Source: Peterkaempfera bronchialis
Lineage (GTDB): Bacteria; Actinomycetota; Actinomycetes; Streptomycetales; Streptomycetaceae
NCBI RefSeq assembly: GCF_003258605.2
Contig: NZ_CP031264.1
Span: 4,960,001 to 5,024,000, forward strand
Direction: 5' to 3'
Length of the DNA: 64,000 nt
Numbering within the stretch: the first letter of the stretch is position 1; each line of letters starts with the position of its first letter. The notes beneath the pieces are model-generated. The model had not been told where the DNA came from. It saw only the letters and a program-made list of their open reading frames with translations, and made no database searches. A program made the position numbers and the translations under genes. Shown here piece by piece: positions 1 to 64,000 of the stretch.

Positions 1-289
1 GCTCGTCGGCGTGGCGTCCGCTGGGGAAGCGGATGCGGCCGGTGGGGATCCAGTCGGGGAGGTTGGCCGGGGCGCGCTTCTGGAAGAAGGACTCGCCGGT
101 CACCCCGTCGGGGTAGCGCTCCAGGGTGGTGGGCCGGTCCCGCAGGGCGCGCAGGATGCCCTCCCCGACCACCGTGTAGTACTGGGCCACGTCGAGCTTG
201 GTCCATCCGGGCTCGGGGAAGTACACCTTGCCGGGATTGGACAGCCGGACCGTCCGTTCGCCCACCGTCAGCTGCACCGCTTCTGCCAT
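1..289 (-). CDS. LigD-type DNA polymerase/primase domain protein (partial)
   Basis: The reading frame begins at an ATG (complement of 287-289) and runs off the left edge, so only the first 96 residues are present. The N-terminus contains the stretch LSNPGKVYFP followed by GWTKLDVAQYY and FFQKRAPANLPDW, which is the start of the LigD polymerase family (archaeo-eukaryotic primase fold used in bacterial non-homologous end joining). It is divergent from an ATP-dependent ligase 77 bp away, which fits a two-protein repair arrangement. The start is supported by a leaderless promoter: TACCGT (complement of 296-301) lies 6 nt before the ATG. The rest of the protein, and any fused nuclease domain, cannot be seen. 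Confidence 0.85.
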   Translation of the reverse strand, partial: MAEAVQLTVGERTVRLSNPGKVYFPEPGWTKLDVAQYYTVVGEGILRALRDRPTTLERYPDGVTGESFFQKRAPANLPDWIPTGRIRFPSGRHADE

Positions 290-295
290 CCAGCC

Positions 296-301
296 ACGGT
301 A
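296..301 (-). promoter_or_regulatory. -10 element of leaderless promoter for the LigD-type gene
   Basis: TACCGT on the minus strand sits 6 nt before the ATG at 289, the spacing expected if transcription starts at the initiator codon. No Shine-Dalgarno sequence is visible. Inferred from sequence only. Confidence 0.5.
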
Positions 302-353
302 GGACGGCCGGTCGCCCGGCGCGCGCCGACGGGCGGCCGGAGCGGGCCGGAGC

Positions 354-359
354 CACAAT
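354..359 (+). promoter_or_regulatory. -10-like element before the DNA ligase gene
   Basis: CACAAT lies 7 nt before the ATG at 367 and no ribosome binding site is present, consistent with a leaderless transcript. Together with the element at 296-301 it makes a compact divergent promoter region of 77 bp. Confidence 0.4.
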
Positions 360-366
360 CGGGGCC

Positions 367-1440
367 ATGGACCTTCCGGTGATGCCGCCTGTGAAGCCGA
401 TGCTTGCCAGATCGGCCGCGCAGATCCCGCCGGGGATGCAGTACGAGGGCAAGTGGGACGGCTTCCGGGCGATCGTCTTCCGGGACGGCGGTGAGGTCGA
501 GATCGGCAGCCGTACGGGCAAGCCGCTGACCCGCTACTTCCCCGAGGTGGTGCAGGCCCTGGCGGCGGCGCTGCCGCCGCGCTGCGTGGTTGACGGGGAG
601 ATCGTGATCGTCCGGGGCAGCCGTCTGGACTTCGACGCGCTGCTGGAGCGGATCCATCCGGCCGACTCGCGGGTGCGGCTGCTGGCGGAGCGGACCCCGG
701 CGAGCTTTGTTGCCTTCGATCTGCTGGCGCTGGACGACGTCTCGCTGATGGACACGCCGCTGGTGGAGCGCCGCCGGGCCCTGGTGGAGGCGCTGGGGGA
801 GGCGCCGACCGGGCCGGTCCACCTGGCCCCGGCCACCACCGATCTGGAGACCGCCCGGCGCTGGTTCGACCAGTACGAGGGGGCCGGATTGGACGGCGTC
901 GTGGCCAAGCCGCTAGACATCGGCTACCGGCCGGACGAGCGGGTGATGGTGAAGGTGAAGCACGAGCGTACGGCCGACTGCGTGCTGGCCGGGTTCCGCT
1001 TCCACAAGAGCGGCCCGGTGGTGGGTTCGCTGCTGCTCGGCCTGTACGACGGGCAGGGGCGGTTGCAGCATGTCGGCGTCTGCGCGTCCTTTCCGATGCG
1101 CCGCCGGCAGGCGCTGGTGGAGGAGTTGGAACCGCTGCGGATGGAGTCGCCGGCCGGTCATCCATGGGCGTCGTGGGCGGACGAGGAGGCGGCGGCGGCC
1201 GACCGGATGCCCGGGGCGCCCAGCCGCTGGACCGGGAAGAAGGACCTGTCCTGGGTGCCGCTCCGGCCGGAGCGGGTCTGCGAGGTCGCGTACGACCATA
1301 TGCAGGGCGGCCGGTTCCGGCACACGGCGCAGTTCCGCCGCTGGCGGCCGGACCGGGAGCCGCGCGGCTGCACCTATGCGCAGTTGGAGGAGCCGGTGCG
1401 GTTCGACCTGGCGGATGTGCTGTCGGGCCCGAACGGGTGA
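367..1440 (+). CDS. ATP-dependent DNA ligase
   Basis: 357 residues, the usual size of the stand-alone LigC-type ligases of actinobacteria. It seals nicks using ATP through a ligase-adenylate. The adenylation motif KWDG is seen at residues 29-32 (Lys29 would carry AMP), followed by the family motifs around SRTGKPLTRYFPE, VDGEIVI and FVAFDLLAL, and DGVVAKPLD (motif IV). KVKHERTADCVL corresponds to motif V and the remainder is the OB-fold region. It is divergent from a LigD-type polymerase gene, which suggests joint work in end joining or base-excision repair. The ATG at 367 is preceded by a -10-like CACAAT and no Shine-Dalgarno, so the transcript is probably leaderless. Exact subfamily (LigC or LigB-like) is an inference. 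Confidence 0.93.
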   Translation: MDLPVMPPVKPMLARSAAQIPPGMQYEGKWDGFRAIVFRDGGEVEIGSRTGKPLTRYFPEVVQALAAALPPRCVVDGEIVIVRGSRLDFDALLERIHPADSRVRLLAERTPASFVAFDLLALDDVSLMDTPLVERRRALVEALGEAPTGPVHLAPATTDLETARRWFDQYEGAGLDGVVAKPLDIGYRPDERVMVKVKHERTADCVLAGFRFHKSGPVVGSLLLGLYDGQGRLQHVGVCASFPMRRRQALVEELEPLRMESPAGHPWASWADEEAAAADRMPGAPSRWTGKKDLSWVPLRPERVCEVAYDHMQGGRFRHTAQFRRWRPDREPRGCTYAQLEEPVRFDLADVLSGPNG

Positions 1441-1506
1441 AGAGGTGGCGGTGCTGCGGCCCGCCTCGTAAGGATGGACCGCCCCGGTGCGCGGCGCCGG
1501 GCGTCG

Positions 1507-2856
1507 ATGGATGAGGTTCTCTTGGATGTGCTGATGCTGGTCACCACCGATGTGGCCCATGACAGCAGGGTGGTGCGGGAGGCGGCGGCGCTGGCCGGGG
1601 CCGGGCACACGGTGCATGTGCAGGGCAGGGAGGTACCGGCCGGGTGGGCGCCCCCCGGGGGGCTCTTCACGGTCGGCTCCTCCTCGGGCGGCCGTGGCCT
1701 GCGGCCGCCGCGCGCCCCGGGTCTGGGCGGTCAGCCCCAGGGCGACCGGGCGGGGGAGGCGCCGGAGGCCGTCCGCCGGGGGCCGGGGTGGCTCTGGCGG
1801 GCGGTGCGCTGGTGGCTGCTGCCCCGGCACCGCCGCCAGGTCTGGGCGGCGTGGTCCCGGGCGGCGGTGGCGGAGCTGCGGGAGCGGCGGTTCGACGTCG
1901 TCCATGCGCATGACTTCAACACCCTGCCGACGGCCGCGCGGCTGGCCCGGGAGTACGGCGCGCTGCTGGTGTACGACTCGCATGAGTGGTGGTCGGGCCG
2001 TCAGCGGCACGGCCGGCCCGCCCCGTTGGAGCGGCTGCGGGACCGCCGCCTGGAGGTGGAGCTGACGGGCAGGGCCGATGCGGTGGTGACGGTCGGCGAG
2101 GGGATTGCGCGCCGTCTGGAGCGCTGGGCGACCGGTCCGGTGACGGTGGTCCGCAACACCTTCCCGGCCCTGCCCCCGGCCACCGGCGCGGAGGAGGTGC
2201 CGCTGCCGTCCGCCCCCAAGGGGATGGTGTACGCGGGCCGGATCGGCGCCGGGCGGGATCTGGAGACGGTGCTCGCGGGGGCCGCCGCGCAGCAGAGCGC
2301 GGTGGTGCTGGTGGGTCCGGCCGACGAGGCGTACGCGGCGCGGCTGGCGCGGGCCGAGGGCGGGGACCTGGAGCTGCTGGCGCCGCGTCCGGTGGATGCG
2401 GTGGACGGGCTGCTGCGGCGCTACGGCCTGGCGGTGGTGGCGCTCACGGACAGCTGTGAGAACCACCGGCTGGCGCTGCCGAACAAGCTGTTCCACGCGG
2501 TGCGGGCGGGGGTGCCGGTGGTCGCCGCCGATCTGCCGGAGCTGCGGGGGACGGTGCTCCGGTACGACCTGGGCGAGCTGTACCGGCCGGGTGACCCGGG
2601 TTCGTTCCGGGCGGCGGTGGGCCGGGTCGAGGGGCGTTATCCGGAGCTGCTGCGGTCGGTGGCGGCGGCGCGGGCGGAGCTGGCGTGGGAGCAGGACGCG
2701 CGGCGGCTGGTCGCGCTGTACGGGACGCTGGCGGCCGCGCGGCAGAGCCCGGGGGAGCCGCCGGTGGACCGGCCTGCGGCGTCCCGGCGGGCGACGGCTC
2801 GGCGGGCGACGGCTCGGCGGGAGGGGGATCGGCCGCCGGCCGGTGACCGGGCATGA
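1507..2856 (+). CDS. GT4-like family glycosyltransferase
   Basis: About 449 residues. The N-terminal Rossmann half starts VLMLVTTDVAHDSRV, then VHAHDFNTLPTAARL and YDSHEWW; the C-terminal half has NKLFHAVRAGVPVVAADLPE (near residue 325), the nucleotide-sugar site of GT-B glycosyltransferases. It should transfer a sugar from a nucleotide donor to a surface glycan precursor on the cytoplasmic side of the membrane. The tail after about residue 410 is Arg/Ala-rich low complexity with a repeated ATARRATARR stretch. I chose the ATG at 1507; an in-frame ATG at 1474 is possible. The stop overlaps the next start (ATGA at 2853-2856), so the two transferases are translationally coupled. Donor and acceptor cannot be told from sequence. 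Confidence 0.85.
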   Translation: MDEVLLDVLMLVTTDVAHDSRVVREAAALAGAGHTVHVQGREVPAGWAPPGGLFTVGSSSGGRGLRPPRAPGLGGQPQGDRAGEAPEAVRRGPGWLWRAVRWWLLPRHRRQVWAAWSRAAVAELRERRFDVVHAHDFNTLPTAARLAREYGALLVYDSHEWWSGRQRHGRPAPLERLRDRRLEVELTGRADAVVTVGEGIARRLERWATGPVTVVRNTFPALPPATGAEEVPLPSAPKGMVYAGRIGAGRDLETVLAGAAAQQSAVVLVGPADEAYAARLARAEGGDLELLAPRPVDAVDGLLRRYGLAVVALTDSCENHRLALPNKLFHAVRAGVPVVAADLPELRGTVLRYDLGELYRPGDPGSFRAAVGRVEGRYPELLRSVAAARAELAWEQDARRLVALYGTLAAARQSPGEPPVDRPAASRRATARRATARREGDRPPAGDRA

Positions 2857-4481
2857 GCTGCGGCGGCCCGCTGCCCGGCCGGGTGGTGATGCTGGTCGCC
2901 AATGGGGTGGACGGCGACTCCCGGGTGCAGAAGGCCGCCTGGTCGATGGCGGCGGCGGGCTGGGACGTGGTGCTGCTGGGCCGGGCGCCGGGTCCGGAGC
3001 GGCTGGAGTACCGGCTGGGCGGCGCCCGGGTGGTGCTGCTGCCGGTGGGGTCGGCGGTCTCCGGCTATGAGCGGGGCAGGGGCGCGTCGTTGCGCAGCGC
3101 CTGGGCGCGGCGTGCCGCGTACGCCCGCGCGCGGGCCGTGGTCGCGCGCTGGGACGCGGTGGACGCGCCCCGCAGCGCGCGGCTGCGGCTCGCCGCCGTC
3201 GCCCGCCGCCGACTGGCGGCGCACCCGGCGCTGGACGCGCTGCTGGTGCCGCTCGGGGCCGGTCGGGTCGCCGGGCGGCTGCGCCCGGCCCTGGACGGGC
3301 TGCGCGGTGTGCTGGACCGGTACGGCGGCTGGCGCTCGCTCAACCCGTGGTTCCGGGATCTGGAGCTGGCCTTTGCGCCGGTGGTGGCCGAGCTGGCGCC
3401 GGAGCTGATCCACGCGCATGACTTCCACATGGTGGGGATCGGTGCCCGCTCCGCCGCCCGGCTCGGCGTCCCCGGGCGGCCGGTGCGGTGGCTCTATGAC
3501 GCCCATGAGTATCTGGCCGGGATCGAGGTGCCGGGCCGCTGGGACCTGCGCGGTCGGCTGCGCCGCCGGATGCTGCTGGGCGTGGAGCGGGAGTACATCG
3601 GCCGGGCGGATGCGGTGGTGACCGTCTCGGAGGCCATCGCGGAGCGGCTGCACCGCGACCATGGCCTCACCCGCCGCCCGGCGGTGGTGCTGAATGCGCC
3701 GCTGGTCCGCACGGACGGAGCGGCCGGGGCATACGGAGCACCTGAAGCGGCGGTCCCCGAGGTGCGCCGGGCGGTGGGGCTGCCGCCGGACGCCCCGCTG
3801 CTGCTCTACAGCGGCGGGCTGGCGGCCCGCCGCGGGGTGGCCACGGCGGTGGCGGCGCTGCCCGCGCTGCCCGGGGTGCACCTGGTGCTGGTGGCCCGCC
3901 GGGGCGATCCGGACGCCGGGGAGCTGCGGGCGCTGGCGGGGCGGCTCGGGGTCGCCGACCGGCTCCACCTCGCCGACTATGTCTCCCCCGACCAGGTGAT
4001 CCCCTATATCGCCTCGGCCACCGCCGGTCTGGTGCCGATCCTGCACCGCCCCAACCACGAGCTGTCGCTGATCACCAAGTACCTGGAGTATCTGCACGCC
4101 CGGCTGCCGATCCTGTGCAGCGATGTCGCGGAGATGGCCGCCACCACCCGCGCCCTGGGGGTGGGCGAGGTCTTCCAGGCCGGGGACACCGGGGCGTTCT
4201 GCCGGGCCGCCCGTACGCTGCTGGCCGACCCGGAGTGCTACCGCCGCCCGTACCGGCCGGACGGCGCCGCCGGGCGGGCGCTGCCCGGCTACGGCTGGGC
4301 GGGTCAGGCCGAGGTGCTGGACGCCCTGTACGCCGAGCTGACCGGGCGCCGCCCGCGCCCGGCGGCCCCGCCGCCCGCCGGTCCGCTGCTGCTGACGCCC
4401 TGGCCGGACGGCCCGGGTGATCCCGGACGGCCCTGTACGGCGCGCGCTGCGGACGGTGGTGTGCCTACCGTGCAGGGGTGA
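2853..4481 (+). CDS. GT4-like family glycosyltransferase
   Basis: 542 residues. It opens with MLVANGVDGDSRVQK, the same arrangement as its upstream neighbour (TTDVAHDSRV), so the two are probably paralogues. HAHDFHMVGIGARSA and YDAHEYLAG (about residue 215) mark the N-domain; SLITKYLEYLHARLPIL (about residue 404) marks the donor-binding loop of GT-B enzymes. An insert of about 100 residues rich in Arg separates the first strand from the HAHDF motif. The ATG overlaps the previous stop (ATGA). It is followed by a 168 bp gap with two perfect inverted repeats before the aminotransferase. The sugar specificity is unknown. Confidence 0.87.
   Translation: MSCGGPLPGRVVMLVANGVDGDSRVQKAAWSMAAAGWDVVLLGRAPGPERLEYRLGGARVVLLPVGSAVSGYERGRGASLRSAWARRAAYARARAVVARWDAVDAPRSARLRLAAVARRRLAAHPALDALLVPLGAGRVAGRLRPALDGLRGVLDRYGGWRSLNPWFRDLELAFAPVVAELAPELIHAHDFHMVGIGARSAARLGVPGRPVRWLYDAHEYLAGIEVPGRWDLRGRLRRRMLLGVEREYIGRADAVVTVSEAIAERLHRDHGLTRRPAVVLNAPLVRTDGAAGAYGAPEAAVPEVRRAVGLPPDAPLLLYSGGLAARRGVATAVAALPALPGVHLVLVARRGDPDAGELRALAGRLGVADRLHLADYVSPDQVIPYIASATAGLVPILHRPNHELSLITKYLEYLHARLPILCSDVAEMAATTRALGVGEVFQAGDTGAFCRAARTLLADPECYRRPYRPDGAAGRALPGYGWAGQAEVLDALYAELTGRRPRPAAPPPAGPLLLTPWPDGPGDPGRPCTARAADGGVPTVQG
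4466..4471 (+). promoter_or_regulatory. Putative -10 element upstream of the aminotransferase
   Basis: TACCGT, inside the last codons of the preceding transferase. The block GCCTACCGTGCAGGGGTGA closely matches GCCTACGGTGCAGAGGTGA at 5914-5932, which sits exactly before the next transferase. If used, the transcript would start near 4478 and carry a leader of about 170 nt with two strong hairpins. Confidence 0.4.
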
Positions 4482-4502
4482 GGCTGCGGCGGCCGGGTCT
4501 GC

Positions 4503-4531
4503 CTGCTGCCCAGCGTTCACCTGGGCAGCAG
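4503..4531 (+). terminator. Perfect 11-bp inverted repeat (terminator or leader hairpin)
   Basis: CTGCTGCCCAG and CTGGGCAGCAG are separated by 7 nt, 22 nt after the stop of the upstream transferase. No T-run follows, as is usual in actinomycetes. It may terminate the transferase transcript or form part of the aminotransferase leader. Confidence 0.5.
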
Positions 4532-4594
4532 CCCCTGTTCAACGGCGTCCGGAAGCCTGGTGGCGAATGCCCCGGGCGGCGGGACGTGCCCTCC

Positions 4595-4618
4595 GCCGTC
4601 CTGGGTGCCCAGGACGGC
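4595..4618 (+). promoter_or_regulatory. 24-bp near-perfect palindrome before the aminotransferase
   Basis: GCCGTCCTGGG and CCCAGGACGGC are separated by TG, 31 bp before the aminotransferase ATG. Its CTGGG/CCCAG core is shared with the hairpin at 4503-4531. It could be an operator for a dimeric regulator or an RNA hairpin next to the ribosome binding site. Confidence 0.45.
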
Positions 4619-4649
4619 GCAACCACGCAGCGACGATGGAGGTGGCCGC

Positions 4650-5774
4650 ATGCGCGGGCGGCACGAAGAACCGATCCCTGCGGCCCGTCCCGTGATCGGC
4701 GAGCATGAGATCGAGGCCGCCGTCCGGGTGCTGCGCAGCGGCGCCGTGGTGCAGGGCCCCGAGGTGGCGGCCTTCGAGACCGAGTTCTCCGCACTGGTGG
4801 AGGGCCGCCACTGCGTGGCGGTCAACTCCGGTACCTCCGCGCTTCAGCTCACCCTGATGGGGCTGGGCATCGGGCCGGGCGACGAGGTCGTGGTGCCGTC
4901 CTTCTCGTTCGCGGCCACCGCCAACGCGGTGCGGCTGGTGGGTGCCGAGCCGGTCTTCGCCGATATCGAGCCGGGCAGCTTCTGCCTCGACCCGGACGCG
5001 GTCGCCGCCGCCGTCGGGCCGCGTACCGCCGCAGTGCTGCCGGTGCACCTGTACGGGCATCCGGCGGCCATGGACCGGCTGCTGCCGATCGCCGAGCGGC
5101 ACGGCCTGGCCGTGGTGGAGGACGCCTGCCAGGCGCATGCCGCCGCGCTGAACGGCCGCCCGGTGGGCACCTTCGGTGCGGCGGGCTGCTTCAGCTTCTA
5201 CCCGACGAAGAACATGCACTCCCTGGAGGGAGGCATGATCACCACCGCCGACGCCGAGCTGGCCCGCACCCTGCGGCTGCTGCGCAACCAGGGCATGGAG
5301 CAGCGGTACGCCAATGAGGTGGCGGGCGCCAATATGCGGCTGACGGATGTGGCCGCCGCCGTCGGCCGGGTGCAGCTGGGCCGGCTGCCGGTCTGGACGG
5401 AGCAGCGCCGGGCCAACGCCAAGCTGCTGGACTCGCGGCTCACCGGCCTGCACACCCCGCCGGTGGCGGACGGGGCCCACCACGTCTACCACCAGTACAC
5501 GGTGCGGGTGCCGGGCAACGGCCGCCCGGACCGCGACTGCCTCCAGAAGGCGCTGGCCTCGCGGGGGGTCGGCAGCGCGGTGTACTACCCGACGCCGATC
5601 CACCGGCTGAAGGCGTACCGGGGGGAGGAGGGCGCGCAGGCGCGGCGCTGGGACCTGCCGGAGACCGAGCGGGCCTCCGCCGAGGTGCTGTCGCTGCCGG
5701 TCTACCCGACGCTGACCGGTGCCGAGCTGGAGCGGGTGGTCGCCGCCGCCAATGCGCTGGGCGGGCTGCTCTGA
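4650..5774 (+). CDS. DegT/DnrJ/EryC1/StrS-family PLP sugar aminotransferase
   Basis: 374 residues, normal for the family. It transfers an amino group to a keto-sugar nucleotide using pyridoxal phosphate. IPAARPVIGEHEIEAAV is the standard N-terminus; FSFAATANAV, EDACQAHAA (aspartate for the PLP nitrogen) and SFYPTKNMHSLEGGM are present, the last with the Schiff-base Lys at residue 187. Start chosen at 4650 because GGAGG lies just upstream and it gives the family N-terminus; the frame stays open to 4560. In context with the Gfo/Idh dehydrogenase at 13067, the 2-epimerase at 14123 and the 6-dehydrogenase at 15457 it could be a WbpE-like enzyme making a 3-amino uronic acid nucleotide (inference). 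A degraded copy of its start is found at 12989-13039. A strong hairpin follows the stop. Confidence 0.93.
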   Translation: MRGRHEEPIPAARPVIGEHEIEAAVRVLRSGAVVQGPEVAAFETEFSALVEGRHCVAVNSGTSALQLTLMGLGIGPGDEVVVPSFSFAATANAVRLVGAEPVFADIEPGSFCLDPDAVAAAVGPRTAAVLPVHLYGHPAAMDRLLPIAERHGLAVVEDACQAHAAALNGRPVGTFGAAGCFSFYPTKNMHSLEGGMITTADAELARTLRLLRNQGMEQRYANEVAGANMRLTDVAAAVGRVQLGRLPVWTEQRRANAKLLDSRLTGLHTPPVADGAHHVYHQYTVRVPGNGRPDRDCLQKALASRGVGSAVYYPTPIHRLKAYRGEEGAQARRWDLPETERASAEVLSLPVYPTLTGAELERVVAAANALGGLL

Positions 5775-5800
5775 CCGGGTGCCCGCCGGACGGGGGAGCT

Positions 5801-5833
5801 GCGGCGGCCGGTTCCCCGGGGACGGGCCGCCGC
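5801..5833 (+). terminator. Hairpin terminator after the aminotransferase
   Basis: GCGGCGGCC (5801-5809) pairs with GGCCGCCGC (5825-5833); the loop can itself pair (GTTCCCC with GGGGAC). It lies 27 nt past the stop and before a new promoter, so it probably ends the aminotransferase transcript. Confidence 0.6.
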
Positions 5834-5915
5834 TGACGTACCGCCAGCAGCGGCCGGGCGGTGGGCGGGTGCCCGGATGGCTGCGCTCGGCGCGCGGGGT
5901 GGCGGATCGTCTGCC

Positions 5916-5921
5916 TACGGT
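5916..5921 (+). promoter_or_regulatory. -10 element of leaderless promoter for the transferase at 5928
   Basis: TACGGT is followed by 6 nt and GTG. No Shine-Dalgarno is seen. The surrounding block is nearly the same as the one at 4464-4480, pointing to a shared promoter type in this locus. Confidence 0.5.
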
Positions 5922-5927
5922 GCAGAG

Positions 5928-7388
5928 GTGACCTCGGCAACGTCTGGCACCACCCGGCAGCAGCCGTCCCGCGAGCCGTCCCGCGCGATCGACGCCGGTC
6001 CGGCGGGCGGACGCGGGGCGGCGTCCGCGCGCAGTACCCGCCGCCCGGTACGGACGCCGCCGCGCCGTGCCGCCCGCAGCGGCCCCCGCGTGCTCTATCT
6101 GGCCTTCTTCTTCCCGCCGACCCGGGCCAGCGGTGTCTACCGGGCGCTGGCCACCGCCAATCTGCTGGCCGACCGGGGCTGGGAGGTCACGGTGGCCACG
6201 GCGCCGCGCGAGTTCTTCGCGGACTACCTGCGCTCCCACGACCCGTCGCTGGAGGGCCGGATCCATCCGGCGGTCACCGTGGAGCGGCCCCGGATGGGCT
6301 ACTTCCGCTGGGAGCGGGACGTCCGCCGGTTCGGCCGGCTGCGGGCCAACTTCCCCAGCCTGGCGAGCGCGGCGTACGGGTGGGCGCAGCGCCGGGTCTT
6401 CCCCGAGCACTACGCGACCTGGCTGCCGCATCTGCTGGCCCGCGCGGTGCGGCTGCACGCCCGGCGGCGGTTCGACGTGGTGGTGGCGACCGGCAACCCG
6501 TTCGCCTCCTTCGCGGCGGCCTGGGCGCTGGGCCGGGCGCTGCGGATTCCGTATGTGCTGGACTATCGCGACCCGTGGACGTTCAACCCGCTCACCGGGG
6601 ACCTCGGCTTCCCCGAGGGGAGCAACGCCTGGACCTGGGAGCGCCGGGTGCTGCGCGGAGCCGCCGAGGTGGTGCACGTCAACGAGCCGATCCGGCAGTG
6701 GTACGCGGACCGCTACCCCTTCGCTGCCGGGCGCTCCCGGGTGGTCTACAACGGCTGGGAGCCCGACATCCTGGGGCGGCCGGAGTGGGTGCCGCGCCCG
6801 GCCGGGCGTCCGCTGCGGTTCGGCTACATCGGGACCGTCACCGACCATCTGCCGCTGGAGGTGCTCTTCGACGGCTGGCGCCTCGCCCGGCAGGACCCGT
6901 CGCTGGCGGGGGCGGAACTGCACCTCCACGGCCATCTGGGGTTCTTCTCGCACAGCGCGCAGCCGCTGCTGGACCGGCTGCCCGCCCCGGAGGAGCAGTT
7001 GGGCGTGCGCTACCGGGGGCCGGTGGCCAAGGCGGAGGTGGCGGCCGCGTATGCGGAGATGGACGCGGTGGTCTTCCTGGCCGGGGGGTCCCGCTATGTC
7101 ACCTCCGGCAAGGTCTTCGAGTACATGGCCACCGGGAAGCCGATCGTCTCGGTGCACCGGCCCGACCACGCCGCCGTGGAGGTGCTGCGCGGGCATCCGC
7201 TCTGGTTCTCCGGCGGTCGGCTGGACGCCGAGGCGGTGGCCGGGGCGTTTGTGGAAGCCGGGCGAGCCGCACTGGAGTTGACGCCGGATCAGGTGAAGCG
7301 GGCGGTGGAGCATGCCGAGCGGTTCACCCGGGAGGCGACGCTGGCCCCGTTCGAGGAGCGGTTGAGGAGGATCGCAGGTGGCCGCTGA
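5928..7388 (+). CDS. Glycosyltransferase, GT-B fold
   Basis: 486 residues from the GTG at 5928; the open frame extends back to 5877 but the -10 element at 5916-5921 supports the later start. The first 60 residues are Arg/Thr/Ala-rich. RVLYLAFFFPPTRASGVYRAL is the N-domain glycan-binding start; YVLDYRDPWTFNP follows; the C-domain has FGYIGTVTDHLPLE and SGKVFEYMATGKPIVSV near residue 395, with the conserved Glu of GT4 enzymes. It overlaps the next gene by 11 nt, so the two are co-translated. Likely cytoplasmic, adding a sugar to the lipid-linked glycan exported by the ABC system downstream. Donor not known. Confidence 0.85.
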   Translation: MTSATSGTTRQQPSREPSRAIDAGPAGGRGAASARSTRRPVRTPPRRAARSGPRVLYLAFFFPPTRASGVYRALATANLLADRGWEVTVATAPREFFADYLRSHDPSLEGRIHPAVTVERPRMGYFRWERDVRRFGRLRANFPSLASAAYGWAQRRVFPEHYATWLPHLLARAVRLHARRRFDVVVATGNPFASFAAAWALGRALRIPYVLDYRDPWTFNPLTGDLGFPEGSNAWTWERRVLRGAAEVVHVNEPIRQWYADRYPFAAGRSRVVYNGWEPDILGRPEWVPRPAGRPLRFGYIGTVTDHLPLEVLFDGWRLARQDPSLAGAELHLHGHLGFFSHSAQPLLDRLPAPEEQLGVRYRGPVAKAEVAAAYAEMDAVVFLAGGSRYVTSGKVFEYMATGKPIVSVHRPDHAAVEVLRGHPLWFSGGRLDAEAVAGAFVEAGRAALELTPDQVKRAVEHAERFTREATLAPFEERLRRIAGGR

Positions 7389-9294
7389 CCGCAGGCAGCA
7401 GCACAGGCAGCAGGCGTCGACCCCGGCCCGGCCCGCACGGCGGGCCGGGACTCTCGCGGTGGTGACGCCGTGGTACCCGTGCCCGCAGCGCCCGCACGCG
7501 GGGTCGTTCGTGAGGACCGCGACCGCCGCGGTGGCGGAAGGTTTCGCCCGGGTGGAGGTCCTCAACGGCGAGGACTGGCCGTCGGCCGGCGGGGAGTTCC
7601 GCCACGACCTGGTACGCACCGCCTATGAGCGGCTGGCCGGACCGGTCGGCGCGGCCCGGGTGCCGGTGGTGCCCGAGACCACCCCCGAGGGGTGGCGGCT
7701 CACCAGGGTCCCGGTTCCGGTGCGGCCCCCCGCGCTGTACGCGGAGTGGGCGCGGGCGCATGAGAGCGCGCTGCGCGCGGTGCTGCCCGGCGGCCGGATC
7801 GACGCCGATGTGGTGCACGGCCACACCGGTGTCTACGGTGGCTGGGTCGCCTGCCGGCTGGCCCGGCCGGGGGCGCGGGTGGTGGTCACCGAGCATGCCT
7901 CCTTCCTGCCCAGCGTGCTGCGGCAGGCGCCGTCCCGCGAGCTGTACCGCGAGGTGGTGGAGCGGGCGGACGCCTTCCTCTGCGTCAGCCCCTGGCTGCG
8001 GGAGCGCCTGGCCCAGTCCTTCCCGGAGCACGAGGGGAAGTTCCGGGTGGTGCCCAATGCGGTGGATGTGGCGTCGATCCCGGTGCGGCCCGAGCCGGTA
8101 CGGGAGCTGCGCCGCTGGCTCTTCGTCGGCAACCTGGTGCCGGCCAAGGGCGTACCGCTGCTGCTCACCGCGTTCGCGGCGGCCGTGGCGGACAACCCCA
8201 GGCTGGAGCTGACCCTGGTCGGGCCGGGCAACGCGGAGGCCGTCCGGCGGCGGGCCGCCGAGCTGGGCGTGGGGCATCAGGTGGTGGTGCGCGGGCCGGT
8301 GGAGCCCGGCGAGGTCTTCGGCATCATGCATGACCACGACCTGCTGGTGCATCCGAGCACCTTTGAGACCTTTGGGATGACCGTGGTCGAGGCGGTGGCC
8401 ACCGGCCTTCCGGTGCTGGTCACCCGGTGCGGTGGGCCGGAGCAGACGCTCGCCGGGCTGGAGGGTGTCGCCGGGCGGCTGGTGGACCTCGCCGACGACC
8501 CCGGGCCGCTGCTGGACGGCTACCGGCGGCTGGCCGCCGCCGTGGACCGGCTGGACCCGGCGCGGGCCCGGGCCGCCATCGAGCGGCGCTATGGGCTGGC
8601 CGCGATCGGCGCCCGGCTGAGTAACTGTTATACGGGCGTGGCCGGTGGCTCGGACCGGCGCGATGGCGGCGGGGCTGGTGGGTCGGCTCGGAGCGGCGGC
8701 GGGGCTGGTGGTCCGGCTCGGCGCGGCGGCGGCGGCGGGTCCGGGACCGGGACCGGCGCCGTGGTGTTCGGCGGGCCGGTCGCCGGGTCGGCGGCCGTGG
8801 ACGGCCTGCCCGCCCTCCCGTACCACCCGGAGCAGCCACCCGCCGCCGAGGACGGGGCGGTGCTGCTGCTGGCGCTGGGCGGCACCCGGCTGCGGGCCGT
8901 GGTGGAGGACGCCCGCTTCCTTGCCGAGCGCGGGGTGCCGGTGGTGGTGGCCGCCGCCCGCCGGGAGGTGGCGGAGGCGGCGGCGGAGGACCCCCGGATC
9001 TGGGTGCTGCGGCTCCCCTCCGGTGACGGCCCGCTGGGCGCGTGGCGGCTCTGGCGCCTCGCCCGGGGCGGGCTGCCCGCACTGCTCCGCCACGGGCCCC
9101 GGCCGAGGATCGCCGAGCTGGTGGTGTGCGACGCCCCCGCCACGGCCTTCGCCTGGCACCTCGCCAGGTCGGCCCCGGCGCTGCCGCTGCGCTGGTGCGT
9201 GGAGCGCGCCGGGTACGCCGGGCGCACCCGACCGCCAGGCCCGCCCGAAGCCGGGCACGGCAGCCGCTCGGATGTACCGGAGCCGGTCCGATGA
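7378..9294 (+). CDS. GT4-like glycosyltransferase with extra C-terminal domain
   Basis: 638 residues, about 200 longer than a normal GT4 enzyme. Residues 1-415 are the transferase: VTPWYPCPQRPHAGSFVR, then VHGHTGVYGG, TEHASFLPSVL, FVGNLVPAKGVPLL and HPSTFETFGMTVVEAVATGL with the donor-binding Glu. Near residue 415 a patch of rare AT-containing codons (AGT AAC TGT TAT) is followed by a Gly/Ala/Ser linker, then an extra domain of about 140 residues from AVLLLALGGTRLRAVVEDA to FAWHLARSAPALPLRW. That domain resembles the whole of the next gene product (LLLALNTRRVAAVCEDA ... TAWHLGRSHPRLEI). GTG start inside the end of the previous gene; the stop overlaps the next ATG (ATGA). The role of the extra domain is unknown. 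Confidence 0.85.
   Translation: MAADRRQQHRQQASTPARPARRAGTLAVVTPWYPCPQRPHAGSFVRTATAAVAEGFARVEVLNGEDWPSAGGEFRHDLVRTAYERLAGPVGAARVPVVPETTPEGWRLTRVPVPVRPPALYAEWARAHESALRAVLPGGRIDADVVHGHTGVYGGWVACRLARPGARVVVTEHASFLPSVLRQAPSRELYREVVERADAFLCVSPWLRERLAQSFPEHEGKFRVVPNAVDVASIPVRPEPVRELRRWLFVGNLVPAKGVPLLLTAFAAAVADNPRLELTLVGPGNAEAVRRRAAELGVGHQVVVRGPVEPGEVFGIMHDHDLLVHPSTFETFGMTVVEAVATGLPVLVTRCGGPEQTLAGLEGVAGRLVDLADDPGPLLDGYRRLAAAVDRLDPARARAAIERRYGLAAIGARLSNCYTGVAGGSDRRDGGGAGGSARSGGGAGGPARRGGGGGSGTGTGAVVFGGPVAGSAAVDGLPALPYHPEQPPAAEDGAVLLLALGGTRLRAVVEDARFLAERGVPVVVAAARREVAEAAAEDPRIWVLRLPSGDGPLGAWRLWRLARGGLPALLRHGPRPRIAELVVCDAPATAFAWHLARSAPALPLRWCVERAGYAGRTRPPGPPEAGHGSRSDVPEPVR
8655..8745 (+). repeat. Imperfect tandem repeat coding the Gly/Ala linker
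   Basis: Two diverged units built around GGCGGCGGGGCTGGTGG and CGGCTCGG encode GGAGGSARSGG and GGAGGPARRGG between the transferase and the extra domain. Boundaries are approximate. Confidence 0.55.
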
Positions 9295-9959
9295 CGGCCC
9301 CGGCGCCCGCCTCCTCCACCGACACCGACACCGACACCGACACCGCCTCCACCGACACCGGCCGTCGGGTGCTGCTGCTGGCGCTCAACACCCGGCGGGT
9401 GGCGGCGGTCTGCGAGGACGCGCAGTTCCTGCTGGACCGGGGGATCGGGGTGGACCTGCTCATGGTCAACCCGGCGCCCTGGGAGGCCGCCGGACTGCCC
9501 CCGGCCGTGCGCTGCTGGTCGCTGCGCGCGGGCGAGGGGAGGCATCCGCTGCCCCGCAGTGAGCGGCTGCTGGTCTACCGCGCCCCGCGCAAGGCCCTCG
9601 GGCTGCTGCGGGAGGCGGCCGAGCCGCACTACGGCCGCCCCGACACCGGCCGCGCCCTGGAACTCGCCGTCGGCATGGCGGTCCGCGTCCACGCCCGGCT
9701 CGCGGACGGCTTCCACCAGCGGGTCTTCATCCGCGGCTACCGGGTGGTCCGCCCCTATCTGCTGTGGCGGGTGGCCCGCCGCGACCCCGGCGAGGTCCTG
9801 GTCTCGGAGACCACCGAGCGGGCGGTGGTCTATGACACCTACGCCATCCCCACCGCCTGGCACCTGGGCCGCAGCCACCCCCGGCTGGAGATCTCGCTCG
9901 GTCTCGACCGGGCCCGGTACGAGGCACCGTCGGGCGGTACCGGGGAGGCGGCGGGATGA
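9291..9959 (+). CDS. Protein of unknown family related to the preceding C-terminal domain
   Basis: 222 residues from the ATG that overlaps the previous stop; the frame is open further upstream but the ATGA overlap and context favour this start. I do not recognise the family. After a Thr/Asp-rich repeat (DTDTDTDT) comes RRVLLLALNTRRVAAVCEDA, a beta-strand/helix start like a nucleotide-binding fold, and near the C-terminus TAWHLGRSHPRLEISLGLDRA. Both stretches align with the extra domain of the upstream transferase. No signal peptide or membrane segment is evident. It overlaps the exporter permease gene (ATGA at 9956), so it probably acts with glycan assembly or export, perhaps as a transferase partner or a degenerate transferase N-domain. 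Confidence 0.7.
   Translation: MTAPAPASSTDTDTDTDTASTDTGRRVLLLALNTRRVAAVCEDAQFLLDRGIGVDLLMVNPAPWEAAGLPPAVRCWSLRAGEGRHPLPRSERLLVYRAPRKALGLLREAAEPHYGRPDTGRALELAVGMAVRVHARLADGFHQRVFIRGYRVVRPYLLWRVARRDPGEVLVSETTERAVVYDTYAIPTAWHLGRSHPRLEISLGLDRARYEAPSGGTGEAAG
9318..9347 (+). repeat. Hexanucleotide tandem repeat (ACCGAC)
   Basis: Four exact ACCGAC units then ACCGCC, coding Thr-Asp repeats at the N-terminus of the unknown protein. Such tracts can vary in copy number without shifting frame. Confidence 0.75.
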
Positions 9960-10834
9960 GCGAGACCGCGATCGGGCCGCAGGCCGTACCCGAACGGCAC
10001 CTGGAGCACCACCTCTTCCGTGCCCAGCGGGCCGGGCTGCCGCAGCTGCCGGTCTACTTCGGCCAGCTGTGGCAGCGTCGGCAGTTCGTCCATGAGATGG
10101 CCCGCAGCACCCTGCGGGCGCAGAACTACACCAGCTTCTTCGGCCAGCTCTGGCTGGTGATCAACCCGCTGCTGCTGGGCTGCGTCTACTACGTGCTGGT
10201 GGACATCCTGGGCGGCGGCACCCACCAGCCCGACTACTTCGCCAAGCTGCTCGCCGGGCTCTTCGCCTTCTACTTCTTCTCCGGCTGCCTGGGCCAGTGC
10301 GCCGGGTCGGTGATCGGCAGCAGCCGCCTGATCATGAACAGCTCGTTCCCCCGGCTGCTGCTGCCGATCACCCAGATCGTCATCGCCTTCATGCGGTTCC
10401 TGCCGTCGATGGTGGTCTTCCTGGTGGTGCACCAGGTGGAGGGGCTGCCCTGGGCCTGGGCGATGCTCTGGGCGCTGCCGGCCTTCGGCTGCCTGGTGCT
10501 GTTCGGCGCGGGGCTGGGCTTTCTGGCCGCGACCGTGCAGGTGTACTTCCGGGACTTCGCCAACTTCCTGCCGTACATGATCAGGATCTGGCTCTTTCTG
10601 TCGCCGGTGCTCTGGGTGCTGGAGGACCAGATCGCCAAGGGCGGCCGCAAGGCGCTGCTGATGTCGCTCAACCCGCTGTCGCCGATGCTCGGCACCTGGG
10701 GCGATGCGCTGGTACGCGGTCGCTTTGTCCATCCCGAGTGGCTGCTCCAGGGCGGCTGCTGGGCGGTGGGCGCCTTCCTGGTGGGCGCCCTGGTCTTCAT
10801 GTGGAGGGAGCGTGAGTTCGCTGTCCGCCTCTGA
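9956..10834 (+). CDS. ABC-2 type polysaccharide/teichoic acid export permease
   Basis: 292 residues with about six membrane segments (for example INPLLLGCVYYVLVDILGG, LLAGLFAFYFFSGCLGQCAG, IVIAFMRFLPSMVVFLVV, LFLSPVLWVLEDQIA, CWAVGAFLVGALVFMW). The N-terminal amphipathic stretch followed by LRAQNYTSFFGQLWLVINPLL is typical of the Wzm/TagG/RfbA permeases that move lipid-linked glycans outward across the cytoplasmic membrane. Starts in an ATGA overlap with the preceding gene and overlaps the ATPase gene by 23 nt. With the ATPase it forms the exporter of this glycan locus. Confidence 0.92.
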   Translation: MSETAIGPQAVPERHLEHHLFRAQRAGLPQLPVYFGQLWQRRQFVHEMARSTLRAQNYTSFFGQLWLVINPLLLGCVYYVLVDILGGGTHQPDYFAKLLAGLFAFYFFSGCLGQCAGSVIGSSRLIMNSSFPRLLLPITQIVIAFMRFLPSMVVFLVVHQVEGLPWAWAMLWALPAFGCLVLFGAGLGFLAATVQVYFRDFANFLPYMIRIWLFLSPVLWVLEDQIAKGGRKALLMSLNPLSPMLGTWGDALVRGRFVHPEWLLQGGCWAVGAFLVGALVFMWREREFAVRL

Positions 10835-11660
10835 GACGGTCACCGCCGGCCGAGGGCCGGCCGCACCGGGGCCGCCCGGCCGGGGCAGGCCCTGGGCGGT
10901 GCAGGTCCGCGACGTCCACATCACCTACCGGGTGCCGCGCGACCCGCGCGCCAACACGCTGCGCTACCGGCTGACCCGGCCCGCCCGGCGGCGCAGCGAG
11001 CTGGTGCGCGAGATCAAGGCGCTGCGCGGCATCTCCATGGATGTGGCGCACGGCACCGTCCTGGGCGTGGTGGGTGCCAACGGCGCCGGCAAGTCCACCC
11101 TGATGCGGGCCGTCGCCGGGATCCTGCCGCCGAGCGGCGGCGAGATCGAGGTGCACGGCCGGATCAGCACCCTGCTCGCCCTCGGCGTCGGCTTCAACGG
11201 CAACCTCAGCGGTCGGGAGAACGTGGTGCTCGGCGGCCTGGCAGCAGGTCTGAACCGCCGTCAGATCGCCGAGCGCTATGAGCAGATCGCCGCCTGGGCC
11301 GACCTGGGCGACTTCATCGACATGCCGATGAAGACCTACTCCTCCGGCATGTACGGGCGGCTCGCCTTCGCGGTCTCCACCCATATGGAGCCCGATGTGC
11401 TGCTCATCGACGAGGCGCTGTCGGCCGGGGACGCCAAGTTCAAGCGCAAGTCGTACGACAAGATCCGCGAACTGGTGGACCAGGCCCGCACCATCTTCCT
11501 GGTCAGCCATGCCGTGGGCACCATCCGCGACCTGTGCGACGACTGCGTCTGGCTGCATCGCGGCCGACTGATGATGCGCGGCGACCCGCAGCAGGTCACC
11601 GCCGCCTACATCCGCTTCCAGGAGGTCGGCGAGGACGCCGTCGTCCTGGAGGACGTCTGA
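10812..11660 (+). CDS. ABC-type polysaccharide/teichoic acid export ATPase
   Basis: 282 residues from GTG 10812, chosen because GGAGGG lies 4 nt upstream; the frame is open earlier. Walker A GANGAGKST at residues 88-96, signature YSSGMYGRLAF, Walker B VLLIDEAL and the switch His in FLVSHAV are present. The YSSGM form of the signature and the long N-terminal extension (DVHITYRVPRDPRANTLRYR) are typical of Wzt/TagH exporters. There is no long C-terminal carbohydrate-binding domain, so substrate choice may not depend on a Wzt-C module. It powers the permease encoded just upstream. Confidence 0.93.
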   Translation: MSSLSASETVTAGRGPAAPGPPGRGRPWAVQVRDVHITYRVPRDPRANTLRYRLTRPARRRSELVREIKALRGISMDVAHGTVLGVVGANGAGKSTLMRAVAGILPPSGGEIEVHGRISTLLALGVGFNGNLSGRENVVLGGLAAGLNRRQIAERYEQIAAWADLGDFIDMPMKTYSSGMYGRLAFAVSTHMEPDVLLIDEALSAGDAKFKRKSYDKIRELVDQARTIFLVSHAVGTIRDLCDDCVWLHRGRLMMRGDPQQVTAAYIRFQEVGEDAVVLEDV

Positions 11661-11695
11661 CCCGAGATCCACCAAGCCGAGGCGGTGCCACGACC

Positions 11696-12889
11696 ATGAG
11701 CCACCCCGCAGCGGACCGCACCCCCGGCGACCGGCCGGCCGCGCTGCCCGCCCCGGTCGACGTCTCGCTGCTCACCAGCGGCCACCATGTCGCCGACGCC
11801 CGGCTGCACCGGCACTGCGCCGCGCTGCGCCGGGCCGGCCTCTCGGTGGAGGTGCTGGCGCGCGGCCGGGCGGCGGACGCACCACCCGGCGTGGACTTCC
11901 GGCCGATCGAGTCCGGTGGCCTGGCCCGGCGCGGACTGCACGCCCTGCTGCTGCCCACCCGGGCGCGCGGCCGGGTGCTGCTCACCCTCGACCCCGACCT
12001 GGTGCCCGCCGCCCGGCTGCACCGCGCCCTCTGCCGGCCACTGCCCGGTGCCCGCCGGCTGCTGGTCGTCGACGTGCACGAGGACTACCAGGCGCTGCTG
12101 CGCGACCGGGTCTGGGCGCATGGCGCCGTCGGCGCTGCCGCCCGGGTCTGGGCCCGCGCGGCGACGCTGCTCAGCCGCCGCGCCGACCTGACGGTGGTGG
12201 CCGACGAGCATGTGCCGCCCCGCTCCGCCGCCAACCGCCTGGTCGTCCGCAACCTGCCCGACTTCCGGCTGCTGCCCGCCCCGCAGCCGCCCGGCCCGGT
12301 GCCCCGCGCCCTCTATGTGGGCGACATCCGGGGCAGCCGGGGGCTGTGGACGATGCTCGCCGCCGCCGAGGCGGCGCCCGACTGGCAGCTGGACCTGGTG
12401 GGCCCGGTCGCCCTCGCCGACCGCGACCGGCTGCGGGACTGGCAGCGCACCAGCCCGGCCGCGCACCGGGTCCGGCTGCACGGCCGGATGCCGCCCCGGG
12501 CGGCCTGGCGGCTGGCCCAGGGCGCCTGGGCGGGCCTGGCCCTGCTGGAGCCCACCCGGGCCTTTGTGGACTCCGTCCCGTCCAAGGTCTACGAGTACCT
12601 GGCCTGCGGGCTGCCGGTGCTCGGCAGCCCGCTGCCGCGCGCGGAGGAACTGGTCCGCTCCCGGGGCGCGGGCACCGTGGCGGACGGCCCGGAGCAGGCC
12701 GCCCGCATCCTGACCGGCTGGGCGGGCCCGCAGCGGGACGCATACGACCGGTGCCGGGCCGGTGCCGTCCGCTGGTCCGACGAGCACCGGCAGCAGGAGA
12801 GCCCCTACGACGGCCTGGCCGTGGCGGTGGCCGAGCTGCTCGCCGCCGCCCGGCTCCATCCACTGCCCCATCCGGCGGAGGCGGCATGA
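11696..12889 (+). CDS. Glycosyltransferase, GT-B fold
   Basis: 397 residues. N-domain VDVSLLTSGHHVADARLHRH and VVDVHEDYQALLRD; C-domain ALYVGDIRGSRGLWTML, LHGRMPPRAAWRLAQGAWAG and SVPSKVYEYLACGLPVLGSP, the donor-binding loop. The ATG at 11696 is 35 nt after the ABC ATPase stop, with GAGGCGGTG upstream; the frame is open further back into the ATPase gene. The 3-prime end runs into a 24-bp tandem repeat, and its TGA is overlapped by the ATG of a short ORF (ATGA at 12886). Likely adds a residue to the same exported glycan. Confidence 0.85.
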   Translation: MSHPAADRTPGDRPAALPAPVDVSLLTSGHHVADARLHRHCAALRRAGLSVEVLARGRAADAPPGVDFRPIESGGLARRGLHALLLPTRARGRVLLTLDPDLVPAARLHRALCRPLPGARRLLVVDVHEDYQALLRDRVWAHGAVGAAARVWARAATLLSRRADLTVVADEHVPPRSAANRLVVRNLPDFRLLPAPQPPGPVPRALYVGDIRGSRGLWTMLAAAEAAPDWQLDLVGPVALADRDRLRDWQRTSPAAHRVRLHGRMPPRAAWRLAQGAWAGLALLEPTRAFVDSVPSKVYEYLACGLPVLGSPLPRAEELVRSRGAGTVADGPEQAARILTGWAGPQRDAYDRCRAGAVRWSDEHRQQESPYDGLAVAVAELLAAARLHPLPHPAEAA

Positions 12890-12936
12890 GCACCGCCGGC
12901 GGAGGCGGCATGAGCACCGCCGGCGGAGGCCGGATG
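12874..12936 (+). repeat. 24-bp tandem repeat across the transferase stop codon
   Basis: Two exact copies of a unit that begins GGCGGAGGCGGCATGAGCAC (12874-12897 and 12898-12921) and a third partial, diverged copy. Each unit carries a purine-rich GGCGGAGG followed by ATG, so the array repeats a start signal. Confidence 0.85.
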
Positions 12937-12987
12937 AGGCGGGCTCCGCACCGAGACCCCGAGCCGACGACGACCTGGACGACATGA
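12886..12987 (+). CDS. Short ORF, possible coupling leader peptide
   Basis: 33 codons, starting in ATGA overlap with the transferase stop and ending in another ATGA overlap (12984-12987). The product begins MSTAGGGG, is repeated once because of the 24-bp tandem repeat, then is basic and Thr-rich. No family is recognised. Its likeliest role, if translated, is to carry ribosomes through the gap toward the dehydrogenase gene. It may equally be non-coding debris of the repeat expansion. Confidence 0.35.
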   Translation: MSTAGGGGMSTAGGGRMRRAPHRDPEPTTTWTT

Positions 12988-13070
12988 CGGAGGTGGCCGC
13001 GATGCGCGGGCGAGACCAACAGCTGATCCCTGCGGCCCGGCCGACCGCCCCCGGCGGGGGCCGGCGATGA
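12984..13070 (+). pseudogene. Relic of an aminotransferase start, still an open 28-codon ORF
   Basis: From 12989 to 13039 the DNA matches the ribosome binding site and first codons of the aminotransferase at 4638-4687: GGAGGTGGCCGC is identical, then 32 of 38 bases agree, and the peptide contains LIPAARP where the aminotransferase has PIPAARP. After that the similarity stops. The ORF starts in ATGA overlap with the previous short ORF and ends in ATGA overlap with the dehydrogenase (13067-13070). Probably what is left of a second aminotransferase gene, now perhaps used as a translational coupler. Confidence 0.6.
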
Positions 13071-14119
13071 CCGCCACCGCCCCGACCGGGGCCACCGGGC
13101 GCCGTACGCTGCGGGCCGGACTGATCGGCCTGGGCGCGATGGGCCGCAACCACGCGCGGGTGCTGCGCGAACTCGACGGTGTGCAGCTGGTCGCCACCGT
13201 GGACCCGGCCGGTGACCGGAGCGGCGCCGCACGCGGGGTGCAGGTGCTGCACACCGTGGCCGAGCTGATCGCGCTCGGCATCGACTACGCCGTGGTGGCC
13301 TGCCCCACCGCGCACCACGAGGAGGTCGGCCTGGAGCTGGCCGCCAACGGGGTCTGCGCGCTGATCGAGAAGCCGCTGGCCCACTCGGTGGCCGCCGCCG
13401 AGCGGCTGGTGGACGCCTTCGAGGCGCGCGGCCTGGTGGCCGGGGTCGGCCACATCGAGCGGTTCAACCCCGCGCTGCAATCCCTGCGGGCCCGCCTGGA
13501 GACCGGCGAGCTGGGCGAGGTCTTCCAGGTGGTGACCCGCCGCCAGGGACCCTTCCCGCACCGGATCGCCGACGTCGGCGTGGTCAAGGACCTGGCCACC
13601 CATGACATCGACCTCACCGCCTGGGTGACCGGCCAGGAGTACGCCTCGCTCGCCGCCCGCACGGTGAGCAAGAGCGGCCGCCCGCACGAGGACATGGTGG
13701 CCGTGGTCGGCGAACTCTCCGACGGCACCGTGGTCAGCCACCTGGTCAACTGGCTGAGTCCGCTCAAGGAGCGCTTCGCCGCGGTCACCGGCTCGCACGG
13801 CTGCTTTGTCGCCGACACCCTCACCGCCGACCTCACCTTCTACGCCAATGGCGCGGTGACCACCGAGTGGGAGGCGCTGCGCGCCTTCCGGGGCGTCGCC
13901 GAGGGCGACATGGTCCGCTATGCCATCCCCAAGCGGGAGCCGCTGCTGGTGGAGCATGAGCGCTTCCGGGACGCGGTCGAGGGCAAGCCGGGCGACATCG
14001 TGACCCTGCGCCAGGGGCTGCGCACCGTGGAGGTCTCGGCGGCGGTGCTGGAGTCGGCGCAGCAGCGGACCACGGTGGCCGTACCGGCGCGGATCCCGGA
14101 CGAGCCGCAGCCGGCGTAG
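13067..14119 (+). CDS. Gfo/Idh/MocA-family sugar-nucleotide dehydrogenase
   Basis: 350 residues. The Rossmann motif GLIGLGAMGRNHARVL near residues 20-35, VVACPTAHHEEV and the EKPLA motif (ALIEKPLAHS) define the family; VGHIERFNPALQSL and KDLATHDIDL match WlbA/WbpB-like UDP-GlcNAcA 3-dehydrogenases, which oxidise the 3-hydroxyl so that an aminotransferase can act. This specific role is inferred from the neighbours (aminotransferase, 2-epimerase, 6-dehydrogenase). The ATG overlaps the stop of the relic ORF. It converges with the epimerase gene, leaving only 3 bp between stops. Confidence 0.9.
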   Translation: MTATAPTGATGRRTLRAGLIGLGAMGRNHARVLRELDGVQLVATVDPAGDRSGAARGVQVLHTVAELIALGIDYAVVACPTAHHEEVGLELAANGVCALIEKPLAHSVAAAERLVDAFEARGLVAGVGHIERFNPALQSLRARLETGELGEVFQVVTRRQGPFPHRIADVGVVKDLATHDIDLTAWVTGQEYASLAARTVSKSGRPHEDMVAVVGELSDGTVVSHLVNWLSPLKERFAAVTGSHGCFVADTLTADLTFYANGAVTTEWEALRAFRGVAEGDMVRYAIPKREPLLVEHERFRDAVEGKPGDIVTLRQGLRTVEVSAAVLESAQQRTTVAVPARIPDEPQPA

Positions 14120-14122
14120 CGG

Positions 14123-15232
14123 TCAGGAGGTGCCGGACAGCTCCCGGCGCCGCAGGTGCTCGGCGAGTACCTGCGCCACCCGTCCGGCCGCCCGGCCGTC
14201 GCCGTAGGGGGCGGCGGTCGGCTGCCGGGGGGCGGGCCGGGCGGCGGTGGCCGTCCAGGCGGCGGCGGTGAGCAGCTGGGGGTCGGGTACCAGGGCGTTC
14301 CAGCCGCCGGCCAGGGTCTCCGGCCACTCGGTCTCGGGGCGCAGCGTGGTGCAGGGCCGACCGAGCAGGTACGCCTCCTTCTGGAGGCCGCCGGAGTCGG
14401 TGACCACCCCGGCGGCGCCCAGCACGGCCGCGACCAGCTCCGCGTACGGCAGCGGCCGGCCCACCCGTACGGCGCCGCGTGCCAGTTCCACGCCGTGCTC
14501 CCGGGCGCGGGCCAGCAGCCGGGGGTGGGCCAGCAGGGCCACCGGCAGTGGCAGCGCCGCCAGCGCGTCGGCGAGGGCGGCGAGCCGCTTGGGGTCGTCG
14601 GTGTTCTCCGCCCGGTGCACGGTGGCCACCAGGTACGGCCGGTCGGGGGCGATGCCCTCGGGCAGCGTGGGCACCCGCCGCTCGGCCTGTACGGCGTCGC
14701 GCACCCGCAGGCAGACGTCCACCATCACATCGCCGACCAGGACCGAGCGTTCCGCCAGCCCCTCGGCGGCCAGGTGGCGCATGGCCTCGGCGGTGGGGGC
14801 GAGCAGCAGGTCGGCGGCGTGGTCGGTGAGCACCCGGTTGTGCTCCTCCGGCATCCGCCGGTTGAAGGACCGCAGGCCCGCCTCCAGGTGGGCGACCGGC
14901 AGCTGCTGCTTGACCGCCGCCACCGCCCCGGCCAGCGTCGAGTTGGTGTCCCCGTACACCAGCACCCAGTCGGGGCGCTCCGCCGCCAGCACCGGGTCCA
15001 GTGCGGCCAGTACGCCGCCGGTCTGCACGCCGTGGCTGCCCGAGCCGATGCCCAGGTGGACCTCGGGCGCGGGGATGCCCAGGCCGGTGAAGAAGACGTC
15101 CGAGAGGTCGGCGTCATAGTGCTGCCCGGTGTGGACGATCACATGGCGGTGGCCCGCCTGCGACAGTGCCCCGGCGACGGGGGCGAGCTTCACCAGCTGG
15201 GGCCGGGCCCCGACGACGCTGAGGACCTTCAC
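14123..15232 (-). CDS. wecB: Non-hydrolysing UDP-N-acetylglucosamine-type 2-epimerase
   Basis: 369 residues from GTG 15232, with GGAGGAG upstream. KVLSVVGARPQLVKLAPV, HTGQHYD and TDSGGLQKEA are family hallmarks. The variants LGIGSGSHGVQTGGVL, VYGDTNSTLAG and EAGLRSFNRRMPEEHNRVLTD are closer, as I recall them, to the WbpI branch (2-epimerase acting on diacetamido-glucuronic acid nucleotides) than to classical WecB, which has GDTTTT. So the product may be a mannuronic rather than a simple ManNAc nucleotide; this needs a phylogeny. Encoded opposite to the dehydrogenase and divergent from the 6-dehydrogenase at 15457. Confidence 0.9.
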   Translation of the reverse strand: MKVLSVVGARPQLVKLAPVAGALSQAGHRHVIVHTGQHYDADLSDVFFTGLGIPAPEVHLGIGSGSHGVQTGGVLAALDPVLAAERPDWVLVYGDTNSTLAGAVAAVKQQLPVAHLEAGLRSFNRRMPEEHNRVLTDHAADLLLAPTAEAMRHLAAEGLAERSVLVGDVMVDVCLRVRDAVQAERRVPTLPEGIAPDRPYLVATVHRAENTDDPKRLAALADALAALPLPVALLAHPRLLARAREHGVELARGAVRVGRPLPYAELVAAVLGAAGVVTDSGGLQKEAYLLGRPCTTLRPETEWPETLAGGWNALVPDPQLLTAAAWTATAARPAPRQPTAAPYGDGRAAGRVAQVLAEHLRRRELSGTS

Positions 15233-15456
15233 GGCGGGCTGCTCCTCCGGGCGGGGGGTACGGGAACGCCCTCACGCTAGGCGGGCCCCGCGCGGCCCGG
15301 GGCCCGGCCACGCCGCGCGGCCCGCCGCCGTCCCCCGGACGCCGCGCCCGGGAGGCCGGGTCCGGGCCCCCGGCCGACAATCGCAGGGGAGCGGGGCCGC
15401 TGACGGGTGCCGCTGACGGGTGCCCGGCTCGGCCCGGGGCGTGGAGGGAAGCAGCC

Positions 15457-16740
15457 GTGCGGATCTGTGTGGTGGCGCTGGGGAAGATCGGTCTGCCGCT
15501 GGCGGTGCAGTGCGCCGCGCGGGGGCACCGGGTGGTGGGCGCGGATGTGGACGAGCGGGTGGTGCGGCTGGTCGGCGAGGGGGCGGTGCCGTTCCCGGGG
15601 GAGGCCGAGCTGGAGGTGCGGCTGAAGGAGGCGGTGGCCGCAGGGCGGCTGCGGGCGACCACCGACACCACGGCGGCGGTGGCGGACGCCGAGGCCGTGG
15701 TGCTGGTGGTGCCGCTCTTTGTGGACGCGGCGGGCGAGCCGGACTTCGGCTGGATGGACGAGGCGACCCGGGCGGTGGCGGCCGGGCTGCGGCCGGGGAC
15801 GCTGGTGAGCTATGAGACCACGCTGCCGGTGGGCACCACCCGGGGGCGCTGGGCGCCGATGCTGGAGCAGGGGTCGGGGCTGGTGGCGGGGCGCGACTTC
15901 GCGCTGGTCTTCAGCCCCGAGCGGGTCTTCACCGGCCGGGTCTTCGCCGATCTGCGCCGCTACCCCAAGCTGGTCGGCGGCATCGACGCCGCCTCGGGGC
16001 TGCGCGGCACGGAGTTCTACCGGGCGGTGCTGGACTTCGACGACCGCGACGACCTGGCGCGGCCCAACGGGGTGTGGGACCTGGGCTCGGCCGAGGCGGC
16101 CGAGCTGGCCAAGCTCGCCGAGACCACCTACCGGGACGTCAACATCGGCCTGGCCAACCAGTTCGCCCGCTATGCCGACACCGTCGGGGTGGACATCACC
16201 CGGGTGATCGAGGCGTGCAACACCCAGCCGTACAGCCATATCCACCAGCCGGGGATCGCGGTCGGCGGGCACTGCATCCCGGTCTACCCCCGGATGTACC
16301 TCTGGAACGACCCCTCGGCGACCGTGGTCCGGGCCGCCCGCGAGGCCAATGAGCGGATGCCGGAGTACGCGGTGGAGCTGCTGGAGGCCGGGTTCGGGCC
16401 GCTGACCGGGGCGCGGGTGCTGGTGCTGGGCGCGGCCTACCGGGGCGGGGTGAAGGAGACGGCGTTCTCCGGGGTCTTCCCGGTGGTGGAGGCGCTGCGC
16501 GGGCGCGGGGCGCAGCCGTATGTCTCCGATCCGCTGTACAGCGCGGCCGAGCTGTCGGCGCTCGGCCTGCCGCCGCACCGGGGGCAGCCGGTGGACGCCG
16601 CCGTGGTGCAGGCCGACCACGCCGACTACCGGGTGCTGTCGGCCGCCGACCTGCCGGGGGTGCGGGTGCTGGTGGACGGCCGCCGGGTGACCGACCCGGC
16701 CCGCTGGCAGGGCGTGCGGCGGCTGGTGATCGGCGGCTGA
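15457..16740 (+). CDS. UDP-glucose/GDP-mannose dehydrogenase-family nucleotide sugar 6-dehydrogenase
   Basis: 427 residues from GTG 15457. It oxidises a nucleotide sugar at C6 to the uronic acid with NAD+. The Rossmann motif is at the N-terminus (VVALGKIGLPLAVQCAARGH), the central helix carries ELAKLAETTYRDVNIGLANQ, and the catalytic Cys273 is in VGGHCIPVYP. The C-terminal third is the second nucleotide-binding lobe. Sequence style is that of WecC/WbpA-like enzymes acting on UDP-HexNAc. It is divergent from the 2-epimerase gene, with 224 bp between them. With the other sugar enzymes it would supply an acidic amino-sugar nucleotide to the transferases. Confidence 0.92.
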   Translation: MRICVVALGKIGLPLAVQCAARGHRVVGADVDERVVRLVGEGAVPFPGEAELEVRLKEAVAAGRLRATTDTTAAVADAEAVVLVVPLFVDAAGEPDFGWMDEATRAVAAGLRPGTLVSYETTLPVGTTRGRWAPMLEQGSGLVAGRDFALVFSPERVFTGRVFADLRRYPKLVGGIDAASGLRGTEFYRAVLDFDDRDDLARPNGVWDLGSAEAAELAKLAETTYRDVNIGLANQFARYADTVGVDITRVIEACNTQPYSHIHQPGIAVGGHCIPVYPRMYLWNDPSATVVRAAREANERMPEYAVELLEAGFGPLTGARVLVLGAAYRGGVKETAFSGVFPVVEALRGRGAQPYVSDPLYSAAELSALGLPPHRGQPVDAAVVQADHADYRVLSAADLPGVRVLVDGRRVTDPARWQGVRRLVIGG

Positions 16741-16784
16741 CCGGCGCGGGCGCCCCCGCGCGGCGCCGCGCGGCGGCCGGGGTC

Positions 16785-16790
16785 TACCGT
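16785..16790 (+). promoter_or_regulatory. Putative -10 element before the PAP2-family gene
   Basis: TACCGT in the 137 bp gap after the dehydrogenase stop; it would start a transcript near 16797, about 80 nt before the GTG at 16878. Confidence 0.3.
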
Positions 16791-16877
16791 CTCCTCATCG
16801 CGGGAGCCCGGCCGGTGCAGCTCCCCGCCCGACCGGGGCGGGGCCGGTGCGGCGCCTCCCCGGGAGGGGCGTGGCCG

Positions 16878-17759
16878 GTGCAGAACCTGACGCTGTCGTG
16901 GCAGAGCGCGGGCGGCACGTCCGCCGTGCTGTTCGCGGCCTCGTACGCGGTGCGGCGCACGGCATGGCGTCCGGAGTGGCGTCCGGAGTGGCGCCCGGCG
17001 GTGGTGTCGGTGCTGCGTGAGGCCGGGACGCTGCTGGCGCTCTTCGCGCTCTGGCAGCTGGCCGGGCACCTCTCGGTGATGTCCACCGACCATGCGCTGG
17101 ACCGGGCGGAGTGGATCCACCGCACCGAGCGGCAGCTGGGCCTGCCGGACGAGGCGTCCTGGCAGCGCGCCGTACTGCCGCACCCCTGGCTGGTGAGGGC
17201 GGCCAACTACTACTACGCGGTGATGCACTTCGGGGCGATGATCGGGCTGCTGCTCTGGGTCTTCCTGCGGCACCGGCGGCGGTACGCCTGGGTGCGGACC
17301 ACGGTGGTGCTGGTCACCGCCGCCTGCCTGCTGGTGCAGTTCATACCGGTGGCGCCGCCGCGGATGCTGCCGGAGAACGGCTTTGTGGACGTCGCCGTCC
17401 AGTACGGCCAGTCGGTCTACGGCGGGGCGGTCGGCGGGCTGGTCGCCGACGAGCTCTCCGCCATGCCCTCGGTGCATGTGGCCTGGTGCGTGCTGGTGGC
17501 GGTGGCGGCGGTGCGGATCTCCGGCAGCCGCTGGCGCTGGCTGGCGGTGCTGCACGCGGCGGTCACGGTGGCGGTGGTCGTGGTGACCGCCAACCACTTC
17601 TGGGCCGACGGGATCGTGGCGGTGGCGCTGCTGCTGCTCGCGTACGCGGCCCAGTGGGGCGGGTCGGCGCTGCTGCGTGCCCGGCGGCGGCCGGTGGCCG
17701 GGTCGGAGGACGCCGGGGGGCCGGTGGCGGCGCGGGAGCCGGTGGGCAGCCAGGGCTGA
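16878..17759 (+). CDS. PAP2-superfamily (Aur1/inositolphosphotransferase-like) membrane protein
   Basis: 293 residues with about six membrane segments. Three active-site blocks of the PAP2_3 type are visible: APPRMLPENGF, SAMPSVHVAWCV (His near residue 200) and TANHFWADGIVAVAL. Enzymes of this type move or remove a phosphoryl group on a lipid-linked substrate at the outer face of the membrane, for example phospho-inositol transfer or lipid-phosphate recycling. Located at the end of the glycan locus, it could recycle the lipid carrier or modify the exported glycan. GTG 16878 chosen because GGAGGGG lies 8 nt upstream; GTG 16815 is an in-frame alternative. A short EWRPEWRPA duplication lies near residue 35. 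Confidence 0.82.
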   Translation: MQNLTLSWQSAGGTSAVLFAASYAVRRTAWRPEWRPEWRPAVVSVLREAGTLLALFALWQLAGHLSVMSTDHALDRAEWIHRTERQLGLPDEASWQRAVLPHPWLVRAANYYYAVMHFGAMIGLLLWVFLRHRRRYAWVRTTVVLVTAACLLVQFIPVAPPRMLPENGFVDVAVQYGQSVYGGAVGGLVADELSAMPSVHVAWCVLVAVAAVRISGSRWRWLAVLHAAVTVAVVVVTANHFWADGIVAVALLLLAYAAQWGGSALLRARRRPVAGSEDAGGPVAAREPVGSQG

Positions 17760-17781
17760 CCGCGCCCCCGCCCGGCGGTGG

Positions 17782-18366
17782 TCAGGGCAGCAGCCGGGCG
17801 GCGGCGCGGCGGGCGGCGGTGAGGGCGTCCGCCTGGGTGGCGCCGCCAAGGCCGAGGACGACCCGGGTGCTCAGTCCGTCGAGCAGGGCGAGCAACTCGT
17901 CGGCGGCTGCCCGGGTCTCCGCTTCGCCGCCCGCCATGCCGCAGTCGGCGAGCAGCGCCGCCAGGTCGTCCTGCCAGCCCCGGTCGATCTCCTCCTGCGC
18001 GGAGCGCAGCTCGGCGTTGGCCGCAGTGCGCGCCCACAGTTCGACCCAGAGCATCCAGCGGGGGTCGCGGGTCTCCTTGGGCAGGTAGAGGGCGAGGAAG
18101 AGGTCGAGTTTGCGCGGTGGCCGGACCCGGCGGGCGAGCAGGGCGCGGCGCTCCTCGGTGAGCCGGTCCTCGCTCCAGCGCAGCGCGGCCAGCAGCAGCT
18201 GATCCTTGCTGCCGAAGTAGTACAGGATGTGCCCGCCGCTGGTGCCGAGGCGTTCCGCGAGGCCGGACATGGTGAGCCCGGCCAGGCCGTTCTCGGCGAT
18301 GGCGGCCATCGCCTCCTCCAGCATGCGTCCCTGGGCGAGCCGCCCGTCCCGCCGCCGTGCCGGCAC
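17782..18366 (-). CDS. TetR-family transcriptional regulator
   Basis: 194 residues from GTG 18366, chosen for GGAGGGA 9 nt upstream; the frame is open to 18462. The N-terminal HTH is LEEAMAAIAENGLAGLTMSGLAERLGTSGGHILYYFGSKDQLL, typical of TetR, followed by an all-helical ligand domain. Divergent from the NCS1 permease and amidohydrolase genes; the 10-bp inverted repeat at 18469-18495 in the shared region is its probable operator. It is expected to repress the permease operon until a substrate-related ligand binds. Confidence 0.9.
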   Translation of the reverse strand: MPARRRDGRLAQGRMLEEAMAAIAENGLAGLTMSGLAERLGTSGGHILYYFGSKDQLLLAALRWSEDRLTEERRALLARRVRPPRKLDLFLALYLPKETRDPRWMLWVELWARTAANAELRSAQEEIDRGWQDDLAALLADCGMAGGEAETRAAADELLALLDGLSTRVVLGLGGATQADALTAARRAAARLLP

Positions 18367-18436
18367 CGCTGTGCTCCCTCCATGGACGCCCGCTGCGTGG
18401 ACCCGCGTCGGAAACCCTATCCGGCGCCGAGGTCTA

Positions 18437-18465
18437 TTGACACCCGCGCCGGCTTCCCGCACATT
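18437..18465 (+). promoter_or_regulatory. Promoter for the NCS1 permease operon
   Basis: TTGACA (18437-18442), 17-nt spacer, CACATT (18460-18465). The start point would be near 18472, at the left arm of the operator-like repeat. Confidence 0.55.
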
Positions 18466-18468
18466 GAT

Positions 18469-18495
18469 TGGCGTTCAAACTTTCCTTGAACGCCA
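18469..18495. promoter_or_regulatory. Probable TetR operator (10-bp inverted repeat)
   Basis: TGGCGTTCAA and TTGAACGCCA are perfect inverted repeats separated by 7 bp. The site covers the predicted start of the permease transcript and lies between the divergent TetR and permease genes. Confidence 0.7.
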
Positions 18496-18530
18496 TTCAA
18501 GATCACCCAGATGTGGAGGGAGGCGATCCG

Positions 18531-19937
18531 ATGACGACGACGCGCACGGAGGAGGCCGCCGGATTCGGTACCGGCGTGGCCAATGACGAGGTCTTCCGCA
18601 TCGAGACCCATGGCATCGACCCGATCCCGGACGAGGACCGGCACGGCAGTGCCAAGGACCTGTTCTGGCTCTGGTTCGGCTCCAACCTGACCTTCACCTT
18701 TGTCATCAACGGCGCACTCGCGGTCGCCTTCGGGCTCTCCTTCTGGGCCGCCACCGCCGCCGTCGTCCTCGGCGGCCTGGCGTTCTTCGCGGTCAGCGCG
18801 GCCGGGCTCAGCGGCATCCGCACCGGCACCGCCACCCTGGTCATCTCCCGCGCCGCGTTCGGCGTGCTCGGCAACTTCCCCGCCGGGCTGGTCAACTGGA
18901 TCGTCAGCATCGGCTACACCGTGGTCAACACGGTGGTCGGCGTCCTGGCGCTCCAGTCGCTCTTCGGCCAGCTCGGCTGGGACGGCGGCAACCTCAGCCG
19001 GCTGGTCGCCCTGGTCGCCACCCTCGCCATGACCTTTGTGGTCGCGGTCTGGGGCCACGCCACCGTGCAGGCAGCCGAGAAGTGGATGGCCTATGCGCTC
19101 GCCGTCGGCTTCGGACTGCTGATCGTGCTGCTGCTGCCCGGCCGGGGACTCCACGCCGCACCCGCCGCCACCGGCCTCAACAGCTTCAGCGCCTGGACCC
19201 TGGCCCTGGTGGTGACCGTCTCCGGCCCGGTCTCCTACCTGCCGATGCCCGCCGACTACACCCGCTACCTGCCGCGCACCACCACGCTGCGCTCGATCAC
19301 CTGGAGCGGCGCACTCGGCGGCCTGCTTTCCTCGGTGGCGCTGGGCATCGCGGGCGTCGCCGCCGCGACCCGGGTCGACATGTCCGACCCGGTCGAGGGC
19401 GTCAAGCGGCTGCTGCCGGGCTGGTTCCAGGTGGTCTTCCTGCTGCTGGTACTCGGCGGCTCGATCACCAACTCGATCCTCACCCTGTACTCCTCCAGCC
19501 TCAACCTCCAGGTGCTGGGCATCCCGTGGTCGCGCGCCAAGAGCATCTACATCAGCATCACCGTCACCACGCTCGGTGCGCTGGGCGCGCTCTTCCTGGT
19601 CGACTTCACCACCTCGCTGCTGAGCTTCCTGTCGCTGATGGTCATCGTCTTCGCACCGTGGGGCGGCGTCTTCATCGCCGACATGCTGATCCGCCGCTGC
19701 ACCTACGACACCACCGGGCTGCACGCCGGACGCGACGGCGCGTACTGGTACCGAGGCGGCTTCCACCTCGCCGGGATGGCCGCGCTCGGCATCGGCATGG
19801 TCTTCTCCGCGCTGACCGCCGACTCCGAGCTGTGGACCGGCCCGCTGGTCGCACCACTGGGCGGCGGCGACCTGTCGCTGCTCGGCAGCGTCGTCTCCGG
19901 CCTCGCGTACTGGGCCCTCACCCGCCGCCCCCGCTGA
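18531..19937 (+). CDS. NCS1-family cytosine/purine/allantoin-type permease
   Basis: 468 residues with about 12 membrane segments. The opening ETHGIDPIPDEDRHGSAKDLFWLWFGSNLTF is the standard NCS1 start (substrate-binding TM1 region), and PVSYLPMPADYTRYLP and FAPWGGVFIADMLIRR are further family blocks. It should bring in a nucleobase, hydantoin or related heterocycle with H+ or Na+. ATG 18531 has GGAGGGAGG upstream. Followed 52 bp later by an amidohydrolase, so uptake and hydrolysis of one substrate are likely linked. Repression by the divergent TetR protein is inferred from the operator-like repeat. Confidence 0.9.
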   Translation: MTTTRTEEAAGFGTGVANDEVFRIETHGIDPIPDEDRHGSAKDLFWLWFGSNLTFTFVINGALAVAFGLSFWAATAAVVLGGLAFFAVSAAGLSGIRTGTATLVISRAAFGVLGNFPAGLVNWIVSIGYTVVNTVVGVLALQSLFGQLGWDGGNLSRLVALVATLAMTFVVAVWGHATVQAAEKWMAYALAVGFGLLIVLLLPGRGLHAAPAATGLNSFSAWTLALVVTVSGPVSYLPMPADYTRYLPRTTTLRSITWSGALGGLLSSVALGIAGVAAATRVDMSDPVEGVKRLLPGWFQVVFLLLVLGGSITNSILTLYSSSLNLQVLGIPWSRAKSIYISITVTTLGALGALFLVDFTTSLLSFLSLMVIVFAPWGGVFIADMLIRRCTYDTTGLHAGRDGAYWYRGGFHLAGMAALGIGMVFSALTADSELWTGPLVAPLGGGDLSLLGSVVSGLAYWALTRRPR

Positions 19938-19989
19938 CCCTGCTGACCCGACCCCTCCCGTACCACCGGCACCACCCAGGAGAGACCCG

Positions 19990-21648
19990 ATGGCCGCCAC
20001 CGCCACCCCGACCCCCGCCGACCTCGTCGTCCGCAACGCCCGGGTGCACACCGTCGACCCCGACCACCCCGAGGCGCAGGCCCTCGCCGTCACCGGCGGC
20101 CGGATCGCCGCCGTCGGCACCGCCGCCCAGATCGCCGCCTGGACCGGACCGGACACCGAGGTGGTCGACGCGGGCGGCCGCCTGGTCCTGCCCGGCTTCA
20201 TCGACGCCCACAACCATGTGCGGCTGGGTTCGGACGACGCCTGCGTCCAACTCGCCGGCGCCCGCACCCTCGCCGAGGTGCACGCCCGCATCGCCGCCTG
20301 GCGCACGGAGAACCCGGATGCCGAGTGGATCGAGGGCGAGGCGTTCGACTACTCCGCCATCCCGGACGGCCGGATGCCCCGCGCCGCCGACCTCGACCCG
20401 GTCACCGGCGACACCCCGGCCTTCATCCTCAGCTACGACGTGCACACCGCCTGGCTCAACACCGCCGCGCTGCGCCGCCTGGGCATCACCCGGGAGAGCG
20501 GCACCCTCCCCTTCGGCGAGGCGGAGCAGGACCCGCAGACCGGCGAACCGACCGGCTTCGTCCGCGACTTCGCGGTCCGAGGACTCTCCCGCGACGGCCA
20601 CCGCGCCCTCCAGGAGCTCGGCGTGCCCTGGGCGTCCGCCGACCGGCAGTACGGCCGCCTGGCCCGCAGCCTGGACGACGCCATCCGGTTCGGCATCACC
20701 ACCGTCGTGGAGCCGCAGAACTCCCTCGACGACCTCGCCCTCTTCACCCGCGCCCGCGCCGAGGGCCGGCTGCGCTCGCGCATCGTGGCGGCGCTCTTCC
20801 ACCCGCGCGGCACCACCGACGCCGACCTGGACGACTTCGCCGCCGCCGCCGACCGCTTCGCCGACGACCGGCTGCGCGTCGGCCCGCTGAAGCTCTACAT
20901 CGACGATGTGGTGGAGCCGCGCACGGCCGCGCTGCTCAAGCCGTACGCCGGATGCGCCCACCACCGGGGCGAGACCTTCTACCCGGCCGAGGAGTTCGCC
21001 GAGCTGCTGGCCCGGCTCGACGCCCGGGGCTTCCAGTGCTTTGTGCACGCCACCGGCGACCGCGGCATCCGCACCGTACTGGACGCGGTCGCGCACGCCC
21101 GGGCGGTGAACGGCCCGCGCGACGCACGCCACCAGGTGGTGCACGTGGAGTGCCTGGACCCGGCCGACACCGCCCGCTTCGCCGAACTGGGCGTCGTCGC
21201 CTGTATGCAGCCCCGGCACTGCGCCCCGGAGATCGCCGGGCCGGGCCAGGACTGGGCGGAGAACGTCGGCCCGGAGCGCTGGCAGCAGGCATGGCCGATG
21301 CGCAGCCTGCGCGAGGCGGGCGCGGTGCTGGCCTTCTCCAGCGACTGGAACGTCGCCGAGATGGACCCGATGGTGGGCATCTACACCGCCGTCACCCGGC
21401 GCCCGCTGGGCGGCGGCGAGGCGTGGATACCCGGTGAGACGGTCGATGTCGCGACCGCCGTGCACGGGTACACCATGGGGTCCGCGTACGCCAACTTCCT
21501 GGAGCACGAGCGGGGTTCGCTGACCCCGGGCAAGGTCGCGGACTTCGTGGTGCTCTCCCGCGACATCCTCGTCGCCGCGCCCGAGGAGATCCCCGGCACC
21601 GTCGCCGAGCTGGTGGTGGTCGGCGGCGAGGTCGCCCACCGAGCCTGA
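19990..21648 (+). CDS. YtcJ-like metal-dependent amidohydrolase
   Basis: 552 residues, usual for the Amidohydro_3/YtcJ group. The N-terminal beta-sandwich starts DLVVRNARVHTVDPDHPEAQALAV; the metal motif HxH is in PGFIDAHNHV (about residue 75); VHATGDRGIRTVLDAV and FSSDWNVAEMDPM carry further metal ligands. It hydrolyses an amide or cyclic amide in the cytoplasm; the substrate is not known. GGAGAG precedes the ATG. Second gene after the NCS1 permease; a large bidirectional terminator follows. Confidence 0.88.
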   Translation: MAATATPTPADLVVRNARVHTVDPDHPEAQALAVTGGRIAAVGTAAQIAAWTGPDTEVVDAGGRLVLPGFIDAHNHVRLGSDDACVQLAGARTLAEVHARIAAWRTENPDAEWIEGEAFDYSAIPDGRMPRAADLDPVTGDTPAFILSYDVHTAWLNTAALRRLGITRESGTLPFGEAEQDPQTGEPTGFVRDFAVRGLSRDGHRALQELGVPWASADRQYGRLARSLDDAIRFGITTVVEPQNSLDDLALFTRARAEGRLRSRIVAALFHPRGTTDADLDDFAAAADRFADDRLRVGPLKLYIDDVVEPRTAALLKPYAGCAHHRGETFYPAEEFAELLARLDARGFQCFVHATGDRGIRTVLDAVAHARAVNGPRDARHQVVHVECLDPADTARFAELGVVACMQPRHCAPEIAGPGQDWAENVGPERWQQAWPMRSLREAGAVLAFSSDWNVAEMDPMVGIYTAVTRRPLGGGEAWIPGETVDVATAVHGYTMGSAYANFLEHERGSLTPGKVADFVVLSRDILVAAPEEIPGTVAELVVVGGEVAHRA

Positions 21649-21657
21649 GCAGCGAAG

Positions 21658-21703
21658 CGCCCGGCGCCGGGCCCGGGGATTCCCTCGGGTCCGGCGCCGG
21701 GCG
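21658..21703. terminator. Bidirectional hairpin terminator
   Basis: CGCCCGGCGCCGG (21658-21670) pairs perfectly with CCGGCGCCGGGCG (21691-21703); the loop can extend the stem. It lies between the convergent amidohydrolase and acetate transporter genes and can serve both. Confidence 0.8.
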
Positions 21704-21713
21704 GTGTGCGCGG

Positions 21714-22283
21714 CTACTTCAGCGGGAGCGCGGTGCGGCCCCAGGCGGCGTTGGTGAGGGTGGCCGTGGCGCCGTACCAGGCGAGCAGGCCGGAGACCGC
21801 CGCCACCCAGCCGCCCACCTTGCCCAGGCCGTCGGAGGAGGCCCAGGTGGAGATGGCGAGCAGCACCAGCGCGACGGTGAGCAGCCCGTACACGCCCTGG
21901 CCGAGGCGCCCGGACTGCCAGCCGGCCGCGGTGAGGGTGAGGGCCAGCAGGGCCCACAGCAGCAGGAAGAGTCCGGCGGCGTTCTTGCTGGTGGTGCTGT
22001 CGACCGCAGCGGACCAGGTGACCCAGAAGGCCCCGAGGCCGGCGAACGCGGTGCCCGTGAAGCCGTCCCCGGAGCGGAACTGCCACATCCCGGCGAGGAA
22101 GAGGGTCAGGCCGCCGACGAAGAGCGCGATCGAGGCGGCGTCCTTGGTACCGGCGCCGGAGAAGACGCCGGTCCGCAGGAGGCCGAAGGCGAGAAGGGTG
22201 AGGCCGAGTGCGAGATATCCGAGGGGACCTGTGTCGGCGGCTGCGGGTCGGGCGTTCGCTGCCCCGGTAGCGGCATTGCTCAC
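21714..22283 (-). CDS. satP: Acetate uptake transporter, SatP/YaaH (GPR1/FUN34) family
   Basis: 189 residues with six predicted membrane segments. DTGPLGYLALGLTLLAFGLL stands where the family has its NPxPLG motif; GMWQFRSGDGFTGTAFAGLGAFW is the characteristic TM2-TM3 block. It would move acetate or succinate with protons across the cytoplasmic membrane. GTG start at 22283 with AAAGGAG 7 nt upstream. The upstream region holds a direct repeat TGTACCC spaced 21 bp, a possible regulator site. Function of the Streptomyces members is inferred from the family. Confidence 0.88.
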   Translation of the reverse strand: MSNAATGAANARPAAADTGPLGYLALGLTLLAFGLLRTGVFSGAGTKDAASIALFVGGLTLFLAGMWQFRSGDGFTGTAFAGLGAFWVTWSAAVDSTTSKNAAGLFLLLWALLALTLTAAGWQSGRLGQGVYGLLTVALVLLAISTWASSDGLGKVGGWVAAVSGLLAWYGATATLTNAAWGRTALPLK

Positions 22284-22408
22284 CGGAGGCTCCTTTCACT
22301 CGTTGCGTGGTTGCGTTGAGTGGTGCGGCGCCGGGTCGTGGCTGCGCCGGGTGCGGCGCGGGCGGCTCGGCCTCCTGTGCTGGGCGGTAGGGCCCTGACG
22401 CAGGAGGA

Positions 22409-22436
22409 TGTACCCGTCAGGGAGGGGCTTGTACCC
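22409..22436. promoter_or_regulatory. Direct repeat TGTACCC upstream of satP
   Basis: TGTACCC at 22409-22415 and 22430-22436, exactly 21 bp apart (two helical turns), about 130-150 bp upstream of the satP start. An additional small inverted repeat TCAAAC-N7-GTTTGA lies at 22460-22478. Candidate operators. Confidence 0.4.
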
Positions 22437-22520
22437 TTGTGAATTGCATCATTACGGCATCAAACACATTGCGTTTGACCAGGGTTGACGGCCCGTTCGA
22501 ACAGAGGTCGGCCGGTGCGC

Positions 22521-25178
22521 TCAGCCCTGGCGCTGGGCGGGGATGCGCAGCGCCAGGATCGCCATGTCGTCGGAGGGCGGGTCGGGCGCGAAGCGCTCCA
22601 CCGCGCGCTGCACCCGTGCGGCGACCGCCCCCGCCGTGAGCCCGGTGCAGCCGGCGAGCACCTCGGCCAGACCGTCGTCGCCCAGCATCCGGGTGCCCTC
22701 CCGGCGCTCGGTGACGCCGTCGGTGACGCAGAGCAGCACATCGCCCGGGTCCAGGACGATGGTCTCCTCCACCAGGGCCAGGTCGTCCATCACCCCCAGC
22801 AGCGGCTGCGGCTCCGCAGCCGCCACCACCTCGCCGCCCGGGCGCAGCCGCAGCGGCAGCGGATGCCCGGCACAGACCACCCGGAGCTCCACCGTGCCGT
22901 CGGCGCGCGGGGTCATCTCCCCGTAGAGCAGGGTGAGAAAGCGGCTGCGGGCGCCCTCGTCCAGGATGGCGGCGTTGAGCCGCTGGAGGACCTCGGGGGC
23001 GGCCAGGCCCTCGCGGGCCAGCAGCCGCAGCGAGTGCCGGGCCAGGCCGGTCACCGAGGCGGCCTCCGGGCCGGTGCCGCAGACGTCGCCGATGGCGAAG
23101 CCATAGGTGCCCTCGCGGATCGGGAAGACGTCGTAGAAGTCGCCGCCGACCTCATTGCCCTCACCGGCCGCCCGGTAGATCACCTCCACCTCCACCCCCG
23201 GCACCCGGGGCAGCTCCGGCGGCAGCAGCGAGCGTTGCAGGGCGCGGCTGATGGCGGTGCGCTCGGAGTACAGCCGGGCGTTGTCCAGCGCCAGGGCGGC
23301 CCGCCGCGACAGGTCCTCGGCCAGCTCCAGGATCTCCCGGCGGAACCGCTCGTCGGTCGACTTGCCGAGCGCCAGCAGCCCGATCACGCGGTTGCGGGCC
23401 ACCAGTGGCAGCACTACGGTCTCGCCGCCCACCGCCGACGCGGTGGCCAGCGCGGTGCCGGGACCGGCGGCCGGGCGGGCGGCGGCGCCCAGGCCCAGCG
23501 AGCGCAGCGAGGCGCGCAGCGCCGAGGCATGCGCCATCTCGGCGGGCGCCTTCCAGGTACGGGGGCCGGGGCTGGGGTCCGGGTCCGGCGGCGGCACCTT
23601 CTCCAGCAGCGCCCGCAGCCCGTCGATCCGGTCCTCGTCCTCGTGCAGCACAAACGCCAGCTGCGGCGTGCCCGCCTGGTCGCCGGTGGTGTAGACGGCG
23701 CACCAGGCGGCCAGCGTGGGCACCGTCATCTGCGCCATCAGCGCCAGCGTCTGGTCCCGCTCCAGGGTGCCCGCCAGCAGGTCGGACGCCTCCACCAGGA
23801 AGGAGAGCGAACCGCGCCGCAGCCGCTCCAGCTCGGTCAGCCGGGCGCTCTCCACGGCGAGGGCGATCCGGTCGGCGGCGAACTGGAGCCGCAGCGCGTC
23901 GTCATTGGTGTAGCGGGCGGGCGCCTGGGCGGCCACGCCCAGCGCGCCGGTCAGCCGCCCCTCGACCTTGAGCGGCACGGTGACCACCGACCGGATCCCG
24001 GTGCCCGACAGCAGCGGTACGGCGCCGGGCTGCGCGGTGAGGTCCTCGTGGACGGCGGGCATCCGGGCCGAGCCGTACCGGCCGGTGCCGGCCTCCACCG
24101 GGACCCGGGCGAACCGCTGCCGGCCCGAGGGCAGCCCGGCGCTGGCCCGCACCTCCAGCTCGGTCTCGTCGTCGGTGGCCAGCAGCAGATAGGCGGCGTC
24201 CCCGTCGAGCATGTCGCGGGCCCGCTCGACGATGCGCTGGAGCAGCCCGTCCAGGTCGTCGGGGGTCGGGCGGCCGAGCAGCGCGTCAAAGGCGTCGGCG
24301 GGCCGCCGGTCGCGGCCGTCGGCGCGCGGCACGGTGCCGTCGCCCGGCGCCGGTACCCGGAACGGCGACTGGAGCACCGCGCGGTCCCGTTCGCGCACCA
24401 GCAGGCAGACCGTGGACGGCTGCCCCTCGGCGTCGCGCATCCGCAGGTGGGAGCCGTACACCTCGGTCACCCGGCCGTCGCCGCAGCGGATTCCATAGCT
24501 GCCCTCCCAGCGGGAGAGCGCCAGCGCCTCCTGGAGGCCCAGCCCGGTGCCGGGGGTCTGCGGCCAGGCCGCGTACTCCGCCAGCGGCTGCCCGGTGACG
24601 CGCTCGGCCGGCAGCAGGAAGAGGCCCTCGGCGTCCGCGTTCCAGGACCGGACGACGCCCTGGGCGTCCACCCGCACCACGGCGACCAGCACCCCGTCGT
24701 CCGCCGCCGGCAGCGCCCCGTCCGGACCGGCGGGCGCCGCGAACCGGGTCCCGGCGCCCCGGGCCGGCGGCACCATGCGGAACCAGACCAGCTTGTGGGT
24801 GGCGTTGTACTCCACGCCCCAGCGCGGTGCCAGCGCGGAGCAGAGCAGCAGCCCGCGTCCGCCCTCGCGCTCCGGGTCGCCGAGCCGGCCGCGCGCCGGG
24901 TCCCCGGCCGGGCCGAGCCCCTGGAGCGGCACCTCCCGCTCGGGATAGCGGTCGGCGACCTCGATCCGCACCGCGTCGTCCTCGCGCAGACAGGTCACCT
25001 CGGCGGCCGTCCCGGCGTGCACCACGGCGTTGGTGACCAGCTCGCTGGCCAGCACCACGGCATCGTCCACCACCTCGGCGAAGCCCCAGCCCTGGAGGGT
25101 GTCGCGGACAAAGCCACGGGCAGCTGCGACCGAGCGGCCGACCGGTTCGAAGGTGGCGGCTGCCCGCGCGGTGACCAC
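22521..25178 (-). CDS. osaC: OsaC-like multidomain regulator (RsbW-type kinase, PAS, GAF, SpoIIE phosphatase)
   Basis: 885 residues. Order of domains: an RsbW-type HATPase at residues 1-130 (DDAVVLASELVTNAVVHAG), a PAS-like region around 150-260 (VDAQGVVRSWNADAEGLF), two GAF domains (about 300-440 and 450-640), and a SpoIIE/PP2C phosphatase from 660 to the end (YRAAGEGNEVGGDFYDVFP, FAIGDVCGTGPEAA, LLCVTDGVTERR, PPSDDMAIL). Both opposing activities of sigma-factor partner switching are thus in one protein. The layout and its place divergent from the osaA-like kinase match OsaC of S. coelicolor, reported to modulate SigB after osmotic stress. GTG start at 25178. A GGGTAT promoter-like element lies upstream (25349-25375). 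Confidence 0.9.
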   Translation of the reverse strand: MVTARAAATFEPVGRSVAAARGFVRDTLQGWGFAEVVDDAVVLASELVTNAVVHAGTAAEVTCLREDDAVRIEVADRYPEREVPLQGLGPAGDPARGRLGDPEREGGRGLLLCSALAPRWGVEYNATHKLVWFRMVPPARGAGTRFAAPAGPDGALPAADDGVLVAVVRVDAQGVVRSWNADAEGLFLLPAERVTGQPLAEYAAWPQTPGTGLGLQEALALSRWEGSYGIRCGDGRVTEVYGSHLRMRDAEGQPSTVCLLVRERDRAVLQSPFRVPAPGDGTVPRADGRDRRPADAFDALLGRPTPDDLDGLLQRIVERARDMLDGDAAYLLLATDDETELEVRASAGLPSGRQRFARVPVEAGTGRYGSARMPAVHEDLTAQPGAVPLLSGTGIRSVVTVPLKVEGRLTGALGVAAQAPARYTNDDALRLQFAADRIALAVESARLTELERLRRGSLSFLVEASDLLAGTLERDQTLALMAQMTVPTLAAWCAVYTTGDQAGTPQLAFVLHEDEDRIDGLRALLEKVPPPDPDPSPGPRTWKAPAEMAHASALRASLRSLGLGAAARPAAGPGTALATASAVGGETVVLPLVARNRVIGLLALGKSTDERFRREILELAEDLSRRAALALDNARLYSERTAISRALQRSLLPPELPRVPGVEVEVIYRAAGEGNEVGGDFYDVFPIREGTYGFAIGDVCGTGPEAASVTGLARHSLRLLAREGLAAPEVLQRLNAAILDEGARSRFLTLLYGEMTPRADGTVELRVVCAGHPLPLRLRPGGEVVAAAEPQPLLGVMDDLALVEETIVLDPGDVLLCVTDGVTERREGTRMLGDDGLAEVLAGCTGLTAGAVAARVQRAVERFAPDPPSDDMAILALRIPAQRQG

Positions 25179-25348
25179 TTCTTCCCCGGCTCCTTCGTCT
25201 CATCGGCGCCCTGTCCCGCCGGGCGCTGCTCCGGCGGACAGGTTACTTTCCGCGGCGGCTGCCGTGTGGTTCCGTCGTGGATGAAACCATTACGGCCGTG
25301 TCTTTTCCGGTACGCATGCGAACCGGTACGGGGCCGGTCGAGAATGCG

Positions 25349-25375
25349 ATACCCCGGGATCAGCCTTGCACAACC
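25349..25375 (-). promoter_or_regulatory. Candidate SigB-type promoter for osaC
   Basis: On the minus strand GGTT is followed by 17 nt and GGGTAT (complement of 25349-25354), close to the Streptomyces SigB consensus GNNT-N14-16-GGGTAY but one base longer in the spacer. It lies about 170 bp upstream of osaC. Confidence 0.35.
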
Positions 25376-25430
25376 GCACTCGTGCCCATGTGCTCGGGTT
25401 GCGCGTGATGCAAGACTGGGGGGTCCATGC

Positions 25431-25526
25431 TCGGTGTGCCGGATCTCGGTGTGCCGGATCTCGCTGTGTCGGATCCAAGCTGTGTCGGATCCAAGCTGTG
25501 GCAGACGCAGTAGACGTGCCAGACGC
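25431..25526 (+). repeat. Array of six 15-18 bp direct repeats upstream of osaA
   Basis: Units start at 25431, 25446, 25461, 25477, 25493 and 25509. The first two are identical (TCGGTGTGCCGGATC), the next two share GCTGTGTCGGATCC, and the last two drift to TGTGGCAGACGC and CGTGCCAGACGC. The 368 bp between osaC and osaA holds no gene apart from this array and the osaC promoter region. Confidence 0.8.
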
Positions 25527-25546
25527 AATGATGTGGGAGGAACCCG

Positions 25547-31123
<5,577 letters not shown>

Positions 31124-31235
31124 CGGCACGCCCCCTCAGCGTGGTGGCCGCCCGGGACGGGAACCGGATAGGGTCGCTCGGCGTTGCCAGAAGGTGCCGG
31201 GTGCATCCGGTAGGGGACGGCATGTCGCGACGGCG

Positions 31236-31331
31236 CGACGACGTGACCATGCGACGACGCGACCATGCAGTGACGTGACCAAGCAGTGACGTGACCATGC
31301 GACGACGTGACAATGCGACGACGTGCTGTGG
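31236..31331 (+). repeat. Array of six 16-bp direct repeats upstream of osaB
   Basis: Six units of exactly 16 bp: CGACGACGTGACCATG, CGACGACGCGACCATG, CAGTGACGTGACCAAG, CAGTGACGTGACCATG, CGACGACGTGACAATG, and a diverged CGACGACGTGCTGTGG. The array fills the centre of the 314 bp gap between osaA and osaB, which otherwise shows no gene. Confidence 0.85.
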
Positions 31332-31437
31332 CGGACGAAAAGGTGCGACTACCATGACCGGCACGAGGGCAGGCGGCGCACAGGTGCCGCCCGTGGGGGC
31401 GGCGCCCGGGACACTTCCGGGACGAGGAGGACGGGCC

Positions 31438-32130
31438 ATGGTGCAGAAGGCCAAGATCCTCCTGGTCGATGACCGGCCGGAGAATCTGCTGGCGCTGGAG
31501 GCGATCCTCTCGGCGCTCGACCAGACCCTGGTGCGGGCATCGTCCGGGGAGGAAGCGCTCAAGGCGCTGCTGACCGACGACTTCGCGGTCATCCTGCTGG
31601 ATGTCCAGATGCCCGGTATGGACGGCTTCGAGACCGCCGCCCACATCAAGCGCCGCGAGCGCACCCGGGACATCCCGATCATCTTCCTCACCGCCATCAA
31701 CCACGGCCCGCACCACACCTTCCGGGGCTATGCGGCCGGCGCCGTGGACTACATCTCCAAGCCGTTCGACCCCTGGGTGCTGCGGGCCAAGGTCTCGGTC
31801 TTCGTCGAGCTCTATATGAAGAACTGCCAGCTCAAGGAGCAGGCGGCGCTGCTGCGCCTGCAACTGGAGTCGGGGCAGCCGCTCGGCGACGGCGAGGCGG
31901 CCCGCAAGGAGCCGGTCAACGGCGGCCTGCTGGCCGAGCTGTCCGCCCGGCTGGCCGCCGTGGAGGAGCAGGCCGAGGCGCTCACCAAGCAGCTTGACGA
32001 GTCGGCGGACACCGCGGCCGCCGCCACCGCCGCCCACCTGGAGCGCAAGCTGGCCGGTCTGCGGCGGGCCCTGGACGCCCTGGAGCCGGGCTCCGGCACC
32101 GCCGGGTCCTCCTTTCCCGGCGAGGGCTGA
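31438..32130 (+). CDS. osaB: OsaB-like response regulator (receiver plus coiled coil)
   Basis: 230 residues. Receiver domain with acidic pair Asp11/Asp12, phosphoacceptor Asp55 (VILLDVQMPGMDGF), Thr in IIFLTAI and Lys in DYISKPFDPWVL. The rest is a predicted coiled coil (LLAELSARLAAVEEQAEALTKQLDE) with no DNA-binding domain. This matches OsaB, needed for osmoadaptation in S. coelicolor. ATG 31438 has GAGGAGG 7 nt upstream; the frame is open to 31291, but earlier starts would lie inside the repeat array. Likely phosphorylated by the OsaA-like kinase encoded upstream. Confidence 0.92.
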   Translation: MVQKAKILLVDDRPENLLALEAILSALDQTLVRASSGEEALKALLTDDFAVILLDVQMPGMDGFETAAHIKRRERTRDIPIIFLTAINHGPHHTFRGYAAGAVDYISKPFDPWVLRAKVSVFVELYMKNCQLKEQAALLRLQLESGQPLGDGEAARKEPVNGGLLAELSARLAAVEEQAEALTKQLDESADTAAAATAAHLERKLAGLRRALDALEPGSGTAGSSFPGEG

Positions 32131-32166
32131 CCGTCCCTCAGGGGGTCCTGCTACGCCAGATGGGTG

Positions 32167-32182
32167 ACACCCGTTCGGGTGT
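32167..32182. promoter_or_regulatory. Palindrome between osaB and ftsK
   Basis: ACACCCG and CGGGTGT separated by TT. It lies 36 nt after the osaB stop and about 90 nt before ftsK; may be a short terminator or an operator. Confidence 0.4.
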
Positions 32183-32260
32183 GGTGCGGTCCGCCGCGGG
32201 CGGGCGCGACACGCCCCCCGGGCCACGGCCGGGCACATGTTCCCCGGGTGGCACCGCCGG

Positions 32261-32266
32261 TACCCT
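32261..32266 (+). promoter_or_regulatory. -10 element of leaderless ftsK promoter
   Basis: TACCCT, 6 nt before the ATG at 32273; no Shine-Dalgarno visible. Confidence 0.45.
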
Positions 32267-32272
32267 CTGACC

Positions 32273-34945
32273 ATGGCCACACGTACGTCCGGAAGCGCCC
32301 CGCGCACCCCTTCCTCCGGGTCGCCGAAGAAGGGTGGATCCGGAGCGGCGGGCAAGGAGGCGGCCAAGCCTCCGGCCAAGAAGGCCCCTCGGAAGGCCCC
32401 GGCGAAGAAGGCGGCCCCGCCGCCCCCACCGTCGCCGCCGCCGAGGCCCATACTCTTCCGCCTGGTGCGGGCCTGCTGGCTCGGCCTCGCGCATGCCGTC
32501 GGCGCGGTCTTCCGCGGCTTCGGCGACGGCGCCAAGGGCCTCCACCCCGCGCACCGCCGGGACGGCCTCGGGCTGCTGCTGCTCGGCCTGGCGCTGGTGA
32601 CCGCGGCCGGTACCTGGTTCAGCCCGCAGGGCTGGCTGGGCGTCGCCGCCACCGCCGTGGTCAGCGGCGCCTTCGGCCGCTTGGACGTCCTGGTGGCGGT
32701 GCCGCTGGCCGGGATCGCCTGGCGGCTGCTGCGCCATCCGGAGCGCCCGGAGGCCAACGGGCGGATCGTCATCGGCCTGGGCGCGCTGACCGTCGGTGTG
32801 CTCGGCCTGGTGCACATCGGCTGCGGTGCCCCGGCCATGCAGACCGGCGCCACCCGGATCCGGCAGGCCGGCGGCATCATCGGCTGGGCCGCCTCCCGGC
32901 CGATGATGGCCGCCGCCGGTCCGGCGCTGGCCGTACCGCTGCTGCTGCTGGTCGCCTTCTTCGGCCTGCTGGTGGTCACCGCCACCCCGGTCAACAAGAT
33001 CCCGGAGCGGGTGGCGATGCTGGGCCGGCGGCTCGGCGTACTGGAGCGGACCGACCCGGTGGACGGCACGGGCGGGGAGCCGATGGAGCGGGTGCACTCC
33101 ACCGAGCCTCCGGAGGACGCCGACCCGGACGCCGTGCCGTACACGGTGGAGACGGACGGCCAGGCCGCACCGGTCAAGCGCCGCCGCAGCCGCCGCAGGC
33201 AGCTCGACCCGGCCGACGACGGCCCGTTCGCCACCCGCGACCTGGCCCGGGGCGTGGCGGCGGACCTCCAGGGCGCCGTGGAGTTCGGGGTGCCCGGGTC
33301 CTCCACGCTGGCCGACATGGTCCCCAAGGTGGCCGACATGGTCCCCAAGGTGGCCGGCATGGTCCCCAAGGTGGTGGACCGCACCGCGCCGCCCGAGGAG
33401 CCGGCGGTGCCCGCTGCCCGCAGCGGGACCGGCGAGGCCGACCCGGCCCCGGTGCGGATGGAGCAGCTCCAGCTCTCCGGGGACATCACCTATGCGCTGC
33501 CCTCGCTGGACCTGCTGGAGCGCGGCGGCCCGGCCAAGGCCCGCAGCAAGGTCAACGACGATGTGGTGGCCCAGCTCAGCGGCGTCTTCGCGGAGTTCAA
33601 GGTGGACGCCGCCGTCACCGGCTTCACCCGTGGCCCGACCGTCACCCGCTATGAGGTGGAGCTCGGCCAGGCGGTGAAGGTGGAGCGGATCACCGCGCTC
33701 GCCAAGAACATCGCCTACGCGGTGGCCAGCCCGGATGTGCGGATCATCAGCCCCATCCCGGGCAAGTCCGCCGTGGGCATCGAGATCCCCAACCGGGACC
33801 GCGAGATGGTCAGCCTCGGCGACCTGCTGCGCTCCCGTGCCGCCGCCGAGGACGGCCACCCGATGCTGGTCGGGATGGGCAAGGACGTCGAGGGCCACAC
33901 CGTGATGGCCAACCTCGCCAAGATGCCGCACATCCTGGTCGCGGGTGCCACCGGCGCGGGCAAGTCGTCCTGTGTCAACTGCCTGATCACCTCGGTACTG
34001 GCCCGGGCCACCCCGGACGAGGTGAGGATGGTGCTGGTCGACCCCAAGCGGGTGGAGCTCACCGCGTACGAGGGCATCCCGCACCTGATCACGCCGATCA
34101 TCACCAACCCCAAGAAGGCCGCCGAGGCGCTGCAGTGGGTGGTCCGCGAGATGGACCTGCGCTATGACGACCTGGCCGCCTTCGGATTCCGCCATGTGGA
34201 CGACTTCAACGCGGCGGTACGGGCCGGGCGGGTGCAGCCGCCGGCCGGCTCCGAACGGGAGCTGGCGCCCTATCCGTACCTGCTGGTGATCGTGGACGAG
34301 CTGGCCGACCTGATGATGGTCGCCCCCCGGGACGTCGAGGACTCCGTGGTCCGCATCACCCAGCTGGCCCGCGCCGCCGGCATCCACCTGGTGCTGGCCA
34401 CCCAGCGGCCGTCGGTGGACGTGGTGACCGGCCTGATCAAGGCCAATGTCCCCTCCCGGCTGGCCTTCGCCACCTCCTCACTGGCCGACTCCCGGGTCAT
34501 CCTGGACCAGCCCGGCGCGGAGAAGCTGATCGGCAAGGGCGACGCGCTCTTCCTGCCGATGGGCGCGGGCAAGCCGATCCGGATGCAGGGGGCCTTTGTC
34601 ACCGAGGCCGAGATCGCGGCGGTGGTGAACCACTGCAAGAACCAGTTGACGCCCGCTTACCGCGAGGACGTCACCGTGGGCTCGGGGCAGAAGAAGGAGA
34701 TCGACGAGGAGATCGGCGACGACCTGGACCTGCTCTGCCAGGCGGCGGAGCTGGTGGTCTCCACCCAGTTCGGGTCGACCTCGATGCTGCAACGCAAACT
34801 GCGTGTGGGATTCGCCAAGGCGGGCAGGCTGATGGATCTGATGGAGTCGCGCGGGATCGTCGGCCCCAGCGAGGGTTCCAAGGCCCGCGACGTGCTCATC
34901 AAACCGGACGAACTGGATGCGGTCCTCCTTGAACTGAGGGGGTGA
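32273..34945 (+). CDS. ftsK: DNA translocase FtsK/SpoIIIE
   Basis: 890 residues. A Lys/Ala/Pro-rich N-terminus, then four or five membrane segments (about residues 95-245), a linker, and the motor: alpha/beta domain with Walker A AGATGAGKSS near residue 560 and Walker B LLVIVDELADLM, then the C-terminal winged-helix gamma domain (FGSTSMLQRKLRVGFAKAGRLMDLME) that reads polar DNA motifs. It pumps chromosomes through the closing septum, in this group mainly at sporulation septa. The linker has a 21-bp tandem repeat (three ADMVPKV-like units). The ATG at 32273 follows a TACCCT element by 6 nt. Confidence 0.96.
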   Translation: MATRTSGSAPRTPSSGSPKKGGSGAAGKEAAKPPAKKAPRKAPAKKAAPPPPPSPPPRPILFRLVRACWLGLAHAVGAVFRGFGDGAKGLHPAHRRDGLGLLLLGLALVTAAGTWFSPQGWLGVAATAVVSGAFGRLDVLVAVPLAGIAWRLLRHPERPEANGRIVIGLGALTVGVLGLVHIGCGAPAMQTGATRIRQAGGIIGWAASRPMMAAAGPALAVPLLLLVAFFGLLVVTATPVNKIPERVAMLGRRLGVLERTDPVDGTGGEPMERVHSTEPPEDADPDAVPYTVETDGQAAPVKRRRSRRRQLDPADDGPFATRDLARGVAADLQGAVEFGVPGSSTLADMVPKVADMVPKVAGMVPKVVDRTAPPEEPAVPAARSGTGEADPAPVRMEQLQLSGDITYALPSLDLLERGGPAKARSKVNDDVVAQLSGVFAEFKVDAAVTGFTRGPTVTRYEVELGQAVKVERITALAKNIAYAVASPDVRIISPIPGKSAVGIEIPNRDREMVSLGDLLRSRAAAEDGHPMLVGMGKDVEGHTVMANLAKMPHILVAGATGAGKSSCVNCLITSVLARATPDEVRMVLVDPKRVELTAYEGIPHLITPIITNPKKAAEALQWVVREMDLRYDDLAAFGFRHVDDFNAAVRAGRVQPPAGSERELAPYPYLLVIVDELADLMMVAPRDVEDSVVRITQLARAAGIHLVLATQRPSVDVVTGLIKANVPSRLAFATSSLADSRVILDQPGAEKLIGKGDALFLPMGAGKPIRMQGAFVTEAEIAAVVNHCKNQLTPAYREDVTVGSGQKKEIDEEIGDDLDLLCQAAELVVSTQFGSTSMLQRKLRVGFAKAGRLMDLMESRGIVGPSEGSKARDVLIKPDELDAVLLELRG
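33311..33373 (+). repeat. 21-bp tandem repeat in the ftsK linker
   Basis: Three units of a 21-bp sequence ending GACATGGTCCCCAAGGTG (third unit with one change), coding ADMVPKV/ADMVPKV/AGMVPKV. Confidence 0.85.
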
Positions 34946-34952
34946 CCTCGGA

Positions 34953-34972
34953 CCCGCGAACTCGTTCGCGGG
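34953..34972 (+). terminator. Perfect 9-bp palindrome after ftsK
   Basis: CCCGCGAAC and GTTCGCGGG separated by TC, starting 7 nt after the ftsK stop. In RNA it makes a tight hairpin and is the best terminator candidate; a protein-binding palindrome is the alternative. Confidence 0.5.
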
Positions 34973-35104
34973 ATGGGGAACCGATCGGCGGGCGCACTGC
35001 GTCCACGGTCTGGGACGACCTGTCGGGCGGCCCCGGCACGGGTTGCCGCGCGGCCTCTGCGCATTCGGTCCCGCCCGGCTTGATAAAGGCTTTCCCACCC
35101 CCTC

Positions 35105-35110
35105 TAGACT
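35105..35110 (+). promoter_or_regulatory. Putative promoter (-10) for the rodZ-like gene
   Basis: TAGACT, with TTGATA at 35080-35085 (19-nt spacer). It would give a short leader of about 33 nt before the GTG at 35150. Confidence 0.4.
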
Positions 35111-35149
35111 GATATTCCAGCAGGTGGCCAACGCTCGAAAGGCGCCCCA

Positions 35150-36079
35150 GTGACCATCGGCAAGTCCCCACTCGGCGACAACCGCCGGTCCGACACCGCC
35201 TCGCCCGGCTCCACTCCGACCAGGTCCGGGTCCTCTGCGGTCGGGCGGCACAGACCGCCGGTCCCGGCCACCTTCCAGCCGCCTGCCGAGGCCGTGCCCA
35301 CCGCCACTCCGCTCCCCACCATCGGCCGGATCCTGGCGTCCGCCCGGATCGACGCCGCGCTGACCGTGGACCAGGTCAGCGCCGCCACCCGGGTCCGGGT
35401 GCCGATAGTGCACGCGATCGAGGAGGACGACTACAGCCGCTGCGGAGGCGACTTCTACGCGCGCGGCCACATCCGGGCCATCGCCAAGGCGGTCGGCGTG
35501 GACGGCGACGCGCTGGTGGCCCGGTACGACGCCGCGCACGGCGGCGACCCCGCCTCGGCCCGGCCGGTGCAGATCTTCGAGGCGGAGCGCATCCGGACCG
35601 AGCGGCGGCGGCCCAACTGGACGGCGGCCATGATCGCCGCCATCGTCGCGGTGGTGGCCCTGATCGGCTTCAACCTGGTCAACGGCAAGAACCAGCCGGC
35701 CACCGAGAAGGCAGCCTCCACACCGCTGCCGAGCCGGAAGTCCTCCGCGCCGGTCACGGTGCGGCCCACGCCGCCCGCCACCCAGCGCACCGAGTCCCCG
35801 ATCGCGGCTGCGCCGGCCGACAAGGTGACCGTGAAGCTGGTCGCCCAGGACGGTGACAGCTGGGTTTCGGCCATGGACAGCCAGGGCAACACGCTCTTCC
35901 AGAAGAACCTCCAGTCCGGCGAGAACCAGACCTTCACCGACCCCAAGCGGATCAGGCTGGTGCTGGGCAACGCGGGCGCCGTCCACCTGTACGTCAACGG
36001 CAAGGACCTCGGCCCGGCCGGTGAGGAGGGCCAGGTGGTCAGGCTCACCTACACCCCGGGCGACCCCGAGGCCGCCTAG
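35150..36079 (+). CDS. RodZ-like protein: HTH, one membrane segment, DUF4115-type tail
   Basis: 309 residues from GTG 35150. An unstructured N-terminus, then a Cro/HTH_25 domain (IGRILASARIDAALTVDQVSAATRVRVPIVHAIEEDDY, about residues 57-95), a basic stretch, one membrane helix (WTAAMIAAIVAVVALIGFNLV, about 160-182), a Pro/Thr linker and an external domain VTVKLVAQDGDSWVSAMD to the end. This is the RodZ layout; in rod-shaped bacteria RodZ binds MreB through its HTH. In filamentous actinomycetes the role may differ (envelope or sporulation). It sits between ftsK and rimO with its own promoter-like site. Confidence 0.85.
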   Translation: MTIGKSPLGDNRRSDTASPGSTPTRSGSSAVGRHRPPVPATFQPPAEAVPTATPLPTIGRILASARIDAALTVDQVSAATRVRVPIVHAIEEDDYSRCGGDFYARGHIRAIAKAVGVDGDALVARYDAAHGGDPASARPVQIFEAERIRTERRRPNWTAAMIAAIVAVVALIGFNLVNGKNQPATEKAASTPLPSRKSSAPVTVRPTPPATQRTESPIAAAPADKVTVKLVAQDGDSWVSAMDSQGNTLFQKNLQSGENQTFTDPKRIRLVLGNAGAVHLYVNGKDLGPAGEEGQVVRLTYTPGDPEAA

Positions 36080-36148
36080 CCCACCACCCCCCACCGCCCC
36101 TGTAGCGGCTGCGCGGCCTCCGGAGACACACCCCCGGGGGCCGCGCGT

Positions 36149-36154
36149 TAATCT
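36149..36154 (+). promoter_or_regulatory. -10 element of leaderless rimO promoter
   Basis: TAATCT, 6 nt before the ATG at 36161, with no Shine-Dalgarno. First gene of the rimO-pgsA-cinA operon. Confidence 0.55.
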
Positions 36155-36160
36155 TGCCGC

Positions 36161-37702
36161 ATGCCAGAACGCCGCACTGTCGCCCTTGTCACGCTCGGAT
36201 GCGCCCGCAACGAGGTCGATTCCGAGGAACTCGCCGGGCGGCTGGAGGCCGACGGCTGGCAGCTCGTCCAGGACGCCGCCGACGCCGACGTCGCCGTCGT
36301 CAACACCTGCGGCTTTGTCGAGGCCGCCAAGAAGGACTCCGTGGACGCCCTGCTGGAGGCCAACGACCTCAAGGGCCACGGCCGCACCCAGGCCGTCGTC
36401 GCGGTCGGCTGCATGGCCGAGCGCTACGGCAAGGAGCTCGCCGAGGCGCTGCCCGAGGCCGACGCCGTGCTCGGTTTCGACGACTACGCCGACATCGCCG
36501 ACCGCCTCCAGACCATCCTCTCCGGCGGGCAGCACACCTCGCACGCCCCCCGCGACCGCCGCAAGCTGCTGCCGCTGACCCCGGTCGAGCGCCAGACCGC
36601 CGCCGCCGAGGTCGCCGTACCGGGGCATGGGACCGCCACCGGGTCCGACCGCCCGGAGGCGGGTCCGGAGGCGAGCGTGGACCTGGCCGACCTGCCGGCC
36701 GGGGTGGCTCCGGCGTCCGGGCCGCGCACGCTGCGGCGGCGGCTGGACGACTCCCCGGTGGCCTCGGTGAAGCTCGCCTCCGGCTGCGACCGCCGCTGCT
36801 CCTTCTGCGCCATCCCGGCCTTCCGGGGCTCCTTCCTCTCCCGCCGCCCCGCCGATGTGCTCTCCGAGACCCGCTGGCTCGCCGAGCAGGGCGTCCGCGA
36901 GGTCATGCTGGTCAGCGAGAACAACACCTCGTACGGCAAGGACCTCGGCGACATCCGGCTGCTGGAGACCCTGCTGCCCGAGCTGGCCGCCGTGGACGGC
37001 ATCGAGCGGGTACGGGTCAGCTACCTCCAGCCCGCCGAGATGCGGCCCGGCCTGATCGACGTGATGACCGGCACCCCGGGCGTGGTGCCCTACTTCGACC
37101 TCTCCTTCCAGCACTCCGCGCCCGCCGTGCTGCGCCGGATGCGCCGGTTCGGCGACACCGACCGCTTCCTGGAACTGCTGGAGACCATCCGGGGCAAGGC
37201 GCCCGAGGCCGGCGCCCGGTCCAACTTCATCGTCGGCTTCCCCGGCGAGACCGAGGCCGACCTGGCGGAGCTGGAGCGCTTCCTCACCCACGCCCGGCTG
37301 GACGCCATCGGCGTCTTCGGGTACTCCGACGAGGACGGCACCGAGGCGGCGGGCTACGACGGCAAGCTGCCCGACGACGAGGTGGCCGAGCGGCTGGCGC
37401 GGCTGACCCGGCTGGCCGAGGAGATGACCGCGCAGCGGGCCGAGGAGCGGATCGGCAGCGAGGTCGAGGTGCTGGTGGAGTCCCTGGAGGACGGCGTGGT
37501 GGAGGGCCGGGCGGCCCACCAGGCCCCGGAGACGGACGGCCTGACCACGCTGCTCGGCGCGGTGGACGCCAAGCCCGGACAGTTCGTCCGCGCCCGGGTG
37601 GTCGCCACCGAGGGCGTCGACCTGGTGGCCGAGCCGGTCGAAGGCCGTCAGCCAGTCGAAGGCCGTCAGCCGGTCGAAGGCCGTCAGGGGGCGGAGGCGT
37701 GA
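36161..37702 (+). CDS. rimO: Ribosomal protein S12 methylthiotransferase RimO
   Basis: 513 residues. Radical-SAM enzyme that adds a methylthio group to an aspartate of ribosomal protein S12. The N-terminal MTTase domain has the three cluster cysteines ([31 protein letters not shown]); the radical-SAM motif CDRRCSFC gives Cys209, Cys213, Cys216; a TRAM domain ends the protein. An insert of about 50 residues lies before the radical-SAM motif. The C-terminus carries a triple 18-bp repeat (PVEGRQ three times), absent from the core fold. The stop overlaps the GTG of pgsA (GTGA). Confidence 0.95.
37634..37687 (+). repeat. 18-bp triple repeat at the rimO 3-prime end
   Basis: Three units CCGGTCGAAGGCCGTCAG (one base differs in the middle unit), coding PVEGRQ three times just before the stop. 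Confidence 0.9.
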
Positions 37703-38406
37703 CCGGAGCATCGGAGAGCGGCGGCAGAGGCGCCCGCCTGGGCGAGGTGGCCGCGGAGGCACTGGCCGAGCACCATGCGCCCGCGACCGCCCCGCCGGCG
37801 GAGGCCGTCCGCCCGGTGGAGCGCGCCGAGCCGCCACCGGACATCTGGAATGTGGCCAATCTGCTCACCATGGTGCGGCTGCTGCTGGTGCCGGTCTTCA
37901 CCGCGCTGCTCTTCGCCGCCGGCGGCCACGACCCCAAGTGGCGGTCGGTGGCCTGGGCGTCCTTCGCCATCGCCATGATCACCGACCTCTTCGACGGAGA
38001 GCTGGCCCGCCGCAAGGGGCTGGTGACCGACTTCGGCAAGATCGCCGACCCGATCGCCGACAAGGCGATCATGGGAGCGGCGCTGATCGGCCTCTCCGCC
38101 CTCGGCGACCTGCCCTGGTGGGTCACGGCCGTGATCCTCGCCCGCGAGCTGGGCATCACCCTGATGCGCTTCTGGGTGATCAGGCACGGGGTGATTCCGG
38201 CCAGTCGCGGCGGCAAGGTCAAGACGCTCACCCAGGGCATCGCCGTCGGCATGTATGTGCTGGAACTCACCGGCTGGCTGGCGACCGCGCGGGCGGTGCT
38301 GATGGGCGCGGCCGTGCTGCTCACCGTGGGCACCGGCGCGGACTACGTCCGCCAGGCGGTGCGGCTGCGCCGGGCCGGGCTTGCCAGGGCCCGCACCGGG
38401 GCATGA
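37699..38406 (+). CDS. pgsA: CDP-diacylglycerol--glycerol-3-phosphate 3-phosphatidyltransferase
   Basis: 235 residues from GTG 37699 (GTGA overlap with rimO, GCGGAGG upstream). A polar N-terminus of about 50 residues, then a CDP-alcohol phosphotransferase core with about five membrane helices and the signature D-x2-DG-x2-AR-x8-G-x3-D-x3-D seen as [13 protein letters not shown] followed by [12 protein letters not shown]. It makes phosphatidylglycerol-phosphate, the precursor of phosphatidylglycerol and cardiolipin. Between rimO and cinA, the usual actinobacterial order. Another CDP-alcohol specificity is possible but less likely. Confidence 0.92.
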
Positions 38407-39023
38407 TCGGACCCATGGGCACCCCTTCCGCCGCGACCGAGCGCGATGCCACGGCCCCCGGCCTGGCTCGGCGGCTGCATGACGCCATGCGCGCGGCCGG
38501 TTCCACGGTCGCGGTGGCGGAGTCGCTCACCGGCGGTCTGCTGGCCGCCGAGCTGGTGGACGCCCCGGGTGCCTCCGCCACCTTCCGGGGCTCGGTGACC
38601 GCCTATGCCACCGACCTCAAGGCGTCGGTGCTGGGGGTGGACGCCGAACTGCTGGCCGCCGAGGGCGCCGTCCACCCCGAGGTCGCCTTGCAGATGGCGG
38701 AGGGCGTGCGGCGGCTGATGGGCGCCGTCTACGGAGTGGCCACCACCGGAGTGGCCGGACCCGAGCCCCAGGACGGGAAACCCGTGGGCACGGTGTATAT
38801 CGCCGTGGTCGGACCTGAGGGAAGTGCGGTCAGTTCGCCCCGGCTGTCGGGGGAGCGTGCCACAATCCGACGCAAGACGGTGACCGCTGCCCTGGAGCTG
38901 CTCCGCGACCAGCTGCGGCCGACCGCCGCAGCCGGGGGAGGGGTTAGTTCCGGCGGTACCACCGGGAAGAAGCCCAGTAGCGGAATCCAGTGGCGGAATC
39001 CGGCAGCGGAATCCGGCAGTTGA
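38403..39023 (+). CDS. cinA: CinA C-terminal domain protein (nicotinamide-nucleotide amidase type)
   Basis: 206 residues; only the CinA-C/PncC domain, without the N-terminal MoCF domain. [55 protein letters not shown] and [21 protein letters not shown] are the family blocks. It deamidates nicotinamide mononucleotide in the pyridine nucleotide cycle. ATGA overlap with pgsA. The last about 25 residues are a low-complexity tail encoded by a 13-bp repeat array that runs across the stop codon. Confidence 0.92.
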
Positions 39024-39026
39024 ACC
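38975..39026 (+). repeat. 13-bp tandem repeat across the cinA stop codon
   Basis: Four units: CAGTAGCGGAATC, CAGTGGCGGAATC, CGGCAGCGGAATC, CGGCAGTTGAACC. The stop of cinA lies in the last unit. Confidence 0.8.
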
Positions 39027-39152
39027 CAGCAGTAGACCCATCCGCCCGGGACGACGGACACCCGTCCATACCGGGAACCACAGGGGAGGGACCATGCGTA
39101 CAGCCCAGAGTGAACACGACCATGGTCCCCGCACGTGAAGCGGGCAAGGCGG

Positions 39153-39158
39153 TACGGT
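39153..39158 (+). promoter_or_regulatory. -10 element upstream of clgR
   Basis: TACGGT followed by 6 nt and a GTG (39165) that opens a 13-codon ORF ending in the clgR start. Transcription from here would begin at that GTG. Confidence 0.45.
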
Positions 39159-39164
39159 GGGGAC

Positions 39165-39206
39165 GTGACGTCTCGATCCGCGGTCCGAGGAGGGAGCCAC
39201 CGATGA
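39165..39206 (+). CDS. Leaderless 13-codon upstream ORF coupled to clgR
   Basis: GTG 39165 through TGA 39204-39206; peptide [13 protein letters not shown]. The -10 element 6 nt upstream suits leaderless translation. Its stop overlaps the clgR ATG (ATGA at 39203-39206), and the clgR ribosome binding site GAGGAGGGAG lies within it. Translation could feed ribosomes to clgR or control access to its start. Not tested. Confidence 0.4.
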
Positions 39207-39565
39207 TCCTGCTCCGTCGCCTACTGGGTGACGTGCTGCGTCGGCAGCGCCAGCGTCAGGGCCGTACCCTCCGCGAGGTGTCCGCCGCAGCACGGGTGTC
39301 GCTCGGGTACCTGTCCGAGGTCGAGCGTGGGCAGAAGGAGGCATCCTCCGAGCTGCTCTCCGCCATCTGCGACGCGCTGGACGTCCGTATGTCGGAGGTC
39401 ATGCGCGAGGTGAGCGACGAGCTGTCGCTCGCGGAGCTGGCCGCCGGCGAGCCGGTGCGGCCGGTGCTGGAGCCCGTCCCCGTCCCCGGCCCCGCTGCCG
39501 ACCGGATGAGTTCCATCACGCAGAAGACCGCCCAGGCAGCAGCCGTCGACGTGGTCGCCGCCTGA
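39203..39565 (+). CDS. clgR: Clp gene regulator ClgR (XRE-type HTH)
   Basis: 120 residues. A single Cro/C1-type HTH ([42 protein letters not shown], residues 6-50) and an Ala-rich tail ending VDVVAA. ClgR activates clp protease genes in actinobacteria and is itself degraded by ClpP through its C-terminal alanines; the last two residues here are Ala-Ala. ATG 39203 with GGAGGGAG upstream. It follows cinA and precedes dps. A 13-codon ORF overlaps its start. Confidence 0.9.
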
Positions 39566-39627
39566 CCGGGGTTCGCGCGGGCCCTGCCCGATTGCTCCAC
39601 CGGATCGTGGGCAGGAGCCCGTTGCCG

Positions 39628-39649
39628 CGCCGGAGTGCCAGCTCCGGCG
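39628..39649 (+). terminator. Hairpin between clgR and dps
   Basis: CGCCGGAG and CTCCGGCG separated by 6 nt, 62 nt after the clgR stop and 68 nt before dps. It may end the clgR transcript or lie in the dps leader. Confidence 0.4.
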
Positions 39650-39717
39650 GGTGCGATCGAATCCCCGGTTGCCCGGGGCGGCCGGGTGCCGCTCGGGGCG
39701 GGAGGAGCCACCCAGAG

Positions 39718-40191
39718 ATGACCGTCGTCAAGAGCCCGCTCTCCGACAGTGACCGCGAGATCACCGGCAATGCCCTCCAGAGCGCACTGGTGGATCTGCT
39801 GGATCTCTCCCTGGTTGCCAAGCAGGCCCACTGGAATCTGATCGGTCCGCGTTTCCGCTCCATCCATCTGCAGCTGGACGAGGTCGTCAGCACGGCCCGC
39901 AACTACGCCGACACGGTGGCCGAGCGGGCCGCCGCGATCGGGGTCAATCCGGACGGCCGGGCCGCCACCGTCGCCAAGACCAGCGGCCTGCCCGACTTCC
40001 CCTCGGGCTGGGTGCGGGACACCGATGTGGTCCAGGCGCTGGTGGAGGCGTTCAACGCGGTGATCGGCCGGATGCGCGAGCGCATCGCGGCCACCGAGAA
40101 GCCGGATCCGGTCAGTCAGGATCTCTTCATCGGCCTTGCCGCCGAGCTTGAAAAGGAAGCCTGGATGTTCCAGGTGGAGAACATGAGCTGA
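39718..40191 (+). CDS. dps: Dps-family DNA-binding ferritin-like protein
   Basis: 157 residues, one four-helix bundle. The ferroxidase/interface residues of Dps are in LVAKQAHWNLIGPRFRSIHLQLDEVVSTARNYADTVAERAAAIG (His, His, Asp and Glu of neighbouring subunits). Twelve subunits form a shell that oxidises and stores iron using hydrogen peroxide and can coat DNA. Both N- and C-terminal tails are short and not Lys-rich, so DNA binding may be weak. ATG 39718, GGAGGAG upstream. Followed by a strong hairpin. Confidence 0.95.
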   Translation: MTVVKSPLSDSDREITGNALQSALVDLLDLSLVAKQAHWNLIGPRFRSIHLQLDEVVSTARNYADTVAERAAAIGVNPDGRAATVAKTSGLPDFPSGWVRDTDVVQALVEAFNAVIGRMRERIAATEKPDPVSQDLFIGLAAELEKEAWMFQVENMS

Positions 40192-40206
40192 GCTGAGCCC
40201 GGCCGA

Positions 40207-40240
40207 CGGCGGCCGCACCGCGGTAGGGGTGCGGCCGCCG
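40207..40240 (+). terminator. Hairpin terminator after dps
   Basis: CGGCGGCCGCACC (40207-40219) pairs perfectly with GGTGCGGCCGCCG (40228-40240), loop 8 nt, 15 nt past the dps stop. Confidence 0.8.
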
Positions 40241-40313
40241 AGGTGTGCACCGGCCCGGATCTCCCACCCGTGTTCCACGACCGGCCCTGCGGAAGGCCCA
40301 AGGAGGCGGTTCC

Positions 40314-40742
40314 ATGTGCCGACTCCCGCTGTCCCGCCGAGTGCTCCTTCGAGTGCCCCACCGTGTTCCCCGCCGAGTTTCCCGGCGCCGGCCGGCTGTC
40401 TGGGCCGCCTCGGCCGCCGGATCGGCGCTCTGCTGGTGGGCGCTGCTGAGCGGCGCCGTACACCCCGAGGCGGCGGGGGTCGCCCTGGCGGCGCTGGCGG
40501 GCGGCGGCTGGAGCCTGAGCCTGCTGCCCGTGCACTGCAACCGGCGGCGCACCGGCCCGGACCGGCGCTTCCGTGGGCCGCTCCGGCCGGTCGGCGGCGC
40601 GGGGCCCAGAGACTCGGGGTTCGGCGGCGCGGGGCCCAGAGACTCGGGGTTCAGCGGCGCGGAGGCCCCGGCCGGGTCGACCGGGTCGGCTGCTGCGGGG
40701 CCGGGGACGGGCCCCGCTGGCAGGCGGGACACCAGTAGGTGA
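40314..40742 (+). CDS. Small predicted membrane protein of unknown function
   Basis: 142 residues. The ATG at 40314 has AAGGAGGCGG just upstream, a strong ribosome binding site. A basic Arg-rich start is followed by two hydrophobic stretches (WAASAAGSALCWWALLSGAV and AAGVALAALAGGGWSLSLL), then a Gly/Pro-rich tail with a duplicated GGAGPRDSGF encoded by a 30-bp tandem repeat. The last 92 bases overlap the 3-prime end of nei on the other strand, so the true end may be earlier. No family recognised. Confidence 0.5.
   Translation: MCRLPLSRRVLLRVPHRVPRRVSRRRPAVWAASAAGSALCWWALLSGAVHPEAAGVALAALAGGGWSLSLLPVHCNRRRTGPDRRFRGPLRPVGGAGPRDSGFGGAGPRDSGFSGAEAPAGSTGSAAAGPGTGPAGRRDTSR
40591..40660. repeat. 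30-bp tandem repeat
   Basis: Two exact 30-bp units (40591-40620, 40621-40650) and the first third of another, between the dps and nei genes and within the small membrane protein frame. Confidence 0.9.
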
Positions 40743-41493
40743 CCCGTTCCTGCGAGGGGTCGGTCCGCTCGGCGACGGCGACCGGGGTGCCGCAGCGCAG
40801 GCAGGGGCGCCCCGCGCGGCCGTAGACCCAGTGCTGCCGGCCGGGCCGGGTGTCACCGGTGGTGATGTGGCCGTGCCGCAGCTTGTTGGCGTCCAGCGCC
40901 CGGTGTGCCAGGTCGACCAGCCGCTCGGGCCGGGCCACCTCGCCCACCGGCGTCCACGGGGTGACCCCGCGCAGAAAGCAGAGCTCGCACCGGTAGACAT
41001 TGCCGATCCCGGCCATGACCCGCTGGTCCAGCAGCGCGTCGCCCACCGGTCGGTCGGGCTGTGCCCGCAGGCGGCGCAGCGCCTCGTCCGGATCCCAGTC
41101 CGGGCCGAGCAGGTCCGGGCCCAGATGGCCGACCGCCTGCGGCTCGTCCTCGGTGCGGAGCAGTTCCAGGACGGGCAGGCGGTAGCCGACGGCGGTGTGG
41201 TCGGCGTTGCCGAGGACGGCCCTGACCTGCCAGTCGGGGCCGCCGCGCCAGCGCTCCCCGGCGCGGTAGACCTGCCAGCGGCCTTCCATCCGCAGATGGG
41301 TGTGGAGGGTCCAGCCGTCCTCGATGCGGATCAGCAGATGCTTGCCCCGGGGGAAGACCTCGGTCACCTGCCGGCCGGTGAGGTCCACGGTGGCCAGTCG
41401 GGGCACCCGCAGGTCGGTCACGGTCAGCGCCCGGCCCGCGAGCGCCTCGCGGAGCCGGGTGGCGGTGAGGAAGAGGGTGTCGCCTTCGGGCAC
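40651..41493 (-). CDS. nei: Formamidopyrimidine/endonuclease VIII-like DNA glycosylase
   Basis: 280 residues from GTG 41493. The mature N-terminus Pro2-Glu3 (PEGDTLFLTATRLREALAG) is the catalytic site of the Fpg/Nei family: Pro2 forms the Schiff base with the lesion sugar. The H2TH region (LLDQRVMAGIGNVYRCELCFL) and the C-terminal zinc finger (CLRCGTPV ... YWCPACQ) are present. PEGD at the start is typical of the actinobacterial Nei2-like branch. It removes oxidised bases and cuts the strand. CATCAT lies 6 nt before the GTG, so the transcript may be leaderless. The frame runs without a stop into the upstream lhr gene, which is a frame accident and not a fusion. Confidence 0.9.
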   Translation of the reverse strand: MPEGDTLFLTATRLREALAGRALTVTDLRVPRLATVDLTGRQVTEVFPRGKHLLIRIEDGWTLHTHLRMEGRWQVYRAGERWRGGPDWQVRAVLGNADHTAVGYRLPVLELLRTEDEPQAVGHLGPDLLGPDWDPDEALRRLRAQPDRPVGDALLDQRVMAGIGNVYRCELCFLRGVTPWTPVGEVARPERLVDLAHRALDANKLRHGHITTGDTRPGRQHWVYGRAGRPCLRCGTPVAVAERTDPSQERVTYWCPACQRGPSPAPQQPTRSTRPGPPRR

Positions 41494-41584
41494 AGGTCCA
41501 TGATGCCGCGTGCGCCCTGGTCCAGCGCGTTCGGCTGATGGCGGCGGCGAGTTGACGGTGCGTCGGGAGGGGACTGATCGAGGG

Positions 41585-44500
41585 TCAGTTGCGGAGCCGG
41601 AGGCCACGGGGGGTGGGGTGGAAGCCGGATGCCTCCAGGGCGCGGCCGAGGGGGGAGGTGAGCGCGGCTTCGCCGTTGGCCCGCTCCACGGTGACCTTGC
41701 CCAGCGCGCCCTCCTGGACCGCCAGGGCCAGGGCGTCGGTGGCGCGTTGCAGCTGTTCCGCGTGGTCGGTCCAGGCGAGCAGGGATTTGCCGCCGCGCTC
41801 CACATAGAGCGCCAGCTCGCCGTCGACCAGGACCACCAGGGCGCCCGCCTTTCGGCCGGGCTTGTGGGCCGACTTGGCGTTCTGCGTGCCGGAGGCGCCG
41901 GGCGGATCGGGCCAGGGGAGGGCCGCGCCATAGGCGTTGGCGGGGTCGGCGGCGGCCAGCACCAGGGCCCGGGAGCGGTCGTCGGGGCGGGCGGGGTGGG
42001 TGAGGTGGGCAGGGTGGCCGCTCTGCGGGGGCGCCCCGGCCGCCCAGCTGCCGCTGCCGGGGCGGGAGTGCGCTCCAGGGCGCTGTGGACGGCCCGCAGC
42101 CGGTCGATCGCGCCGTCGGTGGCGAACTGGGCGGCGCCCAGCCCGTCCACCACATAGCCGCGCCGGGTGCGGCCGTTCTCCTCGAAGGCGGCGAGCACCC
42201 GGTAGGCGGCGGCGAAGCCCCCGGGCACCCGCTCGGCGGCGACCGCGCCCCGGGTGACCACGCCGTGCCGGTCGAGCAGGGTCTGGGCGAGCGCGGTGGC
42301 GCGCAGGGTGGGGTCGCCGATCCGCTCGGGAAGCAGCGACCAGCGGCCGGCGGTGGTGGGCGGCCCGGTACGGGAGGTCCGCCCGGCCCGGCCGCCGAAG
42401 GCGCGGCCGGCGCCGCCGATCCGCCCGCGCGGGACGGCGCGCGGTGCCCGGTGGGCGGTGGACCCGGCGGTGCGGCCGGAGCCCAGCAGGGCCCGCATGG
42501 GGCTCAGGGTGTCATTGGTGGCATACCCGGCCCAGGCGAGGTCCCAGAGCGCGTCGGCCAGGTCCGGATCGGACGGCGGCGGCGCTCCGGCGGCGGTCGC
42601 GGTGGCCGCCGCGCGGTCGGCGAGCTGGCGAAAGAAGAGGCCGTAGCCGCCCGCCAGGGCGTCCAGCAGCGCGCGGTGGACGGGGGTGGTCTCCAGCGGC
42701 AGCGGCTCGGGGAGCAGCAGGGGCGCGGCGTCGGCGAGGTAGAGCGAGACCCAGCCGTCCTTGCCGGGCAGGGCTCCGGCGCCGGACCAGACCACCTCGC
42801 CGGCGGCGGTGAGCTCGTCCAGCATCGCGGGGGCGTAGTCGAGCATCCGGGTGGGCAGCACCAGCTTCTCCAGGGCGGAGGCGGGCACCGGGGCGCCCTG
42901 GAGCTGTTCCACCGCGCGGACCAGCCCGTCGATGCCGCGCAGCCGACCGGGGCCGATGTGCTGCCACTGGGGGAGGAAGGCGGCGAGGGAGCGGGGCGGC
43001 ACCGGCTCGACCTCATGGCGCAGGGCGGCCAGCGAGCGGCGGCGCAGTCGGCGCAGTACCTCGCTGTCGCACCACTCGGTGCCGCTGCCGCCGGGGCGGA
43101 ACTCGCCCTGCACGATCCGGCCGGTGGCGGCCAGCCGGTGCAGAGCCCCGGTGACCACGGCGGTGCCGAGGCCGTAGCGGGCGGCGGCGTCGGCGGCGGT
43201 GAACGGGCCGTGGGTGCGGGCGTGGCGGGCGAGCAGGTCGCCCAGCGGGTCCTTGACCGGCTCGGTGAACGCCTCCGGGATGCCGACCGGCAGCGGGGTG
43301 CCCAGCGCGTCCCGCAGCCGCCCGGCGTCCTCGATGGCGGCCCAGCGCTCCTCTCCGGCGATGCGTACCCGGATGGCGCGGCGGGCCGCCTCCAGGGCGG
43401 TGGCCCAGTCGGCCTCGGCGCCCCGCTCGGCCAGTTCGGCGGTGGTGAGCGGGCCGAGCAGCCGCAGGGCGTCGGCGAGGGCCTCGGCGTCCTTGATCCG
43501 GCGGTCGGGGGCGAGCCGCTGGAGCTCGGCCTCCAGCTCGGCGAGGACGTCGGGGTCGAGTAGTTCCCGCAGCTCTGCCTGGCCGAGCAGTTCGGCGAGC
43601 AGCCGGGAGTCCAGCGAGAGTGCGGAGGCACGCCGCTCGGCCAGCGGTGAGTCGCCCTCGTACAGGAACTGGGCGACATAGCCGAAGAGCAGTGAGCGGG
43701 CGAAGGGGGACGGCTCGGGGGTGGTGACCTCGACCAGCCGGACCCTGCGGGTCTCGATGTCGCGCATCAGCTCGACCAGACCGGGGACGTCGAAGACGTC
43801 CTGGAGGCATTCGCGGACGGCCTCCAGCACGATCGGGAAGGAGCCGAACTCGGATGCCACCTGGAGCAGTTGGGAGGCCCGCTGGCGCTGCTGCCACAGC
43901 GGGGTGCGGCGGCCCGGGCTGCGGCGCGGCAGCAGCAGGGCGCGGGCGGCGCACTCGCGGAACCGGGAGGCGAACAGCGCCGAGCCGCCGACCTGCTCGG
44001 TGACCAACTGCTCCACCTCGCCGGGGTCGAAGACGGCGGCGTCGGCGCCCAGCGGCGCCTCGTCGGCGGGGGGTGCGGGCAGTTCCGTGAACGGGTCGGG
44101 GAGGTCGCCGTCCGGGGGGAAGTCCATCAGGTCGGCGTCGGGCAGCCGCAGCACGATGCCGTCGTCGGCGTGCATCACCTGGGCGTCCAGCCCATAGCGC
44201 TCGCGCAGCCTGGCCCCCAGCGCCAGCGCCCAGGGGGCGTGCACCTGGGCGCCGAAGGGGGAGTGCACGGCGATCCGCCAGTCGCCCAGCTCGTCGCGGA
44301 AGCGCTCCACCACCACGGTGCGGTCGTCGGGGATGTGGCCGCATGCCTGGCGCTGCTCGGTGAGGTAGGAGAGCACATTGTCGGCGGCCCATGCGTCCAG
44401 CCCGGCGGCGAGCAGCCGCTCACGGGCGGCGTCCGGTGCCAGGCCGCCGATCTCGCGGAGGAAGGCGCCGACGGCGCGGCCCAGCTCCAGCGGGCGGCCC

Positions 44501-46386
44501 AGCGCGTCGCCGTGCCAGAACGGCAGCTTGCCGGGGATGCCGGGGGCGGGGGAGACCAGGACCCGGTCGTGGGTGATGTCCTCGATCCGCCAGGAGGTGG
44601 TGCCCAGCGTGAAGACATCGCCGACGCGTGACTCGTAGACCATCTCCTCGTCCAGCTCGCCGACCCTTCCGCCGCCCTTCCGCTTGGCGTCGGGCGCGGC
44701 GGCGCCGGCCAGGAAGACCCCGAAGAGGCCCCGGTCGGGGATGGTGCCGCCGGAGGTGACCGCGAGCCGCTGTGCGCCGGGGCGGCCGGTGAGCGTGGAC
44801 GCCACCCGGTCCCAGACCAGCCGGGGGCGCAGCTCGGCGAAGGCGTCGGAGGGGTAGCGCCCGGCCAGCATGTCCAGCACCGCCTCGTACGCGGACTGCG
44901 GCAGCGCGGCGAACGGCGCCGCCCGGCGGACCAGGGCCAGCAGCTCGTCGGCGTCCCAGGTGTCCATGGCGGTGATGGCGACGATCTGCTGGGCGAGGAC
45001 GTCCAGCGGGTTCCGCGGGATGCGCAGGGACTCGATCCGGCCCTGGCGCATCCGCTCGGTGACCACGGCGGCCTGCACCAGGTCGCCCCGGTACTTGGGG
45101 AAGACCACGCCGGTGGAGACCGCGCCGACCTGGTGTCCGGCGCGGCCGACCCGCTGGAGCCCGGAGGCCACCGAGGGCGGCGACTCGACCTGGACCACCA
45201 GGTCGACGGCGCCCATGTCGATGCCCAGCTCCAGGCTGGAGGTGGCGACCACGGCGGGCAGCAGCCCGGCCTTGAGCTGCTCCTCGACGGCGGCGCGCTG
45301 CTCCTTGGAGACCGAGCCGTGGTGGGCGCGGGCGAGCACCGGGGGCGCTGCCCGGTCGGCCCCGGCACCGGCTCCTGCTCCTGCTCCGGCCCCGGGCTGC
45401 GCCTCGCCGGTGGCGCGCTCCTGGGCGATCTCATTGAGCCGGTTGCAGAGCCGCTCGGCGAGCCGCCGGGAGTTGGCGAAGACGATGGTGGAGCGGTGCT
45501 GCTGCACCAGGTCGGTGACCCGCTCCTCGACATGGGGCCAGATGGACGCTCCTCCGCCCTGTTGGGGCGGGCCGCCCTGGTCCTGGGGCAGGCCGCCGGA
45601 GAGCTCGCCCAGGTCCTCCACCGGGACCACCACGGAGAGGTCGAACTCCTTGGCGGAGGGCGGCTGCACCACGGTCACCTTGCGCTGCGGACTCAGGAAC
45701 CGGGCCACCTCGTCCACCGGCCGCACGGTGGCGGAGAGCCCGATCCGCCGGGCGGGGCGCTCCAGCAGCTGGTCCAGCCGCTCCAGGGTGAGGGCGAGGT
45801 GGGCGCCGCGCTTGGTACCGGCGACCGCGTGCACCTCGTCCAGGATCACCGTCTCCACCCCGCGCAGCGCCTCCCGGGCGGCGGAGGTGAGCAGCAGGAA
45901 GAGCGATTCGGGGGTGGTGATCAGGATGTCCGGCGGGTGGGTGGTGAAGCGGCGCCGCTCGGCGGGCGGGGTGTCGCCGGAGCGGATGGCGACCTGTACG
46001 TCGGGCTCGGGCAGGCCGAGCCGTACCGAGGTCTGCCGCAGGCCGGTGAGGGGGGCGCGCAGATTGCGCTCCACGTCGACGGCCAGCGCCTTCATCGGTG
46101 AGACATAGAGGACCCGGCAGCGCCGCCTGGCGTCGGCGGGCGGCGGGGTGGTGGCGAGGCGGTCGAGTGCGGCGAGGAAGGCGGCCAGGGTCTTGCCGGA
46201 CCCCGTGGGCGCGACCACCAGGACGTCGGAGCCCTCGCCGATGGCCTGCCAGGCGCCGGCCTGGGCGGCGGTGGGCGCGGGGAAGGCACCACTGAACCAG
46301 GCCCGGGTCGCGGGGGAGAACCCGGCCAGCGGGTCGCCGGGCGCTGCGGGGTCGGGCTGCGGGTCGGGGGCGGTGCGTGGTGCCAT
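41585..46386 (-). CDS. lhr: Lhr-family ATP-dependent helicase, reading frame broken near the 3-prime end
   Basis: About 1600 residues. Superfamily 2 helicase: Walker A APTGSGKTLAAFLAALD, DEVH box ILDEVHAVAGTKRGAHLA, SAT motif (IGLSATVRPVDEVA), RecA2 domain (HHGSVSKEQRAAVEEQLKAG, SLELGIDMGAVDLVVQ, QRVGRAGHQ), then winged-helix and the long Lhr C-terminal region. It remodels nucleic acid in repair, moving 3-prime to 5-prime. ATG 46386 is 6 nt after CACCAT (leaderless). From about 42085 to 42000 the coding changes frame: good family sequence continues as RPDDRSRALVLAAADPANAYG in the next frame and ends at 41585. The length is 3n+2, as if one base were missing. Confidence 0.85.
42000..42085 (-). 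other. Site of the apparent lhr frameshift
   Basis: Upstream frame ends its plausible sequence at ALERTPAP; the downstream frame is plausible from HSRPGSGSWAAGAPPQSGHPA onward. Homopolymer G and C runs lie in between (for example at about 42027-42037). Confidence 0.7.
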
Positions 46387-46410
46387 GCCCCCATGGTGCC
46401 GCGCGCCACT

Positions 46411-46480
46411 GACAGCAGGGGTGGGGCAGCGGGGCTGGGGCAGCGGGAGTGGGCCAGCGGGAGTGGGGCAGCGGGGGTCG
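46411..46480. repeat. 14-15 bp degenerate tandem repeat upstream of lhr
   Basis: Units around GGGGCAGCGGGAGTGG recur four to five times between lhr and the divergent subtilase gene. Boundaries approximate. Confidence 0.6.
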
Positions 46481-46585
46481 CGCGTCCGGTGCAGCAGAGC
46501 AGGGCATACGGAAGAAACCACTCATATCGTATGAAGAGACCTGTGATCGTCCGCAGGCTGCCGACGCTGGGTGGGTGGAGGTGCG

Positions 46586-48184
46586 GTGCAGCAGGTCCCG
46601 AGCCGTGGCCGCACGCCCCTGCTGATCCGCTGCCTCGCCGTGCTGTCGCTGGCCGCCCTGCTGCTCGGCGGGGCCGTCCCGTACGCGGGAGGACCCGGCC
46701 GCGCCTACCTCGGCTATCTGGTGGTCGCCGAGCGCGTCGACGCGGCGGGCGCCGCACTCGCCGCCCGCGAGGTGACGGCCGCCGGCGGCGTGGTGGTGCA
46801 GGAGTACCCGCAGATCGGGGTGGTCCTGGCGTACTCCGCCGCCCGGTCCTTCGCCGAACGGCTGCGTGTCCGGCCCGGCATCGCCGAGGCGGGCGCCGGC
46901 CGCACCGCTCCGGTCTTCACGCTCCCCGGGCCGCCGGCCGACGGGGGCGGCTTCCGGGCGTACGGCCGCCCGGCGGGGCCGCATGACACGGCCCCCGCAG
47001 CCGTCGGCGGGCAGCCGGTCGGCGGACGGGTCGACCGGCTGCCCGCCGCCGACGACACCCCGACCGTGCCCGACCCCCGTGAGCGGTCCGCCTGGAACCT
47101 GCGGATGATCGGCGCCGACGCGGGGCCGGGGGAGAGCGGTGCCGCGCTGTTCAGCGGGATCGGCGGCGGCCCCGACCGGGAGCGCGAGGCGCTGCGCCGG
47201 GTGGTGGTGGCGGTCCTCGACTCCGGCGTGGACGACTCCCACCCCGACCTCCGCGAGGCGGTAGACCCGGACCGCTCCGCCTCCTGCGCCGACGGGCGCC
47301 CCGATCCCCGGTTCGGCGCCTGGCGGCCCGACCCCGCCATCGCCGAGAGCGGCCATGGCACCCATGTCGCGGGGATCATCGGCGCGGCCCGGGACGGCGA
47401 CGGCGTGGTCGGCGTGGCGCCGGGGGTGCGGATCGCGGCCGTGCGGCTGCTGGGGCCGCTGGGCCAGTACTACCCGGAGAACATCGTCTGCGGGCTGCTC
47501 TGGGCGGCCGACCACGGAGCCCGGGCGATCAATGACAGCTACTTCTCCGACCCCTGGAAGTACAACTGCCCGGACAACCGCGACCAGGCGGCGGTCGTCG
47601 CGGCGGTGGGGCGCGCGGTGCGCTACGCACGCGAGCGCGGCGCCGTGGTGGTGGCCTCGGCCGGCAATGACGCCCAGGACCTGGGAGCGTCCCGTACCGA
47701 CGGCCGCAGCCCCAACGACCGGACGTCCGCCTCCCCGCCGCCGGTCCGCACACTGGGCGCCGAGTGCATCCGGCTGCCCGCCGAGCTGCCGGGGGTGGTC
47801 TCGGTGAGCGCGGTGGAGCGCTCGGGGGCGCTGGCCGGCTACTCCAACTACGGCGGCGACCGGATCGTGCTCGCCGCGCCGGGCGGCGACCCGGGCGGGG
47901 GCGCCGCCCGCGCGGTGGTCTCGGACTGGCCCGGCGGGCGCTATGCGGCGCTGGCCGGTACCTCGATGGCGGCGGCGCATGTCACCGGCGCGGTGGCGCT
48001 GGCCGCCGCCGCCCACCCGGAGTACGGGTCGGACCGGCTGCGGGCGGTGCTGACCGGGGCGGCGCGGCGCGGGCGCTGCGCGCCGGGGGCGGGGCTCTGC
48101 GCCGATCCGCGCTACTTCGGCGCGGGGGTGGTCACGGTGGTCGGGCTGTCCGCCGCTCCGGCCTCCACCACCGGCAGCAGATAG
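46586..48184 (+). CDS. Secreted S8 family (subtilisin-like) serine peptidase
   Basis: 532 residues. GTG 46586 has GGAGG upstream (GTG 46571 is an in-frame alternative). A signal peptide (RGRTPLLIRCLAVLSLAALL) is followed by an I9-like propeptide and a Gly/Pro-rich region. The triad is complete: Asp in VVVAVLDSGVDDSHPD, His in SGHGTHVAGIIGA, Ser in AGTSMAAAHVTGA, with oxyanion Asn in VVVASAGNDAQD. No C-terminal membrane anchor, so it should be released. It is divergent from lhr and its 3-prime end overlaps the convergent TetR gene by 73 nt. Substrate not known. Confidence 0.9.
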   Translation: MQQVPSRGRTPLLIRCLAVLSLAALLLGGAVPYAGGPGRAYLGYLVVAERVDAAGAALAAREVTAAGGVVVQEYPQIGVVLAYSAARSFAERLRVRPGIAEAGAGRTAPVFTLPGPPADGGGFRAYGRPAGPHDTAPAAVGGQPVGGRVDRLPAADDTPTVPDPRERSAWNLRMIGADAGPGESGAALFSGIGGGPDREREALRRVVVAVLDSGVDDSHPDLREAVDPDRSASCADGRPDPRFGAWRPDPAIAESGHGTHVAGIIGAARDGDGVVGVAPGVRIAAVRLLGPLGQYYPENIVCGLLWAADHGARAINDSYFSDPWKYNCPDNRDQAAVVAAVGRAVRYARERGAVVVASAGNDAQDLGASRTDGRSPNDRTSASPPPVRTLGAECIRLPAELPGVVSVSAVERSGALAGYSNYGGDRIVLAAPGGDPGGGAARAVVSDWPGGRYAALAGTSMAAAHVTGAVALAAAAHPEYGSDRLRAVLTGAARRGRCAPGAGLCADPRYFGAGVVTVVGLSAAPASTTGSR

Positions 48185-48798
48185 CCGTGCAGCGCCTGCT
48201 TCAGCTCGGCGACCAGGGCCTGCTGCTCCTCCTCCGCGCCCTCGGCGGCCAGGACCAGCGGCAGCAGCCCCTTGAAGATCTGCACCGCGACCAGCGCCGA
48301 GCGCCTGAGCCGCGCTTCCGGCAGCCCGGGGGCGCGGCCGGCGAGTAGCGCGGTGACGCGGTCCAGTATCGCCGTGTGCAGCGGCCCATGCGCCTCGGTG
48401 ATCCAGCAGGGGGTGTCCGGGCCCGTCAGCAGGACGTGGAAGGCCGGCTCGGCGCAGTTGAAGTCCACCGCGGAGTCCACCACCCGGTCGAGGACCTCCC
48501 GCAGCTCCAGGCCGGGCAGCTCCGGGTCCTCCAGGGCGCGCTGGGTGGCCCGGGCCTTCTCGGCGAACCGCTCGCCGAGGGCGTCCGCGATGGCGTCCTT
48601 GTTGGGGAAGTACTGGTAGAGCGTGCCGGGGGAGACCCCGGCGCGGGCGGCGATGGCATTGGTGGTGGTGGCGGAGTAGCCGCACTCGGCGAAGACCTGC
48701 CCGGCGGCGTCCAGCAGCTCGGCCATCCGCCGCTCGCCTCGGGCCTGCCGCTTTCTGGGCGGCCGGGTCTGCGCCTGCTCCGTCTCCTGGGTCGCCAT
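48112..48798 (-). CDS. TetR-family regulator of the adjacent MmpL transporter
   Basis: 228 residues from ATG 48798. HTH at residues 20-68: RGERRMAELLDAAGQVFAECGYSATTTNAIAARAGVSPGTLYQYFPNKDAIADAL, a clear TetR_N domain; the C-terminal part (AVDFNCAEPAFHVLL ... LKQALHGYLLP) is the ligand-binding helical domain. Divergent from the MmpL gene across 195 bp that hold two copies of a CGAGC-N4-GCTCG palindrome, one filling the mmpL promoter spacer. It should repress mmpL and release it on binding a drug or lipid. Confidence 0.92.
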   Translation of the reverse strand: MATQETEQAQTRPPRKRQARGERRMAELLDAAGQVFAECGYSATTTNAIAARAGVSPGTLYQYFPNKDAIADALGERFAEKARATQRALEDPELPGLELREVLDRVVDSAVDFNCAEPAFHVLLTGPDTPCWITEAHGPLHTAILDRVTALLAGRAPGLPEARLRRSALVAVQIFKGLLPLVLAAEGAEEEQQALVAELKQALHGYLLPVVEAGAADSPTTVTTPAPK

Positions 48799-48845
48799 CT
48801 GCCGTACTCCCTTCCCTTGGGCCTGTCGGCCGGATCCTATGCCCG

Positions 48846-48875
48846 TTGACTTATGCGAGCCATTGCTCGTAATCT
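48846..48875 (+). promoter_or_regulatory. mmpL promoter
   Basis: TTGACT (48846-48851), 18-nt spacer, TAATCT (48870-48875); start point expected near 48882. The spacer is filled by the first operator. Confidence 0.7.
48856..48869. promoter_or_regulatory. TetR operator site 1
   Basis: CGAGCCATTGCTCG: 5-bp inverted arms around 4 bp, lying entirely between the -35 and -10 elements. Confidence 0.7.
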
Positions 48876-48891
48876 CCAGCTGCCGGGAATG

Positions 48892-48905
48892 CGAGCGATG
48901 GCTCG
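48892..48905. promoter_or_regulatory. TetR operator site 2
   Basis: CGAGCGATGGCTCG; read on the other strand it differs from site 1 at one of 14 bases. Centre-to-centre distance from site 1 is 36 bp, just downstream of the predicted start point. Confidence 0.7.
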
Positions 48906-48993
48906 TGTTTCTGTCGCCTCCACGGCGGCTGCCCGCATCCGACCCATGCCCGGCGCAGCCCTGCCTCCACCGACCCGTCCAGGGGGATCCGAC

Positions 48994-51344
48994 ATGCCGC
49001 AACGACCACCCGCCGCCGCACCCGCGCGCGGCCTCTTTCCCGCCCTGGCGCGGTTCGCCACCGCCCGGCCACGGCTGCTGCTCGCCGCCACGGTCGCCTT
49101 CCTGGCCGCTGCGGTGGTGCTCGGCGGCGGGGTCGCCGACAGCCTGCGCGGCGGCGGCTACAACGACCCGGACGCGGACTCCTCGTACGCCACCACCGTG
49201 CTCGACCGCGAGTTCCCCGGCTCCCGCCCCGACCTGGTGCTGCTGGCCGACGCTCCGCACGGCGTGGACGACCCGGCCGCCGCCCGCGACGGCCGGGCGT
49301 TCGCCGCCCGGCTCGCCCGGGAACCCGGCGTCATCGGCGTCACCTCCTACTGGGACACCCGCAGCCCGGCGCTGCGCGCCCGCGACGGCCATCAGGCGCT
49401 GGTGGTCGCCCGGCTGGCCGGCGACGAGACCGACTCCGACCGCACCCTGGCCCGGATCGCCCCCCACTACCGAGGTCCGCAGGGCTCCCTGGACGTCCGG
49501 GTCGGCGGCTCCACCGCCATCCGGCACGAACTCCAGGACTACATCAGCGAGGACCTGGTCCGTGCCGAGGCCGTGGCGCTGCCGATCACCCTGGTGATCC
49601 TGGTGCTGGTCTTCGGCAGCGCGGTCGCCGCCCTGCTGCCCATCGGCATCGGCATCATCGCCATCCTCGGTACCAATGCCGTGCTGCGCGCCCTCGCCGC
49701 CACCACCGATGTCTCCGTCTTCGCCCTCAACCTCACCACGGCGCTCGGCCTCGGCCTCGCCATCGACTACGCGCTGCTGATCGTCCGCCGCTACCGGGAG
49801 GAACTCGCGGCCGGCCGGGACACCCGCGACGCCATCGCCGCCACCCTGGACACCGCCGGGCGCACCGTGCTCTTCTCCGCCGCGACCGTGGCCGTCTCGC
49901 TGGCCGCGATGCTGGTCTTCCCGCTCTACTTCCTGCGGTCGATGGCCTATGCGGGCATCAGCGTGGTGGTGCTGGCCTGCGCCGCCGCCCTGGTGGTGCT
50001 TCCGGCGCTGCTGGCCGTGCTCGGGCGGCGGGTCGACGCCCTGGACGTACGGCGGCTGCTGCGACGCCGCCGCCCTGGAGCCGTCTCGGCGCGGCAGTCC
50101 GGTCGGCAGTCCGGTCGGGAGGCCGGTCGGGAGCCGGGCGCCGGCTGGGCCCGGCTGGCCGGGCTGGCGATGCGCCGCGCCCCGTTCTTCGCCGCCGGCA
50201 CCCTGGCGGTGCTGGTGCTGGTCGGCACACCCTTCCTGCGGGTCCACTTCGGCTCCGGCGACGACCGCCAGCTGCCCGCCTCCTCGGAGGCCCACGCCGT
50301 CCAGCAGCACATCCGGGACGGCTTCGCCGGCAGCCCGGCCGGGGTGATCGAGGTGATCGCCGAGCAGCCGCAGGCGGCGGCGCTGGACCGGTATGCGCAG
50401 CAGCTCTCGGCCCTGCCCGGTGTCCTGCGGGTGGACGCCCCCGCCGGCCAGTACGCCGAAGGCCGCCGCACCGGCCCCGCACAGCCCGTACGCACCGCCG
50501 GACCGACCTCCCACCTCACCGTGGTGCCCTCGGTGGAGGACGTCTCGCGGGAGAGCGAGGACCTGGTCCGGGCCGTGCGCGGCGTCCCGGCCCCCTTCGC
50601 CACCCACACGGCGGGCACCGCCGCAGCGCTGGTCGACACCCAGTCCGCCATCGGGCGCGGCCTGCCCTGGGCGATCGGCATCATCGTGCTGGCCACCCTG
50701 GTCCTGGTCTTCCTGCTCACCGGCAGCGTCCTGGTACCGGTGCAGGCCGTGCTGCTCAACGCGCTCAGCCTCACCGCGATGCTCGGCGCCGTGGTCTGGG
50801 TCTTCCAGGACGGGCACCTCTCCGGGCTGCTCGGCTTCACCCCCACCGGCACCATCGAGACCGCCCTGCCGGTGCTGATGTTCTGCCTGGCCTTCGGCCT
50901 CTCCATGGACTACGGCGTCTTCCTGCTCTCCCGGATCAAGGAGGAGCTGCACCACGGCGGTGACCACCGGGCCGCCGTGGTGCAGGGCATCCGGCACACC
51001 GGGGGCGTGATCACCGCCGCCGCCGTCATCCTGGCCGTGGTGATGGTCGCCATCGGGACCTCGCGGATCGCCAACACCAAGATGCTGGGCCTCGGGGTGG
51101 CGCTGGCGGTGGTGATGGACGCCATGGTGGTCCGCACCCTGCTGGTGCCCGCCGTGCTGGCGCTCACCGGCCGCGCCGCCTGGTGGGCACCCGGGCCGCT
51201 GCGGCGGCTGCACCAGCGGTTCGGCCTCAGCGAGGGACCGTCCCCGGCGTATGGCTCCCCGGCGGCGGGTGGGCCGTACGCGGGGAGGGCGAGCCGCCCG
51301 CCGGGCAGGGCGAGCCGGTCGCGGCGGGCGGCCGGACCGGCTGA
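48994..51344 (+). CDS. MMPL/RND-family membrane transporter (3-prime end uncertain)
   Basis: About 780 residues with two MMPL repeats, each one membrane helix, a soluble loop and a five-helix block. Blocks: GGGYNDPDADSSYATTVLDREFPG, FALNLTTALGLGLAIDYALLIV and the matching ETALPVLMFCLAFGLSMDYGVFLLSRIKEE in the second half. It exports lipids or drugs using the proton gradient. ATG 48994 with AGGGGG upstream. No in-frame stop appears: the frame runs through to 53667. A TGA at 51342 in another frame, 14 nt before a perfect 12-bp hairpin, is the likely ancestral end; length 3n+2 suggests one missing base. Controlled by the divergent TetR gene. Confidence 0.82.
50092..50139 (+). repeat. 12-bp repeat inside mmpL
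   Basis: Two exact units CGGCAGTCCGGT and two diverged ones, coding SGRQSGREAGREPG in the cytoplasmic linker between the two MMPL halves. Confidence 0.75.
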
Positions 51345-51358
51345 GCCCGGCAGACCGC

Positions 51359-51395
51359 GTCGGCGGGGAGGGGCACCCGGCAACTCCCCGCCGAC
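51359..51395 (+). terminator. Perfect 12-bp hairpin between mmpL and the AraC gene
   Basis: GTCGGCGGGGAG pairs with CTCCCCGCCGAC around a 13-nt loop. Its position supports an mmpL stop near 51344. Confidence 0.75.
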
Positions 51396-51479
51396 CGGCG
51401 GACCGGCCGACCGACCGGCCGACCGGCCGACCGGTGGAACGGTGGAACGGCGGAACGGCGGGGGAGGCAGGATGGCGGT

Positions 51480-52304
51480 ATGGCCGAGGAGACCGCCCGC
51501 TACTGGACCCACCCCGCGCTGCCCGGCGTCGACCTGCTCACCGCCCGCTACATCCGGCACTCCTTCGGGCGTCACACCCACGACACCTATGTCATCGCCG
51601 CGATCACCGAAGGGGTGGAGGAGTTCCACCACCGGGGCAGCACCGAACGCGCCGGGGCGGGCAGCGTCGCCCTGGTCAACCCCGACGTCGTACACACCGG
51701 CCACTCCGGCGCCCCCGACGGCTGGAGCTACCGGGTGCTCTACCCCGAGGCCGGGCTGGTGGCCGCCGTCGCCGAGGAGATCGGCACCCCGGGCCGGGGA
51801 CTGCCGGGGTTCACCGAAGTCGTCATCCCCGACGCACGGCTCGCCGGGATGGTCGCCGAGATCCACCGCGCCGCCGAGCGCGACGACGGACTGGCCGCCG
51901 ACACCCTGCTGCGCCTCACCGTCGCCCGGCTGCTGCGCGCCCACGCCGGCCCCGCCCCGACCGGCCCCGGTCCGGCCACCGGGCGGCGGACCGTACGGCA
52001 GGCCCGCGACATCCTGGAGACCCGGCTGGCGGAGCCGCCCACCCTGGAGGAGCTCGCCGCCGCCGTCGGCACCCGGCCCTTCCCGCTGCTCCGGGCCTTC
52101 CGCGACGCCCATGGGCTGCCCCCGCACACCTGGCTCAACCAGCAGCGGGTCCGCCGCGCCCGGCTGCTGCTGGACGCCGGGGTGCCGCCCGCCCACGCCG
52201 CCGCCGAGGTCGGCTTTGTCGACCAGGCCCACCTCACCCGCCACTTCCGCCGGATCGTCGGCGTCCCCCCGGGCGCCTACCGCCGCGAACGCGGCCGGGG
52301 GTAG
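51480..52304 (+). CDS. AraC-family transcriptional regulator
   Basis: 274 residues. N-terminal cupin-like sensor (HTHDTYVIAAITEGVEEFHHRG, residues 29-50, and VALVNPDVVHTG), C-terminal double HTH (TLEELAAAVGTRPFPLLRAFRDAHGLPPHTWLNQQRVRRAR and AAAEVGFVDQAHLTRHFRRIVGVPPGAYR). This AraC type is often placed beside AzlC/AzlD amino-acid exporters and probably controls them. The ATG is 6 nt after CAGGAT, so the transcript may be leaderless. Encoded 262 bp upstream of azlC. Confidence 0.92.
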   Translation: MAEETARYWTHPALPGVDLLTARYIRHSFGRHTHDTYVIAAITEGVEEFHHRGSTERAGAGSVALVNPDVVHTGHSGAPDGWSYRVLYPEAGLVAAVAEEIGTPGRGLPGFTEVVIPDARLAGMVAEIHRAAERDDGLAADTLLRLTVARLLRAHAGPAPTGPGPATGRRTVRQARDILETRLAEPPTLEELAAAVGTRPFPLLRAFRDAHGLPPHTWLNQQRVRRARLLLDAGVPPAHAAAEVGFVDQAHLTRHFRRIVGVPPGAYRRERGRG

Positions 52305-52566
52305 CGGCCGGGGTGCTGGTGCTGTCGACCAGTCGCCCGTCCCCGTCGTGCCGGCGTCCGTGCCTGCCCCACTCCGCCCGTGCTCGTTCCCAGCCTGTCC
52401 AGGGCCCCGTGCGTGCCTCGTCCCTGCGCCGCCCGAGTCCCGCTCGCGCCCACCTGACCTGGCACTTCCGGGGGCGCCCACCACCGCGAGCGCGGCCGAG
52501 GCGGGCCGGCGGGGGCGTGCAGGAATGTACAAGACCCGCCCCCCGGCCTTCGGCGAGCATCGCCGC

Positions 52567-53303
52567 ATGACCGCAGCGACACGACCACCAGCAGCCACCG
52601 CCGAGCCGCCCGCCCGCTCCGACGCCGCCGTCGTCCGGGACGCGCTGGGGGTGGGGATCGCGGTGGGCATCTCCGGGGTGGCGTTCGGTGTGGCCGGGGC
52701 GACGGCGCAGCTGACCGTCTGGCAGACCTGCGCCCTCAGCCTGCTGGTCTTCACCGGCGCCTCGCAGTTCGCCCTGGTCGGCGCGCTGGCCGCCGGGGCG
52801 GCACCGGCGGCGGCGGTCGTCGGGGCGCTCTTCCTCGGGGTGCGCAACACCTTCTACGGCCTGCGGCTCTCCGAGCGGCTGGCGCTGCCCCGGGCGGTGC
52901 GCCCGTTCGCCGCGCAGCTGATGATCGATGAGACCGCTGCGGTGACCCTGGCTCAGCCGGACCGGCGCTCGGCCCGCCTGGGGTTCACCGTCACCGGGCT
53001 CTGCCTCTTCGTCCTGTGGAACCTCACCACCCTGGCCGGAGCGCTCGGCGCCGACGCGCTGGGCGACCCCGCCGCCTACGGCCTGGACGCGGCCGGTCCG
53101 GCCGTCTTCCTGGCGCTGCTGGCACCCCGGCTGCGGGAGGGCGGCGCCGAGCGCGCGGTCGCCGTCATCGGGGCGGCGCTGGCGCTGGGCGCGACCTTTG
53201 TGGTGCCGTCCGGGGTCCCGGTGCTGCTGGCGCTGGCGGCCGTGCCGCTGGTGGCGGGGGCGCTCCGGCTCCGGGCCCGCCGCGCGGGGAGGCCCCCCGA
53301 TGA
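52567..53303 (+). CDS. azlC: AzlC-family branched-chain amino acid export permease (frame broken at the end)
   Basis: About 245 residues with seven or eight membrane helices: DALGVGIAVGISGVAFGVAG, SLLVFTGASQFALVGALAAG, FLGVRNTFYGLRLSERL and MIDETAAVTLAQ are AzlC blocks. With AzlD it exports branched-chain amino acids or analogues. As written the frame passes into azlD and ends only at 53667. A run of six C at 53293-53298 directly precedes ATGA (53300-53303); with seven C the frame would stop at that TGA, giving the usual AzlC length and an azlC-azlD overlap. So a one-base deletion or read error is likely. ATG 52567 is 6 nt after GAGCAT. Confidence 0.85.
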
Positions 53304-53614
53304 CCGTCTGGCTCGCGATCGGCGCCACCGCCGCCGGCTGCTACCTGATGAAGCTGCTGGGCCTGAATGTGCCGACCGGGCTGCTGGACCGCCCCGCCGT
53401 ACGGCGCTTCGCCGCGCTGGCCCCGGTGGCGCTGCTGGCGGCGCTGACCGTACTCCAGACCTTCGGGGCGCAGCACGGGCACGGCCTGGTCCTGGACGCC
53501 CAGGCGGCCGGACTGGCGGCGGCGGGCACCGCGGTGCTGCTCCGGGCGCCGTTCCTGCTGGTGGTCGGGGCGGCGGTGCTGGTCACCGCGCTGGTGCGGA
53601 TGGCGACCGGGTGA
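53300..53614 (+). CDS. azlD: AzlD-family branched-chain amino acid exporter subunit
   Basis: 104 residues with three or four membrane helices; opens MTVWLAIGATAAGCYLMKLLGL, the AzlD start. Small partner of AzlC in the exporter. The ATG sits in the ATGA that should close azlC. Confidence 0.9.
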   Translation: MTVWLAIGATAAGCYLMKLLGLNVPTGLLDRPAVRRFAALAPVALLAALTVLQTFGAQHGHGLVLDAQAAGLAAAGTAVLLRAPFLLVVGAAVLVTALVRMATG

Positions 53615-53657
53615 GCGGGTGGGCGGGCGGTCGGCTGGGCGCGGGATACTGGGTGCC

Positions 53658-53852
53658 ATGCGGCTGACAGAGTTCTGGCGGAGGATGAACGCCCACTTCG
53701 GTGAGGCGTACGCGGACAGCTTCGCCCGCGACCATGTGATGACCGAACTCGGCGGGCGCACCGTGTACCAGGCGCTGGACGCCGGCTGGGAGGCCAAGGA
53801 CGTCTGGCGCGCGGTGTGCGCGGCGATGGAGGTGCCCGCCGCGCACCGCTGA
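53658..53852 (+). CDS. DUF3046 family protein
   Basis: 64 residues, matching the short actinobacterial DUF3046 family: MRLTEFWRRMNAHFGEAY, then ELGGRTVYQALDAGWEAKDVWRAVC. Function unknown; the family is regularly found upstream of recA in Streptomyces. The ATG at 53658 is 7 nt after GATACT and has no Shine-Dalgarno, so a leaderless transcript is probable. Confidence 0.92.
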   Translation: MRLTEFWRRMNAHFGEAYADSFARDHVMTELGGRTVYQALDAGWEAKDVWRAVCAAMEVPAAHR

Positions 53853-53923
53853 GCCGAGCCGGCGGGGCCGTACCGGGCCGGGCCCCTGCGTGACCGCATC
53901 GCGCCATCGGCGACACTGGGCCG

Positions 53924-55171
53924 GTGGCTCGCAGTGAAATACCCCAGCAGACCCCGACCCCGGACCCCGCCGTTCCCCCCGTTCCCCCCGCTCCCGCCGC
54001 TCCCGCGCCGGAGCGGCCCTCGCGGTGGGGCGACACCATGCCGCGCTGGCTGCCCAGGGCGCTGCTGCTGCTCTTTCTCTTCGCCGGGCTCTTCCAGTTC
54101 GCGACCTGGGCCTTCCACCAGCTGATCGGCCTCTTCACGATGGTGCTGGTCTCCTTCTTCCTGTCGCTGGCGATGGAGCCCGCGGTGGACCGGATGGCCG
54201 CCCGTGGGGTGCGGCGCGGGGTAGGCACCTTCATCGTCTTCCTGGCCGTGCTGGTCTGCATGGGCGGGTTCCTGACCGCGCTGGGCACGCTGCTGGTCGA
54301 CCAGGTCGGCCAGGTGGCGCGGCAGCTGCCGCATCTGCTGAACGACCTGATCGGCTGGGTCAACAGCACCTTCCACAGCGACCTGACCCTGGACCAGTTG
54401 CAGAAGCGGGTGCTCCAGGACTCCGGCAATGCGGAGAAGTACGCGCAGCAGGCCGCCGACAACATCTGGGGGCTGTCCAGCACCCTGCTCGGCGGGCTCT
54501 TCCAGCTCTTCACCATCGCGCTGTTCACCTTCTACCTCACGGCGGACGGGCCCCGGGTGCGGCGTACGGTCTGCTCGCTGCTGCCGCCGGCCAAGCAGGC
54601 CGAGGTGCTGCGGGCCTGGGAGATCGCGCTGGCCAAGACCGGCGGTTACCTCTACTCCCGGGCGCTGCTCGCGGTCTTCTCGGCGGCCGGCCACTGGGTG
54701 GCCTTCACCCTGATCGGCATCCCCTACGCGGCGGCGCTGGCGATCTGGGTGGGGGTGGTCTCCCAGTTCGTACCGACCATCGGCACCTATCTCGCGGGGG
54801 CGCTGCCGATGCTGGTGGCGCTCACCGTGGAGCCGGTGGACGCGCTCTGGGTGCTGGCCTTCGTGGTCGTCTACCAGCAGGTGGAGAACTACCTGCTCCA
54901 GCCGAGGATCACGGCGCGGACCGTCGAGGTGCACCCGGCGGTGGCGTTCGGTTCGGTGATCGCGGGGGCCGCGCTGCTGGGCGCGGTGGGCGCGGTGATC
55001 GCCATCCCGGCGGCGGCGACCCTCCAGGGGTTCGTCTCCACCTATGTGAAGCGCTACGAGGTGGCGCAGGACCCCCGGATCGACCGGGGGGAGGCCCGGC
55101 GGCTGCGGCTCCGGCTGCGGCGGCTGGTCTCCCGGGGTGCCAGGGGCGCCCGGGACGGCGAGGACGGCTGA
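53924..55171 (+). CDS. AI-2E family (TqsA/PerM-like) membrane protein
   Basis: 415 residues from GTG 53924 (6 nt after GACACT, leaderless type). A Pro-rich cytoplasmic start, then the AI-2E transporter fold: WAFHQLIGLFTMVLVSFFLSLAMEPAVDRM, a soluble middle region (LPHLLNDLIGWVNSTFHSDL), and helices including LLGGLFQLFTIALFTFYLTADG and VENYLLQPRITARTVEVHP. The family is named after a proposed autoinducer-2 exporter, but most members have no proven substrate. Next to DUF3046 and recA, as in other Streptomyces. Confidence 0.9.
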   Translation: MARSEIPQQTPTPDPAVPPVPPAPAAPAPERPSRWGDTMPRWLPRALLLLFLFAGLFQFATWAFHQLIGLFTMVLVSFFLSLAMEPAVDRMAARGVRRGVGTFIVFLAVLVCMGGFLTALGTLLVDQVGQVARQLPHLLNDLIGWVNSTFHSDLTLDQLQKRVLQDSGNAEKYAQQAADNIWGLSSTLLGGLFQLFTIALFTFYLTADGPRVRRTVCSLLPPAKQAEVLRAWEIALAKTGGYLYSRALLAVFSAAGHWVAFTLIGIPYAAALAIWVGVVSQFVPTIGTYLAGALPMLVALTVEPVDALWVLAFVVVYQQVENYLLQPRITARTVEVHPAVAFGSVIAGAALLGAVGAVIAIPAAATLQGFVSTYVKRYEVAQDPRIDRGEARRLRLRLRRLVSRGARGARDGEDG

Positions 55172-55244
55172 CTTTCCGGGGCCGCGTTTCCGGGCCGCGT
55201 TTCCGAGGCGCGCGCCTGGCGGGGTGCCGTCTTCCCGCTTAATC

Positions 55245-55256
55245 GAACTTGTGTTC
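55245..55256. promoter_or_regulatory. LexA SOS box upstream of recA
   Basis: GAACTTGTGTTC fits the Gram-positive/actinobacterial LexA consensus GAAC-N4-GTTC, 120 bp before the recA start. Confidence 0.85.
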
Positions 55257-55308
55257 TGTATGCTGGTTCACGGCGGGTTATCCACAGGCTGGGCCCTCCC
55301 GGGGCCGA

Positions 55309-55331
55309 TTGTCAGTGGTACGCGCTAGCGT
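55309..55331 (+). promoter_or_regulatory. PafBC-type (RecA-NDp) promoter of recA
   Basis: TTGTCAGTG (55309-55317), 8-nt spacer, TAGCGT (55326-55331). This is an exact fit to TTGTCRGTG-N8-TAnnnT, the LexA-independent DNA-damage promoter described for mycobacterial recA and controlled by PafBC. The start point would be near 55338. Confidence 0.85.
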
Positions 55332-55375
55332 CGATGACGATGAAGCGCACAGCACAAACCAGCAGGGTGGAATCC

Positions 55376-56515
55376 ATGGCAGGTACCGATCGCGAGCGGG
55401 CCCTAGAGACCGCGCTCGCACAGATCGAGCGACAGTTCGGCAAGGGATCGGTGATGCGCCTCGGTGACGAGGCACGCGCACCGATCGAGGTCATCCCGAC
55501 CGGCTCCATCGCCCTGGACGTCGCCCTCGGCGTCGGGGGCCTTCCACGCGGCCGCGTGGTGGAGGTCTACGGACCGGAGTCCTCCGGCAAGACGACCATC
55601 GCCCTCCATGCGGTGGCCAACGCACAGAAGGCCGGCGGCATCGTGGCGTTCGTGGACGCCGAGCACGCCCTCGACCCCGACTACGCGAAGAAGCTGGGCG
55701 TCGACACCGACGCCCTCCTGGTCTCCCAGCCGGACACCGGCGAGCAGGCCCTGGAGATCACGGACATGCTCATCCGGTCCGGGGCGATCGACCTCATCGT
55801 CATCGACTCGGTGGCGGCCCTGGTGCCGCGCGCCGAGATCGAGGGCGAGATGGGCGACTCCCACGTGGGCCTCCAGGCCCGGCTGATGAGCCAGGCGCTG
55901 CGGAAGATCACCGGTGCGCTCAACCAGTCCAAGACCACCGCGATCTTCATCAACCAGCTCCGCGAGAAGGTCGGCGTGATGTTCGGCTCCCCGGAGACCA
56001 CCACCGGTGGCCGGGCGCTGAAGTTCTATGCCTCGGTCCGGCTCGACATCCGCCGTATCGAGACCCTCAAGGACGGCACCGAGGCGGTCGGCAACCGCAC
56101 CCGCGTCAAGGTCGTCAAGAACAAGGTGGCCTCGCCGTTCAAGCAGGCCGAGTTCGACATCCTCTACGGCGTGGGCATCAGCCGCGAGGGCGGCCTGATC
56201 GACATGGGGGTGGAGCACGGCTTCATCCGCAAGTCGGGCGCCTGGTACACCTACGAGGGCGACCAGCTCGGCCAGGGCAAGGAGAACGCGCGGAACTTCC
56301 TGCGCGACAACCCCGACCTCGCCGACGAGATCGAGAAGAAGATCAAGGAGAAGCTGGGCGTCGGCCCGCGCGTCGACGCCCCCGCCGATGCTGCGGACCC
56401 GGCCGCTGCCGGTGCGGCGCCGGCCGCTTCGGCCGCCGCTGCGGACGGGGCCAAGCCGATCACGGCCACCACCGCAGCCAAGACGACCGCCGCCAAGAAG
56501 ACCGCCAAGGCCTGA
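55376..56515 (+). CDS. recA: Recombinase RecA
   Basis: 379 residues. Walker [10 protein letters not shown] at residues 66-74, Walker [12 protein letters not shown]1/L2 loop region ([34 protein letters not shown]) and the C-terminal domain with an Ala/Lys tail. It forms filaments on single-stranded DNA for recombination and triggers LexA cleavage. ATG 55376 is chosen because it gives the standard MAGTDRE start, has AGGGTGG upstream, and the in-frame ATG at 55334 lies at or before the predicted transcript start. Two damage-responsive elements precede it. recX follows after 7 nt. Confidence 0.97.
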
Positions 56516-56522
56516 GCCGCCG

Positions 56523-57278
56523 ATGCGGAGCAACGCAGAGTCGCCCGTCCCCGGCGGACCGCCGGAGACGGGCGACTGGGGTCCACTGGACTGGTGCGCC
56601 AGCGGCGCCGTGGGGTCCTCGTACCAGCAGCATCCGGGCGCCGGGGTGCCCCCTGCCCCTGCCCCTGCCCCGGAACCGCAGCCCGAGCCGGAGCCCGAGC
56701 CGTCACGGCCACGCCGGTCCGGCAGATGGGCCCGTGCCGACCGGCCGGGGCCGCAGCCGGAAGCAGAACCCCAGGACCCCGCAGCCCAGGCACGGGCGAT
56801 CTGCCTCCGGCTGCTCACCGGCTCGCCGCGCACCCGCAAGCAGCTCGCCGACGCCCTGCGCAAGCGGTCCATCCCCGACGAGACCGCGGAGGAGGTGCTC
56901 TCCCGCTTCGAGGACGTGGGCCTGATCGACGACGCGGCCTTCGCCGACGCCTGGGTGGACTCCCGCCACACCGGCCGTGGCCTGGCCCGCCGCGCCCTCG
57001 CCCGGGAGCTGCGCTCCCGAGGGGTCTCCGGCGCGGTCGTCGACGAAGCCGTCGCCCGTCTCGACCCGGAGCAGGAGGCCGACACCGCCCGCACCCTGGT
57101 CGACCGCAAGCTCCGCTCCACCCGAGGTCTCGACCGCCAGGTACGCATCCGCCGCCTCGCCGGAATGCTCGCCCGCCGGGGCTACCCGGAGGGCCTGGCA
57201 CTGCGCGTCGTCCGAGAAGCCCTCGCCGCCGAAGGCGCCCCCACCGAAGACCTGGACCACTGGCTCCCCGACACCTGA
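56523..57278 (+). CDS. recX: Regulatory protein RecX
   Basis: 251 residues. The first 80 are Pro/Glu-rich with PAPAPAPEPQPEPEPEPS-like low complexity; the three-helix repeats of RecX follow: ARAICLRLLTGSPRTRKQLADALRKR, RFEDVGLIDDAAFADAWVDSR, RRALARELRSRGVSGAVVDEAV. It binds and inhibits RecA filaments. ATG 56523 lies 7 nt after the recA stop, so both are on one transcript. The long acidic N-terminus is typical of Streptomyces RecX. Confidence 0.93.
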   Translation: MRSNAESPVPGGPPETGDWGPLDWCASGAVGSSYQQHPGAGVPPAPAPAPEPQPEPEPEPSRPRRSGRWARADRPGPQPEAEPQDPAAQARAICLRLLTGSPRTRKQLADALRKRSIPDETAEEVLSRFEDVGLIDDAAFADAWVDSRHTGRGLARRALARELRSRGVSGAVVDEAVARLDPEQEADTARTLVDRKLRSTRGLDRQVRIRRLAGMLARRGYPEGLALRVVREALAAEGAPTEDLDHWLPDT

Positions 57279-57589
57279 CCGGGCGCTGCTTTCAGACTCC
57301 GGCCCGCCCGGTTTCAGCGACCAGGTCGCAAAGTACCCAAAGACCGAGGCACAGCGTGGAGTGCTCCTGCGGGAGGTACCGCGCGGTTGAGGTCGGCGAC
57401 CGTGTGACCGTGCGCGAGGATCCGGGCGGCCGGGTGGAGCCCGGCTCGCCGCGCAGGTGCGCCCGGGCGGCGGGGATACCGCACCGGACGGTCCCCACGA
57501 GCGCGCCCGGCCTTGTGACTGCTCGGCCGGTTCAGCACGGTTCGGGGTCTGACGGCCGCAGTGGGCGTCCGGTTGCCCCGCCCAACGGC
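57279..57589. other. Intergenic region without recognised gene
   Basis: 311 bp between the convergent recX and rhodanese genes. I see no convincing gene, RNA or clear two-way terminator; short frames here are chance openings. Confidence 0.5.
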
Positions 57590-57985
57590 TTACGTCGGCG
57601 GGGTGACCGGGAGTCCGGCGGCGGACCATGCCTGGAAGCCGCCCTCCAGGTCGGTTGCCCGGTGCAGGCCGAGTTCCTGGAGGGAGACGGCGGCCAGTGA
57701 GGAGGCGTAGCCCTCGTTGCAGAGCACGATGATCCGCAGGTCGTGGTGGACGGCCTCCGGCAGTCGGTGGTCGCACTGCGGGTCGAGCCGCCATTCCAGC
57801 TCATTGCGTTCGACCACCAGGGCACCGGGGATGGTGCCGTCGCGGTCGCGCAGCGCGGCATAGCGGGTGTCGACCAGCAGCGCGCCCTGCCGGACGGCTT
57901 CGGCCGCCTGAGGTGGCGTCAGCCGGTCGAGGCGGGCGCGGGCCTCTGCCAGGGCCTGGTCGATGCTGCGTGGTGCGGCGGTCAC
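57590..57985 (-). CDS. Rhodanese-like sulfurtransferase
   Basis: 131 residues from GTG 57985. A single rhodanese domain: LVDTRYAALRDRDGTIPGALVVERNELEWRL and the active loop VLCNEGYASSLAAVSLQELG, with Cys followed by NEGYAS in place of the common CxxGxR loop. It would move sulfane sulfur. The GTG overlaps the stop of the cysteine dioxygenase gene, so the two are co-translated. Together they point to cysteine oxidation and handling of released sulfur. GAGGAG lies upstream. Confidence 0.9.
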   Translation of the reverse strand: MTAAPRSIDQALAEARARLDRLTPPQAAEAVRQGALLVDTRYAALRDRDGTIPGALVVERNELEWRLDPQCDHRLPEAVHHDLRIIVLCNEGYASSLAAVSLQELGLHRATDLEGGFQAWSAAGLPVTPPT

Positions 57986-58572
57986 GGCGCCCACTCCTCG
58001 GGTCCCTCGACAAGCTCCAGCCGGAGCACCCGGCCATGGCGGCTGTAGCGGCGCAGCAGGGGCAGCGGCGGATGGTAGACGTGCACCGACACCGCGTGCT
58101 CCTCCTGGGAGGCGTTGACCACCTGGTGGACGTGGCGGGGTCCGAAGGCCCGGCCCCGGCCCGCCGGCAGGTCGCGCTCGCGGTCGACTCCGTCCACCAG
58201 TTCCAGGGTGCGCCAGCCCTCGGTGGGCAGTTCCACGGCGATGGACTGCTCGGCCAGCCGTCCGGTCGCGGTGACGAAGGCGCCCCGGGAACCGCCGTGG
58301 TCGTGCCAGCCGGTCTCGGCGCCGGGTGGCCAGCCGATGATCCATGCCTCGCTGCCGCCCGGACCCTCCAGGGCGATCCAGGTCCGCTCCGCCGGGTCGA
58401 GCGGCAGCAGCGCCAGGGTGTCGGGGTCGGCGGCGGTGCGGTGGGCGAAGTCCAGCAGTTCGCTGAGGCCGGGGCCGTCGGGGGCCGGGTGGCCGGGGCG
58501 CGGCGGTGCGTCGGGGGTGGCCGGCGGCACGGGGGCCTCCGGGGTGGACGCGGGCGCGTCGGTGCGGGGCAA
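57982..58572 (-). CDS. Cysteine dioxygenase-like cupin protein
   Basis: 196 residues. The cupin metal ligands are seen in WHDHGGSRGAFVTATGRLAEQ (two His) and RHVHQVVNASQEEHAVSVHVY (third His). Cysteine dioxygenase turns cysteine into cysteine sulfinate with oxygen and Fe(II). An N-terminal Pro/Ala-rich region of about 40 residues precedes the domain. The annotated start is a TTG at 58572; no better start is obvious, so this end is uncertain. A cysteine-rich leader peptide ORF lies 166 nt upstream, and the rhodanese gene overlaps the stop (GTGA). Confidence 0.88.
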   Translation of the reverse strand: MPRTDAPASTPEAPVPPATPDAPPRPGHPAPDGPGLSELLDFAHRTAADPDTLALLPLDPAERTWIALEGPGGSEAWIIGWPPGAETGWHDHGGSRGAFVTATGRLAEQSIAVELPTEGWRTLELVDGVDRERDLPAGRGRAFGPRHVHQVVNASQEEHAVSVHVYHPPLPLLRRYSRHGRVLRLELVEGPEEWAP

Positions 58573-58738
58573 GGGGACCGTCCTGGGTGCGGCGGCGCCC
58601 GGTGGTGGGCGGCTGCGGCTGCGGGGATGCCCGGGGCCGGTCGGCTGTACCGGCGGGGCGGCGGCGCGGGGCGCGGTGGCGCGGACCGGATGCGTCGGGC
58701 GGCCGTACGGGGCCGGAGGGGTCCGCTAGCGGGGTGCT
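58573..58738 (-). promoter_or_regulatory. Probable attenuator leader of the cysteine dioxygenase operon
   Basis: 166 nt between the leader peptide stop and the dioxygenase start, almost entirely G and C with several stems possible. Expected to hold the alternative structures that respond to ribosome position on the Cys codons. I did not fold it. Confidence 0.4.
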
Positions 58739-58828
58739 TCAGACGGCGCAGCGACAACACAGGCAGCCGACGTACCGGACCGTGTCCAGGTGCGTGCGGC
58801 GGAAGAGCCTGAGGCCGAGGTGTCCCAC
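58739..58828 (-). CDS. Cysteine-rich leader peptide (attenuator uORF)
   Basis: 29 codons from GTG 58828 to TGA 58739, ending in GCLCCRCAV: four Cys among six residues (C-L-C-C-R-C) just before the stop, preceded by a basic stretch RLFRRTHLDTVRYV. TTCACT lies 6 nt before the GTG, so translation is probably leaderless. This is the form of the cysteine-responsive leader peptides described in mycobacteria and annotated as putative leader peptides in Streptomyces. Low charged tRNA-Cys would stall ribosomes on the Cys codons and alter expression of the cysteine dioxygenase and rhodanese genes downstream. Confidence 0.75.
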   Translation of the reverse strand: MGHLGLRLFRRTHLDTVRYVGCLCCRCAV

Positions 58829-59128
58829 GGGCGGAGTGAATCATGCGGGCTGCGGCTGGTCAAGCAGGCCGCCTCCGGGCACCGGGCCACCCGCCGCCGG
58901 GGCGAGGAGCAGGGCCGGAAAGCCGCTGGTGGGAGGGGTGTGGGGGGTGTGGGGGCGCGTACTGCTGTGGGGGCGCAGGGCCGGCGGCGGGCGCGGTCTG
59001 GGCGGGTGGTGTCCGGTGGGAGGCGCGCGGGTGGGGGTGTTGAGGCACGTACTGCTGGGGTGCGCAGGGGCGGCGAGGGCCGGGCTGGGACGCCGCTGGT
59101 GGTGGGTGGCGTGCGGATGGGGCGGGGT
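58829..59128. other. Gap between monooxygenase and leader peptide genes
   Basis: 300 bp, GC-rich. It holds the leader promoter at the left end and two imperfect direct copies of a block around CGTACTGCTG (about 58958-58980 and 59047-59075). No gene recognised. Confidence 0.5.
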
Positions 59129-60871
59129 TCAGGCGGTGGGTTCGGCGGTGGGGAGGGCGGCCGGGCCGCCTCGGGCGCGGTCGGCGAGGGCGTGCAGCTC
59201 CTCCGGTCGGCAGCCCTGCATGGTGCCGACCAGGTGCCCGTCCGGCCGGACCAGCAGCACGGTGTGGGCGGTCGCCCCGGCGTACACCTCGGCCACCACC
59301 ACCTCGGCCGGTACCGGCAGCGCGGCGGCGGTCTCGGCGAGCCGGGGCATCAGCCCGGCGCCGAGCCAGTGCTCGCTGGCCCACACCCCGGTGCCCGGGG
59401 CCACCAGGACCAGCAGGAAGCCGCGCCCCAGCCGTTCGTGCAGCCGGTGGTGCGAGCCGTCGGCGGCGATCACCGGTACGTCGGGGACGAGGACCCCGGG
59501 GGCGGTGGAGTCCATGCCCTGGGAGAGCGCGGTGCCGCGCCGCTCGCCCCGGGGTCCGGACGGCCCGCCCGGGTAGGCCGGCGGGCTGCCGAACCGTCCG
59601 GTGCCCAGCGCACCGTCGGCCAGCAGCGGGGCGTGCTTGCGGAAGGAGCCCGACAGCAGGTTGCGGCGGGCCTGCTCCCACCCCTTGACCGGCCGCAGCA
59701 GCGGCATGGCCTGGTCGACGGCGCGCAGCCGGGCGCCGACCGCGCCGCGCCGCTCGGCCTGGTAGGAGTCCAGCAGGGCGTCGTCGGCGTGGCGGTGCCA
59801 GACCAGGGCGAGCTTCCAGGCGAGGTTGGCGGCGTCGCGCAGCCCGTCGTCGAGGTTCTGCATGCCGAGCGCGCCGTGCAGGTGGGCGGCGTCCCCGGCG
59901 AGGAAGCAGCGTCCGGCGCGGAACCGTCCGGCCAGCCGCTGCTGGACGGTGTGGTCGGCGGCGGCCAGCAGGTCGTAGCGGGGGACCTCGCCGCACCAGC
60001 CGGCCAGGGTGGCCCGTACCCGGGAGACCAGGGTGTCGCCGGTGACGATGCCGGGCCAGGTGGCGTGCGGATCGACGGGTGCGGCGGGCGTGGGCCGCCC
60101 GGGCGGCAGCCGCCAGTCCAGCCGCCAGAGGCCGTCCGGCAGCGGGCGGGCGAGGGCTTCGCGGTCGCCGCGCCACGGGGGGTCGCGGTGCAGCCGGGCC
60201 TCGCCGGGGAAGGGCAGGTCGACCCGGAGGGTGGCGACCGCGTAGCGGTCCACGGCGGTGCGGCCGGGGAAGCGGATCCGCAGCAGCTTGCGGACGGTGG
60301 ACCGGGCGCCGTCGCAGCCCACCAGGTGGCTGCCGCGCCACCAGGTGGAGTGGCCGTTCTCGGTCTGCCGGGTGCGTACGCTCACCCCGTCGCCGTCCTG
60401 CTCCAGCTCCTCGACCCGCTGCCGGGCTACCAGCTCGATCAGCGGTTCGGCGCCGGCGGCGTCCCGCAGCCCGCGTTGCAGCCGGTGCTGGGGGAGGTGC
60501 AGCACGGGGGTGGCGGACAGGTCGAGGTGGAGCACCTCCTGGCGGCGGCGGAGTATGCGCCAGCTGTCCCAGGTGGCGCCGTCGGCGGTGGCCCGGGTGT
60601 AGCCGAGGCGGATCAGCTGGGCGGCGGTGTCGGGGCGCAGCACGGTGGTGCGGGGCGATTCGGGGGAGAGGCCGGGCCCGTCGTCCAGGACGATGCTGGG
60701 CACCTCGTGGCGGGCGAGGTCGAGCGCCAGGGCGAGGCCGACCGGGCCTGCCCCGACGATGATCACCGGGTCCACGGTGCGGCTCCGGGGAGTGCGGGGC
60801 GGGGGCGCGGAAGGCCCAGCCGACGGCGTGCCGGTCCGGTCGGTCGGGCGCTTCGCCTGCGTGCCCCGCAT
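59129..60871 (-). CDS. FAD-dependent aromatic monooxygenase (class A)
   Basis: 580 residues from ATG 60871. FAD-binding GxGxxG in PVIIVGAGPVGLALALDLARH, the DG motif in LVGCDGARSTVRKLL, and the GD motif in CFLAGDAAHLHGALGMQNLDDGLRDAANLAWKL; a thioredoxin-like C-terminal domain (FLLVLVAPGTGVWAS ... VLLVRPDGHLVGTMQG) as in PheA/TfdB and polyketide hydroxylases. It inserts oxygen into an aromatic ring using NAD(P)H. The promoter at 60888-60916 puts the transcript start about 10 nt before this ATG; the frame is open to 60949 but earlier starts would not be transcribed. It stands alone, so its substrate is unknown. Confidence 0.9.
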   Translation of the reverse strand: MRGTQAKRPTDRTGTPSAGPSAPPPRTPRSRTVDPVIIVGAGPVGLALALDLARHEVPSIVLDDGPGLSPESPRTTVLRPDTAAQLIRLGYTRATADGATWDSWRILRRRQEVLHLDLSATPVLHLPQHRLQRGLRDAAGAEPLIELVARQRVEELEQDGDGVSVRTRQTENGHSTWWRGSHLVGCDGARSTVRKLLRIRFPGRTAVDRYAVATLRVDLPFPGEARLHRDPPWRGDREALARPLPDGLWRLDWRLPPGRPTPAAPVDPHATWPGIVTGDTLVSRVRATLAGWCGEVPRYDLLAAADHTVQQRLAGRFRAGRCFLAGDAAHLHGALGMQNLDDGLRDAANLAWKLALVWHRHADDALLDSYQAERRGAVGARLRAVDQAMPLLRPVKGWEQARRNLLSGSFRKHAPLLADGALGTGRFGSPPAYPGGPSGPRGERRGTALSQGMDSTAPGVLVPDVPVIAADGSHHRLHERLGRGFLLVLVAPGTGVWASEHWLGAGLMPRLAETAAALPVPAEVVVAEVYAGATAHTVLLVRPDGHLVGTMQGCRPEELHALADRARGGPAALPTAEPTA

Positions 60872-60887
60872 CGTGTCACGAAGAGCA

Positions 60888-60916
60888 ATGCAACAGATCA
60901 CCGGGGGGCGCGTCAA
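60888..60916 (-). promoter_or_regulatory. Promoter of the FAD monooxygenase gene
   Basis: On the minus strand TTGACG (complement of 60911-60916), 17-nt spacer, TTGCAT (complement of 60888-60893). Confidence 0.5.
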
Positions 60917-60947
60917 GCAGCGCCGGGTGTACGCCGGATCGCGTTGC

Positions 60948-60982
60948 ACCGCCCCCGGAGCGGCGGGCGCTCCGGGGGCGGT
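60948..60982 (-). terminator. Terminator of the glutamate operon
   Basis: Perfect stem of at least 14 bp (CCGCCCCCGGAGCG with CGCTCCGGGGGCGG) and a 5-nt loop, 26 nt beyond the gluD stop. Confidence 0.85.
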
Positions 60983-61007
60983 TGACCAGGTGTCGGCTGG
61001 GCCGCCG

Positions 61008-61985
61008 TCACTCCTTGGTGGCGGGCGGTTCCGGCCGGGCGTCGCGCGGTACGGCGCCCAGGTCGTGCTCCGGCGCAGCCGGCGCGGGGACGGCGGCGGC
61101 GAGCGCGGCGCCCGCCGGGCCCAGCGGGTCGGCGCCCGCTGCGCCGGGGGTGCCGGCGGCCGGGGTCGGCGGGGTGCCCTTGCGGCTGCGCCGCCCGCGC
61201 GCCTCGATCCACTTGGCGAGTCCGGAGAGGGCCAGGCAGAGCCCGATGTAGACCGGCGCGATCACCATGACCACGGGCACATAAGGGTAGCCCTCGGGGG
61301 TGCTGGTGGTGCCGGCGATCAGCTTGCCGACGTACAGCAGCTCCTCATAGGTGATGATGTAGCCGAGCGAGGTGTCCTTGAGGGTCACCACCAGCTGGCT
61401 GAGCACCGAGGGCAGCATCGCGCGGAACGCCTGCGGGACCAGGACGGTGCCCATCACCTGCGTCTTGCGCATGCCGAGCGCATACGCGGCCTCGCTCTGG
61501 CCGCGCGGTACGGCGTTGATCCCGGCGCGGAAGATCTCCGCCTGCACCGAGCCGTTGTAGAGGGTCAGGCCGATCACCAGCGCCCACATCGGGGCGTCGC
61601 TGAAGAGTCCCTGGTAGAGCGCGAAGATCATGATGACCAGCGGCATCGCCCGGAAGAACTCGACGAACGCGGTGCTGAACCAGCGCACCGGCCGGTGGTC
61701 GGAGAGCCGTCCGGCCGCCAGCAGGGTGCCGAGTGCCAGCGACAGCACGGCGGCGAAGGCGAACGCCAGCAGGGTGTCCTGCAGGCCGTGCAGCAGCCGT
61801 TCCTGGGTGCGGGTGTACTGGAACGGCTCCCACATGGCGGCGGAGAACTGCCCATGGCCGGCCAGCCGGTCGATGACCAGCCAGATCAGGGCGGCGATGC
61901 CGATGGTGGCGGCCACGCCGATGACGCGGTTGCGGAGCCGGGCGCGGGGGCCGGGGGCGTCGTACAGGACGCTGACGCTGCTCAT
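61008..61985 (-). CDS. gluD: Glutamate ABC transporter permease GluD
   Basis: 325 residues. Polar-amino-acid permease of the HisM type: membrane helices including VIGVAATIGIAALIWLVID, TLLAFAFAAVLSLALGTLLA and VPVVMVIAPVYIGLCLALSG, and the EAA loop AGINAVPRGQSEAAYALGM that contacts the ATPase. A Pro/Ala-rich C-terminal extension of about 50 residues. The ATG overlaps the gluC stop (ATGA). Works with GluC as the membrane pair. Confidence 0.92.
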   Translation of the reverse strand: MSSVSVLYDAPGPRARLRNRVIGVAATIGIAALIWLVIDRLAGHGQFSAAMWEPFQYTRTQERLLHGLQDTLLAFAFAAVLSLALGTLLAAGRLSDHRPVRWFSTAFVEFFRAMPLVIMIFALYQGLFSDAPMWALVIGLTLYNGSVQAEIFRAGINAVPRGQSEAAYALGMRKTQVMGTVLVPQAFRAMLPSVLSQLVVTLKDTSLGYIITYEELLYVGKLIAGTTSTPEGYPYVPVVMVIAPVYIGLCLALSGLAKWIEARGRRSRKGTPPTPAAGTPGAAGADPLGPAGAALAAAVPAPAAPEHDLGAVPRDARPEPPATKE

Positions 61986-62632
61986 CGGGCCACCGCCAGC
62001 CGGTTCTCCAGCAGGCGGAAGAGCCCGCTGATGGCAAAGCTGACGACCAGATAGCCGAGGGCCACCCAGAAGAAGATCGCGGTGATGTCGTAGCCCCGCT
62101 CGTTCCAGGTCCGCATCACGTCATAGAGGCCGGCGACATTGAACGCCCCGGCGATGGCCGAGTTCTTGGCCAGCGCGATCAGCACCGAGCCGATCGGTGC
62201 GATGACGGTGCGTCCGGCCTGCGGCAGCACCACCAGGCGCAGCGTCTGGCCGAAGGTCATGCCCAGGCTGCGGGCGGCCTCCGCCTGCCCGAGCGGCACC
62301 GTGTTGATGCCGGAGCGCACCGCCTCGCAGACAAAGCTGGCGGTGTAGCAGCCGAGGGCCAGCACGGCGAAGGTGAAGTAGTCCAGCGAGATGCCGATCT
62401 TCGGCAGTCCGAAGACGACCGCGAAGAAGAGCAGCACCAGCGGGGTGTTGCGGAGCACATTCACCCACACGGTGCCGAAGACGCGCAGCGGCGGCACGGG
62501 CGACACCCGGAAGGCGGCCAGCAGCACCCCCAGCAGCACGGCCAGCAGGCCGCTGAGCACGGTCAGCTCGACCGTGCCCAGAAAGCCGTCACGGAAGAGC
62601 GCGAAGTTGTCGTCGCGGAACAGGAAGTTCAC
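61982..62632 (-). CDS. gluC: Glutamate ABC transporter permease GluC
   Basis: 216 residues from GTG 62632, with GGAGGGGG upstream; the frame is open to 62812 but earlier codons fall in the hairpin and gluB. HisM-type permease with five helices and the EAA loop SGINTVPLGQAEAARSLGM. It follows gluB after a 79-bp gap that holds a perfect 15-bp hairpin and is coupled to gluD by ATGA. Confidence 0.93.
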   Translation of the reverse strand: MNFLFRDDNFALFRDGFLGTVELTVLSGLLAVLLGVLLAAFRVSPVPPLRVFGTVWVNVLRNTPLVLLFFAVVFGLPKIGISLDYFTFAVLALGCYTASFVCEAVRSGINTVPLGQAEAARSLGMTFGQTLRLVVLPQAGRTVIAPIGSVLIALAKNSAIAGAFNVAGLYDVMRTWNERGYDITAIFFWVALGYLVVSFAISGLFRLLENRLAVAR

Positions 62633-62669
62633 GGCGGCCGTCCCCCTCCCAGGTGGAGATCGGGCATGG

Positions 62670-62703
62670 CCGGGGCGGCGGCGTCCGCACGCCGCCGCCC
62701 CGG
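62670..62703 (-). terminator. Intercistronic hairpin between gluB and gluC
   Basis: CCGGGGCGGCGGCGT and ACGCCGCCGCCCCGG, perfect 15-bp stem with a 4-nt loop, 8 nt after the gluB stop. Probably reduces read-through or protects the gluB message so that binding protein exceeds permease. Confidence 0.75.
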
Positions 62704-62711
62704 AGGGTCGG

Positions 62712-63599
62712 TCAGTAGCGGGCGAGCTGCGGCGGGGTGGCGTCGGCGCCGGACTTGCCCAGCGTGGCGTCGTACGCCTTCTTCCAGTCGCCGTTCTTCT
62801 CGTGCGCCTCAAGGGCGTTGTTGATCGCGTCGCGCAGCGCCTTGTCGTCCTTGTTGAGGCCGACGCCGTACGGCTCCTCGGAGAACGGCTTGCCGACGAC
62901 CTTGAGCTTGCCCTCGTACTTGGCGCCGTAGCCCTTGAGGATGGCGTCGTCGGTGGTCACCGCGTCGACCGACTTGTCGAGCAGCTTGTCGACGCACTGC
63001 GAGTAGGTGTCGAAGGCGACGATCTCGGCGCCGTACGTCTTGATCCGGTCGATGGAGGTGGAGCCGCTCGCCGAGCAGACCTTCTTGCCCTTGGTGGACT
63101 CCGGGCCGGTGATGTCGCTGTTGTCCTGGCCCACCAGCAGGTCCTGGCCGGCCACGTAGTACGGGCCCGCGAAGGAGATGCTCTTCTTGCGCTCGTCGTT
63201 GATGGTGTAGGTGCCGACGTAGTAGTCGACCTCGCCGCCGGAGATCGCGGTCTCGCGGTTGGTGGAGGGGATCGTCTTGAACTCGATCTTGTCCGGGGAG
63301 AAGCCCAGGTCGGCGGCGACCATCTTGGCGATCTCGATGTCGAAGCCGGAGCGGGTGCCGCTGGTGACGTCCTCGAAGCCCAGGTTGGGCTGGTCGGCCT
63401 TGGCACCGACGATCAGCTTGCCGCGCTTCTTGGCGGCGTCGAAGGTGGCCGAGCCGGAGATCGAGACATCCTTCTTCACCTCGTACGAGGTGCTGGAGCC
63501 GGCGCTGTCGTCGTTCGGCGAACCGTCCTTGCCGCAGGCGGCGACGGCGGTCAGGGCGAGCACGGCCAGTACGGCTGCGGCGGTGCGACGAGTCCTCAT
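62712..63599 (-). CDS. gluB: Glutamate-binding lipoprotein GluB
   Basis: 295 residues. Lipoprotein signal with lipobox VAAC, Cys22 to be lipidated. Periplasmic-binding-protein (family 3) fold: GKLIVGAKADQPNLGFED, GFDIEIAKMVAADLGF, VDYYVGTYTINDERKKSISFAGPYY, VDAVTTDDAIL. It captures glutamate or a similar polar amino acid outside the membrane and hands it to GluC/GluD. ATG at 63599 with GGAGAG upstream. Second gene of the operon. Confidence 0.94.
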   Translation of the reverse strand: MRTRRTAAAVLAVLALTAVAACGKDGSPNDDSAGSSTSYEVKKDVSISGSATFDAAKKRGKLIVGAKADQPNLGFEDVTSGTRSGFDIEIAKMVAADLGFSPDKIEFKTIPSTNRETAISGGEVDYYVGTYTINDERKKSISFAGPYYVAGQDLLVGQDNSDITGPESTKGKKVCSASGSTSIDRIKTYGAEIVAFDTYSQCVDKLLDKSVDAVTTDDAILKGYGAKYEGKLKVVGKPFSEEPYGVGLNKDDKALRDAINNALEAHEKNGDWKKAYDATLGKSGADATPPQLARY

Positions 63600-63683
63600 A
63601 CGGGTTCTCTCCTTGGCGGGGTTGCACCCGGTCCGGACCAGGCGGAGTCGGGCGTCGGTCTGCTCGGCGGCGGCGCCGGGGTC

Positions 63684-64000
<317 letters not shown>

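Follow-up and report, generated by a model that had tools for sequence, protein, structure and literature searches.

A putatively leaderless cysteine-codon leader peptide upstream of a cysteine dioxygenase-rhodanese operon in Peterkaempfera bronchialis and related actinobacteria

Described cysteine leaders and the Peterkaempfera locus

Leaderless poly-Cys attenuators of the Ms5788A type were reportedly described in mycobacteria by Canestrari et al. in 2020. Mycobacterial leaderless cysteine attenuators have been tested experimentally, and their sequestered Shine-Dalgarno (SD) sequence is released when a ribosome occupies the Cys codons (PMC9031893, PMC9094748, PMC13236596). Cys leader peptides were noted in 2005 before the cys operons of Mycobacterium and Propionibacterium and before cbs of Bifidobacterium (PMC1262725). 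The available part of that source describes short ORFs with Cys codons near the stop and no terminator, as at the present locus, and biosynthetic targets; it holds no Streptomyces or cysteine dioxygenase (CDO) case. Streptomyces lividans, of the same bacterial family as the CDO leaders described here, carries leaderless leader peptides including a Cys-ended one before metNIQ, and no CDO leader is listed among them (PMC8079986 Table 4).

The locus lies on the minus strand of a 64,000-nucleotide stretch (the window) of the complete 7.09 Mb genome of Peterkaempfera bronchialis. Its features are collected in Table 1, together with the second CDO of the same genome.

Table 1. Features of the CDO-rhodanese locus (window coordinates) and position of the second CDO
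Feature	Position	Strand	Remarks
-35 hexamer TTGACC	58858..58863	-	From the sequence; exactly 17 nt upstream of TTCACT; unmentioned in the sequence-only reading
-10 hexamer TTCACT	58835..58840	-	From the sequence; 6 nt 5' of GTG
Leader-peptide ORF MGHLGLRLFRRTHLDTVRYVGCLCCRCAV	58739..58828	-	29 aa; GTG start, TGA stop; Cys codons 22, 24, 25, 27; C-terminus GCLCCRCAV
Spacer, leader to CDO	58573..58738	-	166 nt; contains the CDO ribosome-binding site
CDO Shine-Dalgarno AGGACGG	58578..58584	-	Kept ahead of the CDO start in relatives
Cysteine dioxygenase type I (CDO)	57982..58572	-	SCO5772 orthologue; TTG start; Pfam PF05995, E 3e-36
Rhodanese-domain protein	57590..57985	-	Pfam PF00581, E 7e-14; GTGA overlap of its start with the CDO stop
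Second CDO	L002 / G000:C1:2441412-2442011		TTGACA-17-TCTCCT-6-ATG, then leader MSVRTASRSLHVELRRAASALCCPRACCL

The 29-codon Cys-rich ORF and the TTCACT before its GTG agree in coordinates and sequence with the sequence-only reading. Because the -10 hexamer sits so close to the start codon, the transcript would be expected to begin on that codon or right beside it, and from the promoter spacing in all relatives we infer a leaderless transcript. The CDO resembles the cysteine dioxygenases 8qfl and 8qfr of the PDB (E 5e-11). Its start is probably the TTG at 58572, judged by the SD AGGACGG, found at the same place in relatives; the alternative is a GTG at 58530 with the SD GGAGG.

Both strands of the 64 kb window were searched for short ORFs with at least four Cys in the last 10 codons, and the leader ORF alone was found. 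In order-2 Markov windows, 0.2 such Cys-ended ORFs were expected, and 0 with a promoter. No intrinsic terminator was found between leader and CDO (57500-59200 scanned), so the locus lacks the defining element of a classical transcription attenuator. A scan with Rfam covariance models gave no riboswitch or leader family; one sub-threshold chance match to a miRNA fell outside the region.

Conservation and family of the leader

The regions upstream of orthologous CDO genes came from 38 named contigs plus 60 stretches belonging to further genomes, some genomes being represented twice. Among 99 loci, only L007 and L084 lacked a Cys-ended leader with this promoter arrangement, which answers the check proposed in the sequence-only reading, namely to look for the leader before other dioxygenase operons. 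That reading had called the ORF a leaderless Cys leader of the CDO-rhodanese operon and had held that non-conserved Cys codons would speak against it; the leader is conserved and the relatives do keep their Cys codons. The -35 element TTGAC stands 17-18 nt from the -10 element in nearly all relatives, and the -10 element stands 6-7 nt from the start codon. An Actinospica locus also has a Cys leader before CDO. The leader is not a chance ORF, because a Cys-ended leader with this promoter arrangement stands before nearly every orthologous CDO and a divergent one before nearly every copy of the second CDO.

In most Streptomyces the CDO leader is MTDTDVRLWRRVHMDLVRYAGCVCRPSC, and in Actinacidiphila it is of the type ending in RRVHLDLLRYAGCVCTAAR. 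Leaders of the window type were found in Peterkaempfera, Kitasatospora and one Streptacidiphilus, and the closest named relative among the loci compared is Peterkaempfera griseoplana (L003). Other Streptacidiphilus have Cys-containing CDO leaders that look unrelated. The orthologous leaders share the core RRxHxDxVRYxGC at the amino-acid level. UGU made up 47% of Cys codons in CDO leaders versus 16% in the window's GC-frame ORFs, a comparison whose Fisher p should be read as indicative only, since the leaders are interrelated.

Two Streptomyces-type orthologues, MTDTDVRLWRRVHMDLVRYAGCVCRPSC (37.1 bits) and MTDTELRLVRRVHLDLVRYAGCVCRPSC (28.0 bits), matched NF042934 (cis_reg_atten, putative leader peptide) above its cut-off of 27. 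Searched against NCBIfam and Pfam, the window leader had no match; it was called too divergent to score against NF042934. With NF042933 (leader_Ms5788A, cut-off 45) the orthologues reached only 18-19 bits and the window copy gave no match. The CDO leader shares with the attenuator class a conserved cluster of Cys codons close to its stop, and it is of a known kind, the leaderless cysteine attenuators, because its Streptomyces orthologues match an NCBI leader-peptide family. The class is already known and the catabolic CDO target is unusual. Literature searches found no report of this class at both cysteine dioxygenases, nor of an SD complement in the last codons; the support for novelty is weak because subscription papers were mostly outside these searches.

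The P. bronchialis genome holds about nine further cis_reg_atten leaders (L101-L109), seven of them above the cut-off. The genes behind them, mostly sulfur-related, encode a sulfite reductase, a CysM-type synthase, a CysA-type rhodanese, TauD, a luciferase-like monooxygenase, a 2OG oxygenase, an acyl-CoA-dehydrogenase-like protein and solute-binding proteins. The targets of these sister leaders are mostly in sulfur acquisition and cysteine synthesis, and CDO is the odd, catabolic one.

Leader-SD pairing and the modelled ribosome

In the Streptomyces orthologues, the leader closes with the codons CCG UCC UGC (P-S-C), which are complementary to the CDO SD AGGACGG. The pairing probability of the SD was near 0.87 at leader nucleotides +12 to +18 from the first terminal Cys codon (Cys1). 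Compensatory changes were seen, with the leader end UCC CGU accompanying the SD GGGACGG and UCC AGC accompanying UGGACGG. The best SD duplex fell in the Cys-to-stop zone, 17% of the length, in 72% of 54 Streptomyces-type loci, and 36 of the 54 did better than shuffled SDs (p<=0.05). A candidate anti-SD, CGUCC just before Cys1, was rejected; partition functions put the anti-SD after Cys1.

The ribosome was modelled as an unpaired RNA stretch. With the ribosome at Cys2, at Cys3 or at the stop codon, SD accessibility rose (Wilcoxon p between 1e-8 and 1e-10), and placing it on early leader codons brought no gain. The p-values, here and for the pairing, are optimistic because the loci are phylogenetically related. 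At Cys1, a ribosome with its footprint edge at A+11 left the anti-SD free (0.11 to 0.15), and a ribosome at the stop codon opened the site (0.30). A Cys1 stall freed the SD only if the footprint extended to A+15 or beyond. Given the complementarity between leader end and SD, ribosome-free RNA is predicted to be off by default, with the site exposed by a ribosome at Cys2, Cys3 or the stop.

We consider it fairly likely that the CDO leader belongs to the actinobacterial class of leaderless Cys leaders and acts as a translational attenuator in which the ribosome mediates the response to cysteine, switching expression on when cysteine is short. A ribosome would initiate at the GTG at the 5' end of the mRNA and go on to read the Cys codons. 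In RNA free of ribosomes the CDO SD would be masked, in the Streptomyces orthologues by CCGUCCU within the P-S-C codons that close the leader ORF. With Cys-tRNA scarce, the ribosome would dwell on the Cys cluster and hold the mask open, and CDO and the coupled rhodanese would be translated. The operon would then be wired like sulfur-acquisition genes, on at low cysteine, though CDO consumes cysteine.

Such a leader would resemble the mycobacterial Ms5788A type in its leaderless start (taken here from promoter spacing), its C-terminal Cys codons and its place before sulfur-metabolism genes and, in the Streptomyces orthologues, in a sequestered SD that a modelled ribosome at Cys2 or Cys3 opens. 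Unlike that type, its target degrades cysteine. The position of the anti-SD also differs: it lies after Cys1/Cys2 and up to the stop in Streptomyces, versus inside the Cys run in the Ms5788A type, where, in the mycobacterial loci compared, CUGUUG of the Cys run can itself pair with CAACAGGAG at the SD.

This position bears on the sign of the switch, which the sequence-only reading had proposed to be reversed, with the operon on at high cysteine. In an inverted or biphasic switch, ribosomes that complete the leader would turn CDO on and ribosomes held at Cys1 would turn it off. Under cysteine starvation, stopping or rescue at Cys1 would leave the distal anti-SD to mask the SD, and with cysteine present the leader end would be covered and the SD free. 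We regard this as unlikely. The modelled Cys1 ribosome at A+11 does miss the anti-SD, which reaches the stop codon, and in four of the mycobacterial Ms5788A-type loci (L121-L124) accessibility increased with a stall at Cys1 and little or not at all with a ribosome on the stop codon. The footprint result, however, reverses at A+15 or more, and partial starvation should split the dwell among Cys1, Cys2 and Cys3, so that opening would still grow as cysteine drops. By this reasoning, the sign would invert only if ribosomes were held or rescued at Cys1.

The P-S-C anti-SD is absent from the window clade, in which SD-leader pairing was significant in 1 of 5 loci and the spacer is long (150-185 nt) and C-rich. 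With the ribosome model, SD accessibility in this clade was slightly lowered (n=5, not significant), and a scan of ribosome positions gave no consistent SD opening. The leader is nearly invariant there at the nucleotide level. A consensus fold of seven sequences predicted a self-folded leader, in which the first third of the ORF pairs with the Cys codons and the leader's 5' GGGAC forms a closing helix with bases just 3' of the SD; it is without covariation support because nearly all its pairs are invariant. From its orthology, the window copy may work by the same principle as the Streptomyces orthologues. In the Actinacidiphila-type clade, SD-leader pairing was significant in 0 of 13 loci. At loci of this type (L016-L034 type) the CDO SD lies inside a small local hairpin, AGGGU-GGUN-ACCCU, also found as CGGGU-GGUG-ACCCG.

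The second CDO, published expression and the sign of control

The second CDO of the same genome is 36% identical to the first. In its leader, UGUCCCCGCG pairs with the SD region CGCGAGGACA at all but one position. In 29 of 30 loci of this gene (paralogue B), a leader that ends in a Cys cluster and has this promoter geometry was present. Pairing of the SD with the Cys zone was significant in only 5 of 29 loci, with L183 as an example (GUCCCUG with CAGGGAC); the modelled ribosome raised SD accessibility with p about 0.01. Both CDO paralogues of nearly all sampled Streptomycetaceae carry Cys-codon leaders, so cysteine breakdown appears to be grouped with cysteine synthesis and sulfur scavenging under sensing by ribosomes.

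The paralogue-B leaders are highly divergent, with little in common outside the Cys cluster, and the rest of the peptide drifts freely. The feature common to CDO leaders is their Cys codons, not a fixed peptide. A role of the ORF product as a small trans-acting protein, and not as a sensor, is very improbable: the amino-acid conservation of the orthologues' core would fit such a protein, but sharing almost only a Cys cluster among paralogue-B leaders would not, nor would an ORF end that is complementary to the downstream SD.

Following Dominy et al. (2006), SCO3035 is taken to be the second CDO of S. coelicolor. SCO5772 is annotated as a putative cysteine dioxygenase (PMC3087709). In RNA-seq of S. 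coelicolor treated with H2O2, SCO5772 was up 8.0-fold and SCO3035 up 6.5-fold (PMC4991794 Table 1), in the same list as cysN-D-C-H-I, cysA, cysM and metNIQ (PMC4991794). This co-induction with cysteine-biosynthesis genes, together with the SD-leader complementarity, favours the ordinary sign, on at cysteine shortage; an induction at high cysteine is disfavoured by the SD-covering leader end in Streptomyces and by the joint response of both CDO genes to H2O2.

The H2O2 response was seen at the mRNA level and depended on HbpS-SenS-SenR (PMC4991794). Since SenR binds the SCO6102 promoter, it could act on all of these genes, and the response could be the work of a transcription factor. Control might then be mainly transcriptional, by promoter factors such as SenR, GlnR or NdgR or by Rho termination within the spacer, and the leader would set no more than basal expression. 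The CDO orthologue of S. venezuelae appears in a glnR-related gene list (PMC3087709), and the long, C-rich spacer of the window clade would also fit. We hold this to be quite unlikely, since it leaves unexplained the conserved Cys codons, the conserved leader-promoter distance and the compensatory changes between SD and leader.

In the feather-degrading Streptomyces sp. SCUT-3, cdo1 was up 50-fold and cdo2 up 8-fold in feather medium (PMC7181669), which is rich in cystine yet differs in much else. Together with the catabolic role of CDO, this induction speaks for the inverted switch. Some room is left for reversed or biphasic logic, because a Cys1 ribosome leaves the SD masked, keratin raises both CDO genes and the window clade is without the pairing. 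If that sign were true, one leader family would be used with both signs, a rare case, since it would do the reverse for biosynthesis genes. With the favoured ordinary sign, a cell short of cysteine would make an enzyme that destroys cysteine, and a new role of CDO would be needed, in sulfite production, redox or sulfur recycling.

The metNIQ leader of S. lividans (metL), MSTTSDRTPATEATTTPGARCMCRRMCAF, was interpreted as methionine-dependent (PMC8079986). Its terminal Cys cluster, together with the joint induction of metNIQ and the cys genes in S. coelicolor (PMC4991794), suggests that it may be a cysteine leader.
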